In this document: piece by piece, positions 1-64,000 of the stretch
Numbering within the stretch: the first letter of the stretch is position 1
How the letters are laid out: every line of letters begins with the position of its first letter
Origin: Vitreimonas flagellata
GTDB lineage: Bacteria > Pseudomonadota > Alphaproteobacteria > Caulobacterales > Aquidulcibacteraceae
Assembly: GCF_004634425.1 (NCBI RefSeq)
Contig: NZ_SBJL01000002.1
Location: 806,001-870,000 of the forward strand
Length of the DNA: 64,000 nucleotides
Reading direction: 5' to 3'
Notes under the pieces: generated by a model
The model's input: the letters and a program-made list of their open reading frames with translations, nothing else
What the model was told of the DNA's origin: nothing
The model's database searches: none
Position numbers and translations under genes: made by a program

Positions 1-422
1 CCTGGACGCGCGCCCTCGCCCTCTTTGCGGAACGACTTCAGCGTTTCGGGCCGCGCGACGTCCGGCGCTGTCAGATAATCGTGCGCCACCTTGCTCTCGC
101 GCGCGCCGCCGAACACGAACACTGCGCGCGCAACCGCACCGTCGTCGTTCACGCATTCGCTGGCGAAGATCGCCGACGAGCGCCCGCGCCGCAGCAACGG
201 CGATGTGAAACGCAAACGCCCAGAGGCCGGGCCCACGAATGTGAATTGCGAGGAGCGGAGCGGGGGCAGCTCGCCATGCGTGCGCTTCAGTGCTTCGTAA
301 GCGAGCGCGGCCGTCATGCCGCCATAGAGCGTGCGCCCTTGCGCCCACGCTTCAGGCGCATCAATCACGAAGCTCTCCCCTTCCGGGGCCAGCGCGGCGA
401 CAACTTCAGCAAGCGAGCTCAT
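1..422 (-). CDS. Thioesterase-family hot-dog protein (partial, C-terminus beyond the window)
   Basis: About 140 codons of the N-terminal part are visible, read leftwards from an ATG at 420-422. The early segment GRTLYGGMTAALAYEA, followed by SSQFTFVGPASGRLRF, resembles the N-terminal hot-dog of TesB-like acyl-CoA thioesterases, which hydrolyse acyl-CoA to free acid and CoA. The start lies 39 nt after the stop of the short-chain dehydrogenase on the same strand, so the two are probably cotranscribed. No strong Shine-Dalgarno is visible. The family call rests on overall pattern; the catalytic residues would lie in the missing half. Confidence 0.7.
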   Translation of the reverse strand, partial: MSSLAEVVAALAPEGESFVIDAPEAWAQGRTLYGGMTAALAYEALKRTHGELPPLRSSQFTFVGPASGRLRFTSPLLRRGRSSAIFASECVNDDGAVARAVFVFGGARESKVAHDYLTAPDVARPETLKSFRKEGEGARP

Positions 423-461
423 AGGTTCTTGATAGGCGCCCGGGGCGCGCAAAGCAAAGCG

Positions 462-1274
462 TCACTCCGCGCCGAGCTTCTTGGCGTACCCGTCGGCAAT
501 CAGCTTCGCCATCACATCGAACAATTGATCGGGATTGCTGCGCCGAAGTGCTGCGCCCATCGCCTCCATTCCTTCCGCAAGGATAAGCTCGCGCGTCCCA
601 TTTTCCAGCGCGGCCACAATCGTGTTGGCCGCGACGTCCGCCGGCATCCCATTGTCGATCGCTGTGTCGCTGAAACCGCGCGTCCGCGCTTTACCATCGA
701 GCGCGTTCTTCGAGACGTTGGTCTGCACCGAGCCCGGCGCGACAACGAGCACCTTCATGCCCTGATGCGTCGTCTCCGCGCGCACGCTGTCATGATAGCC
801 GATGATGCCGGCCTTCGCCGCACTATAGGCTGCGCGCAGCGGCGCCCCGACAATGCCGGCGACGCTGGAGATGGCCACCAGATGTCCGCCGCCCGCGCCC
901 ACTAAAAGCGGCAACAATTCCTGCGTCAGCCGGATCGGCGCCATGAGATCGACGCCGATGATGCGCTCGTACACTTCGAAGGCCGTATCGACCGCGAGCG
1001 AACGCTGCGAGATGCCGGCATTGTTGACGAGGCCATCCACACGACCGCGCCACGCCCAAGCTTGTTTCACAACATCCGGCACGCGCGCGAAATCCGTCGC
1101 CTCGAACGGCAGGATCAAGCTCTCGCCGCCAACACGCGCCGCCACGTCGCGCAGCGCCGCTTCATTACGTCCCGACAAGATCAGGCGCGCACCTTTGGCG
1201 GCCAGCGCTTCCGCTAATGCCGCACCGATGCCGGACGACGCGCCCGTGATCCACCAGATCTTGCCTTCGAACAT
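462..1274 (-). CDS. Short-chain dehydrogenase/reductase (SDR)
   Basis: This 270-residue NAD(P)-dependent oxidoreductase belongs to the classical SDR family. The cofactor motif TGASSGIG is at residues 11-18, NNAG is near residue 85, and the catalytic Ser...YSAAK set is near residue 150. The start at 1274 (MFEGKIWW) was chosen over upstream in-frame codons because GGAGAGGA sits about 7 nt before it and the Rossmann fold begins directly after. It precedes the thioesterase and is divergent from the P450 gene. Substrate is unknown; the neighbourhood suggests alcohol, keto or acyl intermediates of a hydrophobic compound. Confidence 0.9.
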   Translation of the reverse strand: MFEGKIWWITGASSGIGAALAEALAAKGARLILSGRNEAALRDVAARVGGESLILPFEATDFARVPDVVKQAWAWRGRVDGLVNNAGISQRSLAVDTAFEVYERIIGVDLMAPIRLTQELLPLLVGAGGGHLVAISSVAGIVGAPLRAAYSAAKAGIIGYHDSVRAETTHQGMKVLVVAPGSVQTNVSKNALDGKARTRGFSDTAIDNGMPADVAANTIVAALENGTRELILAEGMEAMGAALRRSNPDQLFDVMAKLIADGYAKKLGAE

Positions 1275-1386
1275 CGCGGTCCTCTCCATCTTTGCGCGCA
1301 TGTAACGCCAAAGTTGACGCGGCGTCCACGCTTGCACGTGACGCACAGCGGCCTAGGTTCGCATCCAAAGATGCGTGGAGCGCCCG

Positions 1387-2718
1387 ATGCAATTGATCTC
1401 TCAGACAGCCGTCGAAGGCAGGCCCGGCCCGAACTTCGCGCCGCGCCAGAGCGCGATTGACGCGTCCGCGCTTACCGATCTGCATGTCTATGCCAAGGGC
1501 CAGCCTTATGCGCTCTATCGCGAGCTGCGTGAGCATGCGCCCGTCGCGTGGGTAGATGAGCCCATTAGTGGCGCAGGCTTCTGGGCCGTTACGCGTTATG
1601 CCGATGTGATGAAGGTCAACGCGGACCCGCAAACCTTCTCGTCGCAACGCGGCGGCATTCTGATGGGCACGCCAAAGCCGGAGCAGGGCCATCCCCTGCT
1701 CACGCGCGCTTCGCTCGACGCCATGATCAACATGGACGCGCCGTGGCACCTCGAATTGCGCCGCGAGCACATGGCGTTCTTCACGCCGAAATATTTGGAC
1801 AAGCTGAAAGGCCGCATCGCGCAGGAGGTCACCAACCTGCTCGACGCAATGGCTCCGCACGCGGCCGAAGACATCGACATGGTCGAGCATTTCTCCGCGC
1901 GCTTGCCGCTCTATACGTTATGCGAATTGCTCGGCGTGCCGGAGCCGGATCGGCCGAAATTCCTCGAATGGATGCACTATCTCGAGCGCGCACAAGATCT
2001 TGCCATGCAGCAGCGCGTCGGCACGCTTCAGCTCTCCCCTGACCTGCTGAGCTTCATCGGCGCCTTCAACACAAACGTCGAAGAGATGTTCGCGTATGGC
2101 CGAGACATTCTGGAGAAGCGCCGCGCCGAACCACGCGAGGATTTGTTGACCGCCATCGCCAACGCCAAGCTCGACGGCGAGTTGCTGGCCGACGAATACC
2201 TCGACGGCTCCTGGCTGCTCATCGTGTTCGCCGGCAACGACACCACGCGCAACACACTCTCAGGCGCGATGCGCCTGCTCACCGAATTTCCAGATCAGCG
2301 CGCCAAGCTCGCGAGCCAGCCGCACCTCATGGTCAATGCGGCCAACGAATTCATCCGCATGGTCAGCCCCGTGATCTATATGCGCCGCACCGCCGCGCGG
2401 GACACGGAGATCGCCGGCCAAGAGATCGCCGAGGGCGAGAAGGTGCTGATGTATTACGGCGCCGCCAATCGCGATCCGTCCATGTTCGACAACCCCGACA
2501 CGCTGAATGTCGAGCGCGCAAATGCCGACAAGCACATCGCCTTTGGCTACGGCCCGCACGTCTGTCTCGGCAAACGGGTCGCACAAATTCAGCTTGAGGA
2601 GGCTTATCGCCAAATCCTAGGTCGCTATCCAAGTGCGACTTGGACTGGCGACATTGACATCGCGCCGAACAATTTCGTGCACGCGATTTCGCGACTGGGT
2701 GTGCGCCTGGGCGGCTGA
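1387..2718 (+). CDS. Cytochrome P450 monooxygenase
   Basis: This soluble bacterial class I P450 has 443 residues. The I-helix oxygen-activation motif AGNDTT is at about 282-287, the ExxR motif (EFIR) at about 321, and the heme-ligand loop FGYGPHVCLG has its Cys near 393. The segment from TTRNT to YMRRTA resembles CYP125/CYP153-type enzymes that hydroxylate hydrophobic aliphatic substrates, but subfamily cannot be fixed by eye. The start is the ATG at 1387, which has GGAG 6 nt upstream; an in-frame GTG at 1375 is less likely. No ferredoxin or reductase gene is adjacent. The acyl-CoA ligase follows 65 nt downstream on the same strand. Confidence 0.93.
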   Translation: MQLISQTAVEGRPGPNFAPRQSAIDASALTDLHVYAKGQPYALYRELREHAPVAWVDEPISGAGFWAVTRYADVMKVNADPQTFSSQRGGILMGTPKPEQGHPLLTRASLDAMINMDAPWHLELRREHMAFFTPKYLDKLKGRIAQEVTNLLDAMAPHAAEDIDMVEHFSARLPLYTLCELLGVPEPDRPKFLEWMHYLERAQDLAMQQRVGTLQLSPDLLSFIGAFNTNVEEMFAYGRDILEKRRAEPREDLLTAIANAKLDGELLADEYLDGSWLLIVFAGNDTTRNTLSGAMRLLTEFPDQRAKLASQPHLMVNAANEFIRMVSPVIYMRRTAARDTEIAGQEIAEGEKVLMYYGAANRDPSMFDNPDTLNVERANADKHIAFGYGPHVCLGKRVAQIQLEEAYRQILGRYPSATWTGDIDIAPNNFVHAISRLGVRLGG

Positions 2719-2783
2719 GCGCCCGCCCTCCTCCCTTGGCGGCCCGCGCGCGATGGAGCACATTGCGCGCGGAGCACCGACCT

Positions 2784-4403
2784 ATGATCCCTGGCCTGAT
2801 GCAGCCGAAAGCGCTGCAGATCATCGACATCCTCAAATTCGCCGCGACCGCGCATGGCGGCGTGGAGATTGTTTCAAGGCTCATCGAAGAGCCAATGATA
2901 CGTCTCACATATCGCGACGCGCTCAACCGCGCTGAGCGCGCGGCTAAGGCGCTACAGCGCTTGGGCGTGAAATCTGGCGATCGTGTCGCGACGCTTGCCT
3001 GGAACACGCATCGGCACTTCGAACTCTTCTACGCCGCGCCCGGCCTCGGCGCCGTGCTCAACACGGTCAACCCGCGCCTCTTCGACGAGCAGATCGAATA
3101 CATTCTGAACCACGCCGAGGCGGAGGTTCTGCTCTTCGATAAGAGTTTCCTTGCCCTCGTTGAGCGGTTGCGGCCCGGCATGAGGACGGTGAAGACGTTC
3201 GTCATGTTGAGCGAAAAGAGCACGCACGAAGCGGGCGCGATCAGCGCACTTTGCTATGAAGACTTGCTCGCCGCCGAAGACGATGGCTTCGCTTGGCCCA
3301 GTATCGATGAGAACGCCGGCGCGATGCTCTGCTACACGTCAGGGACGACCGGCGATCCGAAGGGCGTGCTCTACTCGCATCGGGGCATCGTGCTCCATGC
3401 GATGGCGTCGGGGCTGAACAGCGCATTCGGCTTTGACGCATTCGACGTCGTCATGCCCTGCTCTTCCTTGTTTCACGCGTCGGCGTGGGGTCTGCCGTTC
3501 GCGGCGCCGATTAATGGCTGCAAATTAGTGATGCCATGCGACCGCATGGATGGCGCGAGCTTGCAGGAATTGATCGTCAACGAAGGCGTGACGTTCTCCG
3601 GCGGCGTGCCGACGATCTGGACCATGTATCTCGCGCATTTGAAACAAACCGGCGAAACGCCCGGCAAGCTGCAGCGCGTCGTCATCGGCGGCTCGGCCGT
3701 GCCTCGCGCAATGGCCGAGACCTTCAAGAAAGATTACGGCGTCCGCGTGCTGCAGATTTGGGGCATGACCGAAACCGCGCCGCTCGGCGTCATCGCAACT
3801 CCGACGCCCGCGCTCGCCGCACTCGGCGAAGAGAAGCTCGATGAGGCGATCTGGACGCGCCAGGGCCGATTGCAATTCGGCATCGAGCTGAAGATCGTCG
3901 GCGACGACGGCGCGGAAGCCCCGCACGACGGCGAAACCTCCGGCGCGCTCATGGTGCGCGGGCCGTGGACGATCCAGCGTTATTATCGCGGAGAAAAAGA
4001 CGTCGCCGACGCCGATGGCTGGTTCGACACCGGCGACATCGCCACACTCGATGCCTTCGGCTACATGCGCATCACCGACCGCAAGAAGGACGTGATCAAA
4101 TCTGGCGGCGAATGGATTTCGTCAATCGATTTGGAGAATGTCGCGGTCGCCTGCCCCGGCGTGCGCATCGCCGCCGTCGTTGGCGTCCCCCACCCCAAAT
4201 GGGAGGAGCGGCCAATCCTGGTGCTCGAAACCCACGCGGGCGCGAACGTGAGCGAGAACGATGTGCGCGCTTATTTGGCGCCACGCATCGTCAAATGGTG
4301 GACGCCGGACGCCATTCTGTTCGACACGATCCCGCTCACCGCGACCGGCAAGATCAACAAGAAAGTCCTGCGCCAACGCTACGCCGATCAGCTGATGCGC
4401 TGA
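2784..4403 (+). CDS. Medium/long-chain fatty-acyl-CoA ligase (AMP-binding)
   Basis: This 539-residue member of the ANL superfamily activates a carboxylic acid to acyl-AMP and then to acyl-CoA. It shows the P-loop-like motif YTSGTTGDPKGVLYSH, the A5 motif GMTE, the hinge segment TGDIATLDAFGYMRITDRKK and the C-terminal catalytic lysine in TATGKINKK. Its overall pattern is closest to AlkK/medium-chain ligases. The start at 2784 has GGAG 9 nt upstream. It lies between a P450 and a PQQ alcohol dehydrogenase, which fits stepwise oxidation of an alkane- or terpenoid-like substrate followed by CoA activation. Confidence 0.92.
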   Translation: MIPGLMQPKALQIIDILKFAATAHGGVEIVSRLIEEPMIRLTYRDALNRAERAAKALQRLGVKSGDRVATLAWNTHRHFELFYAAPGLGAVLNTVNPRLFDEQIEYILNHAEAEVLLFDKSFLALVERLRPGMRTVKTFVMLSEKSTHEAGAISALCYEDLLAAEDDGFAWPSIDENAGAMLCYTSGTTGDPKGVLYSHRGIVLHAMASGLNSAFGFDAFDVVMPCSSLFHASAWGLPFAAPINGCKLVMPCDRMDGASLQELIVNEGVTFSGGVPTIWTMYLAHLKQTGETPGKLQRVVIGGSAVPRAMAETFKKDYGVRVLQIWGMTETAPLGVIATPTPALAALGEEKLDEAIWTRQGRLQFGIELKIVGDDGAEAPHDGETSGALMVRGPWTIQRYYRGEKDVADADGWFDTGDIATLDAFGYMRITDRKKDVIKSGGEWISSIDLENVAVACPGVRIAAVVGVPHPKWEERPILVLETHAGANVSENDVRAYLAPRIVKWWTPDAILFDTIPLTATGKINKKVLRQRYADQLMR

Positions 4404-4421
4404 CCGGCGTAGGCGTGCGCG

Positions 4422-6542
4422 TTAGTTCGGCCGCGCCCGCTCTTCCGCGTAAAGCACCTGCGCTTCACTCGCGACATAGGCGCGGATGGCTTCGGCGTCG
4501 CTGACGCTGACCCATTGTGTGAAGTCCGGCATGCCGTTGGCGGCGCGGGCGCCGTGCACGGTGTCGCGCCACACATTCGCGTCTTGCAGCGATGGCGCGC
4601 GTCGCAGATCAGGCAACACGCCGCCCGAAGTCGCACCCGAACCGTGACAGACGCCGCAGAAGGCGCCGTACGCGGCGGAGCCGCGCGCGATCGTTGCTTG
4701 CGAGACGCGTAAAGTTGGCGGGCGCTCCATTGGCAGACGCACCAATTCGCGCGTCGGTAATGTCGCCGTGCCGCCAATACGGAACACGTTCACGCGCGCA
4801 TTCACCGGCTCGCTCGGCGGATCGGCGATGCCGAAGCCGACCGGCAAGAACCAAAGCGTGCCGTAGCTGGCGAGCGAGGCGACATATTGCACGCCGTCAA
4901 CTTCGTACGTGATCGGCCCGCCCATGGTCGCGGCTTGGTTATCGTAATCCCAAAGCTGATCGCCGGTGCGCGCGTTGTAGGCGCGGAAGCGGCCGTTGAG
5001 CGTGCCTTGGAAAACGAGGTTGCCGGCCGTCGCCAACGTGCCGCCATTCCACGGCGTGCCGAGCGGCACACGCCAGGCTTCGCGTTGATTGACCGGGTCC
5101 CACGCGAGCAAGAAGCCGTTCATCGTGTTGCGGATCGCCGCGCGGGTGGCGCGATCCGTCGGCAAGGCTGCGTGCACCGTGCCGGTGTTCCAGCGGCCAG
5201 GGCGATACACGAACGCCGGGTCGGCGGTGTAGTCCTGCGCCAGCTCTTGGACCGGAATGTAAACGAGGCCCGTGTCGCGCGACATCGACATCGGATGCCA
5301 ATTGTGCGCACCGAATGGCGACGGCAGCACGATCGCAGTGCCTGACGCGTAGCGCGCTTCGGCATTCTCTATCGGACGGCCGGTGCTCATATCGACACCG
5401 CTTGCCCACGTTTGGGTCGCGATCGAGCCGGCGGAGATGAGTCCGCAATCGTCGCGATCGATGACATAGAAGAAGCCGTTCTTCGGCGCGTGCATCAGCA
5501 CGCGCCGCTCTTGGCCGGCGATCTGCAGCGTACTCAGAATGATCGGCTGGGTCGCGGTGTAGTCCCACGTCTCCCCTGGAGTCTCTTGGTAATGGCACTT
5601 GTATTCACCGGTGTCGGGATCGACGCCAACGACGGAGGAGAGGAAGAGGTTGTCGTTGTTGCGGCCTTCGATGTTCGGCGAGCGAATGTCGCGATTCCAC
5701 GGCGAGCCGTTGCCGACGCCGATCCAGAGCGTGTCGGTTTCGTTGTCATAGACCAGCGCATCCCACGCCGTCCCGCCGCCGCCGCTTTCAAGCCATGCGC
5801 CGGCCGTCGGATTCCACGTGGCGAGCGCGGTGTCGCGTACAGAGTCAGATGCCGCGTTGTCGGCCTCGGTCGGATTGGGCGTGGTATAAAAGCGCCAGCG
5901 CAGATCGCCGCTCTCGGCGTCATAGGCGCTCACATAACCGCGTACACCAAACTCCGCGCCGCCGTTGCCGATATAAATGAGGCCGCGCGCGGCGCGTGGC
6001 GCGCCCGTGATGGTGTAGGGGCGCGACTGATCGACGGTGACGACTTCCCAGGCCTTCGATCCATCACGCGCGTTCAGCGCAATCAAGCGACCGTCGAGTG
6101 TGCCGACATAAACTTTGCCGTTCCACACCGCGACGCCGCGATTGCCAACATCGCAACAGGCCGAGGCGCCACGCTCATGCGGCACCTCGGGATCAAATAC
6201 CCAAAGCTCCTCCCCTGTCGCGGCGTTGAGCGCATAGACAATGCTCCACGCGGAGGTGACGTACATGATTCCATCGACCACGATCGGCGTCGCTTCGGCG
6301 CCGCGCGGCATGCGCATCTCGTAGGTCCAGGCCAAGCCAAGTTGGCTCACATTCCCCGCGTTGATGTCGGTGAGCGGCGAGAAGCGATCTTCGGAATAGG
6401 TGCGGCCGTGGCTCATCCAATTGCCGGGCTCGCTATCGGCGCCGACGATCCGCGCTTCGCTCACCGCGGCGGGCCCCGAAGGCCCGCAAGCAACCAAAGC
6501 CAAAGCGACACCTGTGGCAAACGCCACCGCCATTCGTCTCAT
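4422..6542 (-). CDS. Quinohemoprotein alcohol dehydrogenase (PQQ plus cytochrome c), lipoprotein signal
   Basis: This 706-residue protein has an N-terminal signal ending in a lipobox-like VAC-GPSG, so it is probably a periplasmic lipoprotein. The body is an eight-bladed PQQ propeller with tryptophan-docking repeats (for example LNARDGSKAWEV) and the vicinal cysteine pair GASACCD typical of PQQ alcohol dehydrogenases. A C-terminal cytochrome c domain carries CGVCH. This is the type II quinohemoprotein architecture, which oxidises alcohols to aldehydes or acids and passes electrons to the respiratory chain. GGGAG lies 5 nt before the start. It converges with the acyl-CoA ligase gene. Confidence 0.93.
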   Translation of the reverse strand: MRRMAVAFATGVALALVACGPSGPAAVSEARIVGADSEPGNWMSHGRTYSEDRFSPLTDINAGNVSQLGLAWTYEMRMPRGAEATPIVVDGIMYVTSAWSIVYALNAATGEELWVFDPEVPHERGASACCDVGNRGVAVWNGKVYVGTLDGRLIALNARDGSKAWEVVTVDQSRPYTITGAPRAARGLIYIGNGGAEFGVRGYVSAYDAESGDLRWRFYTTPNPTEADNAASDSVRDTALATWNPTAGAWLESGGGGTAWDALVYDNETDTLWIGVGNGSPWNRDIRSPNIEGRNNDNLFLSSVVGVDPDTGEYKCHYQETPGETWDYTATQPIILSTLQIAGQERRVLMHAPKNGFFYVIDRDDCGLISAGSIATQTWASGVDMSTGRPIENAEARYASGTAIVLPSPFGAHNWHPMSMSRDTGLVYIPVQELAQDYTADPAFVYRPGRWNTGTVHAALPTDRATRAAIRNTMNGFLLAWDPVNQREAWRVPLGTPWNGGTLATAGNLVFQGTLNGRFRAYNARTGDQLWDYDNQAATMGGPITYEVDGVQYVASLASYGTLWFLPVGFGIADPPSEPVNARVNVFRIGGTATLPTRELVRLPMERPPTLRVSQATIARGSAAYGAFCGVCHGSGATSGGVLPDLRRAPSLQDANVWRDTVHGARAANGMPDFTQWVSVSDAEAIRAYVASEAQVLYAEERARPN

Positions 6543-6675
6543 GACCGCTCCCTCTTGTGTTTTGGAGCATTCAACGCCTCGGCGGATGACGTGTCTAGCT
6601 CACGGAACTCACAGTGCGCTTGATCCCCTCCGCTTACGTCGCTAGCCACGAGGACAAGAATTTGCGGGGATTGCG

Positions 6676-7971
6676 ATGACCGAGGCGACAAAAAAGGGCG
6701 GCATCCCGCTCCATGTGCTGATGCTGCTGGGCTTTGCGATCGGCCTCGGCGCTGGTCTTTGGGTAAACATGAATATCGGCGGCGAGGAGCCGTGGGTGGT
6801 TTGGCTGACGAGCAATGTCACCGGGCCGCTTGGGCAGATCTTCCTGCGCTTGCTGTTCATGCTCGTGCTGCCGCTTTTGTTCAGCGCGCTCGTGGTTGGC
6901 GTTGCGGAAATGGGCGATTTGAGCGCGCTCGGCCGCGTGGGCTGGAAGACGCTGCTGATGACGGTCGTGATCTCGACCATCGCGGTGTTGATCGGCTTGG
7001 GCATGGTCAATGCGCTGCGACCGGGCGACGGCGTCGATCCCGCACTTGCACAACAACTCCTGGCGCAGGGCGCGGAGGGTGCGGCCGGCATTGTCGAGAA
7101 CGCGCCCGAAAGCGTGCAGCTCGGTCAATTCTTCCTCGATCTCATTCCGCAAAACGTCTTCGCAGCTGCGAGCGCCAATCTCGTTTTGCCGGTGATGGTG
7201 TTTGCGCTGCTGTTCGGGATCGGCCTGGTGCTGGTGCGTTCGCCGGCGACGGATCAGCTGCAGCTGACCATCGCGGGCATTTTCGAAGTGATGATGAAGC
7301 TCATCAACATCGTCATCAAACTCGCGCCGATCGCCATTGCCTGCTTGATGTTCAATCTGGCGGCATTGTTCGGTTGGGATTTGCTAATCCGATTGGCTGC
7401 GTTCGTGGGCGTCGCTGTCGGCGCGATGGCGATCCACATGTTCGTCGTCTATCCACTCTGCATCTGGCTGCTCGCGGGTCGCAATCCGCTTAAATTCTTC
7501 AGCGACGTGCGCGAACCGATCGTGGTGGCCTTCTCCACTGCATCGTCCAACGCCACCCTCCCCGTCTCGATGCGCGCCGCGGAGACCGAGCTCAGTTTGC
7601 CGCGCCGGATCGCGCGCTTCGTGCTGACTGTTGGGGCCACCGCCAATCAGAACGGCACGGCGTTGTTCGAGGGCGTCACGGTGCTCTTCCTAGCGCAATT
7701 CTTCGGCATCGAGCTTTCGATCAGCCAGCAGGTCATCGTCATGCTGGTCTGCATCCTCGGCGGTATCGGCACGGCCGGCGTGCCAGCAGGCTCGTTGCCC
7801 GTGATCGCGATGATCCTGGTGATGGTCGGCATTCCGCCCGAGGGCATCGGCCTCATCCTCGGCGTCGACCGCTTCCTCGATATGTGTCGCACCACGCTCA
7901 ACGTGACCGGCGATCTCGTGGTCGCGACGGTTGTTTCACGCGGCGAGAAAGACCCCGAACCGACGATCTAG
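6676..7971 (+). CDS. Dicarboxylate/amino acid:cation symporter (DAACS/SDF family)
   Basis: This 431-residue inner-membrane transporter has multiple hydrophobic helices. Hairpin motif ASSNATLP (family SSSxxTLP) is near residue 291, ATANQNGTALFEG (family NMDGT) near 320, and the C-terminal NVTGDLVVATVV is also present. Relatives such as DctA and GltP import C4-dicarboxylates or glutamate with H+ or Na+. It is divergent from the PQQ dehydrogenase across a 133-bp gap that should contain both promoters. Substrate cannot be decided from sequence alone. Confidence 0.92.
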   Translation: MTEATKKGGIPLHVLMLLGFAIGLGAGLWVNMNIGGEEPWVVWLTSNVTGPLGQIFLRLLFMLVLPLLFSALVVGVAEMGDLSALGRVGWKTLLMTVVISTIAVLIGLGMVNALRPGDGVDPALAQQLLAQGAEGAAGIVENAPESVQLGQFFLDLIPQNVFAAASANLVLPVMVFALLFGIGLVLVRSPATDQLQLTIAGIFEVMMKLINIVIKLAPIAIACLMFNLAALFGWDLLIRLAAFVGVAVGAMAIHMFVVYPLCIWLLAGRNPLKFFSDVREPIVVAFSTASSNATLPVSMRAAETELSLPRRIARFVLTVGATANQNGTALFEGVTVLFLAQFFGIELSISQQVIVMLVCILGGIGTAGVPAGSLPVIAMILVMVGIPPEGIGLILGVDRFLDMCRTTLNVTGDLVVATVVSRGEKDPEPTI

Positions 7972-7987
7972 GTCAAAGGTGGTTTGA

Positions 7988-8003
7988 TGTGACGCGAGTC
8001 ACG
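7988..8003. promoter_or_regulatory. CRP/FNR-family-like palindrome upstream of the small-protein genes
   Basis: The sequence TGTGA-N6-TCACG matches the E. coli CRP consensus TGTGA-N6-TCACA at 9 of 10 fixed positions. It lies 67 nt before the first small ORF and 17 nt after the symporter stop, a suitable place to control transcription of the small genes. Which regulator binds is unknown. Confidence 0.4.
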
Positions 8004-8027
8004 GCGGCTCAGATCAGACGAGCATAG

Positions 8028-8068
8028 GGTCTTGCTCATGGAAGCGATGGGCTTCCGGGAGCAAGACC
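8028..8068 (+). promoter_or_regulatory. Leader hairpin that buries the first small ORF's ribosome-binding site
   Basis: GGTCTTGCTC (8028-8037) pairs perfectly with GAGCAAGACC (8059-8068). An inner stem GGAAG/CTTCC (8040-8044 with 8052-8056) closes a 7-nt loop. The Shine-Dalgarno GGGAG at 8057-8061 falls in the bulge and 3' arm, and the ATG at 8070 follows 1 nt after the stem. An 11-codon frame, MEAMGFREQDQ, runs from 8038 to 8073 inside the hairpin and overlaps the small ORF start as ATGA, so translational coupling is possible. Confidence 0.5.
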
Positions 8069-8069
8069 A

Positions 8070-8165
8070 ATGACCGCCAAGTTCTACAGCCTGATCATCG
8101 CCGCTTTGACGTTCGCGCCGTTCGCCTACGCGACGCTGAACCAAGCCGCTCAGATCGTCGCCTAA
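8070..8165 (+). CDS. Small hydrophobic protein, 31 aa (copy 1 of a tandem pair)
   Basis: This 31-codon frame runs from ATG at 8070 to TAA at 8163-8165. Its sequence AKFYSL...APFAYATLNQ matches the C-terminal half of the next frame at 14 of 23 aligned positions: both have AKFYxL, APFA and TLNQ in the same order and spacing. The middle is hydrophobic enough for one membrane or amphipathic helix. Conservation between two tandem frames, each with its own Shine-Dalgarno, argues that it is translated. I do not recognise the family. The upstream hairpin may control its translation. Confidence 0.6.
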   Translation: MTAKFYSLIIAALTFAPFAYATLNQAAQIVA

Positions 8166-8194
8166 GCCGCAATACAAAGCCGAGGGAAAACATC

Positions 8195-8335
8195 ATGCAT
8201 CCGCAAGCCGCCCAAGCCGCCGCCGCCAGCTTCGACACCGCCGCCAAGCCGGCCGTCGCCAAGTTTTACGCTTTGCTCTTCGCCTTCATGGCCGCAGCGC
8301 CCTTCGCGATGAGCACGCTGAACCAGATCGCATAA
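8195..8335 (+). CDS. Small hydrophobic protein, 46 aa (copy 2 of a tandem pair)
   Basis: This 46-codon frame starts at an ATG with GAGGG 8 nt upstream. An Ala-rich N-terminal extension of about 20 residues leads into AKFYAL...APFAMSTLNQIA, the same core as the preceding 31-residue protein. The two genes are 29 nt apart and probably share a transcript that ends at the hairpin near 8381. Function is unknown. The pattern of a short polar lead, a hydrophobic stretch and an invariant TLNQ end suggests a membrane-associated micropeptide rather than an enzyme. Confidence 0.6.
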   Translation: MHPQAAQAAAASFDTAAKPAVAKFYALLFAFMAAAPFAMSTLNQIA

Positions 8336-8380
8336 GTCATCGCAAAGCTCCCTGCGATGAACTTGGCGAGGTTCAAGAAG

Positions 8381-8409
8381 AAGGGCGCGGTGGCCAACAC
8401 CGCGCCCTT
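8381..8409. terminator. Hairpin between the small-protein genes and parB
   Basis: A perfect 12-bp stem (AAGGGCGCGGTG at 8381-8392 with its complement at 8398-8409) closes a 5-nt loop. It lies between convergent transcripts. The tail on the plus strand is only weakly T-rich (CGACGTTT), and the minus-strand side reads CTTCTTG, so it may act as a modest bidirectional terminator. Confidence 0.6.
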
Positions 8410-8468
8410 CGACGTTTCACGATTTGCATCCGCCCTGCCCTGTGCCGGGCCGGGCTTCCTCCCGAAGC

Positions 8469-9578
8469 TCAGAAGCCGCCGCGCAGACGACGCATGACGT
8501 CGTCCAATTGCTCGAGCGTTTTGTAGCTGACCTTCAGTTCGCCGGCGCCGCCCTTGTCGGTGATCGTCACCTCAAGGCCGAGTGCATTCGACAAGCTCTG
8601 CTCCAGCGCGCGCGTATCGGCGCTCTTCTCGGCAAGAGCCACCGGCGCAGCCGCGCCAGCACGGGGCCCATGCTTTTCATCCTTGGCTTGCTGGGCAAGG
8701 CGCTCGACTTCGCGGACGTTCAGCCCTTCGCTCAGCACGCGTTGCGCGAGGCCACGCGGATCGGGCGCGGTCAGGATCGCTCGGGCATGGCCGGAGCTGA
8801 GGCGACCGTCGCGCACCATCTCTTGCAGGTCGTCCGGCAGCTTCAGCAGGCGCAGCATGTTCGCGATATGAGGCCGCGACTTGCCGACGGCTTCGGCGAT
8901 CTCTTCCTGCGTGCGGCCAAACCGATCGATCAGAGCCTGAAAGCCCTGCGCTTCTTCGATAGGGTTCAGGTCGGTCCGCTGGACGTTCTCGACGATCGCG
9001 ATTTCGACGACTTCAACTTCGTTGAGGTCGCGCACCACCGCGGGGATCGTGTGCAGTCCGGCGCGTTGCGCAGCGCGCCAACGACGTTCACCGGCGACAA
9101 TCTCAAACCGGCCATCGGCGATCGGGCGCACGAGGATCGGTTGCAGCACGCCGTGCGTGCGAATCGAATTCGACAGCTCGGTCAGGTCGGCTTCGTCGAA
9201 GTGCTTACGCGGCTGTTGCGGGTTGCGTTGCACCAGGTCGATCGAGATCGTGCGCGGGCCGGCCTCCCCTGCGGCGGCCTGGGGCGGGGCCGAAGCGGGT
9301 GCGGCAGGCGCAACAGGAACAGCTGGCGGGGCGGCCGGTTCGCCGAACACAGACCTCGGCGCAGCAGGGGCCGGCGCAGGTTGCGGCGGATTGTTCGCGG
9401 CGATCGGCAGCTCGAACACATTGCGCGGCGGCTCGATCGGCGCGCGCGGCGGTTCGGCTTGCGGCTGGGCCCAGGAGTTCACGGGCGTCGGCTGAGCGGC
9501 CGGCGGCTCGGTACGGACAGGCTCGCCCAGCAATGCTGACAGCCCGCGCCCCAGCCCCCGTGGTCTTAAATCGCTCAT
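8469..9578 (-). CDS. parB: Chromosome partitioning protein ParB
   Basis: This 369-residue CTPase/DNA-binding protein loads at parS and spreads to segregate the origin region. A Pro/Ala-rich linker of about 100 residues follows the N-terminal RGLGRGLSALLGE motif, which contacts ParA. The ParB/Srx domain contains GERRWRAAQRAG and IVENVQRTDLNPIEEA, the HTH region contains EIAEAVGKSRPHIANMLRLL, and a C-terminal dimerisation segment ends the protein. It lies 85 nt downstream of parA on the same strand. The linker is long compared with many ParB proteins, a trait of Caulobacter-type homologues. Several parS-like sites lie within the next 9 kb. Confidence 0.97.
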   Translation of the reverse strand: MSDLRPRGLGRGLSALLGEPVRTEPPAAQPTPVNSWAQPQAEPPRAPIEPPRNVFELPIAANNPPQPAPAPAAPRSVFGEPAAPPAVPVAPAAPASAPPQAAAGEAGPRTISIDLVQRNPQQPRKHFDEADLTELSNSIRTHGVLQPILVRPIADGRFEIVAGERRWRAAQRAGLHTIPAVVRDLNEVEVVEIAIVENVQRTDLNPIEEAQGFQALIDRFGRTQEEIAEAVGKSRPHIANMLRLLKLPDDLQEMVRDGRLSSGHARAILTAPDPRGLAQRVLSEGLNVREVERLAQQAKDEKHGPRAGAAAPVALAEKSADTRALEQSLSNALGLEVTITDKGGAGELKVSYKTLEQLDDVMRRLRGGF

Positions 9579-9663
9579 GCCCTGCTCCTACCCGACCCGA
9601 TTCGGTATGCTTAAATTTTCGCTAGGCAGGTCTTACCTACGGGTAAAAATTTCCCACCGAAAT

Positions 9664-10452
9664 CTACGCCGCCTGTAGATTGCGCTCCCGTTCGATCAGT
9701 TCTTTGGCAAGCTGGATGTACGCTTTGCTACCCGAAGCGTTCTGATCGTAGATGATCGCCGGTAGCCCGTGGCTCGGCGCCTCGCTGATCCGCACGTTCC
9801 GCGGGATCACCGTTTCATAGACTTTGTCCGGGAAGTGCGTGCGCACTTCATTGGCCACCTGCTCGCTCAGCGTGGTGCGCTTATCGTACATTGTCAGCAC
9901 CACACCTTGGATCTCGAGCGTAGTGTTGAGATTGGCCTTCACCGCGTTGATAGTCGCCACCAATTGCGCGAGACCTTCGAGCGCGAAGTATTCCGCTTGT
10001 AGCGGCACCAGCACAGCATCGGCGGCTGTCAGCGCATTCACCGTCAACACGTTCAGTGACGGCGGACAATCGATCAGCATGTAATCGATATTGAGCTGCG
10101 ATTCCGCGCGGAATTGCGCGACCGCATCGCGCAAACGAAATTGCGCGCGACCGCCCGCCATCAATTCAGTTTCGACGCCCGACAGGTTCGCGTCACCTGG
10201 CGCGATATAAAGGCTCGGCACCTTCGTCGGCATGATCGCCTTCGACAAAGTGTGATTGCCCACGAGCACGTCATAGGACGTGATCTTGCGGTCTTCAGGA
10301 TGGATGTCGATACCGGTCGAGGCGTTGCCTTGCGGGTCGGTGTCGAAGATCAACACGCTCTTGCCCGCCGCCGCCAAAGCGGTGCCGAGATTGATGGCGG
10401 TGGTTGTCTTACCCACCCCGCCCTTCTGGTTGGCGATCGCCAAAGCGCGCAT
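9664..10452 (-). CDS. parA: Chromosome partitioning ATPase ParA
   Basis: This 262-residue protein carries the deviant Walker A motif KGGVGKTTTAINL at residues 10-22, the Walker A' segment DTDPQGNAST, and Walker B in YMLIDCPPSL. ParA forms an ATP-dependent gradient on DNA that pulls ParB-parS complexes. It sits between rsmG and parB in the usual alphaproteobacterial order and starts 24 nt after the rsmG stop. Confidence 0.97.
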   Translation of the reverse strand: MRALAIANQKGGVGKTTTAINLGTALAAAGKSVLIFDTDPQGNASTGIDIHPEDRKITSYDVLVGNHTLSKAIMPTKVPSLYIAPGDANLSGVETELMAGGRAQFRLRDAVAQFRAESQLNIDYMLIDCPPSLNVLTVNALTAADAVLVPLQAEYFALEGLAQLVATINAVKANLNTTLEIQGVVLTMYDKRTTLSEQVANEVRTHFPDKVYETVIPRNVRISEAPSHGLPAIIYDQNASGSKAYIQLAKELIERERNLQAA

Positions 10453-10476
10453 GTCCCACCACTCCTTCTCGGAGCC

Positions 10477-11124
10477 TTAGGAACGCGCGGACGCCTTCGT
10501 GACACGAACAATGCGGCCGCGCGGATCGCTAAGGCTTTCCAGCACATCTGCCTGGTACGCCCCACCACTTAGAGCGTCGTTCGCGGCGGCCATCTCGGCG
10601 TCTAGGTCAGCGCCTTTATGGAAGAGACCTTGCGCGCCGCGATCGAGAATCGGCTTCGCATAGGGGATGAGTCGGTTCAAGGGCGCGAGGGCGCGGGCCG
10701 TCACCACATCATACCGTCCGGACCCGGCGCCGAAATCCTCGATCCGGAGGTTGAACATCTGCCCCGGCAGACCTGCGGCTTGGATTACCTCATTCAGGAA
10801 CCGGGCCTTCTTGCCGATGGATTCCACCATGTGGACCACCGCGCCCTCACGCTCGGCCAGGAAGCAGGCCAGGACGAGCGCCGGGAAACCAGCGCCCGAG
10901 CCCAGGTCAATCCAGCGCTTAGCCTCCGGCGGGGCGATGCGGAGCAGCTGGGCGCTATCCAGCGCGTGGCGCGACCAGAAGAGATCAAGCTCTTTCGGCC
11001 CGACCAGATTGGTGTGCTCGTTCCACTCGGCGAGCAGCCGGCGAAAGGTTTCCAGCCGTTGAGCTGTTTCTTGTGAAACGGGCAGCCCAAGATCGCGCGT
11101 GAACTCAGCCAGTCCATAGCTCAC
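10477..11124 (-). CDS. rsmG: 16S rRNA (guanine-N7) methyltransferase RsmG
   Basis: This 215-residue SAM-dependent methyltransferase (GidB) modifies G527 of 16S rRNA. The SAM-binding motif DLGSGAGFPALVLA is near residues 72-85, and TNLVGPKELDLFWSRH is characteristic of the family. The start codon overlaps the stop of the upstream DUF3088 gene as ATGA, indicating translational coupling. A parS-like sequence lies inside the gene at 11065-11080. Confidence 0.95.
   Translation of the reverse strand: MSYGLAEFTRDLGLPVSQETAQRLETFRRLLAEWNEHTNLVGPKELDLFWSRHALDSAQLLRIAPPEAKRWIDLGSGAGFPALVLACFLAEREGAVVHMVESIGKKARFLNEVIQAAGLPGQMFNLRIEDFGAGSGRYDVVTARALAPLNRLIPYAKPILDRGAQGLFHKGADLDAEMAAANDALSGGAYQADVLESLSDPRGRIVRVTKASARS
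11065..11080. other. parS-like site inside rsmG
   Basis: TGTTTCTTGTGAAACG matches the ParB consensus TGTTTCACGTGAAACA at 13 of 16 positions, with both TGTTTC and GTGAAAC arms intact and only the central two bases and the last base changed. Confidence 0.5.
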
Positions 11125-11471
11125 GGATGCGGCCCTGCTCCGCCATACGTGGCGGCCAAATAGCGTGTAATGGGCTTGGGCTCATCGAGGAAATAGCGGC
11201 CCTCGAACACTTTGGCGTCTTCCGGCGGCGTCGAACCATCGGCCAGCACGAGCACCGGCATGGATTGGTTCTCTTCGCCGATCAGCACGATGATGTCGTG
11301 GCGCGGCCGCGGGTGCGGCATGCGCTTTACGTCGATGCGTGCAGCCCAATGCGGGTTGGCCAGCAACGCACCCTCCATCGTCGCGCACGCGGTGCAGAAC
11401 CACGTCCCCTCCATCGCCGCATCCTCAAACGGCGCGCGCAGGATGAAGAGCGTGTCTCGCTTCAAGCTCAT
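11121..11471 (-). CDS. DUF3088 family protein
   Basis: This 116-residue cytoplasmic protein begins [15 protein letters not shown] and contains [35 protein letters not shown] and a Cys-x-x-Cys pair. This is the pattern of DUF3088, proposed to have a thioredoxin-like fold. It overlaps mnmG upstream and rsmG downstream by ATGA, so it is embedded in the mnmG-rsmG-parAB operon. Its function is not established. The CxxC pair, if redox active, could be a thiol switch, but that is conjecture. Confidence 0.8.
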
Positions 11472-13339
11472 GCCCGCTTCCTCTGTTCGCGCTTCACATG
11501 CGCCAGCAATGCCGTGAGCGCGCCCGGCGTGACGCCTTCGATGCGCGACGCCTGGCCGAGCGTGACAGGCTTGGCGCGCGTCAGCTTCTCCCGCACTTCG
11601 TTCGACAAGCCGCCGACACTCGCATAGTCGAGCGCAGGATCGAGGCGCAGATCTTGGTCGCGCTTGAAGGCTTCGACGTCGAGCGCCTGGCGTTCGAGAT
11701 AGCCCGAATACATCGCGTCGATTTCAAGCTGCTCGCGCGCTTGGCGCGACAGCGAATTCAGCTCCGGCCAGATCGCGGCGAGCTGCGCATAGTCGATCGA
11801 GGGATACGCAAGCAGCGCCAACACATCGCGGCGCACGCCGTCTTGGTTGACCTTCAGATCGTGTGTCTGCGCTTGCGCCGGTGTCAGCTGCAGCGTTTTC
11901 GCCAATGCGCGCGCCGCTTCGATTTCCCGCATTTTGCCGGCGAAAACACGCGTCCGCTCCGCGCCCACACAGCCTAGCTCAATGCCTTTCGGCGTGAGCC
12001 TTTGATCGGCATTGTCGGCGCGCAGCGACAAGCGATACTCGGCGCGCGACGTGAACATGCGATACGGCTCGGTGACACCGCGCGTGACGAGGTCATCGAT
12101 CATCACGCCGATATAGCCTTCGGCGCGCGTCACCTCGAACGGCGCGCCCCCGCCTGCGGCGCGCGCCGCATTGAGGCCTGCGATCAAGCCCTGCGCTGCG
12201 GCTTCTTCGTAGCCGGTCGTGCCGTTGATCTGGCCGGCGAGATAGAGCCCCGCGATGCGCTTCGTCTCCAGCGTCGGCATCAGCTCGCGCGGATCGACGT
12301 AATCGTACTCGATCGCGTAGGCGTGGCGTTTGATGACGACATTCTCGAGCCCAGGGATCGTGCGGATGAATTGCTCCTGCACGTCTTCCGGCAGCGATGT
12401 GCTGATGCCGTTGGGATAGACCGTGTCGTCGTCGAGCCCCTCGGGTTCGAGGAAGATTTGGTGCGCGGACTTGTCGGCGAAGCGGACGACCTTGTCCTCG
12501 ATCGACGGGCAATAGCGCGGCCCCCGCCCGCTGATCGCGCCCGAATAGACCGCGCTCTTCGACAGCGATTGCTCGATAAGCTTGTGGGTCTCGGCGGTCG
12601 TGTAGGTGACGCCGCACGCGACCTGCGGGTTGGTGATCTTGTCGGTTAGGAACGAGAACGGTGACGGCTCGTTGTCAGCGAACTGCTTCTCCAGCGAGGC
12701 CCAATCGATCGAGCTGGATTGCAGCCGCGCCGGCGTGCCGGTCTTCAACCGCCCCATCGCGAACCCCGTCGCGTAGAGCCGGTCCGACAACCCAATCGCC
12801 GGGGCCTCGCCATGCCGGCCCGCCGGGATGCGCTTGTCGCCAATATGGATGACGCCCTTCAGAAAGGTGCCAGTGGTCAGCACGACACGGGAGGCAGCGA
12901 AGGTTTGTCCATCGGCGGTCGTCACGCCCGCCACGACGCCACCTTGGACGACCAAGTCCTCGGCGGCCGCAGCCACGATCGAGAGCCCCTCCTGCGCCGC
13001 CAGCGCTGCCTGCATGGCTTGGCGATAGAGCTTGCGGTCGGACTGGGCGCGGGGGCCGCGAACGGCCGGGCCCTTGGAGCGATTGAGCAGCCGGAACTGG
13101 ATGCCGGCGGCGTCGGCCACCCGGCCCATCACCCCATCAAGCGCATCGATCTCGCGGACGAGATGCCCCTTGCCCAGACCGCCAATGGCCGGGTTGCAGC
13201 TCATTTCCCCGATGGTTTCGAGCTTATGCGTCAGGAGCAGCGTGCGCGCGCCCAGGCGCGCGGACGCCGCCGCGGCCTCGCAGCCGGCATGGCCGCCGCC
13301 GATGACGATGACGTCGAGGCTGGTGTTTCCGTGGGTCAT
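11468..13339 (-). CDS. mnmG: tRNA uridine-5-carboxymethylaminomethyl modification enzyme MnmG
   Basis: This 623-residue FAD enzyme (GidA) works with MnmE to build the cmnm5U34 wobble modification. The N-terminal dinucleotide motif [17 protein letters not shown] and the family signature [22 protein letters not shown] are intact, as is the C-terminal GidA-associated helical domain. Length is normal. It begins 124 nt after mnmE on the same strand and overlaps the DUF3088 gene. The gap upstream carries two parS-like sites. Confidence 0.97.
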
Positions 13340-13395
13340 GGAGGGCGCGTCTCATAGCGCAAATGGGGGCTGCGCGCGAGGCTCCAATCCTGGAT

Positions 13396-13411
13396 CGTTT
13401 CACATGGAACG
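13396..13411. other. parS-like site in the mnmG/mnmE gap (first)
   Basis: CGTTTCACATGGAACG retains the GTTTCAC half of the ParB consensus TGTTTCACGTGAAACA and matches 12 of 16 positions. It lies in non-coding DNA upstream of mnmG, 20 bp from a second copy. Confidence 0.5.
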
Positions 13412-13430
13412 CCCTAAAGGCCCGGAAACC

Positions 13431-13446
13431 TGTTTCGCGTGGAACC
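13431..13446. other. parS-like site in the mnmG/mnmE gap (second)
   Basis: TGTTTCGCGTGGAACC matches the ParB consensus at 13 of 16 positions. Two such sequences in a 124-bp non-coding gap, in the same operon as parAB, make chance less likely. Confidence 0.55.
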
Positions 13447-13463
13447 CCCGGGGTCGGGGCGGC

Positions 13464-14783
13464 CTACTTGCCGATGCAGAAGCTCGAAAAGATCTCGCCC
13501 AGCAGATCCTCAACGTCGATCCGCCCGGTGAGCCGGCCAATGGCGTGGGCGGCAGCCCGGACGTCTTCAGCCGCTAGCTCCGGCCCGGCATCCAAAGCCG
13601 GGACCGCACGGCGCAGGGCGGCCAGCGCCTCCTCCACCAAGCGCCGATGCCGAGCGCGGGTCAGGACCGGGGCCTCTTCTCGATCCAGCGCTTCGGCGAC
13701 ATGGGCGTTGATCCGGCTTTCAAGCAAATGCAGGCCGATTCCGGTTTTGACCGACACCTCCAGCATTTCGCCGGAGCCATGCGCCGGGTATTTATCGGCC
13801 TTGGAGCGCACGAGAATGTCGTCCGGCTGGAGCGCCGCCTGCACCTCGGCAGGGATACCCGCCCCCGTCTCGACCACGGCGATCCGCAGATCGGCCTCCT
13901 CCGCCCGCGCCAGCGCCCGGCGCACGCCTTCGGCCTCGATCGCGTCTGCAGCCTCGCGTAGCCCCGCCGTATCGGCGATCCAGACCGGATAGCCCGCCAA
14001 CACCAGGCGGACCTCGACCACGTCGCGGGTCGTGCCGGGAATGTCCGAGACGATCGCCGCCTCGCGCTGGGCCAGCGCATTCAGCAGGCTCGACTTGCCG
14101 GCATTGGGCGGGCCGATGATGGCGATGCGGAAGCCGTCGCGGACGCGCTCGCCGCGATGGCCGTCATCGAGGCGCCGGCCCATGTCAGCAGCCAGAGCTC
14201 CTAGGATCGGACCCGCCCGCTGCGCCAGCGCGCCCGGCAAGTCCTCATCCGGGAAATCGATCTCCGCTTCGATCAAGGCCGCCGCCTCGATCAACCGCGT
14301 GCGCCAGCCCTCATAGACAGCGCTCAACACACCGCGCACTTGGCGTAAAGCCTGTCGACGCTGGCCCTCGGTCTCGGCGTCAACCAGATCAGCCAAGCCC
14401 TCCGCTTCCGCCAAATCGAGCTTGCCGTTTTCAAACGCGCGACGCGTGAATTCGCCAGGCTCGGCGATGCGGACTCCGGTTTGTACAAGACACGCGTCGA
14501 TGATCGCAGCGATCACTGCAACGCCGCCATGCACGTGCAGCTCGACAACGTCTTCGCCAGTGAAGCTCGCAGGGCCTTCGAAAAAAACCGCGAGACCATC
14601 ATCGATCGAAACACGCGTATTTGGCGCGAAAAATGCGCGTCTCGCAGCAATGCGTGGTGACGGAATTTCGCGCGCTGTTATCGCGCTCAACACATCGCGC
14701 GCATGCGGACCAGAGATACGCACGATCGCTACGCCTGCGCGCCCAGCGCCCGTTGCGAGCGCGACGATCGTGTCGCGTTTCAT
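13464..14783 (-). CDS. mnmE: tRNA modification GTPase MnmE
   Basis: This 439-residue protein has the N-terminal tetrahydrofolate-binding domain (DTIVALATGAGRAGVAIVRISG), a helical domain and an inserted G domain. G1 is GPPNAGKSSLLNAL, DTAGLR is G3, and the C-terminal catalytic CIGK is intact. Partner of MnmG in wobble-uridine modification. It heads the mnmE-mnmG-DUF3088-rsmG-parA-parB array. A parS-like sequence overlaps its start codon. Confidence 0.97.
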   Translation of the reverse strand: MKRDTIVALATGAGRAGVAIVRISGPHARDVLSAITAREIPSPRIAARRAFFAPNTRVSIDDGLAVFFEGPASFTGEDVVELHVHGGVAVIAAIIDACLVQTGVRIAEPGEFTRRAFENGKLDLAEAEGLADLVDAETEGQRRQALRQVRGVLSAVYEGWRTRLIEAAALIEAEIDFPDEDLPGALAQRAGPILGALAADMGRRLDDGHRGERVRDGFRIAIIGPPNAGKSSLLNALAQREAAIVSDIPGTTRDVVEVRLVLAGYPVWIADTAGLREAADAIEAEGVRRALARAEEADLRIAVVETGAGIPAEVQAALQPDDILVRSKADKYPAHGSGEMLEVSVKTGIGLHLLESRINAHVAEALDREEAPVLTRARHRRLVEEALAALRRAVPALDAGPELAAEDVRAAAHAIGRLTGRIDVEDLLGEIFSSFCIGK

Positions 14784-14791
14784 GTGAAATT
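14776..14791. other. parS-like site over the mnmE start codon
   Basis: CGTTTCATGTGAAATT matches the ParB consensus at 12 of 16 positions, keeping GTTTCA and GTGAAA. It lies 35 bp from another copy at 14811. Confidence 0.45.
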
Positions 14792-14804
14792 CTCTAAGGC
14801 GCGA

Positions 14805-15056
14805 TTAGGGCTTTTCACGTGAAGCAGCAGCGCCGCTGACGCCGCTCGTCATCAGCTTCACGAACGCGTCTTGCGCTTGCGTGCCGACGCTCATCCACGA
14901 ATTCATCATCGCTTCGCCGCTCATCATCTGGAGATTTTTCTCCATGCGCTTGCCCATCTCTTCGACGAGCTTTTCGTTGATCGGCGTGACGTCCGGCAGG
15001 CCCATGAAGCGGCGCGCTTCCTCCGGCGAGCATTCGACATTGACGGTGAACTTCAT
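14805..15056 (-). CDS. DUF6489 family small protein
   Basis: This 83-residue acidic/helical protein starts MKFTVNVECSPEEARRFMGLPDV and continues INEKLVEEMGKRMEKNLQMM, the pattern of DUF6489, widespread in alphaproteobacteria. No catalytic motif or signal peptide is seen. It lies 21 nt upstream of mnmE on the same strand and may be cotranscribed with the modification/segregation operon. Function unknown. Confidence 0.8.
   Translation of the reverse strand: MKFTVNVECSPEEARRFMGLPDVTPINEKLVEEMGKRMEKNLQMMSGEAMMNSWMSVGTQAQDAFVKLMTSGVSGAAASREKP
14811..14826. other. parS-like site in the 3' end of the DUF6489 gene
   Basis: CTTTTCACGTGAAGCA matches the ParB consensus at 13 of 16 positions and contains the complete central TTTCACGTGAA. 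Confidence 0.55.
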
Positions 15057-15138
15057 GGCCCCAATTCCTCTCGCGCGTTTGTCGCTGTGAGCGTCTATAA
15101 CGCCTGGCGAAGCCCCAAGACAGGATGGAGATCAAGGC

Positions 15139-15831
15139 ATGGGTGAATGGGTACAGATCGCAGGCCCTGACGGCGTCTTCCGCGCCTATTTGGCTAAGCC
15201 CGCAGCAGCGCCCAAAGCCGCCGTGGTGGCGATCCAGGAGATCTTCGGCGTGAACGCCGTGATGCGCGGCAAGGCCGACTGGCTGGCGTCCCAGGGCTTC
15301 CTGGCGATCGCGCCGGACCTGTTCTGGCGGCTCGAGAAAGACGTCGACATCACCGACCAGTCCGAAGCCGAATGGGCCAAGGCAATGGATCTGATGAAGC
15401 GGTTCGATATCGAGACCGGCGTCAAAGACATCCAGGCCACGATCGATCACGCACGCGGTCTGGTGGATGGCGGCAAAGTGGGCGCTGTTGGCTATTGCCT
15501 GGGCGGCCTGCTGGCGTACCTGACGTCCACGCGCACGGACGCCGACGCCAGCGTCGGCTATTACGGCGTCAACATTCCGAACTTCCTCGGCGAAGCGGAG
15601 AACATCCGTCAGCCGCTGATGCTGCACATCGCCGGCAAGGACGGCTTCGTGCCGCCGCCGGCGCAGAAGCAGATGAAGGATGGCCTGAGCGCCAACAGCC
15701 ACGTCACGCTGCATGATTACCCGGAGCGCGATCACGCCTTCACACGCGAAGGCGGCAAGAATTACGATGCGGCCGACGCCAAGACCGCCGACGATCGCAC
15801 CATCGCGTTCTTCAAGGCGCGCCTCGTATGA
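15139..15831 (+). CDS. Dienelactone hydrolase family protein
   Basis: This 230-residue alpha/beta hydrolase has the nucleophile elbow GYCLGG (Cys near residue 119, as in carboxymethylenebutenolidase), GKDGFVPP carrying the acid, and HAFTR carrying the histidine. True dienelactone hydrolases open lactones in chlorocatechol breakdown, but most relatives act on unknown esters. Its stop overlaps the start of the next gene by ATGA, so the two are coupled. It is divergent from the DUF6489 gene. Confidence 0.88.
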   Translation: MGEWVQIAGPDGVFRAYLAKPAAAPKAAVVAIQEIFGVNAVMRGKADWLASQGFLAIAPDLFWRLEKDVDITDQSEAEWAKAMDLMKRFDIETGVKDIQATIDHARGLVDGGKVGAVGYCLGGLLAYLTSTRTDADASVGYYGVNIPNFLGEAENIRQPLMLHIAGKDGFVPPPAQKQMKDGLSANSHVTLHDYPERDHAFTREGGKNYDAADAKTADDRTIAFFKARLV

Positions 15832-16772
15832 AGCGGCTCCTGTTGATTGGCGCGCTGGCGCTTGCGGCGTGCGATGCGCCGACGAGCCCCGCGACCGACG
15901 TTACCCCCTCAGCCGTTGAGGCTCTGGCGCCGGCCGACATCGGCGCCTTCTTCGATTGCTTGCGCGACAGCGGCCGCACCATCGTCGCTGCGCATCGCGG
16001 CGGGCCATCGCCCGGCTTTGCCGAGAACGCGATCCCGACGTTCGAGAACATTGTGCGCCAAGCGCCCGCTCTGCTGGAGATCGACATCGCCCGCACGCGC
16101 GACAACGTCTTGGTGCTGATGCATGACGACGATCTTGATCGCACGACAACGGGTACGGGCCTCGTACGCGATCACACGCTCGCGGAAATCCAAGCACTCC
16201 AGCTCGAGGATGAGAACGGCCAACCGCTTGACGCACGCGTGCCGACACTTCGCGAAGCTTTGGATTGGGCCGACGGGCGTGCAATCCTTGAGCTCGATGT
16301 GAAGCGGGGCGTCTCCTACGAAGACGTAGTCGCTGAGGTGCGCGCCGCCGGCGCAGAGGATCGCGTCGTGTTCATCACCTATAGCGATGACGCCGCCGTA
16401 CGCGTCCACAATCTGGCGCCCGAATTGATGCTTTCGGTCTCTATCGATGACGCGCGCGATCTCGACACGCTGGAGCGACGCGGCGTCGATCTCAACAAGG
16501 TGCTGGCGTGGACGGGCACGGAGGAGCCGAACTCCGCGCTCAACATCGCGCTGGCGCAGCGCGGCGTCGAGGCGATGTTCGGCACGCTCGGCAATCCGGA
16601 GCGCTCGTGGGACGGTCGCTTTGAGCGGGAAGGCCAGGATCAATACGCGGCGTTCGCCGAGACAGGGCTGCAACTCATCGCGACGGACCGGCCGATTGAG
16701 GCCTCTCGCGATTTGGACACGAACGACGGTGTGGATGGTCTCGCCGCTATGCAGTGCGCGACGACGAACTGA
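15828..16772 (+). CDS. Glycerophosphodiester phosphodiesterase, lipoprotein
   Basis: This 314-residue protein has a type II signal ending in LAAC-DAP, so it should be membrane-anchored in the periplasm. The GDPD domain shows AHRGGPSPGFAENAIPTF, the acidic pair in LEIDIARTRDNVLVLMHDDDLDRTT, and ELDVK. These metal-dependent enzymes hydrolyse glycerophosphodiesters to sn-glycerol-3-phosphate and an alcohol. It overlaps the preceding hydrolase by 4 nt. Catalytic His, Glu and Asp residues appear intact. Confidence 0.9.
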   Translation: MKRLLLIGALALAACDAPTSPATDVTPSAVEALAPADIGAFFDCLRDSGRTIVAAHRGGPSPGFAENAIPTFENIVRQAPALLEIDIARTRDNVLVLMHDDDLDRTTTGTGLVRDHTLAEIQALQLEDENGQPLDARVPTLREALDWADGRAILELDVKRGVSYEDVVAEVRAAGAEDRVVFITYSDDAAVRVHNLAPELMLSVSIDDARDLDTLERRGVDLNKVLAWTGTEEPNSALNIALAQRGVEAMFGTLGNPERSWDGRFEREGQDQYAAFAETGLQLIATDRPIEASRDLDTNDGVDGLAAMQCATTN

Positions 16773-16807
16773 TCCCCATATCAACGCGAGATGTTGGAGA
16801 GCGATCG

Positions 16808-17779
16808 ATGAAAGCCATTCGCGTTGAAGAGGTCGGCGGGCCGGATGTGATGCGGCTCGTTGATGTTGAAGAACCCGCGCTGAAACCGAACGAGATCCGC
16901 GTGCGCATTCACGCGATCGGCGTGAACTTCATCGACACGTACCATCGCGGCGGGTTGTACAAATTGCCGATGCCCACCGGCATTGGCCAAGAATTCGCTG
17001 GTGTTGTCGAAGCGATCGGTGAGAGGGTCACGCGATTCCAAATCGGCGATCGCGTTGCGAGCGGCACTGCGCCTGTTGGCGCTTATGCTGAAACGCACAC
17101 GCTCCTGGAAACGCGCGCAGTGCATGTGCCGCAGGCGATTTCGTTCGACGTCGCTGCGTCCGCAATGTTGAAGGGCATGACTGCGCGTTATCTTTTGCGC
17201 AAGACGTTTCGCGTGAAACGCGGCGATGTTGTTGTGATCCACGCGGCCGCTGGCGGCGTTGGTCAGATCGCCGTGCAATGGGCAAAGCATCTCGGCGCGA
17301 TCGTGATTGCTGTCGTCGGCAGCGATGCGAAAGCAGAGATCGCAACAGCGCTCGGCGCCGATCATGTGATCGTGCAAGCGCGCGACGACATCGCAAAGCG
17401 CGTGGGCGAAATCACGAACGGCGAGGGCGCGCATGTCGTCTATGACGGCGTTGGCAAAGACACGTTCATGGCGTCGATCGATAGTCTGCGCCCGCTCGGC
17501 ATGATGGTGAGCTACGGCAACGCATCGGGCCCCGCGCCGGAATTCAGCCCACTCTTGCTCGCGCAAAAGGGCTCGCTCTTCCTGACCCGCCCAACACTCA
17601 ATCACTACACCGCGAGCGTCGCTGATCTCGATGAGACGGCAGCCGATCTCTTCGAGGTGATTGGATTGGGCGCCGTGAAGATCGCGCCGCCAACGCGCTA
17701 CGCCTTGGCGGACGCTGTGCAAGCGCACCGTGATCTGGAAGCGCGGAAGACGACCGGCAGCTTGGTGCTCGTGCCCTAG
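16808..17779 (+). CDS. Quinone oxidoreductase (zinc-independent MDR family)
   Basis: This 323-residue NADPH-dependent reductase has the N-terminal GroES-like fold (GVNFIDTYHRGGLYKLPMPTGIGQEFAG) and the Rossmann motif HAAAGGVGQIAVQWAK. It lacks the zinc-binding cysteines, as in Qor. The start at 16808 (MKAIRVEEVGG) follows GGAG. It lies 35 nt after the phosphodiesterase. A parS-like sequence is found inside it at 17205-17220. Confidence 0.92.
   Translation: MKAIRVEEVGGPDVMRLVDVEEPALKPNEIRVRIHAIGVNFIDTYHRGGLYKLPMPTGIGQEFAGVVEAIGERVTRFQIGDRVASGTAPVGAYAETHTLLETRAVHVPQAISFDVAASAMLKGMTARYLLRKTFRVKRGDVVVIHAAAGGVGQIAVQWAKHLGAIVIAVVGSDAKAEIATALGADHVIVQARDDIAKRVGEITNGEGAHVVYDGVGKDTFMASIDSLRPLGMMVSYGNASGPAPEFSPLLLAQKGSLFLTRPTLNHYTASVADLDETAADLFEVIGLGAVKIAPPTRYALADAVQAHRDLEARKTTGSLVLVP
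17205..17220. other. parS-like site inside the quinone oxidoreductase gene
   Basis: CGTTTCGCGTGAAACG keeps both GTTTC and GTGAAAC arms and matches the ParB consensus at 13 of 16 positions. It is the rightmost candidate, about 5.4 kb from the predicted origin. Confidence 0.55.
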
Positions 17780-17780
17780 A

Positions 17781-18386
17781 TTACTTCACCGCCGCGGCGC
17801 GCTGGAAAGCGGGGCGTTGCGCGAGGTTCTCGTAATAGGTCTGGATCGCTGGGGGCACCACGTCATCGATGCCGGCGAACTTGGCGACGCTGATCACATA
17901 GGCGACGGAGATGTCGGCCGCGGTGAAGCGATTGGCGGCGACATAAGATTTGCCGCCCAGGCGCTCGGCCGTGAACGCAAGCCGCTTGGCGATCGCGCCC
18001 TTGAGATAGTCGACAGTCCAATTCTTCTTCTGATCGTCGGGCGCCATGTAGCGCGTGGCGACGAGCGGGTTGCCGTAAGCCGCCATGCCCGCTTCGCCGA
18101 AGAGCATGTACTGCAGATAGTCCGCATAGCCCTCTTCGTGCGGCTTCACCTCGAGATCGGTCGGGCCGTACTTGGCCATGATGTAGATCATCATCGCCAC
18201 GGACTCGATCATGCTGACGTCGCCGTCTTGCATCGCCGGCACCGTTTTCAACGGGTTCGCCGATTTGAATTCGTCGCTGGGTTTGAAGAAGGAGGCTTCC
18301 GCCGTCTCGTATGGCACGCCCATCTCTTCGCACAGCCACAGCACGCGCAACGAACGCGCACCTTGGGAATGGTAGATTTTGAGCAT
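17781..18386 (-). CDS. Glutathione S-transferase
   Basis: This 201-residue protein has an N-terminal thioredoxin-fold domain (LKIYHSQGARSLRVLWLCEEMGVPYE, TVPAMQDGDVSMIESVAMMIYI) and a helical C-terminal domain (GGKSYVAANRFTAADISVAYVI). The start at 18386 has GGGAG upstream. Substrate is unknown. The stop is 1 nt beyond the stop of the convergent quinone oxidoreductase gene. Confidence 0.92.
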   Translation of the reverse strand: MLKIYHSQGARSLRVLWLCEEMGVPYETAEASFFKPSDEFKSANPLKTVPAMQDGDVSMIESVAMMIYIMAKYGPTDLEVKPHEEGYADYLQYMLFGEAGMAAYGNPLVATRYMAPDDQKKNWTVDYLKGAIAKRLAFTAERLGGKSYVAANRFTAADISVAYVISVAKFAGIDDVVPPAIQTYYENLAQRPAFQRAAAVK

Positions 18387-18442
18387 GGCCGTCTCCCTCG
18401 TTTGACGAGGGAATAGCACTTACGGCGACCAGCCGGCAACGA

Positions 18443-18470
18443 AAGAGGCGCGACTTGCGCCGCGCCTCTT
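18443..18470 (-). terminator. Rho-independent-type hairpin after the rho gene
   Basis: AAGAGGCGCG (18443-18452) pairs perfectly with CGCGCCTCTT (18461-18470) across an 8-nt loop. Read on the minus strand it follows the rho stop by about 28 nt and is trailed by TTTCGTT. Confidence 0.65.
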
Positions 18471-18498
18471 GGTCGAACCATCGCATTTCTACGAGCGG

Positions 18499-19791
18499 TT
18501 ACGTGTTCATCGACTGGAAGAAGTCGTCGTTGTTCTTCGAGCTCTTCAGCTTGTCGAGCAGGAACTCGATCGCGTCCTGCGTGCCCATCGGCGAGAGGAT
18601 GCGGCGCAGAACGTACATCTTCTGCAGGTGCTCCTTCGGCGTGATGAGTTCGTCCTTCCGCGTGCCGGACTTGAGCACATCGATGGCCGGGAAGATGCGG
18701 CGGTCCGCGACTTTGCGGTCGAGTTGGAGTTCGCTGTTACCCGTGCCCTTGAACTCTTCGAAGATGACTTCGTCCATGCGCGAGCCGGTGTCGATCAGCG
18801 CGGTGGCGAGGATGGTGAGCGAGCCGCCTTCTTCAAGGTTGCGCGCCGCGCCGAAGAAGCGCTTCGGACGCTGCAATGCGTTCGCGTCCACACCGCCCGT
18901 CAGCACCTTGCCGGAGGAGGGCACGGTCGCGTTGTAGGCGCGGCCGAGGCGGGTGATGGAGTCGAGTAGGATGACGACGTCCTTGCCGTGCTCGGCGAGG
19001 CGCTTGGCCTTCTCGATCACCATTTCAGCGACAGCGACGTGACGCTCCGCCTTTTCGTCGAAGGTCGAGGACACGACCTCGCCCTTCACCGTGCGCTGCA
19101 TGTCGGTGACTTCTTCCGGGCGTTCGTCGATCAGCAGAACGATCAGATAAACTTCCGGGTGGTTCTTCTCAATCGCCTTGGCGATATTCTGCATGATGAC
19201 GGTCTTACCCGTCCGCGGCTGCGCGACGATCAGCGAGCGCTGGCCTTTGCCGATCGGCGCGACGATGTCGATGATGCGGCCGGTCTTGTCCTTCAGTGTC
19301 GGATCTTCGATTTCCATCTTCAGACGCTCAGTCGGGTAGAGCGGCGTCAGATTGTCGAAGTGGACTTTGTGGCGGACTTTGTCCGGGTCTTCGAAATTGA
19401 TCGAGTTGACTTTAGTCAGCGCGAAATAACGCTCGCCGTCTTTCGGCGCTTTGATCTGGCCTTCGACCGTATCGCCGGTGCGCAGACCAAACTTACGTAT
19501 CTGTTGTGGCGACACATAAATGTCGTCAGGGCCAGGCAGGTAGTTCGATTGCGGCGAGCGCAGGAAACCGAAGCCGTCCGACAAAATTTCGATGACGCCG
19601 GCGCCGCCGATCTCGACGCCGCGGTCGGCGACGTGCTTCAGGATCGCGGCCTGCATGTCTTGCATGCGCAGCGTGTTGGCGCCCTCGATCTCAAGGGATT
19701 CCGCCAAGGCCAACAATTCGGCGGCCGGCTTGCGCTTGAGCTCCTGCAGCGTGAGCGAGGTGAGCCCTTCGAGTGCTTGTTCTTCAGTCAT
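18499..19791 (-). CDS. rho: Transcription termination factor Rho
   Basis: This 430-residue hexameric RNA helicase has an N-terminal RNA-binding domain ([22 protein letters not shown]), Walker A in [15 protein letters not shown], Walker B and Q-loop region ([16 protein letters not shown]), and the R-loop RKDELITP. Normal length. The start at 19791 follows the 190-bp gap that separates it from hemJ. In Caulobacter rho also lies close to hemE-hemH-hemJ and the origin. Confidence 0.97.
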
Positions 19792-19981
19792 AGTTTTCTC
19801 AGGGAGACGGACTGCGGGCGCAGGTTCGCGCGGGCAGGGCCATCAGGTGGAAAGAGATTCCGGCGGTTTGGAGATTTGCGGCGCCGCCGTCGCACACGCG
19901 CTTTGGGAAAGCGCGCTTCGCAAGAATGGACACCACATAGCGCCGGGAGCGTCAAGCCGAGCTTAACGGCGGATCGCAGGT

Positions 19982-20452
19982 TCAGGGTTCGAGTGTCGCC
20001 AGCAGCACAGCGGCGATGGCCACGAGGAACGGGATCTCGCTCATGAGCCGCCAGAACTTCTCGGAACGCCGCCGCTGGCCTTGGGCGATGCGGCGACCCT
20101 CCGCAGATAGGAAGCCGTGATAGCCACTCAAGCCCAGGACCAAAATAAGCTTGCCCCAGAACCAATGCGGCACCGTGGCGATCACTTCCGGGATCGGTCG
20201 GGTCCAATCGCCGGAGATGTAGGTCGCGAACAGAAAGAGGCCGAACGCCCAGGCCAGGATCATGCTGGGGGTCAGAATGATCAGGCGCAGGCTGCGGGCG
20301 GCCTTCAGCATGGCCGCCTCCAACTCGCCGCCAGGCTGGGAGGAGGTGATGTAGGCGTAGAAGCGCGGCAGCATCAGCAGGCCCGCGATCCAGGCGATCA
20401 CGGCGATGATGTGGAGACCTCGGGCGAGGTCGTAGCCAATCACGTGATCCAT
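19982..20452 (-). CDS. hemJ: Protoporphyrinogen IX oxidase HemJ
   Basis: This 156-residue inner-membrane protein has four hydrophobic helices and the conserved N-terminal LHIIAVIAWIAGLLMLPRFYAYI, plus WFWGKLILVLGLSGYHG. HemJ oxidises protoporphyrinogen IX to protoporphyrin IX in bacteria that lack HemG/HemY. It directly follows hemH (stop and start codons abut), so three late heme steps are encoded together. Confidence 0.93.
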   Translation of the reverse strand: MDHVIGYDLARGLHIIAVIAWIAGLLMLPRFYAYITSSQPGGELEAAMLKAARSLRLIILTPSMILAWAFGLFLFATYISGDWTRPIPEVIATVPHWFWGKLILVLGLSGYHGFLSAEGRRIAQGQRRRSEKFWRLMSEIPFLVAIAAVLLATLEP

Positions 20453-21547
20453 TTACCGCGTGTTCCCCTGGGGGCACTGGCCCCATGCCGCCGGGCAGAG
20501 CCGACCGCCGTTCTCTGACTGCATTTTGCCCGGACAGGCAAGGGCGCGCTCAACCACATGGGCCAGCGCGTCAATGAAACGCGGGGCGGCCCCAGGCGCT
20601 GGCGCCCGCAAATAGAATGGCAGGTTCAGGCTCTTGGCCAGTTGCGCGTACTCAATATCGAGTTCGACCAGCGTCTCGACGTGCTCGGAGACGAAAGCGA
20701 TCGGGGAGACGATCACGCCCGCGCCGTCTTTGCCGGCGGCGTGGATTTCCTCTTCTGTGGAGGGGCCAATCCACTTCAGCGGACCGACGCGCGATTGGTA
20801 GCAGACGCGGGTCTCCCAATCTGCCGGCAGCAGCTTCTTCACCGCGGCGACGCTTTGCTCGACCTGCCATTGGTAGGGATCGCCGGCGTCTATCACACGC
20901 TGTGGCAAGCCGTGCGCCGAGAAGAGAACACGCGGCTTCGCAGGTGAACCCGCTTCACGCCACGTCTTCAAGATCGCGTCCGCGTGCGCTTCTGCGAAGG
21001 CCTCGCCAGCTGGATAACAACAGATCGTGGAGCAGGGCAGGTCGCTATGGCGCCGCCATTCCTTCAGCGATGAGCCCGCGGTTGTGGTCGAGAATTGCGG
21101 ATAGAGCGGCAGTAGAATCGCATCGGTTGCGCCCCAAGCTTCGGCGGCTTGCGCGGCACCCTTCGTGAACGGCTTCCAATAGCGCATCGCTGGGAAGCAC
21201 TTGAACGTGACGTTGTTCACGCGCTTGGCCATTGCCGTTTCAAGCGCATCGGCCTGTTTCACAGTTTCCGGCAAGATCGGCGAACCGCCGCCCATCAACG
21301 CGTAATTCGCTTTGGCCAATCTTTCGCGCGTGCGTGAAATCAATTGGGCGATCAGGAAACGCACTGGCTGTGGCGCACTGATGATCGCTTTGTCGTTGAA
21401 CAAGTTGAATAGGAACGGGCGCACCGACTCTTGTTTGTCAGGTCCGCCAAGATTGAACAGGATGATCGCGACGCGCCGAGACGACATCGCACGCAGCCGT
21501 GGGCCTTGCTCCGGCGCCTGGTCATCTTCGAGCGGAATTGCGCTCAT
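20453..21547 (-). CDS. hemH: Ferrochelatase
   Basis: This 364-residue enzyme inserts Fe2+ into protoporphyrin IX. Motifs include LFNLGGPDKQESVRPFLFNLFND, FSAHGLPQRVIDAGDPY (catalytic His), and VGPLKWIGPSTEEEI. An extra N-terminal stretch of about 20 residues precedes the conserved core, but the ATG at 21547 overlaps the hemE stop as ATGA, which supports it; a second ATG at 21487 is the alternative. Confidence 0.95.
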   Translation of the reverse strand: MSAIPLEDDQAPEQGPRLRAMSSRRVAIILFNLGGPDKQESVRPFLFNLFNDKAIISAPQPVRFLIAQLISRTRERLAKANYALMGGGSPILPETVKQADALETAMAKRVNNVTFKCFPAMRYWKPFTKGAAQAAEAWGATDAILLPLYPQFSTTTAGSSLKEWRRHSDLPCSTICCYPAGEAFAEAHADAILKTWREAGSPAKPRVLFSAHGLPQRVIDAGDPYQWQVEQSVAAVKKLLPADWETRVCYQSRVGPLKWIGPSTEEEIHAAGKDGAGVIVSPIAFVSEHVETLVELDIEYAQLAKSLNLPFYLRAPAPGAAPRFIDALAHVVERALACPGKMQSENGGRLCPAAWGQCPQGNTR

Positions 21548-22581
21548 TGGCCTTTTACCACGCGCACCAAGTGTGCGAGGTTTTCGGGCGTCGCTTCCGG
21601 CGTAATGCCGTGGCCGAGATTGAAGATATGCGGCGCGCTCTTAAACGCGATCAGCACGTCACGCGCAGCGCGTTCCAAGGCTTCGCCACCAGCGACAATC
21701 GCTTGCGGATCGAGATTACCCTGCAGCGCCATGCCATCCGGCGCGACCTTGAAAGCGAAATCCGCCGGCGTTTGCGTATCCACGCCGAGTGCGTTGACGC
21801 CCGTTTCGTTGGCGTAGGCTTCCAGCTGCGCGCCAGCTCCACGCGGAAAACCGATGATCGGCACGGTGACGCCAAGCACACGCAGCCGCTGCACGAGCTT
21901 TCGCGTCGGGCCGATAATGACCTGCTGGAACATGAGGGGGGAGAGGCCCTCGGACCAGCTCTCGAAAATCTGCACGCAATCGGCGCCAGCTTGCACTTGC
22001 TTGGCCAAATGCTGGGCGCTCATTTCCACGAGCACATCCAAGAGCGCCTCAACATCCTCGGGTCGCTCGAACACAGCCCGACGCGAGCGATCCTTTTCGC
22101 CGCCTTTTCCTTGAAGCATGTAGGTGGCGACCGTCCACGGACCGCCGCAGAACCCGATCAGCGCGATATCCTTCGGGATCGCGCCCTTGATCCGTTCCAC
22201 GGCTTCATAGACGGGCGAAAGCCGTTGCAGCGCGCGCTCCGGATCATCGAAGCGCCAAGTCTCTTCGTCGACCAAAGGCTTCAGCCGCGGTCCTTCGCCC
22301 TCCACGAACGAGACTGCCCGGCCCAAAGCGTCCGGGATCACCAGAATGTCCGAGAACAGGATCGCGGCGTCGAGCGGGAAACGCCGCAGGGGCTGCATCA
22401 CCGCTTCCGTCGCCAGGGCAGGGGAATAGCAGAAATCGAGAAAGTTCTTCGCCCGCGTTCGAAGCTCCCGATATTCCGGGAGATAGCGCCCTGCCTGCCG
22501 CATGATCCAAATCGGAGGAGGGTCTAGCCTCTCTCCCTTCAAGACGCGCAAGAGAGCGGGAATGCTTTCCCGATCGGCCAT
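21544..22581 (-). CDS. hemE: Uroporphyrinogen decarboxylase
   Basis: This 345-residue enzyme converts uroporphyrinogen III to coproporphyrinogen III. It shows the N-terminal signature PPIWIMRQAGRYLPEYRELR and IPDALGRAVSFVEGEGP. It is first in the hemE-hemH-hemJ operon and reads away from the predicted origin. The adjoining gap at 22582-22926 must contain its promoter. Confidence 0.97.
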   Translation of the reverse strand: MADRESIPALLRVLKGERLDPPPIWIMRQAGRYLPEYRELRTRAKNFLDFCYSPALATEAVMQPLRRFPLDAAILFSDILVIPDALGRAVSFVEGEGPRLKPLVDEETWRFDDPERALQRLSPVYEAVERIKGAIPKDIALIGFCGGPWTVATYMLQGKGGEKDRSRRAVFERPEDVEALLDVLVEMSAQHLAKQVQAGADCVQIFESWSEGLSPLMFQQVIIGPTRKLVQRLRVLGVTVPIIGFPRGAGAQLEAYANETGVNALGVDTQTPADFAFKVAPDGMALQGNLDPQAIVAGGEALERAARDVLIAFKSAPHIFNLGHGITPEATPENLAHLVRVVKGQ

Positions 22582-22718
22582 GACCTTCTTCCAAACTAAA
22601 TAAACTTAGAAATCTGATTAGAGATGACTCGTTGTTGTGGGGATACGCAAACCGGGAGAATTTCGATCTCCACATGCTGTCCACATACTTGTCCGTCCCG
22701 GCGCCAGACGAATTATCG

Positions 22719-22733
22719 TTAACGCCGAATTAC
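22719..22733 (+). promoter_or_regulatory. CtrA-type box within the predicted origin
   Basis: TTAA-N7-TTAC matches the CtrA consensus TTAA-N7-TTAA at 7 of 8 fixed bases. In Caulobacter CtrA boxes in the origin block DnaA and gate replication, so this placement is informative. Confidence 0.55.
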
Positions 22734-22887
22734 TTGGCCCTGTCGAGTACCCCCGACGATTCCTTTTTTCCCACGATGTCGCATTGTGGAGAGCCCTGGG
22801 AGGAATCGCGCATGAGGAGAAGTGAATCCGGGGCAGGGTGGGCTGTTCGTTCTCTTCACCGGCTTTGCTGGCCCTGTAATCAACAAC

Positions 22888-22896
22888 TTGTCCACA
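22888..22896 (+). other. Best DnaA-box-like sequence in the predicted origin
   Basis: TTGTCCACA differs from TTATCCACA at one base. It lies 31 bp before the start codon of the PPSR-type gene. Weaker boxes on both strands occur in the same gap. Confidence 0.6.
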
Positions 22897-22926
22897 TTGG
22901 CGCGACGCCTGATATGAGGGCTGCCC

Positions 22927-23760
22927 ATGCCCACCCGTGACCGCCTCGCCATCTATTTCAATGTCCACCTCGTGTCGGACTCGACCGGTGAGACGCTGGC
23001 GGGAGTCATGCGCGCCACCTGCGCGCAGTTCGACAATATCATGCCCGTGGAACACTCCTATTTCCTGGTGCGCTCTGTGCGGCAGCTGGAGCGGGTGATC
23101 CAGGAAATCTCAGATGCGCCCGGCGTCGTTATGTTCACGCTATCGAATCTTGAACATCGCGCGCTGCTCGAAAAGGCCTGTGCGGAGATGGAGATGCCCT
23201 GCGTCGCGGTGCTCGATCCGGTGCTCGATGTCACCTCCCGGTACCTCGGGCTTGAACTGAACCATCGCGTCGGCGCCGCCAGGAAGCTCAACGCGGAATA
23301 CTTCAAGCGCATCGATGCGCTGGATTTCGCCATGTACCACGACGACGGGCAGCAAGCTGTCGAGTTAATGGATGCCGACGTCATTCTTGTGGGCGTGAGC
23401 CGCACCTCAAAGACACCGACAAGCGTCTATCTTGCCCACCGTGGAGTGAAGGCGGCGAACGTGCCGATGGTGCCGGGTGTGCCGCTGCCGGAAGAATTGT
23501 TCAGGCCAGATCGACCGCTGGTCGTGGGCCTCCTCATTTCCGCAGATCGTCTTATCGGCATTCGCCGTAATCGTCTCGCTGCGATGAAGGAAACCCGCGC
23601 GGGCTCTTACACAGATGAAGAGGATGTGCGTCGCGAAGTGATGGAAGCACAAAAATTGTTCGAGCGGGAAGGGTGGCCGACGATCGACGTTTCGCGCCGT
23701 TCGATCGAAGAAACGGCCGCAGCCGTGCTCAATCTGCTGGCGGAGCATAGAGAAGAATGA
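22927..23760 (+). CDS. Pyruvate, phosphate dikinase / PEP synthase regulatory protein (PPSR, DUF299)
   Basis: This 277-residue bifunctional kinase/pyrophosphorylase family member begins with VHLVSDSTGETLAGVMRA and has the ADP/P-loop-like motif GVSRTSKTPTSVYLA near residues 158-172. Relatives reversibly phosphorylate PPDK or PEP synthase on a threonine in response to ADP. GAGGG lies 7 nt upstream of the start. It is the RP001-type marker of the origin and is translationally coupled (ATGA) to maf. Confidence 0.95.
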   Translation: MPTRDRLAIYFNVHLVSDSTGETLAGVMRATCAQFDNIMPVEHSYFLVRSVRQLERVIQEISDAPGVVMFTLSNLEHRALLEKACAEMEMPCVAVLDPVLDVTSRYLGLELNHRVGAARKLNAEYFKRIDALDFAMYHDDGQQAVELMDADVILVGVSRTSKTPTSVYLAHRGVKAANVPMVPGVPLPEELFRPDRPLVVGLLISADRLIGIRRNRLAAMKETRAGSYTDEEDVRREVMEAQKLFEREGWPTIDVSRRSIEETAAAVLNLLAEHREE

Positions 23761-24347
23761 GTCTCGTGCTCGCCTCCGGCAGCGCTATACGCCGTCAAGT
23801 GCTCGCCGCCGCTGGCCTCGAGTTTGAGGTTGAGGTTGCGCGTGTCGATGAGGAGGGGGCCAAGGCCAGCCTCCGCGCCGAAGGTCTGAAACCCCGCGAA
23901 CAAGCCGATGCGTTGGCTGAACTGAAGGCGCTCGCTGTTTCACGGAAACGGTCTGGCTTCATTATTGGCGCGGACCAGATGCTCGCGATCGATGGCGAAA
24001 CGCTCGACAAGCCGAAGGACATCGCCGAAGCGCGTTCGCACCTAATGCGTATGCGTGGCAAAACGCATGAACTTCTGTGCGCTGCTGTCGTTGCGCGCGA
24101 AGGCTCCATTATATGGCGCCACATCGAAACGCCGCGGCTGCGCATGCGACCGTTCTCGGATGCGTTCATTGATGATTATCTGGCGCGCGTTGGCGAGGAA
24201 GCGCTTAAATCCGTCGGCGCCTATCAGCTTGAGGGCTTGGGCGCGCAACTCTTCGACCGTGTCGACGGCGACTATTTCTCTGTGCTTGGACTGCCGCTGC
24301 TGCCGTTGCTTCAATTCTTGCGCGAGCATGGCGTGGTGGCGAAATGA
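23757..24347 (+). CDS. maf: Maf-family nucleoside triphosphate pyrophosphatase
   Basis: This 196-residue house-cleaning NTP pyrophosphatase hydrolyses non-canonical nucleotides such as dTTP/UTP analogues or modified bases. The N-terminal motif is LASGSAIRRQVLAAAG (family SxSPRR; Pro replaced by Ile here), and GADQMLAIDGETLDKP contains the catalytic acid. Start overlaps the preceding gene and its stop overlaps aroE, so the set is translationally coupled. Confidence 0.93.
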   Translation: MSLVLASGSAIRRQVLAAAGLEFEVEVARVDEEGAKASLRAEGLKPREQADALAELKALAVSRKRSGFIIGADQMLAIDGETLDKPKDIAEARSHLMRMRGKTHELLCAAVVAREGSIIWRHIETPRLRMRPFSDAFIDDYLARVGEEALKSVGAYQLEGLGAQLFDRVDGDYFSVLGLPLLPLLQFLREHGVVAK

Positions 24348-25168
24348 ACGTCACCGCGTCCACGAAACTTCTCGCTGTGATCGGCGATCCGGTGCGGCAT
24401 TCGCTGTCGCCGGTAATGCACAATGGCTGGATCGCTGATCATGGATTGGACGCCGTTTACACCGCGCTGCCGCTCAAGAGCGAAGACGCGACGAGTGTCA
24501 TCCGATCGATGAAGGCGCTCGGTTTCATGGGGCTTAACGTCACCGTCCCACACAAGGAAGCGGCCGCGCGCGCCGCTGATCGCAGTGAATCCGAGGTCGC
24601 CAATACGTTGCGTTGGGAAGAAGACGGCACGCTGTCCGCTTTCAACACGGACGGCGTTGGCTTCATCGATTCGCTCACCGAAACCGCGCCGGATTGGCGC
24701 GGCCGCGTGAGCCGCGTCCTCATTATAGGCGCTGGCGGGGCAGGGCTGGGCGTTGGCAAAGCGCTGTCGGCCTATGCGGACACCGTGCATTTCGCCAACC
24801 GCACGCTTGCGCGCGCGGAAGCCGCGGCGAGCGCCGTGCCGAACGGCCGCGTGTTGCGCTGGGAAGATCTGGAGCGCGGCTTCGGGGCGGCGGATCTCAT
24901 TGTGCAAACCACAACGCTTGGCATGACCGGCCAAGACTCGCACGCCTGGCCGATGCAGTTTTGCCGTGCGAATGCGATCGTGTCTGACATTGTATATAAG
25001 CCGCTCGAAACAGAATTTTTGCGCGCCGCACGCGCCCGCGGTCTCGTCGCGATGGACGGTCTCGGCATGCTGATCCACCAAGGCGCGCGTGCGTTCGAGC
25101 TTTGGTTCGGCGTGAAACCAGATACGAAGAAGGCGCGGGAGCGCCTGCTCGCGGCGCTCGGCGCATGA
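24344..25168 (+). CDS. aroE: Shikimate dehydrogenase
   Basis: This 274-residue enzyme reduces 3-dehydroshikimate with NADPH in aromatic amino acid synthesis. It shows the substrate motif [14 protein letters not shown], the catalytic lysine in [10 protein letters not shown], and the cofactor motif [13 protein letters not shown]. Both ends overlap neighbours by ATGA. Confidence 0.95.
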
Positions 25169-25758
25169 TCATTGTCGGCCTCACCGGCTCGATTGGCATG
25201 GGCAAATCGACCGTCGCGAAAATGTTTGCGGAGGAGGGCGCACCGGGCTTTGACTCGGACGCGGCCGTGCATGCGTTGTATGCGCCGGGCGGCGCGGCGG
25301 TTGCGCCCGTGGAAGCCGCCTTTCCCGGCGTCACGAAAGACGGCGCCATCGATCGTGAAGCGCTGTCCAAGCGTGTCGTCGGCAACGAAGCTGCGATCAA
25401 GCAGCTTGAAGCCATCGTCCATCCGCTGGTCCGCGCCGCACAAATGCAATTCTTGCAGGACAATCGCGAGGCTGGCGCAGCCGTCGTGATCCTGGACATT
25501 CCGCTCCTGTTTGAGGGCAACGGCGCCAAGTATGTGGACAAGACAGTCGTGGTCTCGGCGCCCGCCGATGTGCAGCGCACCCGTGTGTTGGCGCGGCCTG
25601 GCATGAGTCCGGAAAAGTTCGAGGCTATCCTGGCGCGGCAAATGCCGGATGCGGAAAAGCGCGCTCGGGCCGATTTTGTCATTGATACGGGTGCTGATTT
25701 CGAGACCACGCGATCCCAAGTCAGGGGCGTACTGGACGCGCTGCGCGAACAGATTTAG
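25165..25758 (+). CDS. coaE: Dephospho-CoA kinase
   Basis: This 197-residue kinase catalyses the last step of coenzyme A synthesis. P-loop [14 protein letters not shown] is at residues 8-21; [10 protein letters not shown] and DIPLLFE are family landmarks. The start at 25165 was chosen because it overlaps the aroE stop as ATGA and places the P-loop at the N-terminus; an upstream frame would add 21 unlike residues. Confidence 0.95.
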
Positions 25759-25767
25759 CCCGGATTC

Positions 25768-26511
25768 ATGCGCGAAATCCTGTTTGACACGGAAACGACC
25801 GGCGTTTTCCCGGACCATGCCGACGAAAAGCAACGCGACCGCATCGTGGAAATCGGCTGCGTCGAGGTGTTCAATCTTGAGCGCACCGGCCGCGAGTTTC
25901 ACGCGTACATCAATCCAGATCGCGATGTGCCCGAAGAAGTCGTGCGCGTGCACGGTCTGCGCGGCGACTTTCTGAAAACGCAAAAGCGCTTCGGAGAGAT
26001 CGTGGCGGACTTCATTGAGTTCGTCGGCGATGCGCCGCTGGTCGCGCACAACGCTTCGTTCGACCGCGGCTTTATCAATGCCGAGCTGCGTCGCCTGAAA
26101 ATGGCCGAGCTGGAAACCGAGCGCTTCGTCGACACGCTGGCGATTGCGCGCAAGAAATTCCCCGGCGCCTCATGCTCGCTCGACGCGTTGGCGCGGCGCT
26201 TCCAATTGGATCGCTACGGCTTCGATCTCGCCTCGCGCAAAGGGCCGGGCGGTCACGGCGCGCTCGTCGACTCGCGCATCCTCGCCGAGGTGTACCTCCA
26301 CCTCAAAGGCGGGCGCGAACAACGCTTGGTGTTCGAGACCGAAGAGACGACGATGTCGGACGCGGCAAACCAAATGCCAATCGAATTGGTGCGGCGGGCG
26401 CAGCGGCCTGTTCCGCTCGGCGCTCGGGGCAGCACCGAAGAGGCCGAAGCGCATGCGGCGTTCGTCGCCAAACTTGGCGACAAAGCCATCTGGTTGAAGA
26501 CCGGAAGTTAG
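25768..26511 (+). CDS. dnaQ: DNA polymerase III epsilon subunit (3'-5' exonuclease)
   Basis: This 247-residue proofreading exonuclease has ExoI DTETTG, ExoII HNASFDRGFINAEL and ExoIII HGALVDSRILAEVY, with all catalytic acids and the histidine present. A C-terminal tail of about 65 residues probably binds the alpha subunit. It lies 9 nt after coaE. Its 3' end overlaps the stop of the convergent secB gene by 4 nt. Confidence 0.95.
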   Translation: MREILFDTETTGVFPDHADEKQRDRIVEIGCVEVFNLERTGREFHAYINPDRDVPEEVVRVHGLRGDFLKTQKRFGEIVADFIEFVGDAPLVAHNASFDRGFINAELRRLKMAELETERFVDTLAIARKKFPGASCSLDALARRFQLDRYGFDLASRKGPGGHGALVDSRILAEVYLHLKGGREQRLVFETEETTMSDAANQMPIELVRRAQRPVPLGARGSTEEAEAHAAFVAKLGDKAIWLKTGS

Positions 26512-27038
26512 AAGCCCGCGCCGCCGGCCGCCGCTTGCGGAGGCAGACCTTCTGCAGCCGCCGCGCGCTCCTGGCGCTCGCGCAGTTCAGACCAATAGAG
26601 CGGTGTGAAATCGATCGGATTGATCAGCAGGGGCGGGTAGCCGCCTTCGCGGGTGATCTCGGCCAGGATCTGCCGGCCGAATGGGAATAGCAGGCGCGGG
26701 CACTCGATCCAGATCAGCGGCTCCACGTCGTCGGCCCGCACATTCATGAATTGAAACAAGCCCGAATAGACGAGATCGACCGAGAACATGATCGCGTCTT
26801 GGCGGCGCGCCTGGACATTGATGCAGAGATCGACCTCAACGGCCTCGTTTCGTTCGCCCATCGGGCGAGACTTGACCTCGACGCCCATATCGATCGTGGG
26901 CTGCACGTCGTAGGCCTGAGATGCCGCAGCGGCCATCGCATTGCGGAATGAAAGTTCCTTCACATATTGGGACAGGACGCGCAGATGAGGGGAATCGGCT
27001 GGAGGCAAGGGGCCTTCCGGCGCGTTTTGCGGGTTCAT
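26508..27038 (-). CDS. secB: Protein-export chaperone SecB
   Basis: This 176-residue homotetrameric chaperone keeps preproteins unfolded for SecA. Key segments are RVLSQYVKELSFRNAM, VDLVYSGLFQFMNV and WIECPRLLFPFGRQILAEITREGGYPPLLINPIDF. It has an N-terminal Pro-rich extension and an Ala/Gly-rich tail. It is the only leftward gene in this rightward cluster and overlaps dnaQ tail to tail. Confidence 0.96.
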   Translation of the reverse strand: MNPQNAPEGPLPPADSPHLRVLSQYVKELSFRNAMAAAASQAYDVQPTIDMGVEVKSRPMGERNEAVEVDLCINVQARRQDAIMFSVDLVYSGLFQFMNVRADDVEPLIWIECPRLLFPFGRQILAEITREGGYPPLLINPIDFTPLYWSELRERQERAAAAEGLPPQAAAGGAGF

Positions 27039-27182
27039 GCGCCAACTCTCGGCAAGGAAAAGCTTGGAAATCGGGCGCTAACATAGGCAAGGGCTACAGC
27101 AACGCAACCGCGCTGGAAGAAAGCGCCTGTTGGCATTATCTTAATTTCGCGCAGAGAAGCGGCGCCCAGGGAGCATCGGGTT

Positions 27183-27782
27183 TTGGACCAAGGCATGATT
27201 GAGATTCTGATCCTCGCGTTTGTCGCGGGCTTCGTGCTGTTCCGGCTCTATTCGACGCTGGGCAAACGCACGGGCTCCGAGCGTCCGGCTGAACCGACGC
27301 CTGCGCCGGCGCAAGGCCATATGCCGCGTGAGCAGGCGCAAACGCCGCTCACGCAGCCAGCGCCCACTGGCCCTGCGGGCGAGGGGCTCATGGCGATCCT
27401 GCGCGCCGATCCCAATTTCGATGTCGGCCATTTCGTTGCTGGGTCTAAGGCGGCCTACGAGATGATCGTCAGCGCTTTCGCCAAGGGTGATCGCGACACC
27501 TTGCGTGGCTTGCTGACGCCGCGCGTTTTTGACTCATATGCTGCCGCTATTGAGCGTCGCGCGCAGACGAACGAAGCGGTGCCCGAGTTGGTGCGCTTGA
27601 AGTCTGCTGAGATTGCTGAAGCCGAACTTCAGGGCGATACCGCACGCGTAATCGTAAAATTCGAAGCGGAATTGGCCGAAGGCGCGCATGGTATCCGAGA
27701 TGCGCGTGAGCGCTGGACGTTTGAGCGCAATGTGCGTTCGGGCGACCCGAATTGGCTCCTCTCACGCGTCCAGGCGGCGTGA
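27183..27782 (+). CDS. Tim44/TimA-like membrane-anchored protein
   Basis: This 199-residue protein begins with one hydrophobic helix (IEILILAFVAGFVLFRLYSTLGKRTG), a Pro-rich linker, and a C-terminal Tim44-like domain (FAKGDRDTLRGLLTPRVFDSYAAAIERR). Alphaproteobacterial Tim44-like proteins sit at the inner membrane near secB. The TTG at 27183 is preferred because GGGAG lies 9 nt upstream; an in-frame ATG at 27195 is possible. Its stop overlaps the next gene's GTG start. Confidence 0.85.
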   Translation: MDQGMIEILILAFVAGFVLFRLYSTLGKRTGSERPAEPTPAPAQGHMPREQAQTPLTQPAPTGPAGEGLMAILRADPNFDVGHFVAGSKAAYEMIVSAFAKGDRDTLRGLLTPRVFDSYAAAIERRAQTNEAVPELVRLKSAEIAEAELQGDTARVIVKFEAELAEGAHGIRDARERWTFERNVRSGDPNWLLSRVQAA

Positions 27783-28312
27783 GCAAAAGCAAGCGCGAAC
27801 TCAGCACTGACGAAAAGAAGCTGTGGCGCCGCGTCGCCGCGAGCTTGAAGACGCGTCGTGCGCTACCTGCCGAGGACATTGAAGAACCGGCGCCGTCATT
27901 AAAGAGTGTCGCGAAGCGAACTGAGAAAAGGCCGCTGGTTGAACCGGCGCCGGCACGCAACGCGCCTAAAGTCGCGTCGCCACTTCCGCGCCGCGACACC
28001 GAGAAGCGCGTTCGCCGTGGCAAACTTGAGATCGGCGGCTCACTCGACCTGCACGGCCACACGCAAGATTCTGGGCGCAACGCGTTGGCGCGGTTTCTTC
28101 AAGTCGCGCAAGCGCGCGGCGATAGTGTCGTGATTGTCATCACCGGCGCTGGTCGCGGCGGGGAGGGCGTGCTTAAGCGACGTTTACCCGAGTGGCTCGC
28201 CGAACGTGATCTACGACCACTCACCACAGGCTACGCGCCCGCACATCGCTCACATGGCGGCGCCGGCGCCTTCTACGTGTTCATCAAGCGCGCCCGCGAA
28301 ACGCAATCTTAA
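27779..28312 (+). CDS. Smr-domain protein
   Basis: This 177-residue protein has a basic, disordered N-terminal half and a C-terminal Smr domain: LDLHGHTQDSGRNALARFL, then ITGAGRGGEGVLKRRLPEWL, then HGGAGAFYVFIKR. Smr domains are nuclease folds linked to MutS2-like repair or mRNA/ribosome rescue. The GTG at 27779 overlaps the Tim44-like stop as GTGA and is preferred over an ATG at 27752 inside the upstream gene. The lytic transglycosylase mltA often found between these two genes in relatives is absent. Confidence 0.85.
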   Translation: MSKSKRELSTDEKKLWRRVAASLKTRRALPAEDIEEPAPSLKSVAKRTEKRPLVEPAPARNAPKVASPLPRRDTEKRVRRGKLEIGGSLDLHGHTQDSGRNALARFLQVAQARGDSVVIVITGAGRGGEGVLKRRLPEWLAERDLRPLTTGYAPAHRSHGGAGAFYVFIKRARETQS

Positions 28313-28414
28313 GCTTGCTGACCGCCGTGTTTACCGAAAATCGCAGCATCTTCAGCGCATTATAACCAATCCAGCCAAATCTCTCGTGCGCGCGAACGCG
28401 CGTTTGGAGTGGGT

Positions 28415-30514
28415 ATGGCGCAAGGCCTGTCATCTTTCGTCATGCCTGGCCGCAAGCACGGGCTTGCGGCGCGCGCGGTGCTGTTCACCGTGGCCGTCAT
28501 TGCTGTGACCGCGTTGCTCTCCGTGAGCATCCTTTTGGCTGGCGCCTACAGCGAGGGCCGCCGCCAGGAGGTCGTGATCGCCACGAGCCTCACCGAGCAT
28601 CTCGCCGCGCGCTCTGACACCCTTCTGACTGGCAATCGCGTTGCGATCCTAGAGCGCATGATCTCGGGCGCCAGCGATCGCGCCGAAGTGCGGGCGCTTT
28701 CCTTTCGCGACGCCTCGGGCGCGGTGATTGCGCAAGACAGCAGTGGCGACGCGCGCGACGAGGCGCGCATGCGACAGGGCGCGCTCGATGCAATGCGTTC
28801 AGGTCGTACCAACGTCGCGCGCGCGCAAGACGGCAGCCTGATGGTCGCGTCGCCCATCAAGCATGACAGCGAAACAATCGGCGCTGTCGTACGCATCTGG
28901 GAGCCGGGCGCTTACACTTTCGATGTCGTACCAGCGCTTGCCCCTTTCTTACTGATCTTGGCTTGCTTGTTGCTCGCGGCGATTCCGTTGACGAACGCAT
29001 TCGTGCGCCGCGCGGTTGCGCCCTTGGACGAACTAGCCAAGTTCGCCAAACAAGTCGGCGAGCGAGGTCAAGCAGAAAAAATCTCAATTCGCACGGGGGA
29101 CGAGTTCGAGACGCTTGCGAACGCTTTCAACGACATGATGGCGCGCCTCGACCTGTCCATGCGGCAGATCGAAGAAATTGCCTTTGTCGATCCTATAACA
29201 CGTCTGCCGAACCAAGATCGGTTCGCGCGCGACATTGATTTCTTCGTTCTGCAACAAGGTAAAGACGCGATGGGCGCTGCGATCGTCATAGATCTGCAGC
29301 GCCTTCCAAAGCTGACACAGACACTCGACCCGCTGGCCGCGCGCGACTTCATACGCACGGTCGCAGAGCGACTTACGTCAAGCGCGCGGACAGTCGAGCG
29401 CATTGTGATGCGCCGCAAAGAGCGGGCAAGTTGCGCACGCTTAGGGGTGTCAGAATTTGGGGTGTTCGCGCCTGGGCTATCTCAAGCGGACGCCGCTCGT
29501 TTTGCGCAGCATCTCACGGCGGGCCTCAACCAGCCGTTCGAGTGGCGCGGCCACAAGCTGACGCTGGGTGCGTGCTCCGGTGTCGCGATGGCGCCGCGAG
29601 ATGGTGCGGACGCGGACGGCGTCATCCGCCACGCCCGTATGGCGCTCGGCGCTGCGCAAAATGCGCCCGCCCGCATGAAGCTCTATACGCAATCGCTGGA
29701 TCGCGAGGCGGTCGCTCGCATTACGTTGGAGCGTGAAATGCGCGGGGCGTTGGAGCGCAATGAATTCCGCGCCTATTTCCAACCTAAGATAAATCTGGCG
29801 ACCGGCAAGATTGAAGCCTGCGAAGCGTTGGCGCGCTGGATCAGGCCCGACCGCACCATCATCAGCCCCGGTCGATTCATTCCGGTTGCGGAGGAGAGCG
29901 GGTTGATCAGCCCATTGTCAGACGCAATCTTGCGCGAAGCGTGCTGGAAGGCTGCGTCATGGGCGCGTGCTGGCTTGCCAACGAAGGTCGCGGTCAATGT
30001 GTCGGCGCTGCAGTTCAAGACGGAGCGCTTTGCCGAGAACGTGTTGCGTGTCGTGCAGCATGCAGGCCTCGCGCCGAGCAATCTCGAGCTAGAGATCACG
30101 GAATCGATGGTGATGGATGATCCCGATCGCGCGCTTCGCATCATCCAGCCGCTGCGCGAGGCCGGCGTGCGCCTAGCGATCGACGATTTTGGCTGCGGCC
30201 ACTCAAGCCTTGCGGCGCTTTCGAAGCTGCCGTTCGACGTTATCAAGATCGACCAGCAATTCGTGCGTCAGCTGGAGCGCGGCGACGCGCAGGCCGGCGC
30301 CATCATCGAGATGATCTTGGCTTTGGCCCGCACGCTTGACATGGAGGTCGTCGCCGAGGGCGTTGAGCGCCGCGAAGACGTGGATTTCATGGCCGCGCGC
30401 GGCTGCCATTGGGTCCAAGGGTTCCTCTATGGCGCGGCCGTGCCCGCGCCGGAATTCGCCGAAATGCTGCGCCGCCAAGCTGGCGAGGACGTGACGGCCG
30501 AAGACGCGGCTTGA
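28415..30514 (+). CDS. Membrane c-di-GMP phosphodiesterase with degenerate GGDEF domain
   Basis: This 699-residue protein has a TM helix near residue 25, a periplasmic sensor segment, a second TM helix near 180, a HAMP-like linker, a GGDEF domain and an EAL domain. The GGDEF motif reads GVSEF, so cyclase activity is unlikely. EAL features are intact: [42 protein letters not shown] and KIDQQFV. It should therefore hydrolyse c-di-GMP, perhaps tuned by GTP or periplasmic signals. GGAG at 28406 supports the ATG at 28415. Confidence 0.9.
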
Positions 30515-30545
30515 TCGCGCGCGCCCGGTTCGCCACATCAGGCGC

Positions 30546-31091
30546 ATGAGCAAACCAGAACAATGGCACGGCACGACGATTGTGTGCGTGCGCAAAGGCA
30601 ACAAAGTCGTGATCGCCGGCGATGGCCAAGTCTCGGCGGGACCGACTATTCTTAAAGGCAACGCGCGCAAGGTGCGCCAGCTTGCCGGCGGCTCGGTGAT
30701 CGTAGGGTTCGCCGGCGCTACGGCGGACGCCTTCGCGTTGTTCGAGCGGCTTGAGCAAAAACTCGAGCGTTTCCCGACGCAGCTTGGCCGGGCCTGCGTG
30801 GAGCTCGCGAAGGACTGGCGCACGGATCGCGCGCTGCGCCGGCTCGACGCCATGCTGATCGTCGCCGATCGCAAAGAGACCTTCCTCGTCACCGGAGCAG
30901 GGGATGTGCTCGATCCCGAACACGCCGTTGTGGCCGTCGGCTCAGGTGGCAATTTTGCGCTGGCGGCCGCGCGTGCGCTGTACCCGCATGTGAGCGACGC
31001 TGAGGCGATCGCCCGAGAAGCGATGGCGATCGCAGCCGACATCTGCGTCTATACCAACGGTAAACTGACGGTTGAAACGCTAGAGGCTTAG
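30546..31091 (+). CDS. hslV: ATP-dependent protease peptidase subunit HslV
   Basis: This 181-residue threonine peptidase has [11 protein letters not shown] near its N-terminus; the Thr after Gly should become the N-terminal nucleophile after processing. [23 protein letters not shown] and [14 protein letters not shown] are conserved. It forms the HslUV two-ring protease. Unusually, a peroxiredoxin gene lies between it and hslU. Confidence 0.96.
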
Positions 31092-31137
31092 CAGTGCCAT
31101 TAGCCGACTGGTAAGCGCTGCCGCGCTTTATGAGTAT

Positions 31138-31626
31138 ATGACACCGCGCGTATCCGTCGGCGAACGAGTTCCGCAAGCTTTGCTGGGCCGCATGATCGAC
31201 GGCGCCATGTACACGGTCGAGCTGCATGAGCTGATCGCCGGCCGCCGCGCCGTGATCGCGGGCGTTCCGGGCGCCTTCACGCCCGTGTGCACCTGCCGCC
31301 ACATCCCCGACATCTTGGAAAACGCCGGCCGGCTTCGCGCTGCAGGGTACGATCTGATCGCGTGCGTTGTGCCCAATAGCCCCTGGGCTGTGGCCGCGTG
31401 GGCCGCGGAGGTCGATCCAGCGGGTGTGATGACTTTTCTTTCCGACGGCAATCTCACCTTGGCGCGCGCGCTTGGCGTGACGGTCTCTGCACCTGACCTC
31501 ATGCTGGGCGAGACCTCAGCGCGTTATCTGCTGGCGACAGATAATGGCATCGTGCGGCGCCTCAATGTCGAGGCCAAGATCAACAATGTGGACTGCACCC
31601 GCGCGCGCGACGTTTTGATCGACTAG
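31138..31626 (+). CDS. Peroxiredoxin (Prx5-like)
   Basis: This 162-residue thiol peroxidase has the peroxidatic motif PGAFTPVCTCRHIPD (family PGAFTPxCS), with Cys near residue 51 and a second Cys two residues later. DPAGVMTFLSDGNLTLARALGV follows the family pattern. These enzymes reduce hydrogen and organic peroxides with thiol donors. It starts 46 nt after hslV and ends about 48 nt before hslU, on the same strand, so it is likely part of the hsl operon. Confidence 0.88.
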   Translation: MTPRVSVGERVPQALLGRMIDGAMYTVELHELIAGRRAVIAGVPGAFTPVCTCRHIPDILENAGRLRAAGYDLIACVVPNSPWAVAAWAAEVDPAGVMTFLSDGNLTLARALGVTVSAPDLMLGETSARYLLATDNGIVRRLNVEAKINNVDCTRARDVLID

Positions 31627-31674
31627 GGCTGAGCGCCCTTCACGTCCGGCGGATGGCCCCTTAAGTGAGTGGCA

Positions 31675-32979
31675 ATGACACACTTCTCTCCGCGCGAAAT
31701 CGTCTCCGAACTCGATCGCTACATTGTGGGCCAGGGTGACGCGAAACGCGCCGTCGCCATCGCGCTGCGCAACCGTTGGCGCCGTAAGCAATTGCCGGAA
31801 GACCTCCGCGAAGAGGTCACGCCCAAAAATATTCTGATGATCGGGCCGACGGGGGTCGGCAAAACGGAGATCGCGCGGCGCCTAGCCAAGCTCGCCGGGG
31901 CCCCGTTTCTTAAAGTCGAAGCCACGAAGTTCACCGAGGTCGGCTATGTCGGCCGCGACGTCGAACAGATCGTGCGCGATCTGGTCGAAGTCGCGCTCAA
32001 CATGGCGCGCGAGCGCCGCCGTCGCGAAGTGCGAGCACGCGCCGAAGCCGCCGCCGAGGAGCGCGTGCTCGATGCTCTAGTGGGGCAGGGCGCGAGTGCG
32101 GCCACGCGTGAATCGTTTCGCAAAAAGCTGCGCAACTCCGAGCTTGGCGGTTCTGCGGTTGAGATCGAGGTCGAGGACAACGCTTCGCCGCTCGGCAATC
32201 TCGATATCCCAGGCCAGCAGGGCGTCGGCGTCGTTAACATCGGCGACATTTTCGGCAAGGCGTTCGGCAAACGGACGAAGCACGTGCGGATGACGGTCGA
32301 TGAAGCCTACGAACCACTGGTGCGCGAAGAGAGTGACAAGCTCGTCGATCAAGACGCGCTGATCAAAGAAGCCCTCGCGCTGACCGCCGAAGATGGCATC
32401 GTGTTCCTTGATGAGATCGACAAGATCGCGTCGCGTTCGGAGCGCGCGGGCGGCGGCGACGTCAGTCGCGAAGGTGTGCAGCGCGATCTGCTGCCGTTGA
32501 TCGAAGGCACGATCGTCAATACCAAGCACGGTCCGGTGAAGACGGATCACATTCTTTTTGTGGCCTCCGGCGCGTTCCACGTGGCCAAGCCGTCCGATTT
32601 GCTGCCCGAATTGCAGGGTCGCTTGCCGATCCGCGTGGAGTTGAAGGCGCTCACCCGCGAAGACTTCCGCCGCATTCTTACAGAGCCGGAAGCGAGCCTC
32701 GTCACGCAATACAAGGCGCTGCTGAAGACGGAGAACGTCACGCTCGATTTCACTGATGAAGCCGTCGAGGCCATTGCCGAGATCGCGGCGGACGTGAATT
32801 CCACGGTCGAGAATATCGGCGCCCGTCGCTTGCAAACCGTGATGGAACGCTTGCTCGACGAGGTCAGTTATTCCGCACCGGATCGCAGCGGCGAGACGCT
32901 GCGGATCGACGCCGATTATGTGCGCAAGCATGTCGGCGACCTAGCAAAGAACGCCGATCTCAGCCGCTTCATTCTCTAA
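31675..32979 (+). CDS. hslU: ATP-dependent protease ATPase subunit HslU
   Basis: This 434-residue AAA+ unfoldase has Walker [15 protein letters not shown], Walker [12 protein letters not shown], an intermediate domain of about 120 residues, and the C-terminal ...DLSRFIL tail that docks on HslV. The ATG at 31675 is preferred over a GTG two codons upstream. Its stop overlaps the convergent PfkB-type gene by 4 nt. Confidence 0.96.
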
Positions 32980-33974
32980 ACGCGAAAGCCGCTTTTGAGC
33001 GCCAGCGCGCGGAGGTTCTGCTCCGGGCGCGGGCCCATGTGCGAAATCACTTCCGCCGCCGCGAGCGAGGCGAGGGCGCCGCATTCCGGTAGCGGCCGCT
33101 GGTGTGCGTAGCCGAACAGGAAGCCCGCCGCGTATTGATCGCCCGCGCCTGTCGTGTCGACAACGTCGGCGACGGGGAAAGCCTTCACCTCGATCGTGTC
33201 CTTGTTGGTCACGATCAGTGAGCCGGTCGACGATCGAGTAACGGCGACGATCGGGCAGACTTTGCGCGCCGTTTCGATCGCTGTGCCGAGATCGTCGCAT
33301 TCATAGAGCGAGAGAATCTCCGACTCGTTCGCGAATAGGATATCCACGTGGCCGGCGACGAGATGACGGAAGCTGTCGCGGTGGCGATCGACGCAGAATT
33401 TGTCTGAGAGCGTCAGCGCGACTTGGCGCTGCGCTGATTTCGCGATCTCGGCCGCGCGAACGAACGCCGTCTTCGCTTCGTCGCGATCGAAGAGATAGCC
33501 CTCGAGGAACAGGATCTTGCCGGCCGTGATGAGGCCAGCGTCGATGTCGTCCGCGTTGAGCAGCGTGGAGGCGCCGAGATAGGTGTTCATCGAACGATGG
33601 CCGTCCGGCGTCACCGCGATGAGCGAGCGCGCCGTGGCCGGCGTGCCGGCGCGCGGTGGGGTGTCGAATGCAACGCCGGCGGCACGAAATTCGCGCGTGA
33701 ACTGGCTGCCCAAATCATCATCGGCGACCTTGCCGATATAGCCGGTTTTGCCGCCGAAGCTGGCGATGCCGGTCATGGTGTTCGCCGCCGAACCGCCGGC
33801 CGCAACCGTCGCATTTGTGAAACGCGCGGTCAGATGGTCAGCGCGCGCTTCGTCGATCAGGCTCATGGCGTCTTTGGCGATGTTCTCCTCAGCCAGGAAC
33901 GCATCGGAAACTTGGGCGATCACGTCGATGATCGCGTTACCGACGGCGACGACGTCATAGGTCGAGCTGGACAT
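32976..33974 (-). CDS. PfkB-family sugar/adenosine kinase
   Basis: This 332-residue ribokinase-fold enzyme has the N-terminal [15 protein letters not shown], the [27 protein letters not shown] motif 1 and the anion-hole motif 2 [16 protein letters not shown] with catalytic Asp. The pattern is closest to adenosine kinases of the PfkB family, common near the alphaproteobacterial origin. Substrate (adenosine or sugar) is inferred only. Confidence 0.9.
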
Positions 33975-34068
33975 TCAAAAATCCTTTGAGAGTTAAGGCC
34001 TTTAAGCCTGCATGCGCGGCGCTGTCCAGCATTGCGGCGGGCGAGCTTGCAGGGCATGTTCGCGCCCC

Positions 34069-34464
34069 ATGAGAATTGCTGCTTCGCTTATTGCTTTGAT
34101 GTTTCTGGCGGCATGCGCCGCCACAACACCCAATTCGGCCCCGCAACCAAGCGGCCCGGCTGCACCCGCGGCGCCCGTAACATCGCGCTTGGCGCAGATG
34201 CTCAACGCTGCTGGCCGCGCCGATGCGCCGACGCAGGCCGAGATCGTGCGCGCCTTTGGCCCGGCCGACATCGAGCGTCAGGACGGCGCGGGTGCGGCGC
34301 TGACCTATCGGTACAACAATTGCGCGCTCCTCCTTCTATTCGCGGCGGACTCGCGCAATGCGATGCGCCTGGCGCAATCGTATCCGAGCGCGCGGCGCGC
34401 GGGCGAGGCGGCGCCCAGTCTTGACCAATGCGCCAGCGAGGCCGACGCGCGCCGGCGTTCGTGA
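34069..34464 (+). CDS. Small lipoprotein of unknown function
   Basis: This 131-residue protein has a signal peptide with lipobox LAAC-AATT and a Pro/Ala linker, then a compact domain containing RAFGPADIERQDGAGAALTYRYNNCALLLLF. That pattern resembles small outer-membrane-assembly-type lipoproteins but no family is certain. Its stop overlaps the next start as TGATG, implying coupling to the ATP-grasp gene. Confidence 0.75.
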   Translation: MRIAASLIALMFLAACAATTPNSAPQPSGPAAPAAPVTSRLAQMLNAAGRADAPTQAEIVRAFGPADIERQDGAGAALTYRYNNCALLLLFAADSRNAMRLAQSYPSARRAGEAAPSLDQCASEADARRRS

Positions 34465-35348
34465 TGGCGAAGATCGCGTATCTCAACGGACGCTCCTATC
34501 GCGGTGCGCCGCTTGGGCCGGGACAATTGCCGGAAGCGGAATTAGTCAGCCACGAGCTGATTGTCGCTGAAGGCAAAAAGCGCGGCATCGAGTTCATCAT
34601 CGAGTATTGGGACGATCCCGAACTGCCAAAGCGCGGGTACGACGCCGCGATCATCCGCACCTGCTGGGACTATACCGGCCGCGCAGACGAATTCATCGCG
34701 ACGATCGAAGCGCATGAGCGCGCGGGATTGCGCGTGTTTAATTCGCCGGCCGTGGTGCGCTGGAATGCGCGGAAGACGTATCTCCGTGAACTTGGCGCCG
34801 CCGCGATCGAGACGGTGTGGCTCGATCAAATCGATGCGCGCGCGGTGGCGCAGGCGTTTGATGCCCTCGACGCCGCCGAGATCGTGATCAAACCTCAGGT
34901 CGGCGCGGGCTCGGTGCGGACCATTCGCTTGAAGCGCAATGCGTGGAGCGAAGCTGACCTGATCGACGGGCCGCAATCGGAAGCGATGGTGCAGCCTTAT
35001 CTGCAATCGATCGAAACAGAAGGGGAGCGCTCGCTCTTCTGGTTTGGCGGCGCCTTTTCGCATGCGATCCGAAAAGTGCCCAACAAGGGCGATTGGCTGG
35101 CCAGCATTCCCGGAAAGACAGCGTTCCTCGCCGAAGCCGCGCCGTCTGGCGCGATGGCGGCGGCGGAATCGGCGCGGGCGCATGCGCCGAAAGATCTCCT
35201 TTATGTGCGCATCGACCTGGTGCTGGGCGATGACGGCAAGTGGCGTGTGATCGAGATCGAGGCGATCGAGCCTTATCTCTTCTTGGATTTCGCACCCGAA
35301 GGCGCGGGCTTTTTCGTCGATGCGATCGCGCGGGTCTTGTCCTTATAA
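34464..35348 (+). CDS. ATP-grasp family protein (RimK/DcsG-like)
   Basis: This 294-residue protein has the N-terminal pattern YWDDPELPKRGYDAAIIRTCWDYTGRADEFI, then NSPAVVRWNARKTYLRELG and VIKPQVGAGSVRTIRL, and a metal-binding C-terminal region IEIEAIEPYLFLDF. This matches ATP-grasp ligases related to the D-cycloserine synthetase DcsG. Its ligation substrate is unknown. The last 76 nt overlap the 3' end of the convergent nth gene. Confidence 0.8.
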   Translation: MAKIAYLNGRSYRGAPLGPGQLPEAELVSHELIVAEGKKRGIEFIIEYWDDPELPKRGYDAAIIRTCWDYTGRADEFIATIEAHERAGLRVFNSPAVVRWNARKTYLRELGAAAIETVWLDQIDARAVAQAFDALDAAEIVIKPQVGAGSVRTIRLKRNAWSEADLIDGPQSEAMVQPYLQSIETEGERSLFWFGGAFSHAIRKVPNKGDWLASIPGKTAFLAEAAPSGAMAAAESARAHAPKDLLYVRIDLVLGDDGKWRVIEIEAIEPYLFLDFAPEGAGFFVDAIARVLSL

Positions 35349-35971
35349 AGACAGATATCGGCGATGACGCAGCGTGGGCATTCGGGCTTGCGGGCGATGC
35401 AGGTGTAGCGCCCATGCAGAATAAGCCAGTGATGCGCCCCGTGGATAAACTTTTGTGGCGTGATGCGCATGAGCTGAGCTTCAACCTCATTTGGCGTTTT
35501 GCCATCGCTCAGACCGGTGCGGTTGCCGACGCGAAACACGTGCGTATCGACGGCGATTGTGCCTTCCCCAAAAACTTCCATCAGCACCACGTTCGCGGTC
35601 TTGCGACCGACACCGGGTAGGGCTTCCAGGGCTTCGCGATCGCGCGGCACCTCGCCGTCGTGATGGTCGATCAGCGCCTGCGAGAGGGCGATGACGTTCT
35701 TGGCTTTGTTACGCCAAAGACCGATCGTCTTGATGTAGCTCGCGACACCGTCTTCGCCGAGCTTCAGCATCTTCGCGGGCGTATCCGCGATCTTGAACAT
35801 CGGCGCCGTGGCGCGGTTGACGCCTTTGTCCGTCGCTTGCGCGGAAAGCACGACGGCGACGAGCAGGGTGTACGCATTCGTGTATTCCAATTCCGTGCGC
35901 GGATCGGGGCGTATCTCGGCCAAGCGCGCGTAGAGCTCTTCGGCCTTGGCTTTGGTGAGACGCTTGGCCAT
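35273..35971 (-). CDS. nth: Endonuclease III (DNA glycosylase/AP lyase)
   Basis: This 232-residue base-excision enzyme removes oxidised pyrimidines. The helix-hairpin-helix LPGVGRKTANVVL contains the catalytic Lys; VDTHVFRV contains the catalytic Asp; the [4Fe-4S] ligands are in CIARKPECPRCVIADIC (C-x6-C-x2-C-x5-C). The start at 35971 overlaps the DUF2244 stop as TAATG. The basic C-terminal tail is encoded in the region overlapping the ATP-grasp gene. Confidence 0.95.
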   Translation of the reverse strand: MAKRLTKAKAEELYARLAEIRPDPRTELEYTNAYTLLVAVVLSAQATDKGVNRATAPMFKIADTPAKMLKLGEDGVASYIKTIGLWRNKAKNVIALSQALIDHHDGEVPRDREALEALPGVGRKTANVVLMEVFGEGTIAVDTHVFRVGNRTGLSDGKTPNEVEAQLMRITPQKFIHGAHHWLILHGRYTCIARKPECPRCVIADICLYKDKTRAIASTKKPAPSGAKSKKR

Positions 35972-36468
35972 TAGATTCCGCCGCGCCTCGCGCGATGCAA
36001 AGCGGCGTCGAGCGCTACGGCGAAGCTTTCGCACTCCTTGGGCGAGAGGAACGCGCCGAGGCGCATTTGGCCTTCGCTGTCGCGGATCAGAACGCCGGGG
36101 CCGTCGCGGGTGACCTTCGCCCATACCGGATTGAGCTGCCAATGCGTGGCGACGCCATTCTTATCGACAGCGGCGACATGCACGCGGCCGGGGCCGATGC
36201 GGACATATTCGGCGGCTTGGGCTGCGCGATAATTCCAGCGGAACGCCAGATAGAGCGCCAACACGTCGAGGCCGAGAAAGCCGGCGACGGGATAGGCGCC
36301 GTTGGCGATGAACACGATCGCGCCAATCAGGTTGATCGCGAGCACGGCGATCAGCATGGCGCGAAAGGCTTTGGCGCTGAGGCTGCGGTGTGGGCGCAGC
36401 ACAGCGTCCATATAGAGCGGGCCGTCGAAGAACGGCGCGTCCGGCGTGCGTTCCCAGCGTGGCTGCAT
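35971..36468 (-). CDS. DUF2244 membrane protein
   Basis: This 165-residue protein has two adjacent hydrophobic segments (AMLIAVLAINLIGAIVFIANG and AGFLGLDVLALYLAF) followed by a soluble C-terminal domain with YVRIGPGRVHVAAVDKNG and LGAFLSPKECESFAVAL. That is the DUF2244 pattern. It lies 3 nt after dapB and overlaps nth, so dapB-DUF2244-nth form one operon. Function unknown. Confidence 0.85.
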   Translation of the reverse strand: MQPRWERTPDAPFFDGPLYMDAVLRPHRSLSAKAFRAMLIAVLAINLIGAIVFIANGAYPVAGFLGLDVLALYLAFRWNYRAAQAAEYVRIGPGRVHVAAVDKNGVATHWQLNPVWAKVTRDGPGVLIRDSEGQMRLGAFLSPKECESFAVALDAALHRARRGGI

Positions 36469-36471
36469 CGT

Positions 36472-37278
36472 CTAGAGCCCGAGCACGTCGCGCATCGAAT
36501 AAAGCCCCGGCGGTTTATCGGCGACCCAGAGGGCGGCGGCGAGGGCGCCATCGGCGAACACGGCGCGATCCATCGCGTGATGCGAGAGCGTGACGATTTC
36601 GCGCTCGGCGATGAAGCGCACGTCATGCTCGCCGACAATGCCGCCGCCGCGAATGACGGAGAAACCGATCTGACCTTCGGGGCGCTCGCCGGTGACGCCG
36701 TCGTACGGCGCCAGGCGCAAATCTTTCAGCGGCGTGTTGCGGCCTTTCGCGGCGGCTTCGCCGAGGAGGAGGGCGGTGCCGGATGGCGCGTCGACCTTGC
36801 GGCGATGATGCGCCTCGGTGATTTCGATGTCCCAACCTGGCCCGAGCTTCTGCGCGGCTTGTTCAACGAGGGCGGCGAGCAAATTCACGCCCAAGCTGAA
36901 ATTGCCGGAGCGCACGATGGCGATGCGCTTGGCGTGCTCGGCGAGCTGCGCTTCCTCGGCGGCCGTAAAACCGGTGGTGCCGACGATGGCGGCGCGCGTC
37001 GATGTGTTCTTCAAAGCGGTCAGTGCGTCGAGCGTCGCGGCTGGCGTGGTGAAATCGATCCAGACTTGCGCATTCTCGGCGGCGTGGTCGGCGACCTCGG
37101 TCGTCATCATGAAGAGCGGCGAGATGCCAGCGAGCGCGCCGAGATCGGCGCCGAGGAATTGGCCCTCGCTGCGTTCAGTGCCGCCGGCGACAGTGAAGCG
37201 CGAGTCCGCGCAAGCGGCGCGGATCAAAGCGCGGCCCATGCGGCCAGCCGCGCCTGCGATAGCGATAGAAAGCGTCAT
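36472..37278 (-). CDS. dapB: 4-hydroxy-tetrahydrodipicolinate reductase
   Basis: This 268-residue enzyme of the lysine/diaminopimelate pathway has the N-terminal cofactor motif AGAAGRMGRALI, GTTGFT and the active-site signature EAHHRRKVDAPSGTAL. The start at 37278 follows GGGAG; an open frame continues upstream but lacks family sequence. Its 5' side is an 800-bp non-coding gap that contains strong hairpins 83-171 nt upstream of the start. Confidence 0.95.
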   Translation of the reverse strand: MTLSIAIAGAAGRMGRALIRAACADSRFTVAGGTERSEGQFLGADLGALAGISPLFMMTTEVADHAAENAQVWIDFTTPAATLDALTALKNTSTRAAIVGTTGFTAAEEAQLAEHAKRIAIVRSGNFSLGVNLLAALVEQAAQKLGPGWDIEITEAHHRRKVDAPSGTALLLGEAAAKGRNTPLKDLRLAPYDGVTGERPEGQIGFSVIRGGGIVGEHDVRFIAEREIVTLSHHAMDRAVFADGALAAALWVADKPPGLYSMRDVLGL

Positions 37279-38078
37279 GGCTCCCTCATGGACCGCGAAA
37301 TCCGAACCGGCAAGGCCAAGACGTGCGCCATCCTTGCGGGCGCGGACGCCGGAAATTGAAGCTCTCCGTGGAGAGCCGGGACGCGGTGAAATCGCGTCAG
37401 AAGATGCGCCGCGTGCACGGCGCGAAAAACGCGGTTTCACCGCGTCCCGTGATCTGATTTGCGTCGGCTCCGCTGCGGGCGTTCTTTCACACCAGAAAGA
37501 CGGATCGCCGACGGCGTGCGGGTCATTGAGTTCGCTATGATCCCGGTTCTTCCTCCCGCCGTTATCAGCGGGCCTCAACTCGCTTGCATTGCGCCGTCCA
37601 ACTTTCACGCGAAGCGGCTTTGCCTGCATCGCGCGATCGCTTGGGAAACACTGTCTCCGCATATCCGGCGAACGCCCTGGTTCGGCGCGGACACCCGCCT
37701 TGAAGCTGACGGAAGGCGCAGAAGCACAACGCGCTTCACGCTCGATCACATCGCCCGCGCGCTGGCTGAACTGGGCGCCGCCTGCTCTCCGGCGCGAACG
37801 ATGGGCGCAGTATCGCGCGGGTTGGGCGGGGGCGGATAGATTTTTGCGCGGCGCTTGATTTTGCTGGCGGGGCGGAGGCCTACGCGGCGATGGCGGAGGT
37901 TGAGGGCTTGCGGCTTGCGGCTATCGGCTGAGGGCAAGCGGCGGCTGGAAAAAACCAAGCATATGTCGCCGGAGCAACGGCGCGCCGAGGTGTTGCGCGC
38001 CTATACGGATAAGCCCATCCGCAAATGAACGAGTCCGGGTAAGCGCAAACCATCTGACGGCGGCGGCGAGAGCGTGCG
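37279..38078. other. 800-bp gap between dapB and dnaJ with hairpins and possible gene remnants
   Basis: No intact gene is supported. On the plus strand, three short frames in succession read like one frameshifted protein tail: ...WAQYRAGWAGADRFLRGA ending at 37858, then LDFAGGAEAYAAMAEVEG ending at 37930, then KRRLEKTKHMSPEQRRAEVL ending at 38028. The left third carries two adjacent hairpins (37361-37449). I see no dnaJ terminator with a T-run and no lysine-riboswitch architecture. Confidence 0.55.
37361..37449. other. Double-hairpin structured element upstream of dapB
   Basis: The first hairpin is GCTCTC-CGTG-GAGAGC at 37361-37376. The second is a perfect 15-bp inverted repeat (37377-37391 with 37435-37449) that encloses an inner hairpin GCGCCG-CGTGCA-CGGCGC at 37406-37423. 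Read on the minus strand it would lie in the dapB leader. Confidence 0.55.
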
Positions 38079-39242
38079 TCAGCGCACCAGCGGGTCGCCG
38101 TTGTCGAAGAATTTTTTGACGGTGTCGAAGAAGCCTTGGGTTTGCGGGTGGGCTTCTTCGCCGCAATCCTTGGCGAATTCTTCGAGCAGCTTGCGTTGCT
38201 TGGCGCTCAGATTCACCGGCGTTTCCACCAGCAATTCGACATGCAGATCGCCGCGCTCTTTCGAGCGCAGATGCGTCATGCCTTTGCCTTTGATGCGGAA
38301 GCGGCGGCCGGTTTGGGCGCCGGCGGGAATGGTGATCTTGGTGCGCTCGCCTTCGATGGTGGGGATTTCCATCTCGCCGCCGAGGGCGGCTTTGCACATC
38401 GGCGCGGGCGCGCGGCAATAGAGATCGGCGCCGTCGCGCTCGAACAGCGAATGCGGCTTCACCGAGAGGAAGAGATAGAGATCGCCGGGCGGGCCGTTGC
38501 GTAGACCTGAATCGCCTTCGCCGGAGAGGCGGATGCGTGTGCCGTCTTCAACGCCGGCCGGGATTTTGACCGAGAGCGTGCGCTCCTTCTGCGTGAGGCC
38601 GCGGCCGCCGCAGGATTTGCACGGTGTTTTGATGGCTTGGCCGCGACCGTGGCAAGCAGGGCAGGTGCGCACGATGCGGAACATGCCTTGGCTGGCGCGC
38701 ACTTGGCCGGCGCCGTTGCAGGTACGGCAGGTCTCGAGCGGGGCTTTGCCTTCGGAGCCTGTGCCGGCGCAGGGTTCGCAAGCTTGCGCGCGCGGCACGA
38801 CGATTTCGCGCTCCATACCTTTGAAGGCTTGTTCGAGCGTGATCTCGACGTCGTAGCGCAGGTCCGCGCCGCGTTCGGGGCCGTTGCGGGGCCCACGTCC
38901 GCCGCCGCCGCGCGCGAACATGTCCTCGAAGCCGCCGCCGAAGATCTCGTTGAAGATGTCGGAGAAGTCGTTGAAGCCGGCGGCGCCCGGGCCGAAGCCT
39001 GGACCACCGCCGACATCGAAGGTTTTGCCGAAACGATCGTATTGGGCGCGCTTCTCAGGATCGGAGAGGACGGAATACGCCTCGCCGATTTCCTTGAACT
39101 TGTCCTCGGAGACCTTGCAGCCCGGATTTTGGTCCGGGTGCAATTTCATCGCGAGCTTGCGGAAGGCCGACTTGATCGTCGCCGCATCCGCGTCCCGCGC
39201 AACGCCGAGGATTTCGTAATAATCGCGAGTAGCGGCGGTCAT
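38079..39242 (-). CDS. dnaJ: Molecular chaperone DnaJ
   Basis: This 387-residue Hsp40 has the J domain with HPD (KLHPDQNPG), a Gly/Phe-rich linker, four zinc-finger CxxCxGxG repeats (CEPCAGTG, CRTCNGAG, CPACHGRG, CKSCGGRG) and the C-terminal substrate domains. It stimulates DnaK ATPase activity. It lies 41 nt downstream of dnaK in the same orientation. Confidence 0.97.
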   Translation of the reverse strand: MTAATRDYYEILGVARDADAATIKSAFRKLAMKLHPDQNPGCKVSEDKFKEIGEAYSVLSDPEKRAQYDRFGKTFDVGGGPGFGPGAAGFNDFSDIFNEIFGGGFEDMFARGGGGRGPRNGPERGADLRYDVEITLEQAFKGMEREIVVPRAQACEPCAGTGSEGKAPLETCRTCNGAGQVRASQGMFRIVRTCPACHGRGQAIKTPCKSCGGRGLTQKERTLSVKIPAGVEDGTRIRLSGEGDSGLRNGPPGDLYLFLSVKPHSLFERDGADLYCRAPAPMCKAALGGEMEIPTIEGERTKITIPAGAQTGRRFRIKGKGMTHLRSKERGDLHVELLVETPVNLSAKQRKLLEEFAKDCGEEAHPQTQGFFDTVKKFFDNGDPLVR

Positions 39243-39283
39243 ACGATTTTACCTGCACGCACGATCATGTTCGGCCCCGACCC

Positions 39284-41191
39284 TTACGAGTTCTTCTTGC
39301 CGTCGACTTCTTCGAAGTCGGCGTCGACAACGCCGTCTTCGTTTTGCGCGCCGCCAGCGCCCGGGCCTTCGCCGCCGGGGCCCGCGCCGCCATAGAGCGC
39401 TTCACCGATCTTCATCGACGCTTGTACCAAAGCTTGCGTCTTGGCGGCGATGTCGCTGGTGTTGTCGCTTTCGAGCGAGGTCTTGAGTGCGGCGATTGCG
39501 TTCTCGATCGCGGTCTTGTCGCCGGCCGGGATCTTGTCGCCGTTTTCTTGCAGCTGCTTTTCGGTGGCGTGGACCAGGGCCTCGCCTTGGTTCTTGGCTT
39601 CCGCGAGTTCACGGCGCGACTTGTCTTCGCCCGCGTGCTCTTCGGCTTCCTTGACCATGCGCTGGATGTCGCTTTCGGACAGACCGCCCGACGGCTGGAT
39701 GCGCATGCTTTGTTCTTTGTTGGTCGCCTTATCCTTGGCGCTGACCGAGACGATGCCGTTGGCGTCGATGTCGAACGTGACTTCGACTTGCGGCAGGCCG
39801 CGCGGAGCAGGGGGGATGCCGACCAGGTCGAACTGGCCGAGCGCGCGGTTGTCCGCCGCCATTTCGCGCTCGCCTTGGAAGACACGGATGGTCACGGCCT
39901 GCTGGTTATCTTCGGCGGTCGAGAAGATTTGGCTCTTCTTGGTCGGGATCGTGGTGTTGCGTTCGATCAGGCGCGTGAACACGCCGCCGAGCGTTTCGAT
40001 GCCGAGCGAGAGCGGGGTGACGTCGAGCAGCACGACGTTCTTCACGTCGCCTTGCAACACGCCGGCTTGGATCGCGGCGCCCACGGCCACGACTTCATCC
40101 GGGTTGACGCCCTTGTGCGGTTCGCGACCGAAGAATTCCTTCACGATCTGCTGGATCTTCGGCATGCGCGTCATGCCGCCGACGAGCACGACTTCCTTGA
40201 TGTCGTTGGCGGTGAGGCCAGCGTCTTTCAGCGCGGCCTTGCAGGGGCCGAGCGTGCGTTGCACGAGATCCTCGACCAAGCTCTCATACTTGGCGCGCGT
40301 GATCTTCATGTTGAGGTGGAGCGGATTGCGGTTCGAATCCATGCTGATGAACGGCACGGAGACATCGAACTCGGTGCGGCTCGACAGCTCTTTCTTCGCT
40401 TGCTCGGCCACTTCCTTGAGGCGTTGCAGCGCGAGCTTGTCTTGGCGCAGGTCGACGCCGTTCTGCTTTTTGAACTCGTCCGCGAGGTAATTCAGGATGC
40501 GAATGTCGAAGTCTTCACCGCCGAGGAAGGTGTCGCCGTTGGTGGAGCGAACTTCGAACACGCCGTCGCCGATCTCCAAGATCGAGACGTCGAACGTGCC
40601 GCCGCCGAGGTCGTACACGGCGATGGTTTTGGATTCGGTGGTCTTGTCCAAGCCGTAGGCGAGGGCGGCCGCCGTCGGCTCGTTAATGATGCGCAGCACT
40701 TCGAGACCGGCGATGCGGCCGGCGTCCTTGGTGGCTTGGCGTTGCGCGTCGTTGAAATAGGCGGGCACCGTGATGACGGCCTGCGTCACCGGCTCACCGA
40801 GATAATCCTCGGCCGTCTGCTTCATCTTCTGCAGCACGAAGGCGGAGATTTCGGACGGCGCGTATTGCTTGTCGCGGCCTTCGATCCAGGCGTCGCCGTT
40901 CGGGCCTTTGACGATCTTGTATGGGACGAGCTCCGCGTCCTTCTTGGAAATCGGGTCGTCGTAAGAGCGGCCGATCAGGCGCTTCACGGCGTAATAGGTG
41001 TGGGTCGGGTTGGTGATGGCTTGGCGCGCGGCCTGAATGCCGATCAGACGCTCGCCGCTCTCAGCAAACGCCACCACGGACGGGGTGGTGTTGGCGCCTT
41101 CGGCGTTCACGATCACCTTGGGCGTGGAACCTTCCATCACGGCCACGCACGAATTCGTCGTGCCCAAGTCGATCCCGATTACTTTACCCAT
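39284..41191 (-). CDS. dnaK: Molecular chaperone DnaK
   Basis: This 635-residue Hsp70 has the ATPase N-terminus [35 protein letters not shown] and the linker [17 protein letters not shown], followed by substrate-binding and lid domains. It is cotranscribed with dnaJ. Its cochaperones grpE and regulator hrcA lie about 7 kb to the right. Confidence 0.98.
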
Positions 41192-41498
41192 CTCTCTTCC
41201 TCATTCCTTTCAGCAGCGTGGCTTCGTTTCACGGACCCAAATAGGCGTCCCCGAAGCGCGCGTCCTGTGTCTTCTCAGTTCCGATTGACCGACCCATCGC
41301 CCCCTCAAGCTTTAGGTCGTTCGTTTCCCGGTTCATGTGGTGTATCGCCCACATGGTGCAAGAGTTTCGGGAGCGACTATCCGCATTCGCCGCAGGGAAA
41401 TAGGGCTAAGGCCGCCGCCGCTCGATCCTGCTCAAGGTTTGAGGGGAACAAAAAAGAAACCGAATAGCTAGATAGGGGCAGGAGCCCCGGTAAACAGC
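41192..41498. promoter_or_regulatory. dnaK/alkB divergent promoter region with a possible sigma-32 promoter and a palindrome
   Basis: On the minus strand CTTGCA (41357-41362) is followed after 14 nt by CACCACAT (41335-41342), a partial match to the sigma-32 pattern CTTGAA-N14-CCCCATNT. An inverted repeat CATGTGG-N8-CCACATG (41334-41355) overlaps it. No CIRCE element is present. The remaining sequence shows nothing else recognisable. Confidence 0.4.
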
Positions 41499-42131
41499 AT
41501 GACCCGCCCCGCCTCCGACCTTGATGGTTTCCGCCTCTGGCCCGGCCTTTTGGATCGGGTCGAGCAGGAAGCGTTGCGCGACGCGGTGTTTCAGCGCCTT
41601 CGGGCAGGGCCGCTCTACATTCCGCGCATGCCGAAATCGGGTCTGCCGATGCGCGTACGGATGACCAATTTTGGGTCGCTCGGTTGGGTGACCGACAAAG
41701 AGCGGGGCTATCGCTACCAGGAAACGCATCCCGAAACAGGCAAGCCCTGGCCCGACATGCCGGAGAAGGTGCTGGAGCTTTGGGCGAAATATTCGGCGTA
41801 CGACGCGCTGCCCGAAGCGTGCCTTGTGAACTATTACGAAGGCGACGCGCGCATGGGGCTACATGTCGATAGCGATGAACAGGCGTGGGACGCGCCGGTG
41901 CTGTCGATCTCGCTGGGTGACACGGCGCTGTTTCGCATCGGCGGCGCGCTGCGCTCCGATCCGACGCGCAGTGTGCGCCTAGCGTCAGGCGATGTGTGCT
42001 TGCTCGGCGGCGCTGCGCGACGTGCGTATCATGGCGTCGATCGCATCATGAACGGCACGTCGCGGCTCATCCCGAAAGGGGGGCGGATCAATTTGACGGT
42101 GCGGCGGGTGACGGTTCCGCAGCCGGCGTAG
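41499..42131 (+). CDS. alkB: AlkB-type 2-oxoglutarate/Fe(II) dioxygenase
   Basis: This 210-residue protein has the AlkB fold signatures: NYYEGDARMGLHVDSDE with the HxD iron ligands (HVD), a distal His in RRAYHGVDRI, and the C-terminal RINLTVRRV (family RxNxTxR, 2-oxoglutarate and substrate contact). AlkB repairs 1-methyladenine and 3-methylcytosine by oxidative demethylation. It is divergent from dnaK. Its last 44 nt overlap the convergent M48 protease gene. Confidence 0.9.
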   Translation: MTRPASDLDGFRLWPGLLDRVEQEALRDAVFQRLRAGPLYIPRMPKSGLPMRVRMTNFGSLGWVTDKERGYRYQETHPETGKPWPDMPEKVLELWAKYSAYDALPEACLVNYYEGDARMGLHVDSDEQAWDAPVLSISLGDTALFRIGGALRSDPTRSVRLASGDVCLLGGAARRAYHGVDRIMNGTSRLIPKGGRINLTVRRVTVPQPA

Positions 42132-43449
42132 CAGCGGCGGCTTCGCGATCCCGCACAAAGTCAGGAACCCAACCTTCCGGCGGCCCGCCCGGGGAGGGCG
42201 CCAAGCGTCCCGCTTGGATTTCGTGCGCCTTCCACACCATCGCATTGTGCACGCGATTCCAGCCTGACGGGTGATCGTAGAAGAACCATTCCTCGACCGC
42301 GCTCGGCTCCATCTTGCGATATTCGGAGAGCAGCACCGCCGCTTCGGCGAAGCCATCTGGTTCGCGCGCCACGTTGAGCCCGAACATGTCGGCCTGTTGC
42401 TCGTGGAAGTACGTGATGTTGCGCTGAAGCGGCGTGGTGACGAGGCCGGTGAGCGCGATAATCAACAGGAAGAGCGGCAAGCCTGCGGGATCGGAAATAT
42501 CGCGAATGCCCCAACGCTCGTTCTTCGCGAGGGCGCGGAATCCGTATTGCACGGTCGCGAACGTGATCACGATCAGTCCGATCATCATGGCCATGATCGA
42601 ATAGAGGTGACCGAGCACATAATGGCCGATCTCGTGGCCCATCACGGCGCGCACGGCTTCCGGGCTGCCGCGTTCGATCAATGTATCGGCGAGCGAAATG
42701 CGCGTGGTGCCGAACATGCCTGAGACGTTGGCGCTGATCGAATTGGTTTGGCGCGAGCGGTCATAGACATAGACGTTGTCGGCGGGCACGCCGTTGGCCT
42801 GCGCCATTGCGATGATGCTGTCGCGCAGCTCGCCTTGCTCCATTTCCGTGTAGGTGTTGAAGAGCGGCGAAATGAACACCGGGGCCACCATCACCATGAG
42901 TGCTGCGAAAACGATCGAAACAACAGAGCCCCAAATCCACCACGTGTTTCGCGCGGCGCGAATGATGATGTAGAGAATGGCGAGAAAGATCGAGCCGATC
43001 AGCAGGCCGATGCCGGCGCCGATCATCTGCTCGCCGAACCATTCGCCGAAGGTCTGCGTCGAGAGCCCGTATTCGTGCTCGCGCACGAAGCCCACGTAAT
43101 AGGTGAAAGGGAAGCTCACGATCGTCGAGATCAGATTGACCACGAACGCGACGCCAAGGGCCACGAGCGGAAACCATTTCACGGTTTTCTCGAGCCACTC
43201 GCGCACGCCGCGCGCCCAGCCGAGTACAAGCAATCCGCCCGCGATCAGGATCGAGAGCGCTGTGCCGGCGAAGTCGATAAGATAGCCGCCCTCGAAATAT
43301 GAGTTCGAGCGCGCGGTGGCCTCCGGGCCGAGCGTATTGAGCCAGGCGTGGGTCGCGAGCTCGGGATCGAAGGGCAGGGGAGTTGCCGCCCAGGCCGATC
43401 CCGCAAGTGCGAATGCCGCCGCGAACGCAGCAAATCCAAGTGCGCGCAT
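42088..43449 (-). CDS. M48-family (Ste24/CAAX-type) membrane metalloprotease
   Basis: This 453-residue protein has a signal peptide (MRALGFAAFAAAFALAGSAWA), several membrane helices, and the zinc motif GHEIGHYVLGHLY (HExxH) with a distal Glu in the EQQADMFGLNVA segment. It resembles Ste24-like CAAX endopeptidases found in bacteria, likely membrane protein quality control. The ATG at 43449 begins the signal peptide and was preferred over an upstream codon. Confidence 0.9.
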   Translation of the reverse strand: MRALGFAAFAAAFALAGSAWAATPLPFDPELATHAWLNTLGPEATARSNSYFEGGYLIDFAGTALSILIAGGLLVLGWARGVREWLEKTVKWFPLVALGVAFVVNLISTIVSFPFTYYVGFVREHEYGLSTQTFGEWFGEQMIGAGIGLLIGSIFLAILYIIIRAARNTWWIWGSVVSIVFAALMVMVAPVFISPLFNTYTEMEQGELRDSIIAMAQANGVPADNVYVYDRSRQTNSISANVSGMFGTTRISLADTLIERGSPEAVRAVMGHEIGHYVLGHLYSIMAMMIGLIVITFATVQYGFRALAKNERWGIRDISDPAGLPLFLLIIALTGLVTTPLQRNITYFHEQQADMFGLNVAREPDGFAEAAVLLSEYRKMEPSAVEEWFFYDHPSGWNRVHNAMVWKAHEIQAGRLAPSPGGPPEGWVPDFVRDREAAAATPAAEPSPAAPSN

Positions 43450-43543
43450 TGATGTCCCCCAAATTCCTCTGGCCGCGAGCCTGAACCCGAACCATGTATC
43501 TCCGCAAGGGGATGCGCGACGGGCGCGACCGAGGGAGAGATTT

Positions 43544-44419
43544 ATGCGTCTAGACACGCCGGAAGGTAATTTGCCGCCGACGCGCCGTTCGATGGCGGCG
43601 TCCTTGTTCTTTGCGGGTTACGCGACGGCCGCGGTGTCGTCGTGCGCCTCGCCTGTGACGACGCCGAGTGACGAGTTGATCGTCGAAGATGTGCATATCA
43701 CTGGCGCGGGCGGTTACAGCTTGCCGGCTTATGTGGCGCGCCCGGCCGGGCGCGGGCGCCACCCGTGCGTGATCGTCGTGAATGAGATTTTCGGCATCCA
43801 CGATTACATCAAGGATGTTTGCCGTCGTTTCGCGCGCGAAGGATACGTCGCGATCGCGCCGGACTATTTCGATCGCGCCGGCGATCCCGCGCCGATGACG
43901 GACTTCCAACAAATCCTCGCCATCGTCGGCACGGCCAATCACGAGCAGGTCATGGCCGACACGGAAGGCGCGATCAATTGGCTCAAGGCGCAGAGCTTCG
44001 CGCGCAATGCGATCGGCATCACCGGCTTTTGCTGGGGCGGCACCGTCGTGTGGATGGCGTCCGCGCGCTTCCCTGACATCAAAGCGGGCGTGGCTTGGTA
44101 TGGCCGCGTCGTGAAGCCGGCGGCGGGGCGTTGGGGCGCGGATGAAGACCGCCCGTGGCCGTATGATATTGGCGGCACGCTGCACACGCCGGTGCTTGGT
44201 CTCTATGCGGAGAACGACAACGGCATTCCGTTGGAAAGCGTTGAGCAGATGCGCGCTTCGTTGCAAGCGGCGGACAATCCGTCGAGCTCGCAGATCATCG
44301 TCTATCCCGGCGTGCAGCATGGCTTTCACGCTGATTATCGCGAGAGCTACAATGCGGAAGCGGCGGCGGATGGGTGGGCGCGTTGCCTTGCGTGGTTCCG
44401 CGCGAATGGCGTCGGCTAG
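43544..44419 (+). CDS. Secreted dienelactone hydrolase family protein
   Basis: This 291-residue alpha/beta hydrolase has an N-terminal export segment, TRRSMAASLFFAGYATAAVSS, with a twin-arginine and a possible lipobox cysteine (SSC-ASP). The nucleophile elbow is GFCWGG; the acid and His are in YAENDNGIPLESVEQ and QHGFHADY. It is divergent from the M48 protease gene. Start at 43544 follows GGGAGA. A strong terminator follows at 44464. Confidence 0.87.
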   Translation: MRLDTPEGNLPPTRRSMAASLFFAGYATAAVSSCASPVTTPSDELIVEDVHITGAGGYSLPAYVARPAGRGRHPCVIVVNEIFGIHDYIKDVCRRFAREGYVAIAPDYFDRAGDPAPMTDFQQILAIVGTANHEQVMADTEGAINWLKAQSFARNAIGITGFCWGGTVVWMASARFPDIKAGVAWYGRVVKPAAGRWGADEDRPWPYDIGGTLHTPVLGLYAENDNGIPLESVEQMRASLQAADNPSSSQIIVYPGVQHGFHADYRESYNAEAAADGWARCLAWFRANGVG

Positions 44420-44463
44420 ACGTCCGTCAATTGCCAAAAACGCATTTGCGTGTTAGATAAGAG

Positions 44464-44494
44464 AAATCGCGCCGCATCCCCGGCGCGATTTTTT
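44464..44494 (+). terminator. Rho-independent terminator after the dienelactone hydrolase gene
   Basis: A perfect 11-bp stem (AAATCGCGCCG at 44464-44474 with its complement at 44481-44491) and a 6-nt loop are followed by a T-run to 44494. Confidence 0.85.
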
Positions 44495-44623
44495 CGACCT
44501 CTGTATCGCTCCATCCAATGCTGACGCCCGCGCCTGTCGCGCGCGCCGTTGCGATCGCGCGGACTCTGGCCGTTTCTGTATTGTCATCACTCGCAATGGG
44601 CCGTTCGGCCTAGGAGACTGCGC

Positions 44624-45688
44624 ATGCGTTATCGCAAACTCGGCCGCACAGGCCTCGCCGTATCTGAAATTTGCCTCGGCACCATGACGTTTGGCGGCGA
44701 CGGCTTTTGGAAGGTCATCGGCGCGTTGGAGCAGGAAACCTGCACGAAGCTGACGAAAGCGGCGTTCGATCGGGGCGTCACCTTCATCGACACGGCGGAC
44801 ATCTATTCCAACGGCTTGTCCGAAACCGTGTTGGGCGAGGCGATCAAGGATTTGCCGCGCGACGAATTGGTGATCGCAACAAAAGTGTTCGGCCGGATGG
44901 GCGCGTATGGCGGCGCGGATACGCCCGAGGCGCAACGGCGCGCGAAAAACGCCAATCTCTGGGGCTTGGGCCGCAAGCACATCTTCGAAGCGATCGATGC
45001 GAGCTTGGAGCGACTGCAACTCGATTATATCGATCTCTACCAGGTGCATGCCTTCGATCCGGCGACGCCGATCGAGGAAACATTGGAAGCGCTAGATGAA
45101 GTCGTGGCCTCGGGGAGGGCGCGTTATATCGGGCTCTGCAATTTCGCGGCGTGGCAGATCGCCAAGGCGCTGGGCGTTTCAGAGCGCAACGGCCTGGCGC
45201 GATTTGAATCGCTGCAAATGTATTATTCGATCGCAGGCCGAGACCTGGAGCGCGAAGTCGTACCGCTCGCGCAAAGCGAAGAGCTGGCAATCTTGCCTTG
45301 GAGCCCGCTCGCGGGCGGCTTCCTCTCCGGCAAATTCACGCGCGACAATGCCGGCCCGAACGATGCGCGCCGCACGGCGTTCGATTTCCCGCCGGTCGAC
45401 AAGGACAAGGCCTACGACATTATCGATGTGATGAAGCAGCTCGGCGACGCGCGCGGCGTGTCGGTCGCGCAAATCGCGCTCGCGTGGCTCTTGCACCAAA
45501 CACACGTCACAAGCGTGATCATCGGCGCCAAGAACGAAGAGCAACTCGCCGACAATCTGGCTGCAACGCGGGTTGAGCTGTCGAGCGATGACCTCGCGCG
45601 GCTGGATGAGGTGTCGAAGCTGAAGCCGGAATATCCGGGCTGGATGCTGGAACGTCAGGGCGCGGAACGTCTGGCCGGCCTGAGCTAA
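44624..45688 (+). CDS. Aldo/keto reductase
   Basis: This 354-residue NADPH-dependent oxidoreductase has the AKR catalytic tetrad visible: Asp and Tyr in FIDTADIYSNG, Lys in VIATKVFG and His in DLYQVHAFD. The cofactor region SVIIGAKNEEQLADNL is present. Substrate unknown; it resembles YajO/Tas-like enzymes. GGAG lies 7 nt before the ATG at 44624. Confidence 0.92.
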   Translation: MRYRKLGRTGLAVSEICLGTMTFGGDGFWKVIGALEQETCTKLTKAAFDRGVTFIDTADIYSNGLSETVLGEAIKDLPRDELVIATKVFGRMGAYGGADTPEAQRRAKNANLWGLGRKHIFEAIDASLERLQLDYIDLYQVHAFDPATPIEETLEALDEVVASGRARYIGLCNFAAWQIAKALGVSERNGLARFESLQMYYSIAGRDLEREVVPLAQSEELAILPWSPLAGGFLSGKFTRDNAGPNDARRTAFDFPPVDKDKAYDIIDVMKQLGDARGVSVAQIALAWLLHQTHVTSVIIGAKNEEQLADNLAATRVELSSDDLARLDEVSKLKPEYPGWMLERQGAERLAGLS

Positions 45689-45701
45689 GGCGCAGAGAAA
45701 A

Positions 45702-45729
45702 GCGGCGGCGCTCTTGCCAGCGCCGCCGC
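45702..45729. terminator. GC-rich hairpin between the convergent reductase and PPC-repeat genes
   Basis: GCGGCGGCGCT (45702-45712) pairs perfectly with its complement at 45719-45729 across a 6-nt loop. It follows the reductase stop by 13 nt. There is no T-run, so efficiency is uncertain. Confidence 0.5.
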
Positions 45730-45761
45730 CATCGCGTGCGTCCCCCGGACCCCAGGTCCTG

Positions 45762-47936
45762 TTAACGCGCGATCTGAATTTGATACCCGCCGGTCGAGCC
45801 GCCAAGGCCGCTCGCCTGAAGGATGTATGAGCCGCCCGTCAGCGGCGTGAACCGCAAGCGCGCATCCATACCAGAACCGGCGTCATCGTCCGACGCAACG
45901 CGCTCGCCATTGGCGTCGAGCACCGTGAGGAACGCATCGCCGAGCGGGCTGTCGCCATGGCCGCGCACGTCGATCGTGTAACGCACGCCTGCTTCGAGTT
46001 CGACATGGTAGGAATCGACATCCCCAGGGATTTCGATGCGATTGATGCGATCGTCGCCAGCGCCGTCCAAATATTCGTCAGAATTGACGCCGCCCGGCAC
46101 TTCGGTGTCGATCGCGCGGATGAAATAGCGACCTTGGACGCCCGCGTAACCAGACACGGCGAGGTAGTAGCGACCGCCTGTGACTGACGTGAAGCTGAGA
46201 TACGAGTTCAAGCCAGCGCCGCCGTCGTCATCCTGCGCGAGTTGTTGGCCGTTCTCATCGAGCAGTGTGAGGAGGGGATCGGCAAGCGGGCCCGGCTCGT
46301 AGCCATCGACATAGAAGCGGTAGGGGCGGCCTTCGACGAGGTCGACGGCGAACCAATCCACATCGCCCTCGCTGCCGATGAGGCTAACGCGACCCTCGCT
46401 GTTGGCGGCGAGATATTCCGCCATCTCCGCGTTGTCGCCGACTTCGCCCGCGTTCAGGCTGATGACATAGCGACCGGCGGCGTCTTCACCGAAGCCGCGC
46501 GCTTCAACGAACACCGGGCCGGCGCTCGTGGCGGTGTATTCCAGCCAAGCATTGAGGCCGTCGCCGCTATCGTCGTCGCGTGTGAGCTCAGCACCATCCG
46601 CGCCGTAGAGGATGAGGTACGGATCGGGGAGGGGGTCGGCGCTCTCGGCCGAGGTCAGGCCGATGCGTACGCTTTGGCCTTCCGCCAGTTCAAGACGATA
46701 CCAATCCTTGTCGCCGGCGGGCGCCAGCACGCCTTCGCGATAATCGCCTTCGGCGCTGAGCGAGACGTCTGTCGTGGCGTCGGCCGGGATTTCACCTTCG
46801 CTGGCGATCAGCGTGTACGCGCCAACCGCATCGTCCATAAAGCCGCGCGCTTCGACGAAATAATTGCCGGTCGTTGGCGCCATGAATTCAAGATACGAAT
46901 TCAGATTGCCGCCGCCGTCATCGTCCATCGCGAGCTCGACGCCGTCTGGGCCAATGAGCTTGATCAGCGGATCGCCGAGCGCGTTGTCGCCTTCGCCGCT
47001 GTTCAAGCGGAAGCGGTACGATTGACCCTCGGTGAGGCGTATCCTGTACCAATCGCTGTCGCCGGCAAAGTCGAGCGACGCGTTCAAAGGTTGGCCCAAG
47101 CTCAAGCGGCCGCGCGTGTTGCGATTGGCGCTGGTGCCGTCGGTCGGCGCGCGTTCTGAATCGACGCGCAGTGTGTAGCCGCCCTGATAGGCGTCGGCGT
47201 AGGCGCTGGCGACGACATAGACCGTGCCGTTGGCTTGCGGCGTGTATTCGAGCAGCGAATTCAGACTGCCTTCGCTGTCGTCGCTCGCGTTCAGTTCTGT
47301 GCCTTCGCTGTCGACCAAGCGGAGGTAGGGGTCGCCGAGCGGCGTTTCGGCGCCGGCATTGGTATTGAGCGCGATGCGGTAGCGTTGGCCGGTGCGCACG
47401 TTGAGGCGATACCAATCGGAATCGCCTTCATATTCGATCGTGCCGTTGATATCGCGGCCGGTTGCGGCGGTGGCGCGCGTGTTCGCGTCGTTTCCAGCAT
47501 CGTCCGGCGGGATCGCGGCGGCGCTAATGGTGAAGCGATAAGCGCCCGTCGAGGCTTCGTTGAACGCGCGCGCTTCGACAAACACGTCGCCCGCTGCGCT
47601 CGCATTGTACGCGACCTGCGAATTCAGCGAGCCGTTGCTGTCGTCATTGTAGGCGACCTGTTCGCCGGCCTCGTTGTAGATCGTGAGCACCGGATCGATA
47701 GCGTCGACTTCCGACTCGGAATTCGCGTCGAGCGCGATCGTGTAGCGCTGGCCTTCTTCGACGCGCAGACGATACCAGTCTGTATCGCCAGCAGGGGAGA
47801 TCGCGCCGTCCGTGGTGCCGACACTGATGCGCGCTTGCGTGCTCGCGTCGCCCGGCTGGTCAACGTCTTGCGCGGCTGCAGGCATGGCAAGCAGGAGCGC
47901 GGCGGTGGCCGCGCCGAATAAAAGTTTTCCGCGCAT
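45762..47936 (-). CDS. Secreted protein made of six tandem PPC-type beta-sandwich repeats
   Basis: This 724-residue protein has a signal peptide (LLLAMPAAAQD) and then six repeats of about 115-120 residues. The repeated core GD(S/T/V)DWYRLxxxEGQ has its Trp at about 54, 175, 296, 412 and 528, with Tyr at 642. Each repeat also has an Asp-rich turn before LNS (for example DDDGGGNLNSYL), which could bind calcium. This is the pre-peptidase C-terminal (PPC) domain pattern, normally attached to proteases; no catalytic domain is present. Likely periplasmic or outer surface. Role unknown. Confidence 0.85.
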   Translation of the reverse strand: MRGKLLFGAATAALLLAMPAAAQDVDQPGDASTQARISVGTTDGAISPAGDTDWYRLRVEEGQRYTIALDANSESEVDAIDPVLTIYNEAGEQVAYNDDSNGSLNSQVAYNASAAGDVFVEARAFNEASTGAYRFTISAAAIPPDDAGNDANTRATAATGRDINGTIEYEGDSDWYRLNVRTGQRYRIALNTNAGAETPLGDPYLRLVDSEGTELNASDDSEGSLNSLLEYTPQANGTVYVVASAYADAYQGGYTLRVDSERAPTDGTSANRNTRGRLSLGQPLNASLDFAGDSDWYRIRLTEGQSYRFRLNSGEGDNALGDPLIKLIGPDGVELAMDDDGGGNLNSYLEFMAPTTGNYFVEARGFMDDAVGAYTLIASEGEIPADATTDVSLSAEGDYREGVLAPAGDKDWYRLELAEGQSVRIGLTSAESADPLPDPYLILYGADGAELTRDDDSGDGLNAWLEYTATSAGPVFVEARGFGEDAAGRYVISLNAGEVGDNAEMAEYLAANSEGRVSLIGSEGDVDWFAVDLVEGRPYRFYVDGYEPGPLADPLLTLLDENGQQLAQDDDGGAGLNSYLSFTSVTGGRYYLAVSGYAGVQGRYFIRAIDTEVPGGVNSDEYLDGAGDDRINRIEIPGDVDSYHVELEAGVRYTIDVRGHGDSPLGDAFLTVLDANGERVASDDDAGSGMDARLRFTPLTGGSYILQASGLGGSTGGYQIQIAR

Positions 47937-48065
47937 GTCTGAACTCCCCTTAAATTGGACGCCGTATGGTTAACAATCGGCAATGAGGGGAGTAAAGGCG
48001 AATCTAGTCGGAACCGCGACTAATCCCGAGCAACCTCGCATGGCGGCGCGTGCGCGCCGCATAGC

Positions 48066-48626
48066 TCAGACCTTAATGTCGATGGTTCCGCTGGGCGCCT
48101 GCGCCCCCGCGGCGGGGCCTGTCGAGACCAGCACCATGGCGGCGCGCAACGTGCGATCGCCCAGCACGAAGCCCGATTGCATCACTTCGGCGACGACGCC
48201 CGATGGATATTCGGACGGCGCTTGCGCCACGGCTTGGTGCAGGTTCGGGTTGAAGGTCTCGCCCTTTTCGCCAACGCGCTTCAGGCCATGCTTGGCGAAG
48301 ACGTCAAGCAAAGAGCGCTCGGTGAGCTCAACGCCGGTGATGAGATTGCGCACGCTATCGTCGGCGTCGTCACGCGGGGCCGCGAGCAGGGCGCGCGAGA
48401 GCGTGTCGGCGATCGGCAGCAGGTCGCCGGCGAAGCGATCGATGGCGTAAGCGCGCGCGTCCGCGACCTGGCGCTCGGCGCGGCGGCGGGTGTTTTCCGC
48501 TTCGGCCAACGCGCGGAGCATGTCATCGCGCGCTTTGTTCAGCTCGGCCTGCAACGTCTCGATGTCCGGCGTTTGCGTTTCGGCGGCTTCGGATTGCGGT
48601 TGCTCTGCGTTGCTTTCGTCCGTCAT
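48066..48626 (-). CDS. grpE: Nucleotide exchange factor GrpE
   Basis: This 186-residue DnaK cochaperone has an acidic N-terminus, a long coiled coil (AELNKARDDMLRALAEAENTRRRAERQ) and the C-terminal beta domain ending VGEKGETFNPNLHQAVAQ...GFVLGDRTLRAAMVLVS. It lies 12 nt after hrcA on the same strand, the common hrcA-grpE arrangement. Confidence 0.96.
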   Translation of the reverse strand: MTDESNAEQPQSEAAETQTPDIETLQAELNKARDDMLRALAEAENTRRRAERQVADARAYAIDRFAGDLLPIADTLSRALLAAPRDDADDSVRNLITGVELTERSLLDVFAKHGLKRVGEKGETFNPNLHQAVAQAPSEYPSGVVAEVMQSGFVLGDRTLRAAMVLVSTGPAAGAQAPSGTIDIKV

Positions 48627-48638
48627 TCCATTCCTCGT

Positions 48639-49718
48639 TCAGCGATCCGACCCGCGGGCGTCGAGCAATCTGCCGACGACGCGAGCCGTGTAGTCCACCA
48701 CGGGGATCACCCGGGCATAATTCAGTCGGGTGGGGCCGATGACGCCCAGGGCGCCCACGACCTTCCGTTCGGCGTTCATATAGGGGGCGACGATCAAACT
48801 CGATCCCGATAATGAAAACAGGGAGTTTTCCGAGCCGATAAAGACACGCACCGCCTCGCCAGCCTTGGCGAGGTCGAGCACTTGGATCAGTTCGCGAGTT
48901 TTTTCCAGGTCGTCGAACAGCCGCCGCGCGCGCTCCAGGTCGGCCACGGCTTGCTGGTCTTGAAGCAGATTGCCGCGCCCACGCACGATTAGCGAACGGC
49001 CGAGCGTTGGATCTTCGCCGGACCATTCGACCAGACCTTTCTCCACGAGCTTGGCCGCGGCTTGGTCCAAAGCGGCGCGGTCGCGCGCCAAAGCTTCTGC
49101 CGCCTCGACGCGCGCTTCGCTCAGAGTTTTGCCTTTGAAGCGGGCATTCAGATAATTCGCGGCTTCGACCAATGCCCCGGAGGGGAGGTCGGGCGGCGTG
49201 TTGATGATGCGGTTCTCGACCTGATTGTCTTCAAACACGAGCACCAACAGCGCTTGGCCGGGGCCGATGCCGACGATCTCGGCGTGGCGCACCGGCGCGT
49301 CGCGCTCTGGGGTCACGACGAGGCCCGCGCCGCCGGCAAGACCGGAGAGCAATTCGGAGGCGGCGCCCAACACGTCCTGCGGGTTCGCGCCGGCCTGGCC
49401 GATGCGCCCGTCGATCTCGCGCTTCTCATCCGGCGGCAGGTCGCCGAGTTGTAGGAGACTATCGACGAAGAAACGCAGGCCCGCTTGGGTGGGGCGACGG
49501 CCAGCCATCGCGTGTGGCGCATCGAGCAGGCCGAGACCGGCAAGGTCGGCCATCGTGTTGCGGATCGAGGCTGCGGAAAGGCCGACGTTGCCGAGCTTGG
49601 AGAGCGTGCGCGAGCCGACGGGTTCGCCGGTCGTCAGATAGGACTCGACGATCTCTCGGAAAATCTCCCGCGCTCGGGCGTCGAGCGAGGTGAGGTCGGG
49701 GGCGGGGGGTTGCGCCAT
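48639..49718 (-). CDS. hrcA: Heat-inducible transcription repressor HrcA
   Basis: This 359-residue repressor has an N-terminal winged helix ([26 protein letters not shown]...[19 protein letters not shown]), a GAF-like domain and a C-terminal [12 protein letters not shown]-like dimerisation end (here [17 protein letters not shown]). HrcA binds CIRCE elements upstream of groESL in other bacteria; none is visible in this window. The start at 49718 follows GAGG. Confidence 0.95.
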
Positions 49719-49808
49719 CGCGCCTCTAGGTAGCGAACAAGCGCGATCGCGCAAGCGGGCAAGGGCGGGACTTGAAATCGCCGTGTTCCGCCGGGAGGAA
49801 CGCCGCCC

Positions 49809-50678
49809 ATGCGTTTGGGATTTTTCGGCTTTATCGCTGCTCTTTGTTTTGCCGCACCGGTCATGGCGCAGACCGTCGTCACTTTGGACGCTCGGAATGG
49901 GCCGCCTGTGGTGGAGGCGCAGATCAACCGCCGCGACGTCAGGCTGGAGGTCGATACCCGCGTGCCGGACATGCTGGCGGTATCGACGCCGGGCGCGGAG
50001 CGGATCGGGTTGCGGCGGCTGCCGTTTGCGGCGCTCGGCGTGAGCATCGAAGGCGGCAACACTATCCGGGGTCGCATCGCGCGGCCGCGCATCACCTTCG
50101 GCGATCGCGCGTCGCGGGCGTTCGCGGGAATATTTCCAGCGCCGGCGAGCCACGTCGCCGAAGGTCTGATTGGGCCGGGCGCGATGCCGTACGATGTGAT
50201 CACCATCACGCTTGGCGCGGAGCCGGCGCAGGTGCGCGAAATCCGGTTTGCGCTGGAGGACGCGGATGTGTGGCGCGCGAGCGCGCAAGTGGGCGGCGAG
50301 ACGTTATTGGTGATGTTCGACGTGACCAATCCGGCGAGCGTTTTCAATCGTTCGGCGGCGCGCCTGTTCGATCGCGCGGGCGCGATCCCGGCGGCTGGCG
50401 AGTTGGCGGAGACGCCGATGGTGTTGGGCTTGAGCACGATGATGCAGCCGGTGACAACGGAGCTGACGGTCGAAGGACTGACGCTCGCGCCGGCGTTTGC
50501 GCGCACCAATGCGCCCCTGCTGGGTGCGCTCGAAGAAGACGCCATCGTCGCGGCAGGGGAGACGGACGCGCCGCCGCCGTCGCTCGTGGTGGGCCGTGCG
50601 GCGTTGGAGCGCGCGGGTTGCGCGTCGATCAGCGTTGATCGACGCACGCGCCAGCTCACCTTGCGCTGCGCCGCTTAG
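49809..50678 (+). CDS. Secreted protein with a possible degenerate aspartic-protease-like fold
   Basis: This 289-residue protein begins with a signal peptide ([14 protein letters not shown]). It has two similar-looking lobes: [24 protein letters not shown], and [22 protein letters not shown]. These positions recall the retropepsin-like motif with DTG, but read DTR and DVT, so catalysis is unlikely. [17 protein letters not shown] near the end also recalls the family's C-terminal strand. Function unknown; it may bind a peptide. It is divergent from hrcA. Confidence 0.6.
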
Positions 50679-51865
50679 GCCTTCTTCTTCGCTTTGGGTG
50701 GCGTGATCGGGTCCATCGCGCGGCGCATGTATTCGTCGAATTTCGGCACGGTGAAACCGATCAGGCCGCGCTCGGGCGAATAGGCCATGCCCTTCTTGAT
50801 GAGTTCGTCGCGGATGGGCGCGGCTTGGCTAAGGCTCAAGCCCATGAAGTTGGCGATTTCTGATGAATGCACAGGATCGGCGCCAAACTCCGCCATCGCG
50901 CGCGCATACGTCTTTTGCCGATCGGTGAGACGCGCGAGGCGGACTTTGAAAATGCCTTCGTCGAGGGCCGCGACCGCGGTTTCGCTCGCGCGCTTGGCGT
51001 CAGCCAGAGTGATCGGCGATTTTGCCGCCACCTCCCAACAATGCGCACCCCAAACTTGCAGGAAGAACGGATAGCCGCCGGTTTGCTTGACGACGAAGTC
51101 GAGCGCATCGGCCGCATACTTCACGCCTTCGCGTTCGGCAGGGGCGGTGAGAGCGAGGCGCGCGCCCTTGTCGTCAAGCGGGCCGATGGGCGGATAATCG
51201 AACAGGCGCTCGGCATAAGATTTTGCATCGCCCGCAAGCTTGGCGAGTTGCGGCAGGCCGCCGCCGAACAGCAGCAGCGGCAATTGGCGTTGCGAGATTT
51301 TGTGCAGCGCCATGATGAGGGCGCCCAAATCGCTCTTCTGCAGATATTGGATTTCATCGATCAGCAGGATGATCGCGGTCTCGCGCTTCTTTGCGGCTTC
51401 GGCGATGGCGACGAAGAGATCAGTGAGATCAATGGTGAGGTCGCCCGTGGCTTGGCCGGCGGTGAAACTGAAATCGACGTCGCCGACGCTCGCCTTGAAC
51501 ATCGAAGCGAAAGCTTTGAGCGAGCCGAACGCCTTCTGCAGGTCGGCGCCAGCTTTTTTGATGCGGTCGAGGCGGAAGAGGATTTGCTGAAGTTGCGGCG
51601 CAAGCTGCTGCGCCAACGGCATGGTCGGCTCGATTTCGAGCAAGGCGGTTTGGCAGCCTTGCTCTTCGGCGATGGCTTCGAAGGCGTTGAGCAGCACAGT
51701 TTTGCCAACGCCGCGTAGCCCCAACATGATGGCGCTCTTGGCGGGCCGGCCGGCCTTGGCGCGCACGATGGCGACACGCGCCATCTCGATCAGCGCATCG
51801 CGGCCGGCGAGGTCCGGGGGAGGGACCCCGGCGCCGGGATTATAGGGATTGTGGGTGGCTTTCAT
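50675..51865 (-). CDS. Orphan AAA/Orc1-like ATPase with C-terminal winged helix
   Basis: This 396-residue cytoplasmic protein starts NPYNPGAGVPPPDLAGRDALI. It has Walker A LRGVGKTVLLN near residue 52, Walker B AIILLIDEIQYL near 180, a sensor-1-like LLLFGGGLPQL and an arginine-containing lid region. A C-terminal winged-helix-like segment carries HSSEIANFMGLSLSQAAPIRDELIKKGM, and a Lys-rich tail ends the protein. It resembles archaeal-type/STAND-like ATPases whose partners are unknown. Its 3' end overlaps the secreted protein gene by 4 nt. Palindromes lie 17-87 bp upstream; no clear Shine-Dalgarno is seen. Confidence 0.75.
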   Translation of the reverse strand: MKATHNPYNPGAGVPPPDLAGRDALIEMARVAIVRAKAGRPAKSAIMLGLRGVGKTVLLNAFEAIAEEQGCQTALLEIEPTMPLAQQLAPQLQQILFRLDRIKKAGADLQKAFGSLKAFASMFKASVGDVDFSFTAGQATGDLTIDLTDLFVAIAEAAKKRETAIILLIDEIQYLQKSDLGALIMALHKISQRQLPLLLFGGGLPQLAKLAGDAKSYAERLFDYPPIGPLDDKGARLALTAPAEREGVKYAADALDFVVKQTGGYPFFLQVWGAHCWEVAAKSPITLADAKRASETAVAALDEGIFKVRLARLTDRQKTYARAMAEFGADPVHSSEIANFMGLSLSQAAPIRDELIKKGMAYSPERGLIGFTVPKFDEYMRRAMDPITPPKAKKKA

Positions 51866-51881
51866 ATGATTGTTTGGTCGA

Positions 51882-51902
51882 GTTAGGCGGGAGTGGCCTA
51901 AC
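51882..51902. promoter_or_regulatory. Palindromic operator-like site A upstream of the ATPase gene
   Basis: GTTAGGC-N7-GCCTAAC is a perfect 7-bp inverted repeat of 21 bp, 17 bp before the ATPase start. It is immediately followed by CAATCCTATAGAG, a sequence that recurs after site C. Confidence 0.6.
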
Positions 51903-51931
51903 AATCCTATAGAGTGCTATTGGGTTAAGGA

Positions 51932-51952
51932 GTTAGGCCGAGTCGGCCAAAC
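51932..51952. promoter_or_regulatory. Palindromic operator-like site B
   Basis: GTTAGGCC-N5-GGCCAAAC is a near-perfect 21-bp inverted repeat of the same size and layout as sites A and C, differing in one arm base. Confidence 0.5.
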
Positions 51953-52065
51953 TTGTCCAAAATGGCCTATGGACTCGCCTGGACTCGCCGCGGTCGCTGG
52001 GGGTCGACTTGGGGGCGCTTTTCGGCCAATGGCGGGCCTTCGTTTTCATAGCGCTCTATAGGAAA

Positions 52066-52086
52066 GTTAGGTCGATGCGGCCTAAC
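52066..52086. promoter_or_regulatory. Palindromic operator-like site C upstream of rph
   Basis: GTTAGG-N9-CCTAAC is a perfect 6-bp inverted repeat of 21 bp. It lies 45 bp before the rph start. CAATCCGATAGAG follows at 52096, and an inverted CTCTATAGG precedes at 52054. The divergent gap of 265 bp thus holds three operator-like palindromes and three copies of a TATAGAG-like element. Confidence 0.6.
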
Positions 52087-52130
52087 TGGCCCAAACAATC
52101 CGATAGAGGCCTATTCTGGAGAAAGTTCCC

Positions 52131-52844
52131 ATGCGCCCATCCGGCCGCGCCAGCGACCAATTGCGAGACATCAGCCTGGAAACGGCGGTGTCCCGCTACG
52201 CCGAGGGCTCCTGCTTGGCCAAGTTCGGGCAGACGCACGTGCTCTGCACCGCGAGCGTCGAGCAAGGCGTCCCCGGCTGGCTGAAGGGCCAGGGCCGCGG
52301 CTGGGTGACGGGCGAATACGGCATGCTACCGCGCGCGACGCACACACGCGGTCGCCGCGAAGCAGCGCAAGGCAAGCAGAGCGGGCGCACGCAAGAGATC
52401 CAACGTCTGATCGGGCGCTCGCTGCGTTCGGCGGTCGATCTCAAAGCGTTGGGCGACCGCACCATCACGCTCGATTGCGACGTGATCCAAGCCGATGGCG
52501 GTACGCGCACCGCGGCGATCACCGGAGCTTGGGTCGCGCTCGCGCGCGCGTGCAAATATTTGGTCGATGAAAAGGTGATCAAAGAGAACCCGATCACTGG
52601 TCAGGTCGCGGCAATTTCGTGCGGCGTGTTCGAGGCAGCGGCTGTGCTCGACATCGATTACGCGGAAGATTCCAACGCCGAGGTCGATTGTAATTTCGTC
52701 ATGGCCGGCGACGGCCGTTTGATCGAGGTGCAAGCGACCGGCGAAAAGCGCCCGTTCACCGATGACGAGTTCGCGGAACTGATCCGCTTGGCGAAACTTG
52801 GTTGCGGCAAGTTGTTTGAATTGCAGCGTCAGGCGATCGCGTGA
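52131..52844 (+). CDS. rph: Ribonuclease PH
   Basis: This 237-residue phosphorolytic exoribonuclease trims tRNA 3' ends. It begins [43 protein letters not shown] and contains [20 protein letters not shown] and [18 protein letters not shown]. Normal length. GGAGAAAG precedes the ATG. The stop overlaps the next start as GTGA. Confidence 0.96.
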
Positions 52845-53305
52845 GTTTGCAGGCGCTGATCGATGCGGGCCCGATTGCGCGGATCACGCGTGTCGGGCAC
52901 GCGCCGTTCGAGGGCGACGATCCGATCGAGATTTTCTTCGCCAATGGCGTGGTGTTTCACATTGATATCGGATTTGAGGGTGCGACCGACATTGTCATCC
53001 GCGAAGCCGCGTTGCTCGATCACGCCTACGGCCATTTGCGCAGCGAAGAGCCCGATACATACAAAGCGATCGCGCGCGATTGGACGCACGAGGACATCGA
53101 TCTGCCGTGGTTGATCGGCGCGTCGCTCAAACATCCGCGCCGGCTGACGATGACCAATCCGTATCGCGTGGACGTGGGCTATGTGTTCGACGCGGGCGGT
53201 CAAGATTTCGCGCTGTTCGGTGAGGCCGATTACATCACGGCCGCAGCACTCGACGATCCCGAGCTTGATGGCTATCGGCTCGAGGTCGGTGCGCTGATTG
53301 CTTAA
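52841..53305 (+). CDS. Hypothetical protein, 154 aa
   Basis: I do not recognise a family. The GTG start overlaps the rph stop, implying coupled translation. The sequence is mixed alpha/beta with no signal or TM helix. Segments such as [39 protein letters not shown] look like a beta-sandwich, and the C-terminal part is acidic. It ends overlapping the convergent XRE regulator gene by 4 nt. Confidence 0.75.
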
Positions 53306-53541
53306 TCCGCGTCTGCTTCTTCAAGTATGTCGGTGTCACTCGGCTCAAAGCTCAGCAATTCGCCTGGTTGGCATTCGAGCACGCGGCAAAGCGCGTTGAG
53401 CGTCGAGAAGCGGATCGCCTTGGCTTTTCCGGTCTTCAGGATCGAGAGGTTCGCGAGCGTCACGCCAACCTTCTCGCTGAGATCGGTCAGCGACATGCGG
53501 CGTTCTAGCAGGATGCGGTCGAGGGTGACGCGGATCGCCAT
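53302..53541 (-). CDS. XRE-family transcriptional regulator, short
   Basis: This 79-residue protein is nearly all helix-turn-helix: LERRMSLTDLSEKVGVTLANLSILKTGKAKAIRFSTLNALCRVLECQPGEL. It resembles the small YozG-type Cro/C1 regulators that are paired with DUF2975 proteins. Its start overlaps the DUF2975 stop by 1 nt (TGATG), so the two are translated together. Confidence 0.88.
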   Translation of the reverse strand: MAIRVTLDRILLERRMSLTDLSEKVGVTLANLSILKTGKAKAIRFSTLNALCRVLECQPGELLSFEPSDTDILEEADAD

Positions 53542-54143
53542 CAGATCGTCAGCTCCTGTTCTTCCTTAAGGCGCGCGCCCTCGCGGAAGACTTCGGCCAA
53601 GACGACCAGAACAAGGATCGAGAGCCAGCTCGAGAAATCGAAGGAGATGCTGATCTCGCCGTGCACGTCTGGCGCAAAGGTCGTGATCAAAACGCCGGTC
53701 AGCGCCATCAGTGCATAACGTGAAAGTTCGATGACGAGCATCGTGATCCAGATTACGCGGAGATGGTTGGCGTTCTCGCGGCGGAAGGGTTCGCCGGACG
53801 AGAAGCTGTCGAACAATTGTTTGAGCCGCCAGACGATCACCAGCGAACCCGCGATCGCGACCGCGCCGATCAGCAGAGCAGGGACGACGACAGGCCAGCG
53901 TCCGCCGCCGGGTTGATCGTAGGTGAGATGGAAGTCGCCCGAGCCGCCGCCCACGCGCGCCGCGCCCGAGCCGCCCTCAAGCAAAGCGGGGTCAATCGAG
54001 CCGTTCGAGATCAAAAAGAGGATCACGCCATAGGCGATGGCGCCCACCAGCAGCAGGCCCGCCATCACCCAAAGGACGATCCAAGCGATCTGCAATCCCA
54101 CCTGAACGATGGAGGCGATCGAGCCTTTGCCGAGGGCTTTCAT
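53541..54143 (-). CDS. DUF2975 membrane protein
   Basis: This 200-residue inner-membrane protein has four hydrophobic segments at about 15-45, 85-110, 130-150 and 170-190. LKQLFDSFSSGEPFRRENANHLRVIW is the DUF2975 hallmark. DUF2975 genes commonly sit upstream of a tiny XRE regulator, suggesting a membrane sensor/regulator pair. The signal sensed is unknown. It carries a Gly/Ser-rich loop after the first segment. Confidence 0.87.
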   Translation of the reverse strand: MKALGKGSIASIVQVGLQIAWIVLWVMAGLLLVGAIAYGVILFLISNGSIDPALLEGGSGAARVGGGSGDFHLTYDQPGGGRWPVVVPALLIGAVAIAGSLVIVWRLKQLFDSFSSGEPFRRENANHLRVIWITMLVIELSRYALMALTGVLITTFAPDVHGEISISFDFSSWLSILVLVVLAEVFREGARLKEEQELTI

Positions 54144-54227
54144 AGATGGTCTGATCCTGCCGAACGCCGGAGCTTAGCCGGACTTTATTGATAAACGATA
54201 TAGACGCTGGGCGGTCAGGTCAAACAA

Positions 54228-54830
54228 GTGTCGCTCATGCCCCATCTTTCCGGTCGTCTCGTCGTCGCCAGCCACAATGCCGGAAAGGTGCGCGAGATCG
54301 GCGCGCTGCTCGCCCCGCTGGGTGTGGAGGCGGTTTCCGCAGGGGATTTGGGCCTGCCCGAGCCGGAAGAGACGGAGACGACGTTCGTTGGCAATGCGGC
54401 GTTGAAAGCGCGGGCGGCGGCGGAAGCGTCCGGCTTGCCGGCGCTGGCAGACGATTCGGGGCTTGAGGTCTTCGGCATCGGCGGCGATCCGGGGGTGTAT
54501 TCGGCGCGCTGGGCGGGGCCGAACAAGGATTTCGGCTTCGCCATGCAACGCGTGCACGAGGAATTGCAGAAGCGCGGCGCAACCGATTTTTCCGCCCGCT
54601 TTGTCTGCGTGTTGGCGATGGCCGAACCCGACGGAGCAGTCGAGACCTTCGAAGGCGAGGCGCGCGGAATGATCGTGTGGCCGCCGCGTGGAACGAAGGG
54701 CTTCGGCTACGATCCAATCTTTCAGCCGAATGGTTTGGACCGCACGTTTGGCGAGATGAGCCACGACGAGAAATTGCCGATGACGCATCGCGCGCGCGCG
54801 TTCGAGAAATTGCTCGCAAGTCTCAAATGA
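54228..54830 (+). CDS. rdgB: XTP/dITP diphosphatase (RdgB/HAM1)
   Basis: This 200-residue enzyme removes inosine and xanthosine triphosphates. It shows [44 protein letters not shown] and [14 protein letters not shown]. The GTG at 54228 has an AGGT-like site 7 nt upstream; an ATG at 54237 is the alternative. Its stop overlaps the hemW start as ATGA. Confidence 0.94.
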
Positions 54831-55960
54831 GCGCCTTCGGCATCTATGTGCATTGGCCGTATTGCGCCGCGATCTGTCCGTATTGCGATTTCAACGTCTA
54901 TCGCGCGCGCGGCGCCGAAAACGCGCCCTTGCTGGATGCGATCATCGCCGACATGGAAGCGCATGCGCAGCGTTTTGGGCGGCGTGAAGCGGTGAGCTTG
55001 TTCTTAGGCGGCGGCACGCCGTCACTGCTGCGCGGGCACGAGATCGCCAAGCTGATTGATGCGGCCTCGCGCATCTACACGCTCGCCGCTGATTGCGAGA
55101 TTACGCTGGAAGCCAACCCGGAAGATCACGCGCTGTTTGCGGAACAGGCCGCTGCCGGTGTGAATCGCTTCTCCGTTGGCGCGCAGGCGTTCGATGATGC
55201 GGCGCTGAAGGCGTTGGGCCGGCGTCACGATGCGCATGCGTCGCGCCGCGCCATTGATGTGGCGGCGGCGACGGGGCGGCGCGTCTCGCTCGATCTGATT
55301 TATGCACGAGAAGGGCAGGGCGAGGCCGAATGGCGCGAAGAGCTCACGCGTGCGCTGGAATTGCCGGTGGAGCATGTGTCGCTTTATCAGCTCACGATCG
55401 AGCCGAAGACGGCGTTCGCGCGGCGCGTGGATCGCGGCCAGATCGTGCCGCCGGACGACGAGAAAGCGGCGACCCTCTATGAGCTGACGCAAGAGGTGTG
55501 CGAAGCGGCGGGTTTTCCGGGCTACGAGATCTCTAACCACGCGCGCAGCGAAAGCGCGCGCGCGCTGCACAATCTGCTCTATTGGCGCAGCGCCGATTGG
55601 ATTGGGGTTGGCCCCGGCGCGCATGGGCGCTTCACGCACGCAGCCGCGCGGATCGCAACCGAAGCACAGGCGCGGGTGTCGGACTACATCGATGCAGTGC
55701 GCGAGCATGGCGTCGGTTGGATCGAGGAGTCGACGCTTACGAACGAGGAAAACGCGGACGAAGTGCTGCTGATGGGCGTGCGTACAATCGAAGGCGCGGA
55801 GCTTCAGCGCATCGCGGCGTTGCGTGGCCGCCCGGTCAATCCGGAGGCGCTGACTTGGCTGAGCGAGCGGGGGCTGATCGAATATGACAACGACCGCGTG
55901 CGTCTTACGGCGCGCGGTCGTCTGGTCGCGAATACGATCGCGGCGGAGCTGGCGGCTTAG
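54827..55960 (+). CDS. hemW: Radical SAM heme chaperone HemW
   Basis: This 377-residue protein has the radical SAM cluster motif [11 protein letters not shown] near residues 14-24 (CxxxCxxC), the [10 protein letters not shown] motif and the C-terminal HemN-like domain. HemW delivers heme to respiratory enzymes; it was once annotated as oxygen-independent coproporphyrinogen oxidase. The start at 54827 overlaps rdgB. It converges with the LpoA-like gene by 4 nt. Confidence 0.93.
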
Positions 55961-57192
55961 CTGCCTTGACGTGCGAAGCGGCGGGGCGCGGCTTCCAACA
56001 CCGCGACGTCGTTCTGGCGCACCTCGATGATCGCCAAGCCACGCTCGATCGCGCCGTTATTGCGGAATCGGAAGAGGCCGTCGGAGCCAGCGAAGCCTTC
56101 GGGGTTTTCGATCGCGGTGCGATTGAAACCGCGTGCGCCGGCGTCGCGTGAGAGCAGGGCCGCGAGCGCGACCGCGTCGTAGCCCAAGCTGGCGAGGCGC
56201 GTCGGCGCCTGGCCATAGACGTTCTGGTAACGGCCTTCGAATTCGTCGCGCGAGTTGAGGTCTGGCGAGACGTACCAGCCGCCCGCAAGCGTCGGCTCGC
56301 GCTGCGCCTCACCGGCCCACACGCTCGTGCCCATGAAGCGCACTTGGCGTTGATCGACGCCGCCGCGCACGAGTGCGGTCGCGATGGAGCGCAAGGGTTG
56401 GCCGCTTTCGGCGATGAGAATGCCTTGCGTCGGCGTTGTCCGCAGTGTCGCCGCCATTGCGGTGGCGGCCGCTGCGGCTTCCGTATCAGTGCGGCTATAA
56501 AGTTGCGCCGACGTGATTGTGACGCCGTGCAGACGCGCTTCAGCGCGCAATGCGCTTTCCACGCGGCGGCCGTATTCGTTCGACGGCGCCAGCAGCGCGA
56601 TGGTGCGGATGTTGTGCTCAGACGCATACGAGACGATGCGCGAGATTTCGTCTTCGAGTTGGAAGCTCAAGAGATAGATGCCGTTGCCCGCGACGGTGCG
56701 ATCCGACGAGAAGCCGATCACCGGAATGTTCTCCGCGCGCGCGGCGTTGCCGGCGCCGGCGACGCCTTCGCGCAGCACCGGGCCGATGATGATGTCAGCG
56801 CCGTCATTCACCAGCGCGCGCGCGGCGGCGGTGGCGGACGCTTCATCGGCGCCGGCGTCGCGCGGGATGAGCAGCGTGTTCGGGCTGCCGTGATCGAAGA
56901 GCGCGAGTTCGGCGGCATTATAGAGCGCCGACGCGTCCTGCGGGCGGAGCGAGAAGGGCAGCAAGAGGCCGACGCGGACGATTTGTTGGCCGCGCATGAA
57001 GGGCGGGGTGACGCCGTCTCGGCTGGTGACGTCCGTGCCGGGCGGTACCGAGGGGCCGGGGCCTGGCATCGGCGTGGGGCCTGTGGGTGCTGTGGCGCAC
57101 GCGGTCATGAAAGCGGCCAGGCTCAAAGCCGCACCGAGCTTCAAATGACTTGGCGCAACGCGCGACAGCGCCGATGATTTGGCGGAAGCCAT
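55957..57192 (-). CDS. LpoA/LppC-like penicillin-binding-protein activator, lipoprotein
   Basis: This 411-residue protein has a signal with lipobox MTAC-ATAP, a Pro-rich linker and a two-lobed periplasmic-binding (type I) domain: VGLLLPFSLRPQDASALYNAAELAL, DGADIIIGPVLREGVAGAGNAARAENIPVIGFSSD and LASLGYDAVALAALL. E. coli LpoA (YraM) activates PBP1A, and the location beside rsmI and yraN matches that neighbourhood. The ATG at 57192 has AAGGG upstream; it shares the tetranucleotide CATG with the rsmI start on the opposite strand. Confidence 0.87.
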   Translation of the reverse strand: MASAKSSALSRVAPSHLKLGAALSLAAFMTACATAPTGPTPMPGPGPSVPPGTDVTSRDGVTPPFMRGQQIVRVGLLLPFSLRPQDASALYNAAELALFDHGSPNTLLIPRDAGADEASATAAARALVNDGADIIIGPVLREGVAGAGNAARAENIPVIGFSSDRTVAGNGIYLLSFQLEDEISRIVSYASEHNIRTIALLAPSNEYGRRVESALRAEARLHGVTITSAQLYSRTDTEAAAAATAMAATLRTTPTQGILIAESGQPLRSIATALVRGGVDQRQVRFMGTSVWAGEAQREPTLAGGWYVSPDLNSRDEFEGRYQNVYGQAPTRLASLGYDAVALAALLSRDAGARGFNRTAIENPEGFAGSDGLFRFRNNGAIERGLAIIEVRQNDVAVLEAAPRRFARQGS

Positions 57193-58093
57193 GAACAACC
57201 CTTCGCAAGACCCCGATGAAATCGCGCGCGACCGTATCGGCGCCCGCGAATCCAGTCCACCTCCCGAAACGGGCCTTTATGTGGTGGCCACCCCAATCGG
57301 GAACCTGCGCGACATCACCTTGCGGGCATTGGACATTTTGGGCGGAGTGAACCGGGTCTATGCCGAGGATACCCGCGTGGCCCGCAAGCTGATGGACGCG
57401 TACGGGCTGAAGCCGCGGTTGGCGGCGTACCATGAGCACAACGCTGAGGCGGCGCGTGAGGAAATCCTCGACGCGCTGGGGCGCGGGGAGAGCGTGGCGC
57501 TGATTTCAGACGCAGGCACGCCGCTTGTCTCCGATCCAGGTTTCAAGCTGGCGCGTGCGGTGATAGAGGCGGGGCATCGCGTGTTTCCGATCCCGGGAGC
57601 GTCGGCGTCGTTGGCGGCGCTCGTTGTGTCGGGCTTGCCGAGCGATAGGTTTCTGTTCGCCGGATTTCTTCCGAATAAGCAGGGCGCGCGGAAAGCGACG
57701 CTCACCGAGCTGGCGGACATCGACGCGACGTTGATCCTCTACGAGTCAGGCCCGCGCTTAGCGGAATCGTTGGCCGATATGGTGGAAGTGCTGGGCGCGC
57801 GTTCGGCGGCTGTGGCGCGCGAACTCACGAAGATGTTCGAGGAAACGCGGCGTGACACGCTAGATGCGCTGGCCGCGCATTACGCGGAAGCGGGCGGGCC
57901 GCGCGGCGAGATCGTTGTCGTGATTGGACCGCCGCATGCGAAAGGCGAGGTGAGCGAAGAGGCGTTGGATGCGTTCTTACTGAAGGCGCTGCCGCGTGGC
58001 GTAAAGGATGCGGCGGCGGAAGCGGCGCGCGATCTTGGCGTGCCGCGCAAGCGTGCGTATCAGCGCGCGCTTGAACTCAAGGATCGCGCTTGA
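57191..58093 (+). CDS. rsmI: 16S rRNA 2'-O-ribose C1402 methyltransferase RsmI
   Basis: This 300-residue SAM-dependent methyltransferase has the N-terminal signature GLYVVATPIGNLRDITLRAL and SDAGTPLVSDPGFKLARA. It methylates C1402 of 16S rRNA with RsmH. The N-terminal 30 residues before the core are unusual and Pro/Ser-rich. An alternative TTG start lies 12 nt upstream. Its stop overlaps the beginning of the yraN remnant. Confidence 0.94.
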   Translation: MNNPSQDPDEIARDRIGARESSPPPETGLYVVATPIGNLRDITLRALDILGGVNRVYAEDTRVARKLMDAYGLKPRLAAYHEHNAEAAREEILDALGRGESVALISDAGTPLVSDPGFKLARAVIEAGHRVFPIPGASASLAALVVSGLPSDRFLFAGFLPNKQGARKATLTELADIDATLILYESGPRLAESLADMVEVLGARSAAVARELTKMFEETRRDTLDALAAHYAEAGGPRGEIVVVIGPPHAKGEVSEEALDAFLLKALPRGVKDAAAEAARDLGVPRKRAYQRALELKDRA

Positions 58094-58450
58094 GCCGGCA
58101 GAAGGCCGAGCGCCGCGGCCGCGGCGCGGAATGGATCGCGATGTTCTTTTGATGGCCAAAGGCTATCGCATTTTGGGCCATGGCTGCCGTACGCCGCATG
58201 GCGAAGTCGATGTCGCGGCTTGGAAAGGCGGTGTGCTGGTGATCGTCGAGGTCAAAGCGCGATCCACCTTTGAGCTGGCATGTTCGCGGTGACGCCGATG
58301 GCGCAGCAGCGGATTGCGGGCGCGGCGCAAACGCTTGCTGGGCGGTGGCGTTTGCAAAAAGCGCCGATACGCTTCGATGTTGTCGTGGTGGGCGCGAGTT
58401 TCTTACCCAAACATGAACGCGCGGCGTGGTTTGACGAGCGATACCGTTAA
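58090..58450 (+). pseudogene. yraN: YraN (UPF0102) gene broken by two frameshifts
   Basis: Joined across three frames the sequence reads as a normal YraN: KAERRGRGAEWIAMFF from 58090, then LMAKGYRILGHGCRTPHGEVDVAAW...VIVEVKARS, then AVTPMAQQRIAGAAQTLAGRW...IRFDVVVVGA...WFDERYR ending at the TAA 58448-58450. The first break is at the T4 run 58147-58150 (one missing base would restore FFLMAK). The second is near 58281-58288. YraN proteins are endonuclease-fold proteins of unsettled function. Two independent single-base losses suggest decay rather than programmed shifting, though sequencing error cannot be excluded. Confidence 0.85.
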
Positions 58451-58484
58451 GGGGCGCGAAACGATCCAGGCGCACACTGCGCGG

Positions 58485-59150
58485 ATGCGCACCTCTGTCC
58501 TCACCTTAGCCGCGCTCGCGGCCTGCGCCGCTACGAGCGGCTGCGTCACCGCCGCTCTTGGAACCGCGGCAAGTGTTGGCGTTTACGCAGCGCAAGACCG
58601 CACGATCGGGCAGGGTATCGATGACGCCAACGCGTCCAACCAAGTGAAGATGCGCTTGCTGGCCGCTGATCGCGCCGCCTTCCAAGAAGTGGATGTCGAA
58701 GTCGCGAACGGCAATTTGCTGCTCTCCGGCGTTACGCCGACGGAAGAACATCGCCAAGCCGCCGAGACGATCGCGCGTTCGATGCCGCTCATTCAGAACG
58801 TCTACAATGAGATTTTCGTCGGGCCGCATTCGAGTGTGATGCGCAATGCGCAGGATGAATTCATCACAGCGCAAATTCGCACACGCCTCACCGCGAGCCG
58901 CGCCGTGCGCGCGATCAACGTCAATATCGAGACCTTCCAGGGCAATGTGTACTTGATGGGCACGGCGCGTTCAGAAGAAGAGCTGCGCCGCGCGGCCGAG
59001 ATCGCCAGCGTCGTCGGCGGCGTGCAGCGTGTTGTCTCGTTTATGCAAGTGAACGCGCCGCCCGTGCCGTATTACGCGCAAAACAGCGCGACGGGCGCAG
59101 CGCCGATCGAGCGCCCGGCCGAGCGGGATCTGGCTGGCTCCAACTACTAA
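58485..59150 (+). CDS. BON-domain lipoprotein (YraP/DolP-like)
   Basis: This 221-residue protein has a lipoprotein signal with SGC-VTA and two BON domains: VKMRLLAADRAAFQEVDVEVANGNLLLSGVTPTEEHRQAAETIARSM, and ITAQIRTRLTASRAVRAINVNIETFQGNVYLMGTARSEEELRRAAEIA. E. coli DolP (YraP) is a similar two-BON outer-membrane lipoprotein and lies in the same yraL-yraN neighbourhood. It starts 34 nt after the yraN remnant. Confidence 0.88.
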   Translation: MRTSVLTLAALAACAATSGCVTAALGTAASVGVYAAQDRTIGQGIDDANASNQVKMRLLAADRAAFQEVDVEVANGNLLLSGVTPTEEHRQAAETIARSMPLIQNVYNEIFVGPHSSVMRNAQDEFITAQIRTRLTASRAVRAINVNIETFQGNVYLMGTARSEEELRRAAEIASVVGGVQRVVSFMQVNAPPVPYYAQNSATGAAPIERPAERDLAGSNY

Positions 59151-59281
59151 TTTTCTAGGCTTTTCCGCGTGGATTTCCGTGGCGCGCTCGTGCGCCTGGG
59201 GGTAACCTCCACCCACGTCTGCGCTGGGAAGCGCTGATGTTCATTTTTAGTTGCTCATTTGTTCTCATCATGTACAAATGA

Positions 59282-59311
59282 ACGCCCGCCTTGTGGATAA
59301 AGGACGGGCGT
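59282..59311 (+). promoter_or_regulatory. Hairpin covering the ribosome-binding site of the comM-like gene, with a perfect DnaA box
   Basis: ACGCCCG (59282-59288) pairs with CGGGCGT (59305-59311), and inner CCTT/AAGG extends the stem with one bulge. It covers AAGGA and the GTG start of the next gene. The loop contains TGTGGATAA (59292-59300), the exact complement of the consensus DnaA box. A further inverted repeat CATTTGT...ACAAATG lies at 59256-59280. Confidence 0.5.
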
Positions 59312-60287
59312 GAGCCAGATTTTCGCGACAGCGACCACGGTGGCGTTTCAGGGGCTCGAAGCCCGGCGCATCGAAGTTCAAGTTCAAATGACCGGCGGGA
59401 CGCCCGCCATCGTTGTGGTCGGCCTTGGCGACAAGACCGTCTCCGAGGCGCGCGAGCGCGTGCGGGCGGCGTTCGCTTCGATTGGTCTGGCGATCCCGCC
59501 GGGCCGGTTGATCGTCAATCTCGCGCCGGCCGCGATCGGCGCGCTGCCGCATGACGCGCTCGATGGCGTGGTATGCTTCTGCGAAGTCGGCCTCGACGGG
59601 TCGCTTGCCTCCGCGCCGGGCGCGTTGCCGGCGGCGATGGCCGCACATGTTGGCGGCGGCTTGCGCGCAAAACCCGGCGAAATCAGCCTCGCGCATCAAG
59701 GTGTGTTGTTCTTGGATGAGTTGCCCGAATTTTCACAACAAGCGCTCGATGCGTTGCGACAACCGCTTGAAACTGGACAAGTGCTGATCGCGCGCGCGAA
59801 CCATCACGTGACGTATCCGGCGCGCATCCTGCTCGCGGCGGCGATGAACCCGTGTCGCTGCGGGGGAGGCGGCGTTGGTGTTGGCGCATGCCGGCGCGGT
59901 CCGAGGTGCGCGATCGATTACCAAGCGCAGCTCTCCGGCCCATTGCTTGATCGAATCGATATTCAACTCGACGTCCCGCCGGTGACGGCGGCTGATCTGG
60001 CGCTGCCGTCACCGCCCGAAGGCGCCGCCGAAGCCGCCGCGCGCGTGATGAGGGCGCGGGATGCGCAATCGTCGCTTGGTGCTGGTCTCAACGCGGTGCT
60101 CGATCAGGCTTCGCTTGAGAAGATCGCCACGCCCGATGCGCCAGGCGCAGCTTTGCTCGCGAAGGCCGCTGAATCGCTTGCTCTTTCAGCCCGCGCCTAT
60201 CACCGGACGCTGAAAGTCGCGCGCACCATCGCCGATCTCGACGGCTCGGATGCGGTACCACGCATCCACGTGGCCGAGGCAGCCTGA
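59310..60287 (+). CDS. comM: ComM/YifB-like Mg-chelatase protein with internal deletions (probably non-functional)
   Basis: This 325-residue frame is about 180 residues shorter than usual ComM (around 500). The N-terminal domain is present (IEVQVQMTGGTPAIVVVGLGDKTVSEARERVRAAF). At residue about 74, NLAPA jumps directly to AIGALPHDALDG, skipping the usual DLPKEGSHYDLPIAL-type segment. At about 112, GALPAAMAA jumps to HVGGGLRAKPGEI, removing the Walker A region (GPPGSGKS type). Walker B (GVLFLDELPEF), the zinc/AMNPCRCG segment and the C-terminal domain remain. ComM is a helicase for branch migration in natural transformation; without Walker A this copy should not hydrolyse ATP. Confidence 0.8.
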   Translation: MSQIFATATTVAFQGLEARRIEVQVQMTGGTPAIVVVGLGDKTVSEARERVRAAFASIGLAIPPGRLIVNLAPAAIGALPHDALDGVVCFCEVGLDGSLASAPGALPAAMAAHVGGGLRAKPGEISLAHQGVLFLDELPEFSQQALDALRQPLETGQVLIARANHHVTYPARILLAAAMNPCRCGGGGVGVGACRRGPRCAIDYQAQLSGPLLDRIDIQLDVPPVTAADLALPSPPEGAAEAAARVMRARDAQSSLGAGLNAVLDQASLEKIATPDAPGAALLAKAAESLALSARAYHRTLKVARTIADLDGSDAVPRIHVAEAA

Positions 60288-60360
60288 AACGTCAGTGGGC
60301 AGGCGCCGAGCAGCCGGGATTTGCCAAGGTTTCTTAACCAGCGGCGGGCTTGATCGGTCC

Positions 60361-62142
60361 ATGTCCTGGCCCGCCACGGCCTCAGCCTTTGATGCGTTCG
60401 ACGCATTGCCTGATCCGGTCGCGATCCTCGCGGCGGACGGCGCACTCGTGCGCGCCAATCCGGCGTTCAAAGACACGTTCCGCCACTGGGTCGGCCCGCG
60501 CCGCGCGCCCTGGGGCAGGGTGATCCCGCCGCCCTTCGAGAACGGCGAACGCCGCTTCGACGCGCCAGCGCCGGATGGCCGCCACTTCGAATGGGTCGAG
60601 CGCATCTTGCCGGATGGCGCCCGCCTCGCCGCTGCGCGCGATATCACACGCCACGTCACCGCCGCTGAAGATGCGTTGCGCGCGAAGACGACATTGTTCG
60701 CCACGCTCACGCACGAATTGCGCACGCCGTTGAACGGCATCCTCGGCATGGCCGGCTTGCTCGAACTGGGTAAGCTTGAGCCGAACGCGGCCTCTTATGT
60801 CGATGCGATCAAACAATCGGGCGAGCATCTGCTCGATCTGATCACCGAGATCCTCGACTACTCACGCATCGAAGCCGGCCACATCGCACTCGAATCAGCG
60901 CCGTTCGATCCTGAAGCGATCATGCAGGACGTCGCCGAATTGCTGTCGCCCAAGGCGCACGCGAAGGGGCTTGAAATCGTGGTCACGCTGCGTGGCGAAA
61001 CGCCGTCGCGCGTGGTGGGTGATGAAGGGCGCTTGCGCCAAATTCTCTTCAATCTTGCCGGCAACGCGGTGAAGTTCACCGAGACGGGCGGTGTCACGAT
61101 CGAGCTTGCGCGCCGCCCCAATGATCGATTGCGCTTTAGCGTACGCGACACCGGGCCAGGTGTGCCGCCCGATAAACAAGCTTTGATCTTCGAAGAATTC
61201 ACGCAGGCCGATGCGGGCGTTGCGCGGCGCCACGGCGGCACAGGGCTTGGCTTGGCGATCGTGCGGCGCTTGGCACGCGCGATGGGCGGGGAGGTGGGCC
61301 TCACGTCTCGACCAGGCGCGGGCTCAAGCTTTTGGGTGGAATTGCCGTTCGAGAGTGCGACCTACGCGGCGACGCCAAATCTGGGCGGCGTGCGCGTCGC
61401 GGTGGCGACGCAATCGGCGACTTTGCTGAACGCACTGCGCGCGCTGGCGGGGTCGTTGGGATGTGTACCCGTTGAAGCGCACGAGCAGCCGGACATCGTG
61501 CTCTTCGATTGGACCGAAGGCGCGGATGCTGAACACATCGATGCGCTTAAGCGCAGCGCGCGCGCGGTGATCGCAGTGTGCGCACAAGAGAAGCGCGACG
61601 AGATCAAACAAGCGCGCGCGGCGGGGCTTGAGCACTACATTCTGAAGCCGGTGCGTCGGCGCTCTCTGGTCGAGCGTATCGAACTCGCGCTAGGCGGCGG
61701 CGTGAGCGATGAACAGAAAGAGCGCGAGCAAAGCCAGCCGCTGGCTGGCCTGCGCGTGCTGCTTGCGGAGGACAATCCGATCAACGCCCTGCTTGCGCGC
61801 ACATTGCTGACGCGTGAGGGCTGCGTCGTCTCCGCCGTGCAGGATGGCCAAGAGGCGGTCGAAGCGGCGGCGGCTGACGCGTACGATCTCATCCTGCTCG
61901 ATATTCGCATGCCGCGTCTCGATGGGCTGGAGGCAGCGCAGCGTATCCGCGCCGGGCAGGGGCCGTCGGCGCGCGCACCGATCGTGGCGCTCACCGCGGA
62001 CGCGGGCGAGGCCGAGCGCGTGCAGGCGTTCCAGGCCGGCATGGACGATTTCATCACCAAGCCGATCGACGCGACGCGGCTGCTCGCCGTCGCCGAACGC
62101 TTTACCGGCCGCCCGAACCCCGCCACGTTCGCGGGCGAGTAA
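60361..62142 (+). CDS. Hybrid sensor histidine kinase with PAS and two receiver domains
   Basis: This 593-residue cytoplasmic protein has a PAS-like N-terminus (LPDPVAILAADGALVRANPAF), HisKA with the phospho-His in LTHELRTPLNGI, and an HATPase domain with NLAGNAVKF, DTGPGVP and GGTGLGLAI. A first receiver-like domain (about 375-480) lacks the N-terminal acidic pair and looks degenerate. The second receiver is complete: LLAEDNPINALLA, phosphoacceptor Asp in ILLDIRMPRLDG, and Lys in FITKPID. No TM segment. The start at 60361 was preferred because an upstream frame reads as non-family sequence. Confidence 0.9.
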   Translation: MSWPATASAFDAFDALPDPVAILAADGALVRANPAFKDTFRHWVGPRRAPWGRVIPPPFENGERRFDAPAPDGRHFEWVERILPDGARLAAARDITRHVTAAEDALRAKTTLFATLTHELRTPLNGILGMAGLLELGKLEPNAASYVDAIKQSGEHLLDLITEILDYSRIEAGHIALESAPFDPEAIMQDVAELLSPKAHAKGLEIVVTLRGETPSRVVGDEGRLRQILFNLAGNAVKFTETGGVTIELARRPNDRLRFSVRDTGPGVPPDKQALIFEEFTQADAGVARRHGGTGLGLAIVRRLARAMGGEVGLTSRPGAGSSFWVELPFESATYAATPNLGGVRVAVATQSATLLNALRALAGSLGCVPVEAHEQPDIVLFDWTEGADAEHIDALKRSARAVIAVCAQEKRDEIKQARAAGLEHYILKPVRRRSLVERIELALGGGVSDEQKEREQSQPLAGLRVLLAEDNPINALLARTLLTREGCVVSAVQDGQEAVEAAAADAYDLILLDIRMPRLDGLEAAQRIRAGQGPSARAPIVALTADAGEAERVQAFQAGMDDFITKPIDATRLLAVAERFTGRPNPATFAGE

Positions 62143-62160
62143 GGCGGCGGAGACCCGCAG

Positions 62161-63930
62161 ATGAGTGATCAGAATTCCGGCGCCGCGGCGGCCAAGCCCT
62201 CGACGTGGCAAGCGCTAGCCGTGTTCTTGGAGCATCGCACTTTGGTGATGTTGGCGTTGGGCTTCTCAGCGGGCCTGCCCAACCTGCTACTCTACGACAC
62301 GATTTCAGCATGGATGCGGCAAGCGGGTTTACCGCTCGATATCATTACGCTCTTCAGCCTGGTGACGATCACGTACGCGATCAAATTCCTTTGGGCGCCG
62401 ATCGTTGATCGCGTGAAGATTCCTGGGCTCTATCAGATGCTCGGCAAGCGCCGGTCATGGATGCTGCTGGCGCAGATTGGCGTTATCTTCGGCATCTGGG
62501 CGATCGCCGTGAACATGCCGGCGGTCTCGGCCGCTGTTGCGGGCGGTGTTGAAGGTGCGGTGCAGCCGCCGCCGAATGTGAATCTGATAGGCATTGTCGC
62601 GATCTTCGCAGCGATGACGGCGGTGTTTGGCGCGACGCAGGACATCGCGATCGACGCATGGCGCATCGAAGTCGCGACCGTTGAGCGGCAAGGCGCGATG
62701 GCCGCTGCCTATCAATGGGGTTATCGGATCGCCATCGTTGTGTCGGGGGCGGCACCGCTCTTCATGGCCTCGCGCATCGGTTGGACGGCGTCCTATTCCG
62801 CGATGGCCATCGTGATGGGTGTGGGCGTACTCGGCGTGTTGCTGGCGCCGCGCGAAAAAAGCTTGGAGCCGAAGCCGTTCCCGCCGGCGACGACGCCGAT
62901 TTGGGCGGAAGCGCTGGAATGGGTTGCGCGCGTTGGTTTGCTGGTGTTTGGCGCGTGCTTCATCGGCGCGGGTCTCTCGGGCAAAGCCGAACCGATCACC
63001 TTCATGTTTCCGTGGATCGGCATGGAGGGCGCTGCTCCTGGCTTCGCCGAATGGTGGACGGCCAAGCCGTGGGGTGCGGTGTGGCAAGTGTTTGGCGTCG
63101 CAATCGGCCTGGCGGTCGTTGCGTTCGCGACCTATCCGATGTTCAAATCTCGCCCGAGCGCATATTTTGCGGGCACGCTGAAGGAGCCGTTGGAGGACTT
63201 CTTCAAGCGCTATCGCGGCACGGGCGCGCTCATTCTGGCGATGATCTGCGTCTATCGCATCGCCGATTTCGTGCTGAATTTGATGACGGCGTTTTACGTA
63301 GACGTCGGCTTCACTCTCGACGAGATTGCCGGCGCGCGAAAATTGTTCGGCGTTGTGATGTCGATGATTGGCGTCGGGCTCGGCGGCTGGATGGTGGCGC
63401 GCTTTGGCTTGATGCGATCGCTGATTGTCGGCGCCGTCGTGCAGCCGCTTTCGAACATCGCTTTTAGTGGGCTTGTGTTCACCGGGCCTTGGCTGCCGGG
63501 GCTTTATGCGTGCATTGCGATCGACAACGTCTCGGCCGGCATCGCGGGCACTGCGCTGATTGCTTACATGTCGAGCCTCACCAGCCTTGGCTTCACCGCG
63601 ACGCAATACGCGCTTTTCTCTTCGCTCTACGCGCTACCGGGCAAAATCCTCGCAGCGATCTCCGGACGTATCGTTGAAGGGGCGACTGCTGCTGCGGCGG
63701 CGGGGGAAACGGAGTGGTTGCGCAGCTGGTTCACGAACATCTCCCCAGCAGCGTTCGCGCACCTCGTGGAGGAGCGCGGCGTGCCTGCGGAAGCATTCGC
63801 TGCGGGTTACATGACGTTCTTCATTTACTCGGGCGTGATCGGCATCGCCGCTTTCGTGTTCGCCGTCGCTGTAATGCGACGTCAGCCGCCTGCGGCAGAG
63901 GCGAAGCAGGAAGCGCCTGCGCCGGCTTAA
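62161..63930 (+). CDS. AmpG-like MFS transporter
   Basis: This 589-residue inner-membrane protein has about 12-14 hydrophobic helices. The AmpG signature region LMLALGFSAGLPNLLLYDTISAWMRQAG and the loop GKRRSWMLLAQIGV near 100 are conserved. AmpG imports muropeptides (GlcNAc-anhydro-MurNAc peptides) for cell-wall recycling and beta-lactamase induction. It starts 18 nt after the histidine kinase. A long loop between the halves distinguishes it from E. coli AmpG (491 aa). Confidence 0.88.
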   Translation: MSDQNSGAAAAKPSTWQALAVFLEHRTLVMLALGFSAGLPNLLLYDTISAWMRQAGLPLDIITLFSLVTITYAIKFLWAPIVDRVKIPGLYQMLGKRRSWMLLAQIGVIFGIWAIAVNMPAVSAAVAGGVEGAVQPPPNVNLIGIVAIFAAMTAVFGATQDIAIDAWRIEVATVERQGAMAAAYQWGYRIAIVVSGAAPLFMASRIGWTASYSAMAIVMGVGVLGVLLAPREKSLEPKPFPPATTPIWAEALEWVARVGLLVFGACFIGAGLSGKAEPITFMFPWIGMEGAAPGFAEWWTAKPWGAVWQVFGVAIGLAVVAFATYPMFKSRPSAYFAGTLKEPLEDFFKRYRGTGALILAMICVYRIADFVLNLMTAFYVDVGFTLDEIAGARKLFGVVMSMIGVGLGGWMVARFGLMRSLIVGAVVQPLSNIAFSGLVFTGPWLPGLYACIAIDNVSAGIAGTALIAYMSSLTSLGFTATQYALFSSLYALPGKILAAISGRIVEGATAAAAAGETEWLRSWFTNISPAAFAHLVEERGVPAEAFAAGYMTFFIYSGVIGIAAFVFAVAVMRRQPPAAEAKQEAPAPA

Positions 63931-64000
63931 TCCGCTTCGTCTTCGCGCTCGGCCGCCTGGAATGCGGCGACGGTGGCGAAGGTGACGATGTCCGACACGG
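63927..64000 (-). CDS. C-terminal fragment of an unidentified protein (cut by the window edge)
   Basis: The last 23 codons are visible, ending ...SDIVTFATVAAFQAAEREDEAD before TAA at 63927-63929. The stop overlaps the AmpG-like stop by 3 nt. The sequence is too short to assign a family. Confidence 0.6.
   Translation of the reverse strand, partial: VSDIVTFATVAAFQAAEREDEAD

What the first reader, a model, noticed from the sequence alone, without database searches (positions are those of the whole stretch)
8070..8335. Tandem pair of related, unrecognised small proteins (31 and 46 aa)
Both frames share AKFYxL, then APFA, then TLNQ with conserved spacing (14 of 23 aligned residues identical), each with its own ribosome-binding site, 29 nt apart and followed by a shared hairpin terminator. 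Duplication with conservation of a hydrophobic core implies translated, selected micropeptides. I cannot link them to any named family.
Basis: partly seen in the sequence, partly recalled or inferred. Interest (0 to 1): 0.75.

Follow-up and report, generated by a model that had tools for sequence, protein, structure and literature searches.

The report
Multi-copy bacterial micropeptide genes, shared switch
Two tiny membrane-type proteins beside a chromosome-partition gene belong to an unnamed family that the bacterium carries in about two dozen copies, most behind the same kind of regulatory switch and many ending in an RNA loop that could block translation, which suggests an undescribed control system.

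Summary
ORFs of 31 aa (8070-8165) and 46 aa (8195-8335) lie 29 nt apart and share 14 of 23 aligned residues. They belong to a dispersed, unnamed micropeptide family (typical copy MTKFYALIAACAVFAPMAFATLNQAAQIVA): 24 places in this genome; 28 of 29 other genomes of the genus match, 11 of 269 others of the order, 0 of 384 others in a class sample.

Selection on the reading frame is clear: pooled dN/dS about 0.17 over 55 non-overlapping pairs. In the 46-aa protein only the core is constrained.

Units share an anatomy. A GTGAC-N4-GTCAC palindrome precedes 97 of 111 first or single copies and 0 of 50 second copies, at the spacing of a class II CRP-type promoter. A leader hairpin may hide the ribosome site. 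A hairpin with a GCUCC anti-Shine-Dalgarno loop ends 33 of 49 tandem units, against 4 of 57 singles.

Best reading: CRP-controlled, dual-function-type RNAs (compare VcdRP, AzuCR) making membrane or exported micropeptides. What the peptide does is unknown; the loop shows little preference for the family's own ribosome sites.

The parts
7989..8002 (+). GTGACGCGAGTCAC palindrome, CRP-type operator, centred about -41.5 from the predicted start
   Evidence: sequence; such a palindrome (at least 9 of 10 bases) lies upstream of 97 of 111 first/single copies and 0 of 50 second copies
8025..8030 (+). -10-like TAGGGT, 22 nt after the palindrome
   Evidence: ungapped stack of 97 promoters: T 93, A 94, T 78, T 94 of 97 at the four defining columns; exact TANNTT in 75 of 97; this one departs at its fifth base, so the window's promoter is not among the 13
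8030..8066 (+). leader hairpin: outer stem TCTTGCTC/GAGCAAGA, inner stem GGAAGC/GCTTCC; contains the Shine-Dalgarno sequence
   Evidence: fold -24.4 kcal/mol from 8030, -12.1 from 8037; cognate arms pair better than swapped arms over the family
8057..8061 (+). Shine-Dalgarno GGGAG of ORF1
   Evidence: sequence; GGAGC in 77 of 99 distinct first/single leaders
8070..8165 (+). ORF1, 31-aa micropeptide MTAKFYSLIIAALTFAPFAYATLNQAAQIVA
8182..8186 (+). Shine-Dalgarno-like GAGGG of ORF2
   Evidence: sequence
8195..8335 (+). ORF2, 46-aa variant: weakly constrained 22-aa N-extension, then conserved core, shortened tail
   Evidence: present in G005 and G023
8337..8360 (+). 3' hairpin TCATCGCA[AAGCTCCC]TGCGATGA with anti-Shine-Dalgarno loop 8345-8352
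   Evidence: identical loop in G005 and G023, with one compensated stem pair in G005; fold
8380..8410 (+). terminator-like hairpin GAAGGGCGCGGTG[GCCAA]CACCGCGCCCTTC

Best explanation
The window pair is one unit of a dispersed multi-copy gene family. Shown by sequence: most units look like their own small transcription unit, with a class II CRP-type promoter, a short leader hairpin, one or two ORFs of about 30 codons under purifying selection, and a 3' hairpin; two thirds of the tandem units carry a GCUCC loop. Inferred: a CRP-like regulator (candidate at C1:1320224) switches many copies on together. The leader hairpin limits translation. The peptides enter the inner membrane N-in/C-out through one hydrophobic helix, and may be cut after the A-x-A motif. 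There they adjust an envelope or metabolic function. The 3' loop acts as a base-pairing anti-Shine-Dalgarno element that lowers translation of mRNAs with GGAG ribosome sites, including the family's own. The unit would thus work like the CRP-controlled dual-function RNAs VcdRP and AzuCR, but in many copies.
For: Copies: 24 places; 29 of 30 genus genomes, own included. Selection. Promoter: 97 of 111 first/single and 0 of 50 second copies, fixed spacing; composite pattern 13 times in the own genome, 11 before peptide genes, reversed control 0 in all 30 genomes. CRP-type recognition helix GASREKVNR in a regulator with a cNMP-binding domain. Leader hairpin. 3' loop: CTCC on a stem in 35 of 49 tandem-last copies and 8 of 57 singles, 4.5% in shuffles; GCTCC in 33 of 49 and 4 of 57; stem covariation, 54 double-change cells against 15.0 in shuffles; no CTCC loop among 5 long hairpins of the window. 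The hairpin model led me to copies that I had not collected: L190, L187, L200, L197, and a frameshifted one, L198. Known parallels: PMC8672173, passages.
Against: No expression, translation or binding data. If the start lies at the predicted +1, the outer arm of the leader hairpin is not in the transcript and the ribosome site is largely free (mean pairing above 0.7 in 3% of 87 leaders, against 40% from -6); the mean z of the leader fold is only -0.6 from +1 and -1.4 from -6, against +0.4 for CDS pieces. The loop does not clearly prefer family ribosome sites over other GGAG sites (p 0.25 and 0.11 for two common loops; 0.0007 for the window's own). 14 of 49 tandem units and 49 of 57 singles lack a CTCC loop. 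The 30 hairpins had been chosen for a GCTCC loop and an unbroken stem of at least 11 pairs, which favours its pairing figures. The own-genome neighbours show no common partner gene. The CRP homologue is linked by its recognition helix only, and a second regulator (C4:427651, GARREAVTL) is partly similar.
Confidence: 0.5

Rival explanations
1. Exported peptide system: residues 1-20 are a cleavable Sec signal peptide and signal peptidase I releases the C-terminal decapeptide (TLNQAAQIVA type) to the periplasm or outside, where it acts as a signal or structural peptide.
For: Among 127 CDS of 30 codons, residue 18 (-3) is A in 126, residue 20 (-1) is A/S/T/G in 119, and residue 16 (-5) is P in 126. 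One K/R before the hydrophobic part in 119 of 131 aligned peptides; tail exactly 10 residues in 117 of 131. In a wider alignment P16, A18 and A26 are invariant and A10, Q24, A25 nearly so, while the h-region drifts.
Against: 8 of 106 distinct 30-aa peptides have V, M or I at -1. The hydrophobic stretch is as constrained as the tail (pN/pS 0.18 against 0.20). The conserved window variant has only a short tail (TLNQIA) and a long N-extension. No receptor or importer was seen next to the own-genome copies.
Confidence: 0.3
2. Type I toxin-like modules: hydrophobic peptides that depolarise the membrane when over-made, held down by RNA (leader hairpin and anti-Shine-Dalgarno loops).
For: Size, a single hydrophobic helix with a proline, many copies and tandem arrangement, and a ribosome site that can be hidden resemble this class (PMC8309996, passages; copies; fold).
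Against: No antisense RNA gene was looked for; no charged C-terminus (0 K/R after P16 in 125 of 131); regulated promoter and purifying selection with the window site kept in several species; no PADLOC match.
Confidence: 0.2
3. Plain small membrane proteins; the 3' hairpins are only terminators and the GCUCC loop has no base-pairing role.
For: Many single copies use tetraloops such as GCGA or GCAA on long stems; no family-specific pairing after matching for GGAG with two of three loops.
Against: Loop identity is kept while the stem changes with compensation (on hairpins chosen for stem and loop); CTCC loops are rare in other long hairpins; in the window the loop hairpin is separate from the terminator and its loop is identical in three species.
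Confidence: 0.25
4. Non-coding dispersed repeat or mobile element with chance ORFs.
For: Many dispersed copies with repeated flanking elements.
Against: Third-position bias of differences (51%), dN/dS about 0.17; the site next to parB and the symporter is occupied in several species; no plasmid or phage match with one peptide as query.
Confidence: 0.03

Closest known systems
CRP-controlled dual-function RNAs VcdRP (Vibrio cholerae) and AzuCR (E. coli)
   Same: Short RNA with a small protein (29 aa in VcdP) and a CRP site at the promoter; the VcdR seed is a run of four cytosines (PMC8672173, passages)
   Different: Those are repressed by CRP and, as far as I recall, single-copy; here many copies, often two ORFs, promoter spacing that predicts activation, loop in or near the terminator; no sequence relation claimed
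Anti-Shine-Dalgarno sRNAs of alphaproteobacteria (alpha-r14/NfeR1; CcsR with the DUF1127 protein CcaF1)
   Same: C-rich anti-SD motifs kept while stems diverge (NfeR1); small protein gene in the same transcript (CcaF1-CcsR) (PMC10746234, PMC10253847, passages)
   Different: The alpha-r14 motif is CCUCCUCCC and the CcsR-linked protein is DUF1127; here GCUCC(C) and an unrelated hydrophobic peptide
GsrN of Caulobacter
   Same: C-rich loop that pairs with G-rich mRNA sequence, found in the family Caulobacteraceae (PMC5869019, passages)
   Different: Described as an sRNA under stress sigma-factor control; no peptide mentioned in the passages read
Membrane-associated type I toxins (Ldr, Ibs, Fst, TisB)
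   Same: Under 60 aa, hydrophobic helix, RNA-level control of the ribosome site (PMC8309996, passages; several copies of Ldr and Ibs is recalled)
   Different: No antisense antitoxin shown; no charged tail; regulated class II-type promoter

Membership tests
Named protein families (Pfam, NCBIfam, PHROGs, PADLOC) | match over the curated cut-off, or any match where there is none | tested here: not met
   best is YmgM E 0.25, 12.2 bits against cut-off 27
Family defined here | K/R, hydrophobic stretch, P-x-A, QAA-x-hydrophobic-hydrophobic-A at the C-terminus | tested here: met
   ORF1 meets all; ORF2 meets the core but lacks the full tail
CRP-dependent class II promoter | TGTGA-N6-TCACA-like site centred at -41.5 upstream of a -10 box | tested here: met
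   97 of 111 first/single copies; -41.5 follows if TANNTT is the -10 box; the class II rule is recalled
CRP-dependent class II promoter | loss of activity without CRP or cAMP | not testable with these tools
   needs mutants
Dual-function RNA | translated ORF | tested here: inconclusive
   selection on the reading frame, no translation data
Dual-function RNA | base-pairing region with real targets | tested here: inconclusive
   conserved GCUCC loop; no family-specific preference after GGAG matching for two of three loops
alpha-r14 / cuckoo (CcsR) RNAs | CCUCCUCCC motif | tested here: not met
   loops listed are mostly NNGCTCCC; none holds CCTCCTCCC; no Rfam match at gathering score in the window
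alpha-r14 / cuckoo (CcsR) RNAs | linked DUF1127 protein (CIN1 locus) | tested here: not met
   the window peptides have no Pfam match over cut-off
Type I toxin-antitoxin | antisense RNA antitoxin | not tested
   no transcript data
Type I toxin-antitoxin | toxicity on over-expression | not testable with these tools
   needs experiment
Sec signal peptide with SPase I site | n-region charge, h-region, A-x-A | tested here: inconclusive
   A at -3 in 126 and A/S/T/G at -1 in 119 of 127 CDS; 8 of 106 distinct peptides break the -1 rule; no predictor or cleavage data

The most novel reading that the evidence does not exclude
A genome-wide, many-copy regulon of dual-function RNAs: up to two dozen copies, most under one CRP-type switch, make closely similar exported decapeptides, and the 3' anti-Shine-Dalgarno loops of the tandem units feed back on the whole family, giving a peptide signalling or envelope-tuning circuit of a kind that I do not know from Gram-negative bacteria.
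Probability: 0.18. Interest if true: 0.9.

Novelty: new variant of a known kind. Interest (0 to 1): 0.7.

Why it matters
A gene family with 24 copies in one genome and matches in 28 of 29 other genomes of the genus has no match over cut-off in four family libraries and its peptide strings are in no paper of the library searched. It offers more than 100 natural variants of one small unit (106 distinct 30-aa peptides) with promoter, leader, peptide and RNA loop, so how micropeptides and their own RNA are co-regulated becomes testable by mutation in a culturable relative. In the own genome such genes make up 11 of the 13 places with the composite CRP-type promoter pattern.

Tried and rejected
Rejected or weakened: (1) local duplication only: copies are genome-wide. 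(2) Phage or plasmid cargo: no match in plasmids or phages at E <= 1 with one 30-mer as query. (3) Known Rfam element: none at gathering score in the window. (4) A loop specific to family ribosome sites: a first comparison favoured it, but matching for GGAG removed most of the effect. (5) A shared partner gene: neighbours of the own-genome copies look unrelated by their first residues; apart from the window's two they were not scanned against a library. (6) A script rule for 'second genes' was faulty (14 found) and was replaced by position. (7) A regular-expression scan was too narrow (3 hits) and was replaced by coordinates and a profile. (8) The count of A at -3 (131 of 131) is forced by the rule that aligned the peptides; the unforced count is. 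(9) I first took L193 for a hairpin of another gene; on the other strand it ends a family copy, with loop ATCTCCC. No structure prediction was run: a helix would not separate the rivals.

Rows dropped: matches under 15 bits, without a start codon near, or giving peptides over 70 aa, peptides under 20 bits (132 kept) and one not aligned, CDS not exactly 30 codons (127 kept), copies with a following copy, too little downstream sequence or a repeated downstream sequence (106 kept), hairpins without GCTCC or with stems under 11 (30 kept).

Full report
What is there. They sit between a dicarboxylate symporter (6676-7971, Pfam SDF) and parB (8469-9578, minus strand). No Pfam or NCBIfam model matches over its cut-off, and PHROGs and PADLOC give nothing.

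A dispersed family. tblastn with the 31-mer gives 24 places in the own genome, 23 at E <= 0.01; a profile of 18 own-genome peptides gives 24 at E <= 0.01. In the genus 29 of 30 genomes match, own included, with 1 to 24 copies each; all 20 that are at least 90% complete and at most 5% contaminated match. In a sample of 299 genomes of the order 40 match: 29 of the genus, 7 others of the same family (three of them only at E 1e-4 or weaker) and 4 borderline ones (E 0.001 to 0.009) elsewhere. In a sample of 385 genomes of the class, searched with a wider profile, only the own genome matches at E 0.001. A codon pattern from the N-terminus found 55 stretches in named records, all metagenome-assembled, titled Hyphomonadaceae, Caulobacterales, Caulobacteraceae, Alphaproteobacteria or, once, Terricaulis sp.. 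The window is therefore probably from this lineage, but no call names it.

Selection. From the fetched loci 161 distinct copies were collected. Of these, 127 CDS have exactly 30 codons and 106 different peptides; 55 non-overlapping nearest pairs give 300 synonymous and 176 non-synonymous differences, pN/pS 0.20, dN/dS about 0.17. By segment pN/pS is 0.18 for residues 4-15, 0.24 for 16-20 and 0.20 for 21-30. At the window's own site two related genomes keep the pair between the same two genes. ORF1 has no amino-acid change among the three. ORF2 has pN/pS 0.117 in its core and 0.81 in its N-extension, so the extension is young or unimportant. Further loci that hold a family copy together with the symporter, parB or both (for example L120, L146 and L040 with both) show that the site is shared more widely.

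Promoter. Of 111 first or single copies 97 have GTGAC-N4-GTCAC (at least 9 of 10 bases) upstream; of 50 second copies none has. Stacked without gaps, these 97 show TANNTT at one fixed distance (T 93, A 94, T 78, T 94 of 97; exact in 75 of 97). If that is the -10 box, the palindrome is centred at -41.5, the place of CRP in class II promoters (recalled). The exact palindrome occurs at 12 places in the own genome, 8 of them before copies, with 1 place for the reversed control. The composite pattern occurs 13 times, 11 before copies, with a reversed control of zero in all 30 genus genomes; the window's own promoter, with TAGGGT, is not among the 13. Of the 14 copies without the palindrome 12 lie in loci with further copies nearby; the other two are L085 and the weak match L028. 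The CRP-like HTH profile gives 12 matches in the genome, 8 over cut-off. One (C1:1320224) has a cNMP-binding domain and the recognition helix GASREKVNR, of CRP type by recall; C4:427651 (GARREAVTL) is partly similar; five others look FNR-, FixK- or DNR-like by recall.

Leader. Many leaders form a hairpin just before or around the ribosome site. In the window the fold is -24.4 kcal/mol from 8030 and -12.1 from 8037. Cognate arms pair better than swapped arms (z -10.5 inner, -8.0 outer for 87 leaders; -2.5 and -3.4 for 23 dissimilar ones). Relatedness of the sequences weakens this test, and the fold itself is only modestly stronger than shuffles (mean z -0.6 from +1, -1.4 from -6, +0.4 for CDS pieces). 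Whether the ribosome site is hidden depends on the true start.

3' hairpin. Of 49 last genes of tandem units 35 have a CTCC-bearing loop on a stem, against 8 of 57 singles and 4.5% of shuffles; with GCTCC the counts are 33 of 49 and 4 of 57. For 30 hairpins chosen for a GCTCC loop and a stem of at least 11 pairs, 97.1% of cells pair, 54 cells have changes on both sides (shuffles 15.0) and the covariation score is 0.433 (shuffles 0.171); the choice for stems favours these figures. In the window the loop sits on its own hairpin right after ORF2's stop, loop AAGCTCCC, and G005 has a compensated stem pair. A covariance model of the 30 hairpins was searched in five genomes. By position, all 16 places with E at or below 1e-8 lie just after family copies; several of these are sequences the model was built from. 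Of eight further or weaker places read, five were units that I had not collected: L190, L187, L200, L197 and a frameshifted one, L198 (L187 is also one of the 16). They may be among the unlisted matches of the capped profile list. L193 belongs to a listed copy on the other strand. L199 and L201 are hairpins of other genes without the CTCCC loop. L187's second gene is again N-extended. Long hairpins elsewhere rarely have such a loop: none of 5 in the window; 5 of 25 in 18 own-genome loci, 4 of these 5 being peptide units. Against a specific role: for two common loops, predicted pairing with family ribosome sites is not better than with other GGAG sites of the window (79 against 21 sites, p 0.25 and 0.11); for the window's loop it is (p 0.0007).

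What it may do. The peptide has one K/R, a hydrophobic stretch, a conserved P-x-A region and a 10-residue tail in 117 of 131 peptides. At a would-be cleavage site residue -3 is A in 126 and residue -1 A/S/T/G in 119 of 127 CDS. This fits a signal peptide, but also a kinked membrane helix; the short-tailed, N-extended window variant favours the helix itself as the active part. The nearest working models are CRP-controlled dual-function RNAs: VcdRP has a 29-aa protein, a CRP site and a four-cytosine seed, and AzuCR is named with it (PMC8672173, passages). Anti-Shine-Dalgarno motifs with diverging stems are known in NfeR1, and a small protein in the same transcript as sRNAs in CcaF1-CcsR (PMC10746234 and PMC10253847, passages). 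GsrN is a C-rich-loop RNA of Caulobacteraceae (PMC5869019, passages). I do not file the family under any of these: the CCUCCUCCC motif and DUF1127 are absent, and no target or translation was shown.

Novelty. No paper in the library holds the peptide strings searched. A search for Terricaulis gave 8 papers, of which I read passages of one (PMC12700997). Searches on small proteins in Caulobacter or Hyphomonadaceae and on type I toxins showed only the top 12 of 88, 10 of 17 and 12 of 37 papers, and by title and abstract start none is on such a family. That is absence from these searches only. I rate it a new variant of a known kind.

Noticed in passing
codon 24 of 30-codon family copies; window 8142-8144: The conserved Gln24 is CAA in 120 and CAG in 6 of 127 copies, while Gln27 in the same genes is 40 to 47 and window genes use CAA in 51% (related copies are not independent). 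This hints at a nucleotide-level constraint inside the ORF; unexplained.
   Followed up: partly
own genome C2:279-281 kb (L027); L082-L085, L088, L090: Copies without the palindrome, mostly inside arrays, show a GCATCC...GGCATCT-like motif upstream, perhaps a second promoter type (read by eye; not counted).
   Followed up: no
own genome C2:778-814 kb; G023 4113-4154 kb: Four loci of the family lie roughly 10-13 kb apart beside parB, and a similar row of copies is seen in a related genome.
   Followed up: no
L250 (C3:435455), L093 (C2:427670), L094 (C3:123206): The same or a similar operator precedes a 153-aa exported-looking protein found in related genomes too, a 95-aa membrane-type protein and a CARDB-domain protein; possible other regulon members.
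   Followed up: partly
L198 (G023:C1:3387249): A family copy with an early frameshift still keeps a leader and a GCTCCCC hairpin.
   Followed up: no
L028 (C2:86195): A weak family match without the palindrome, directly upstream of a membrane-type protein and an HTH regulator; may be unrelated.
   Followed up: no
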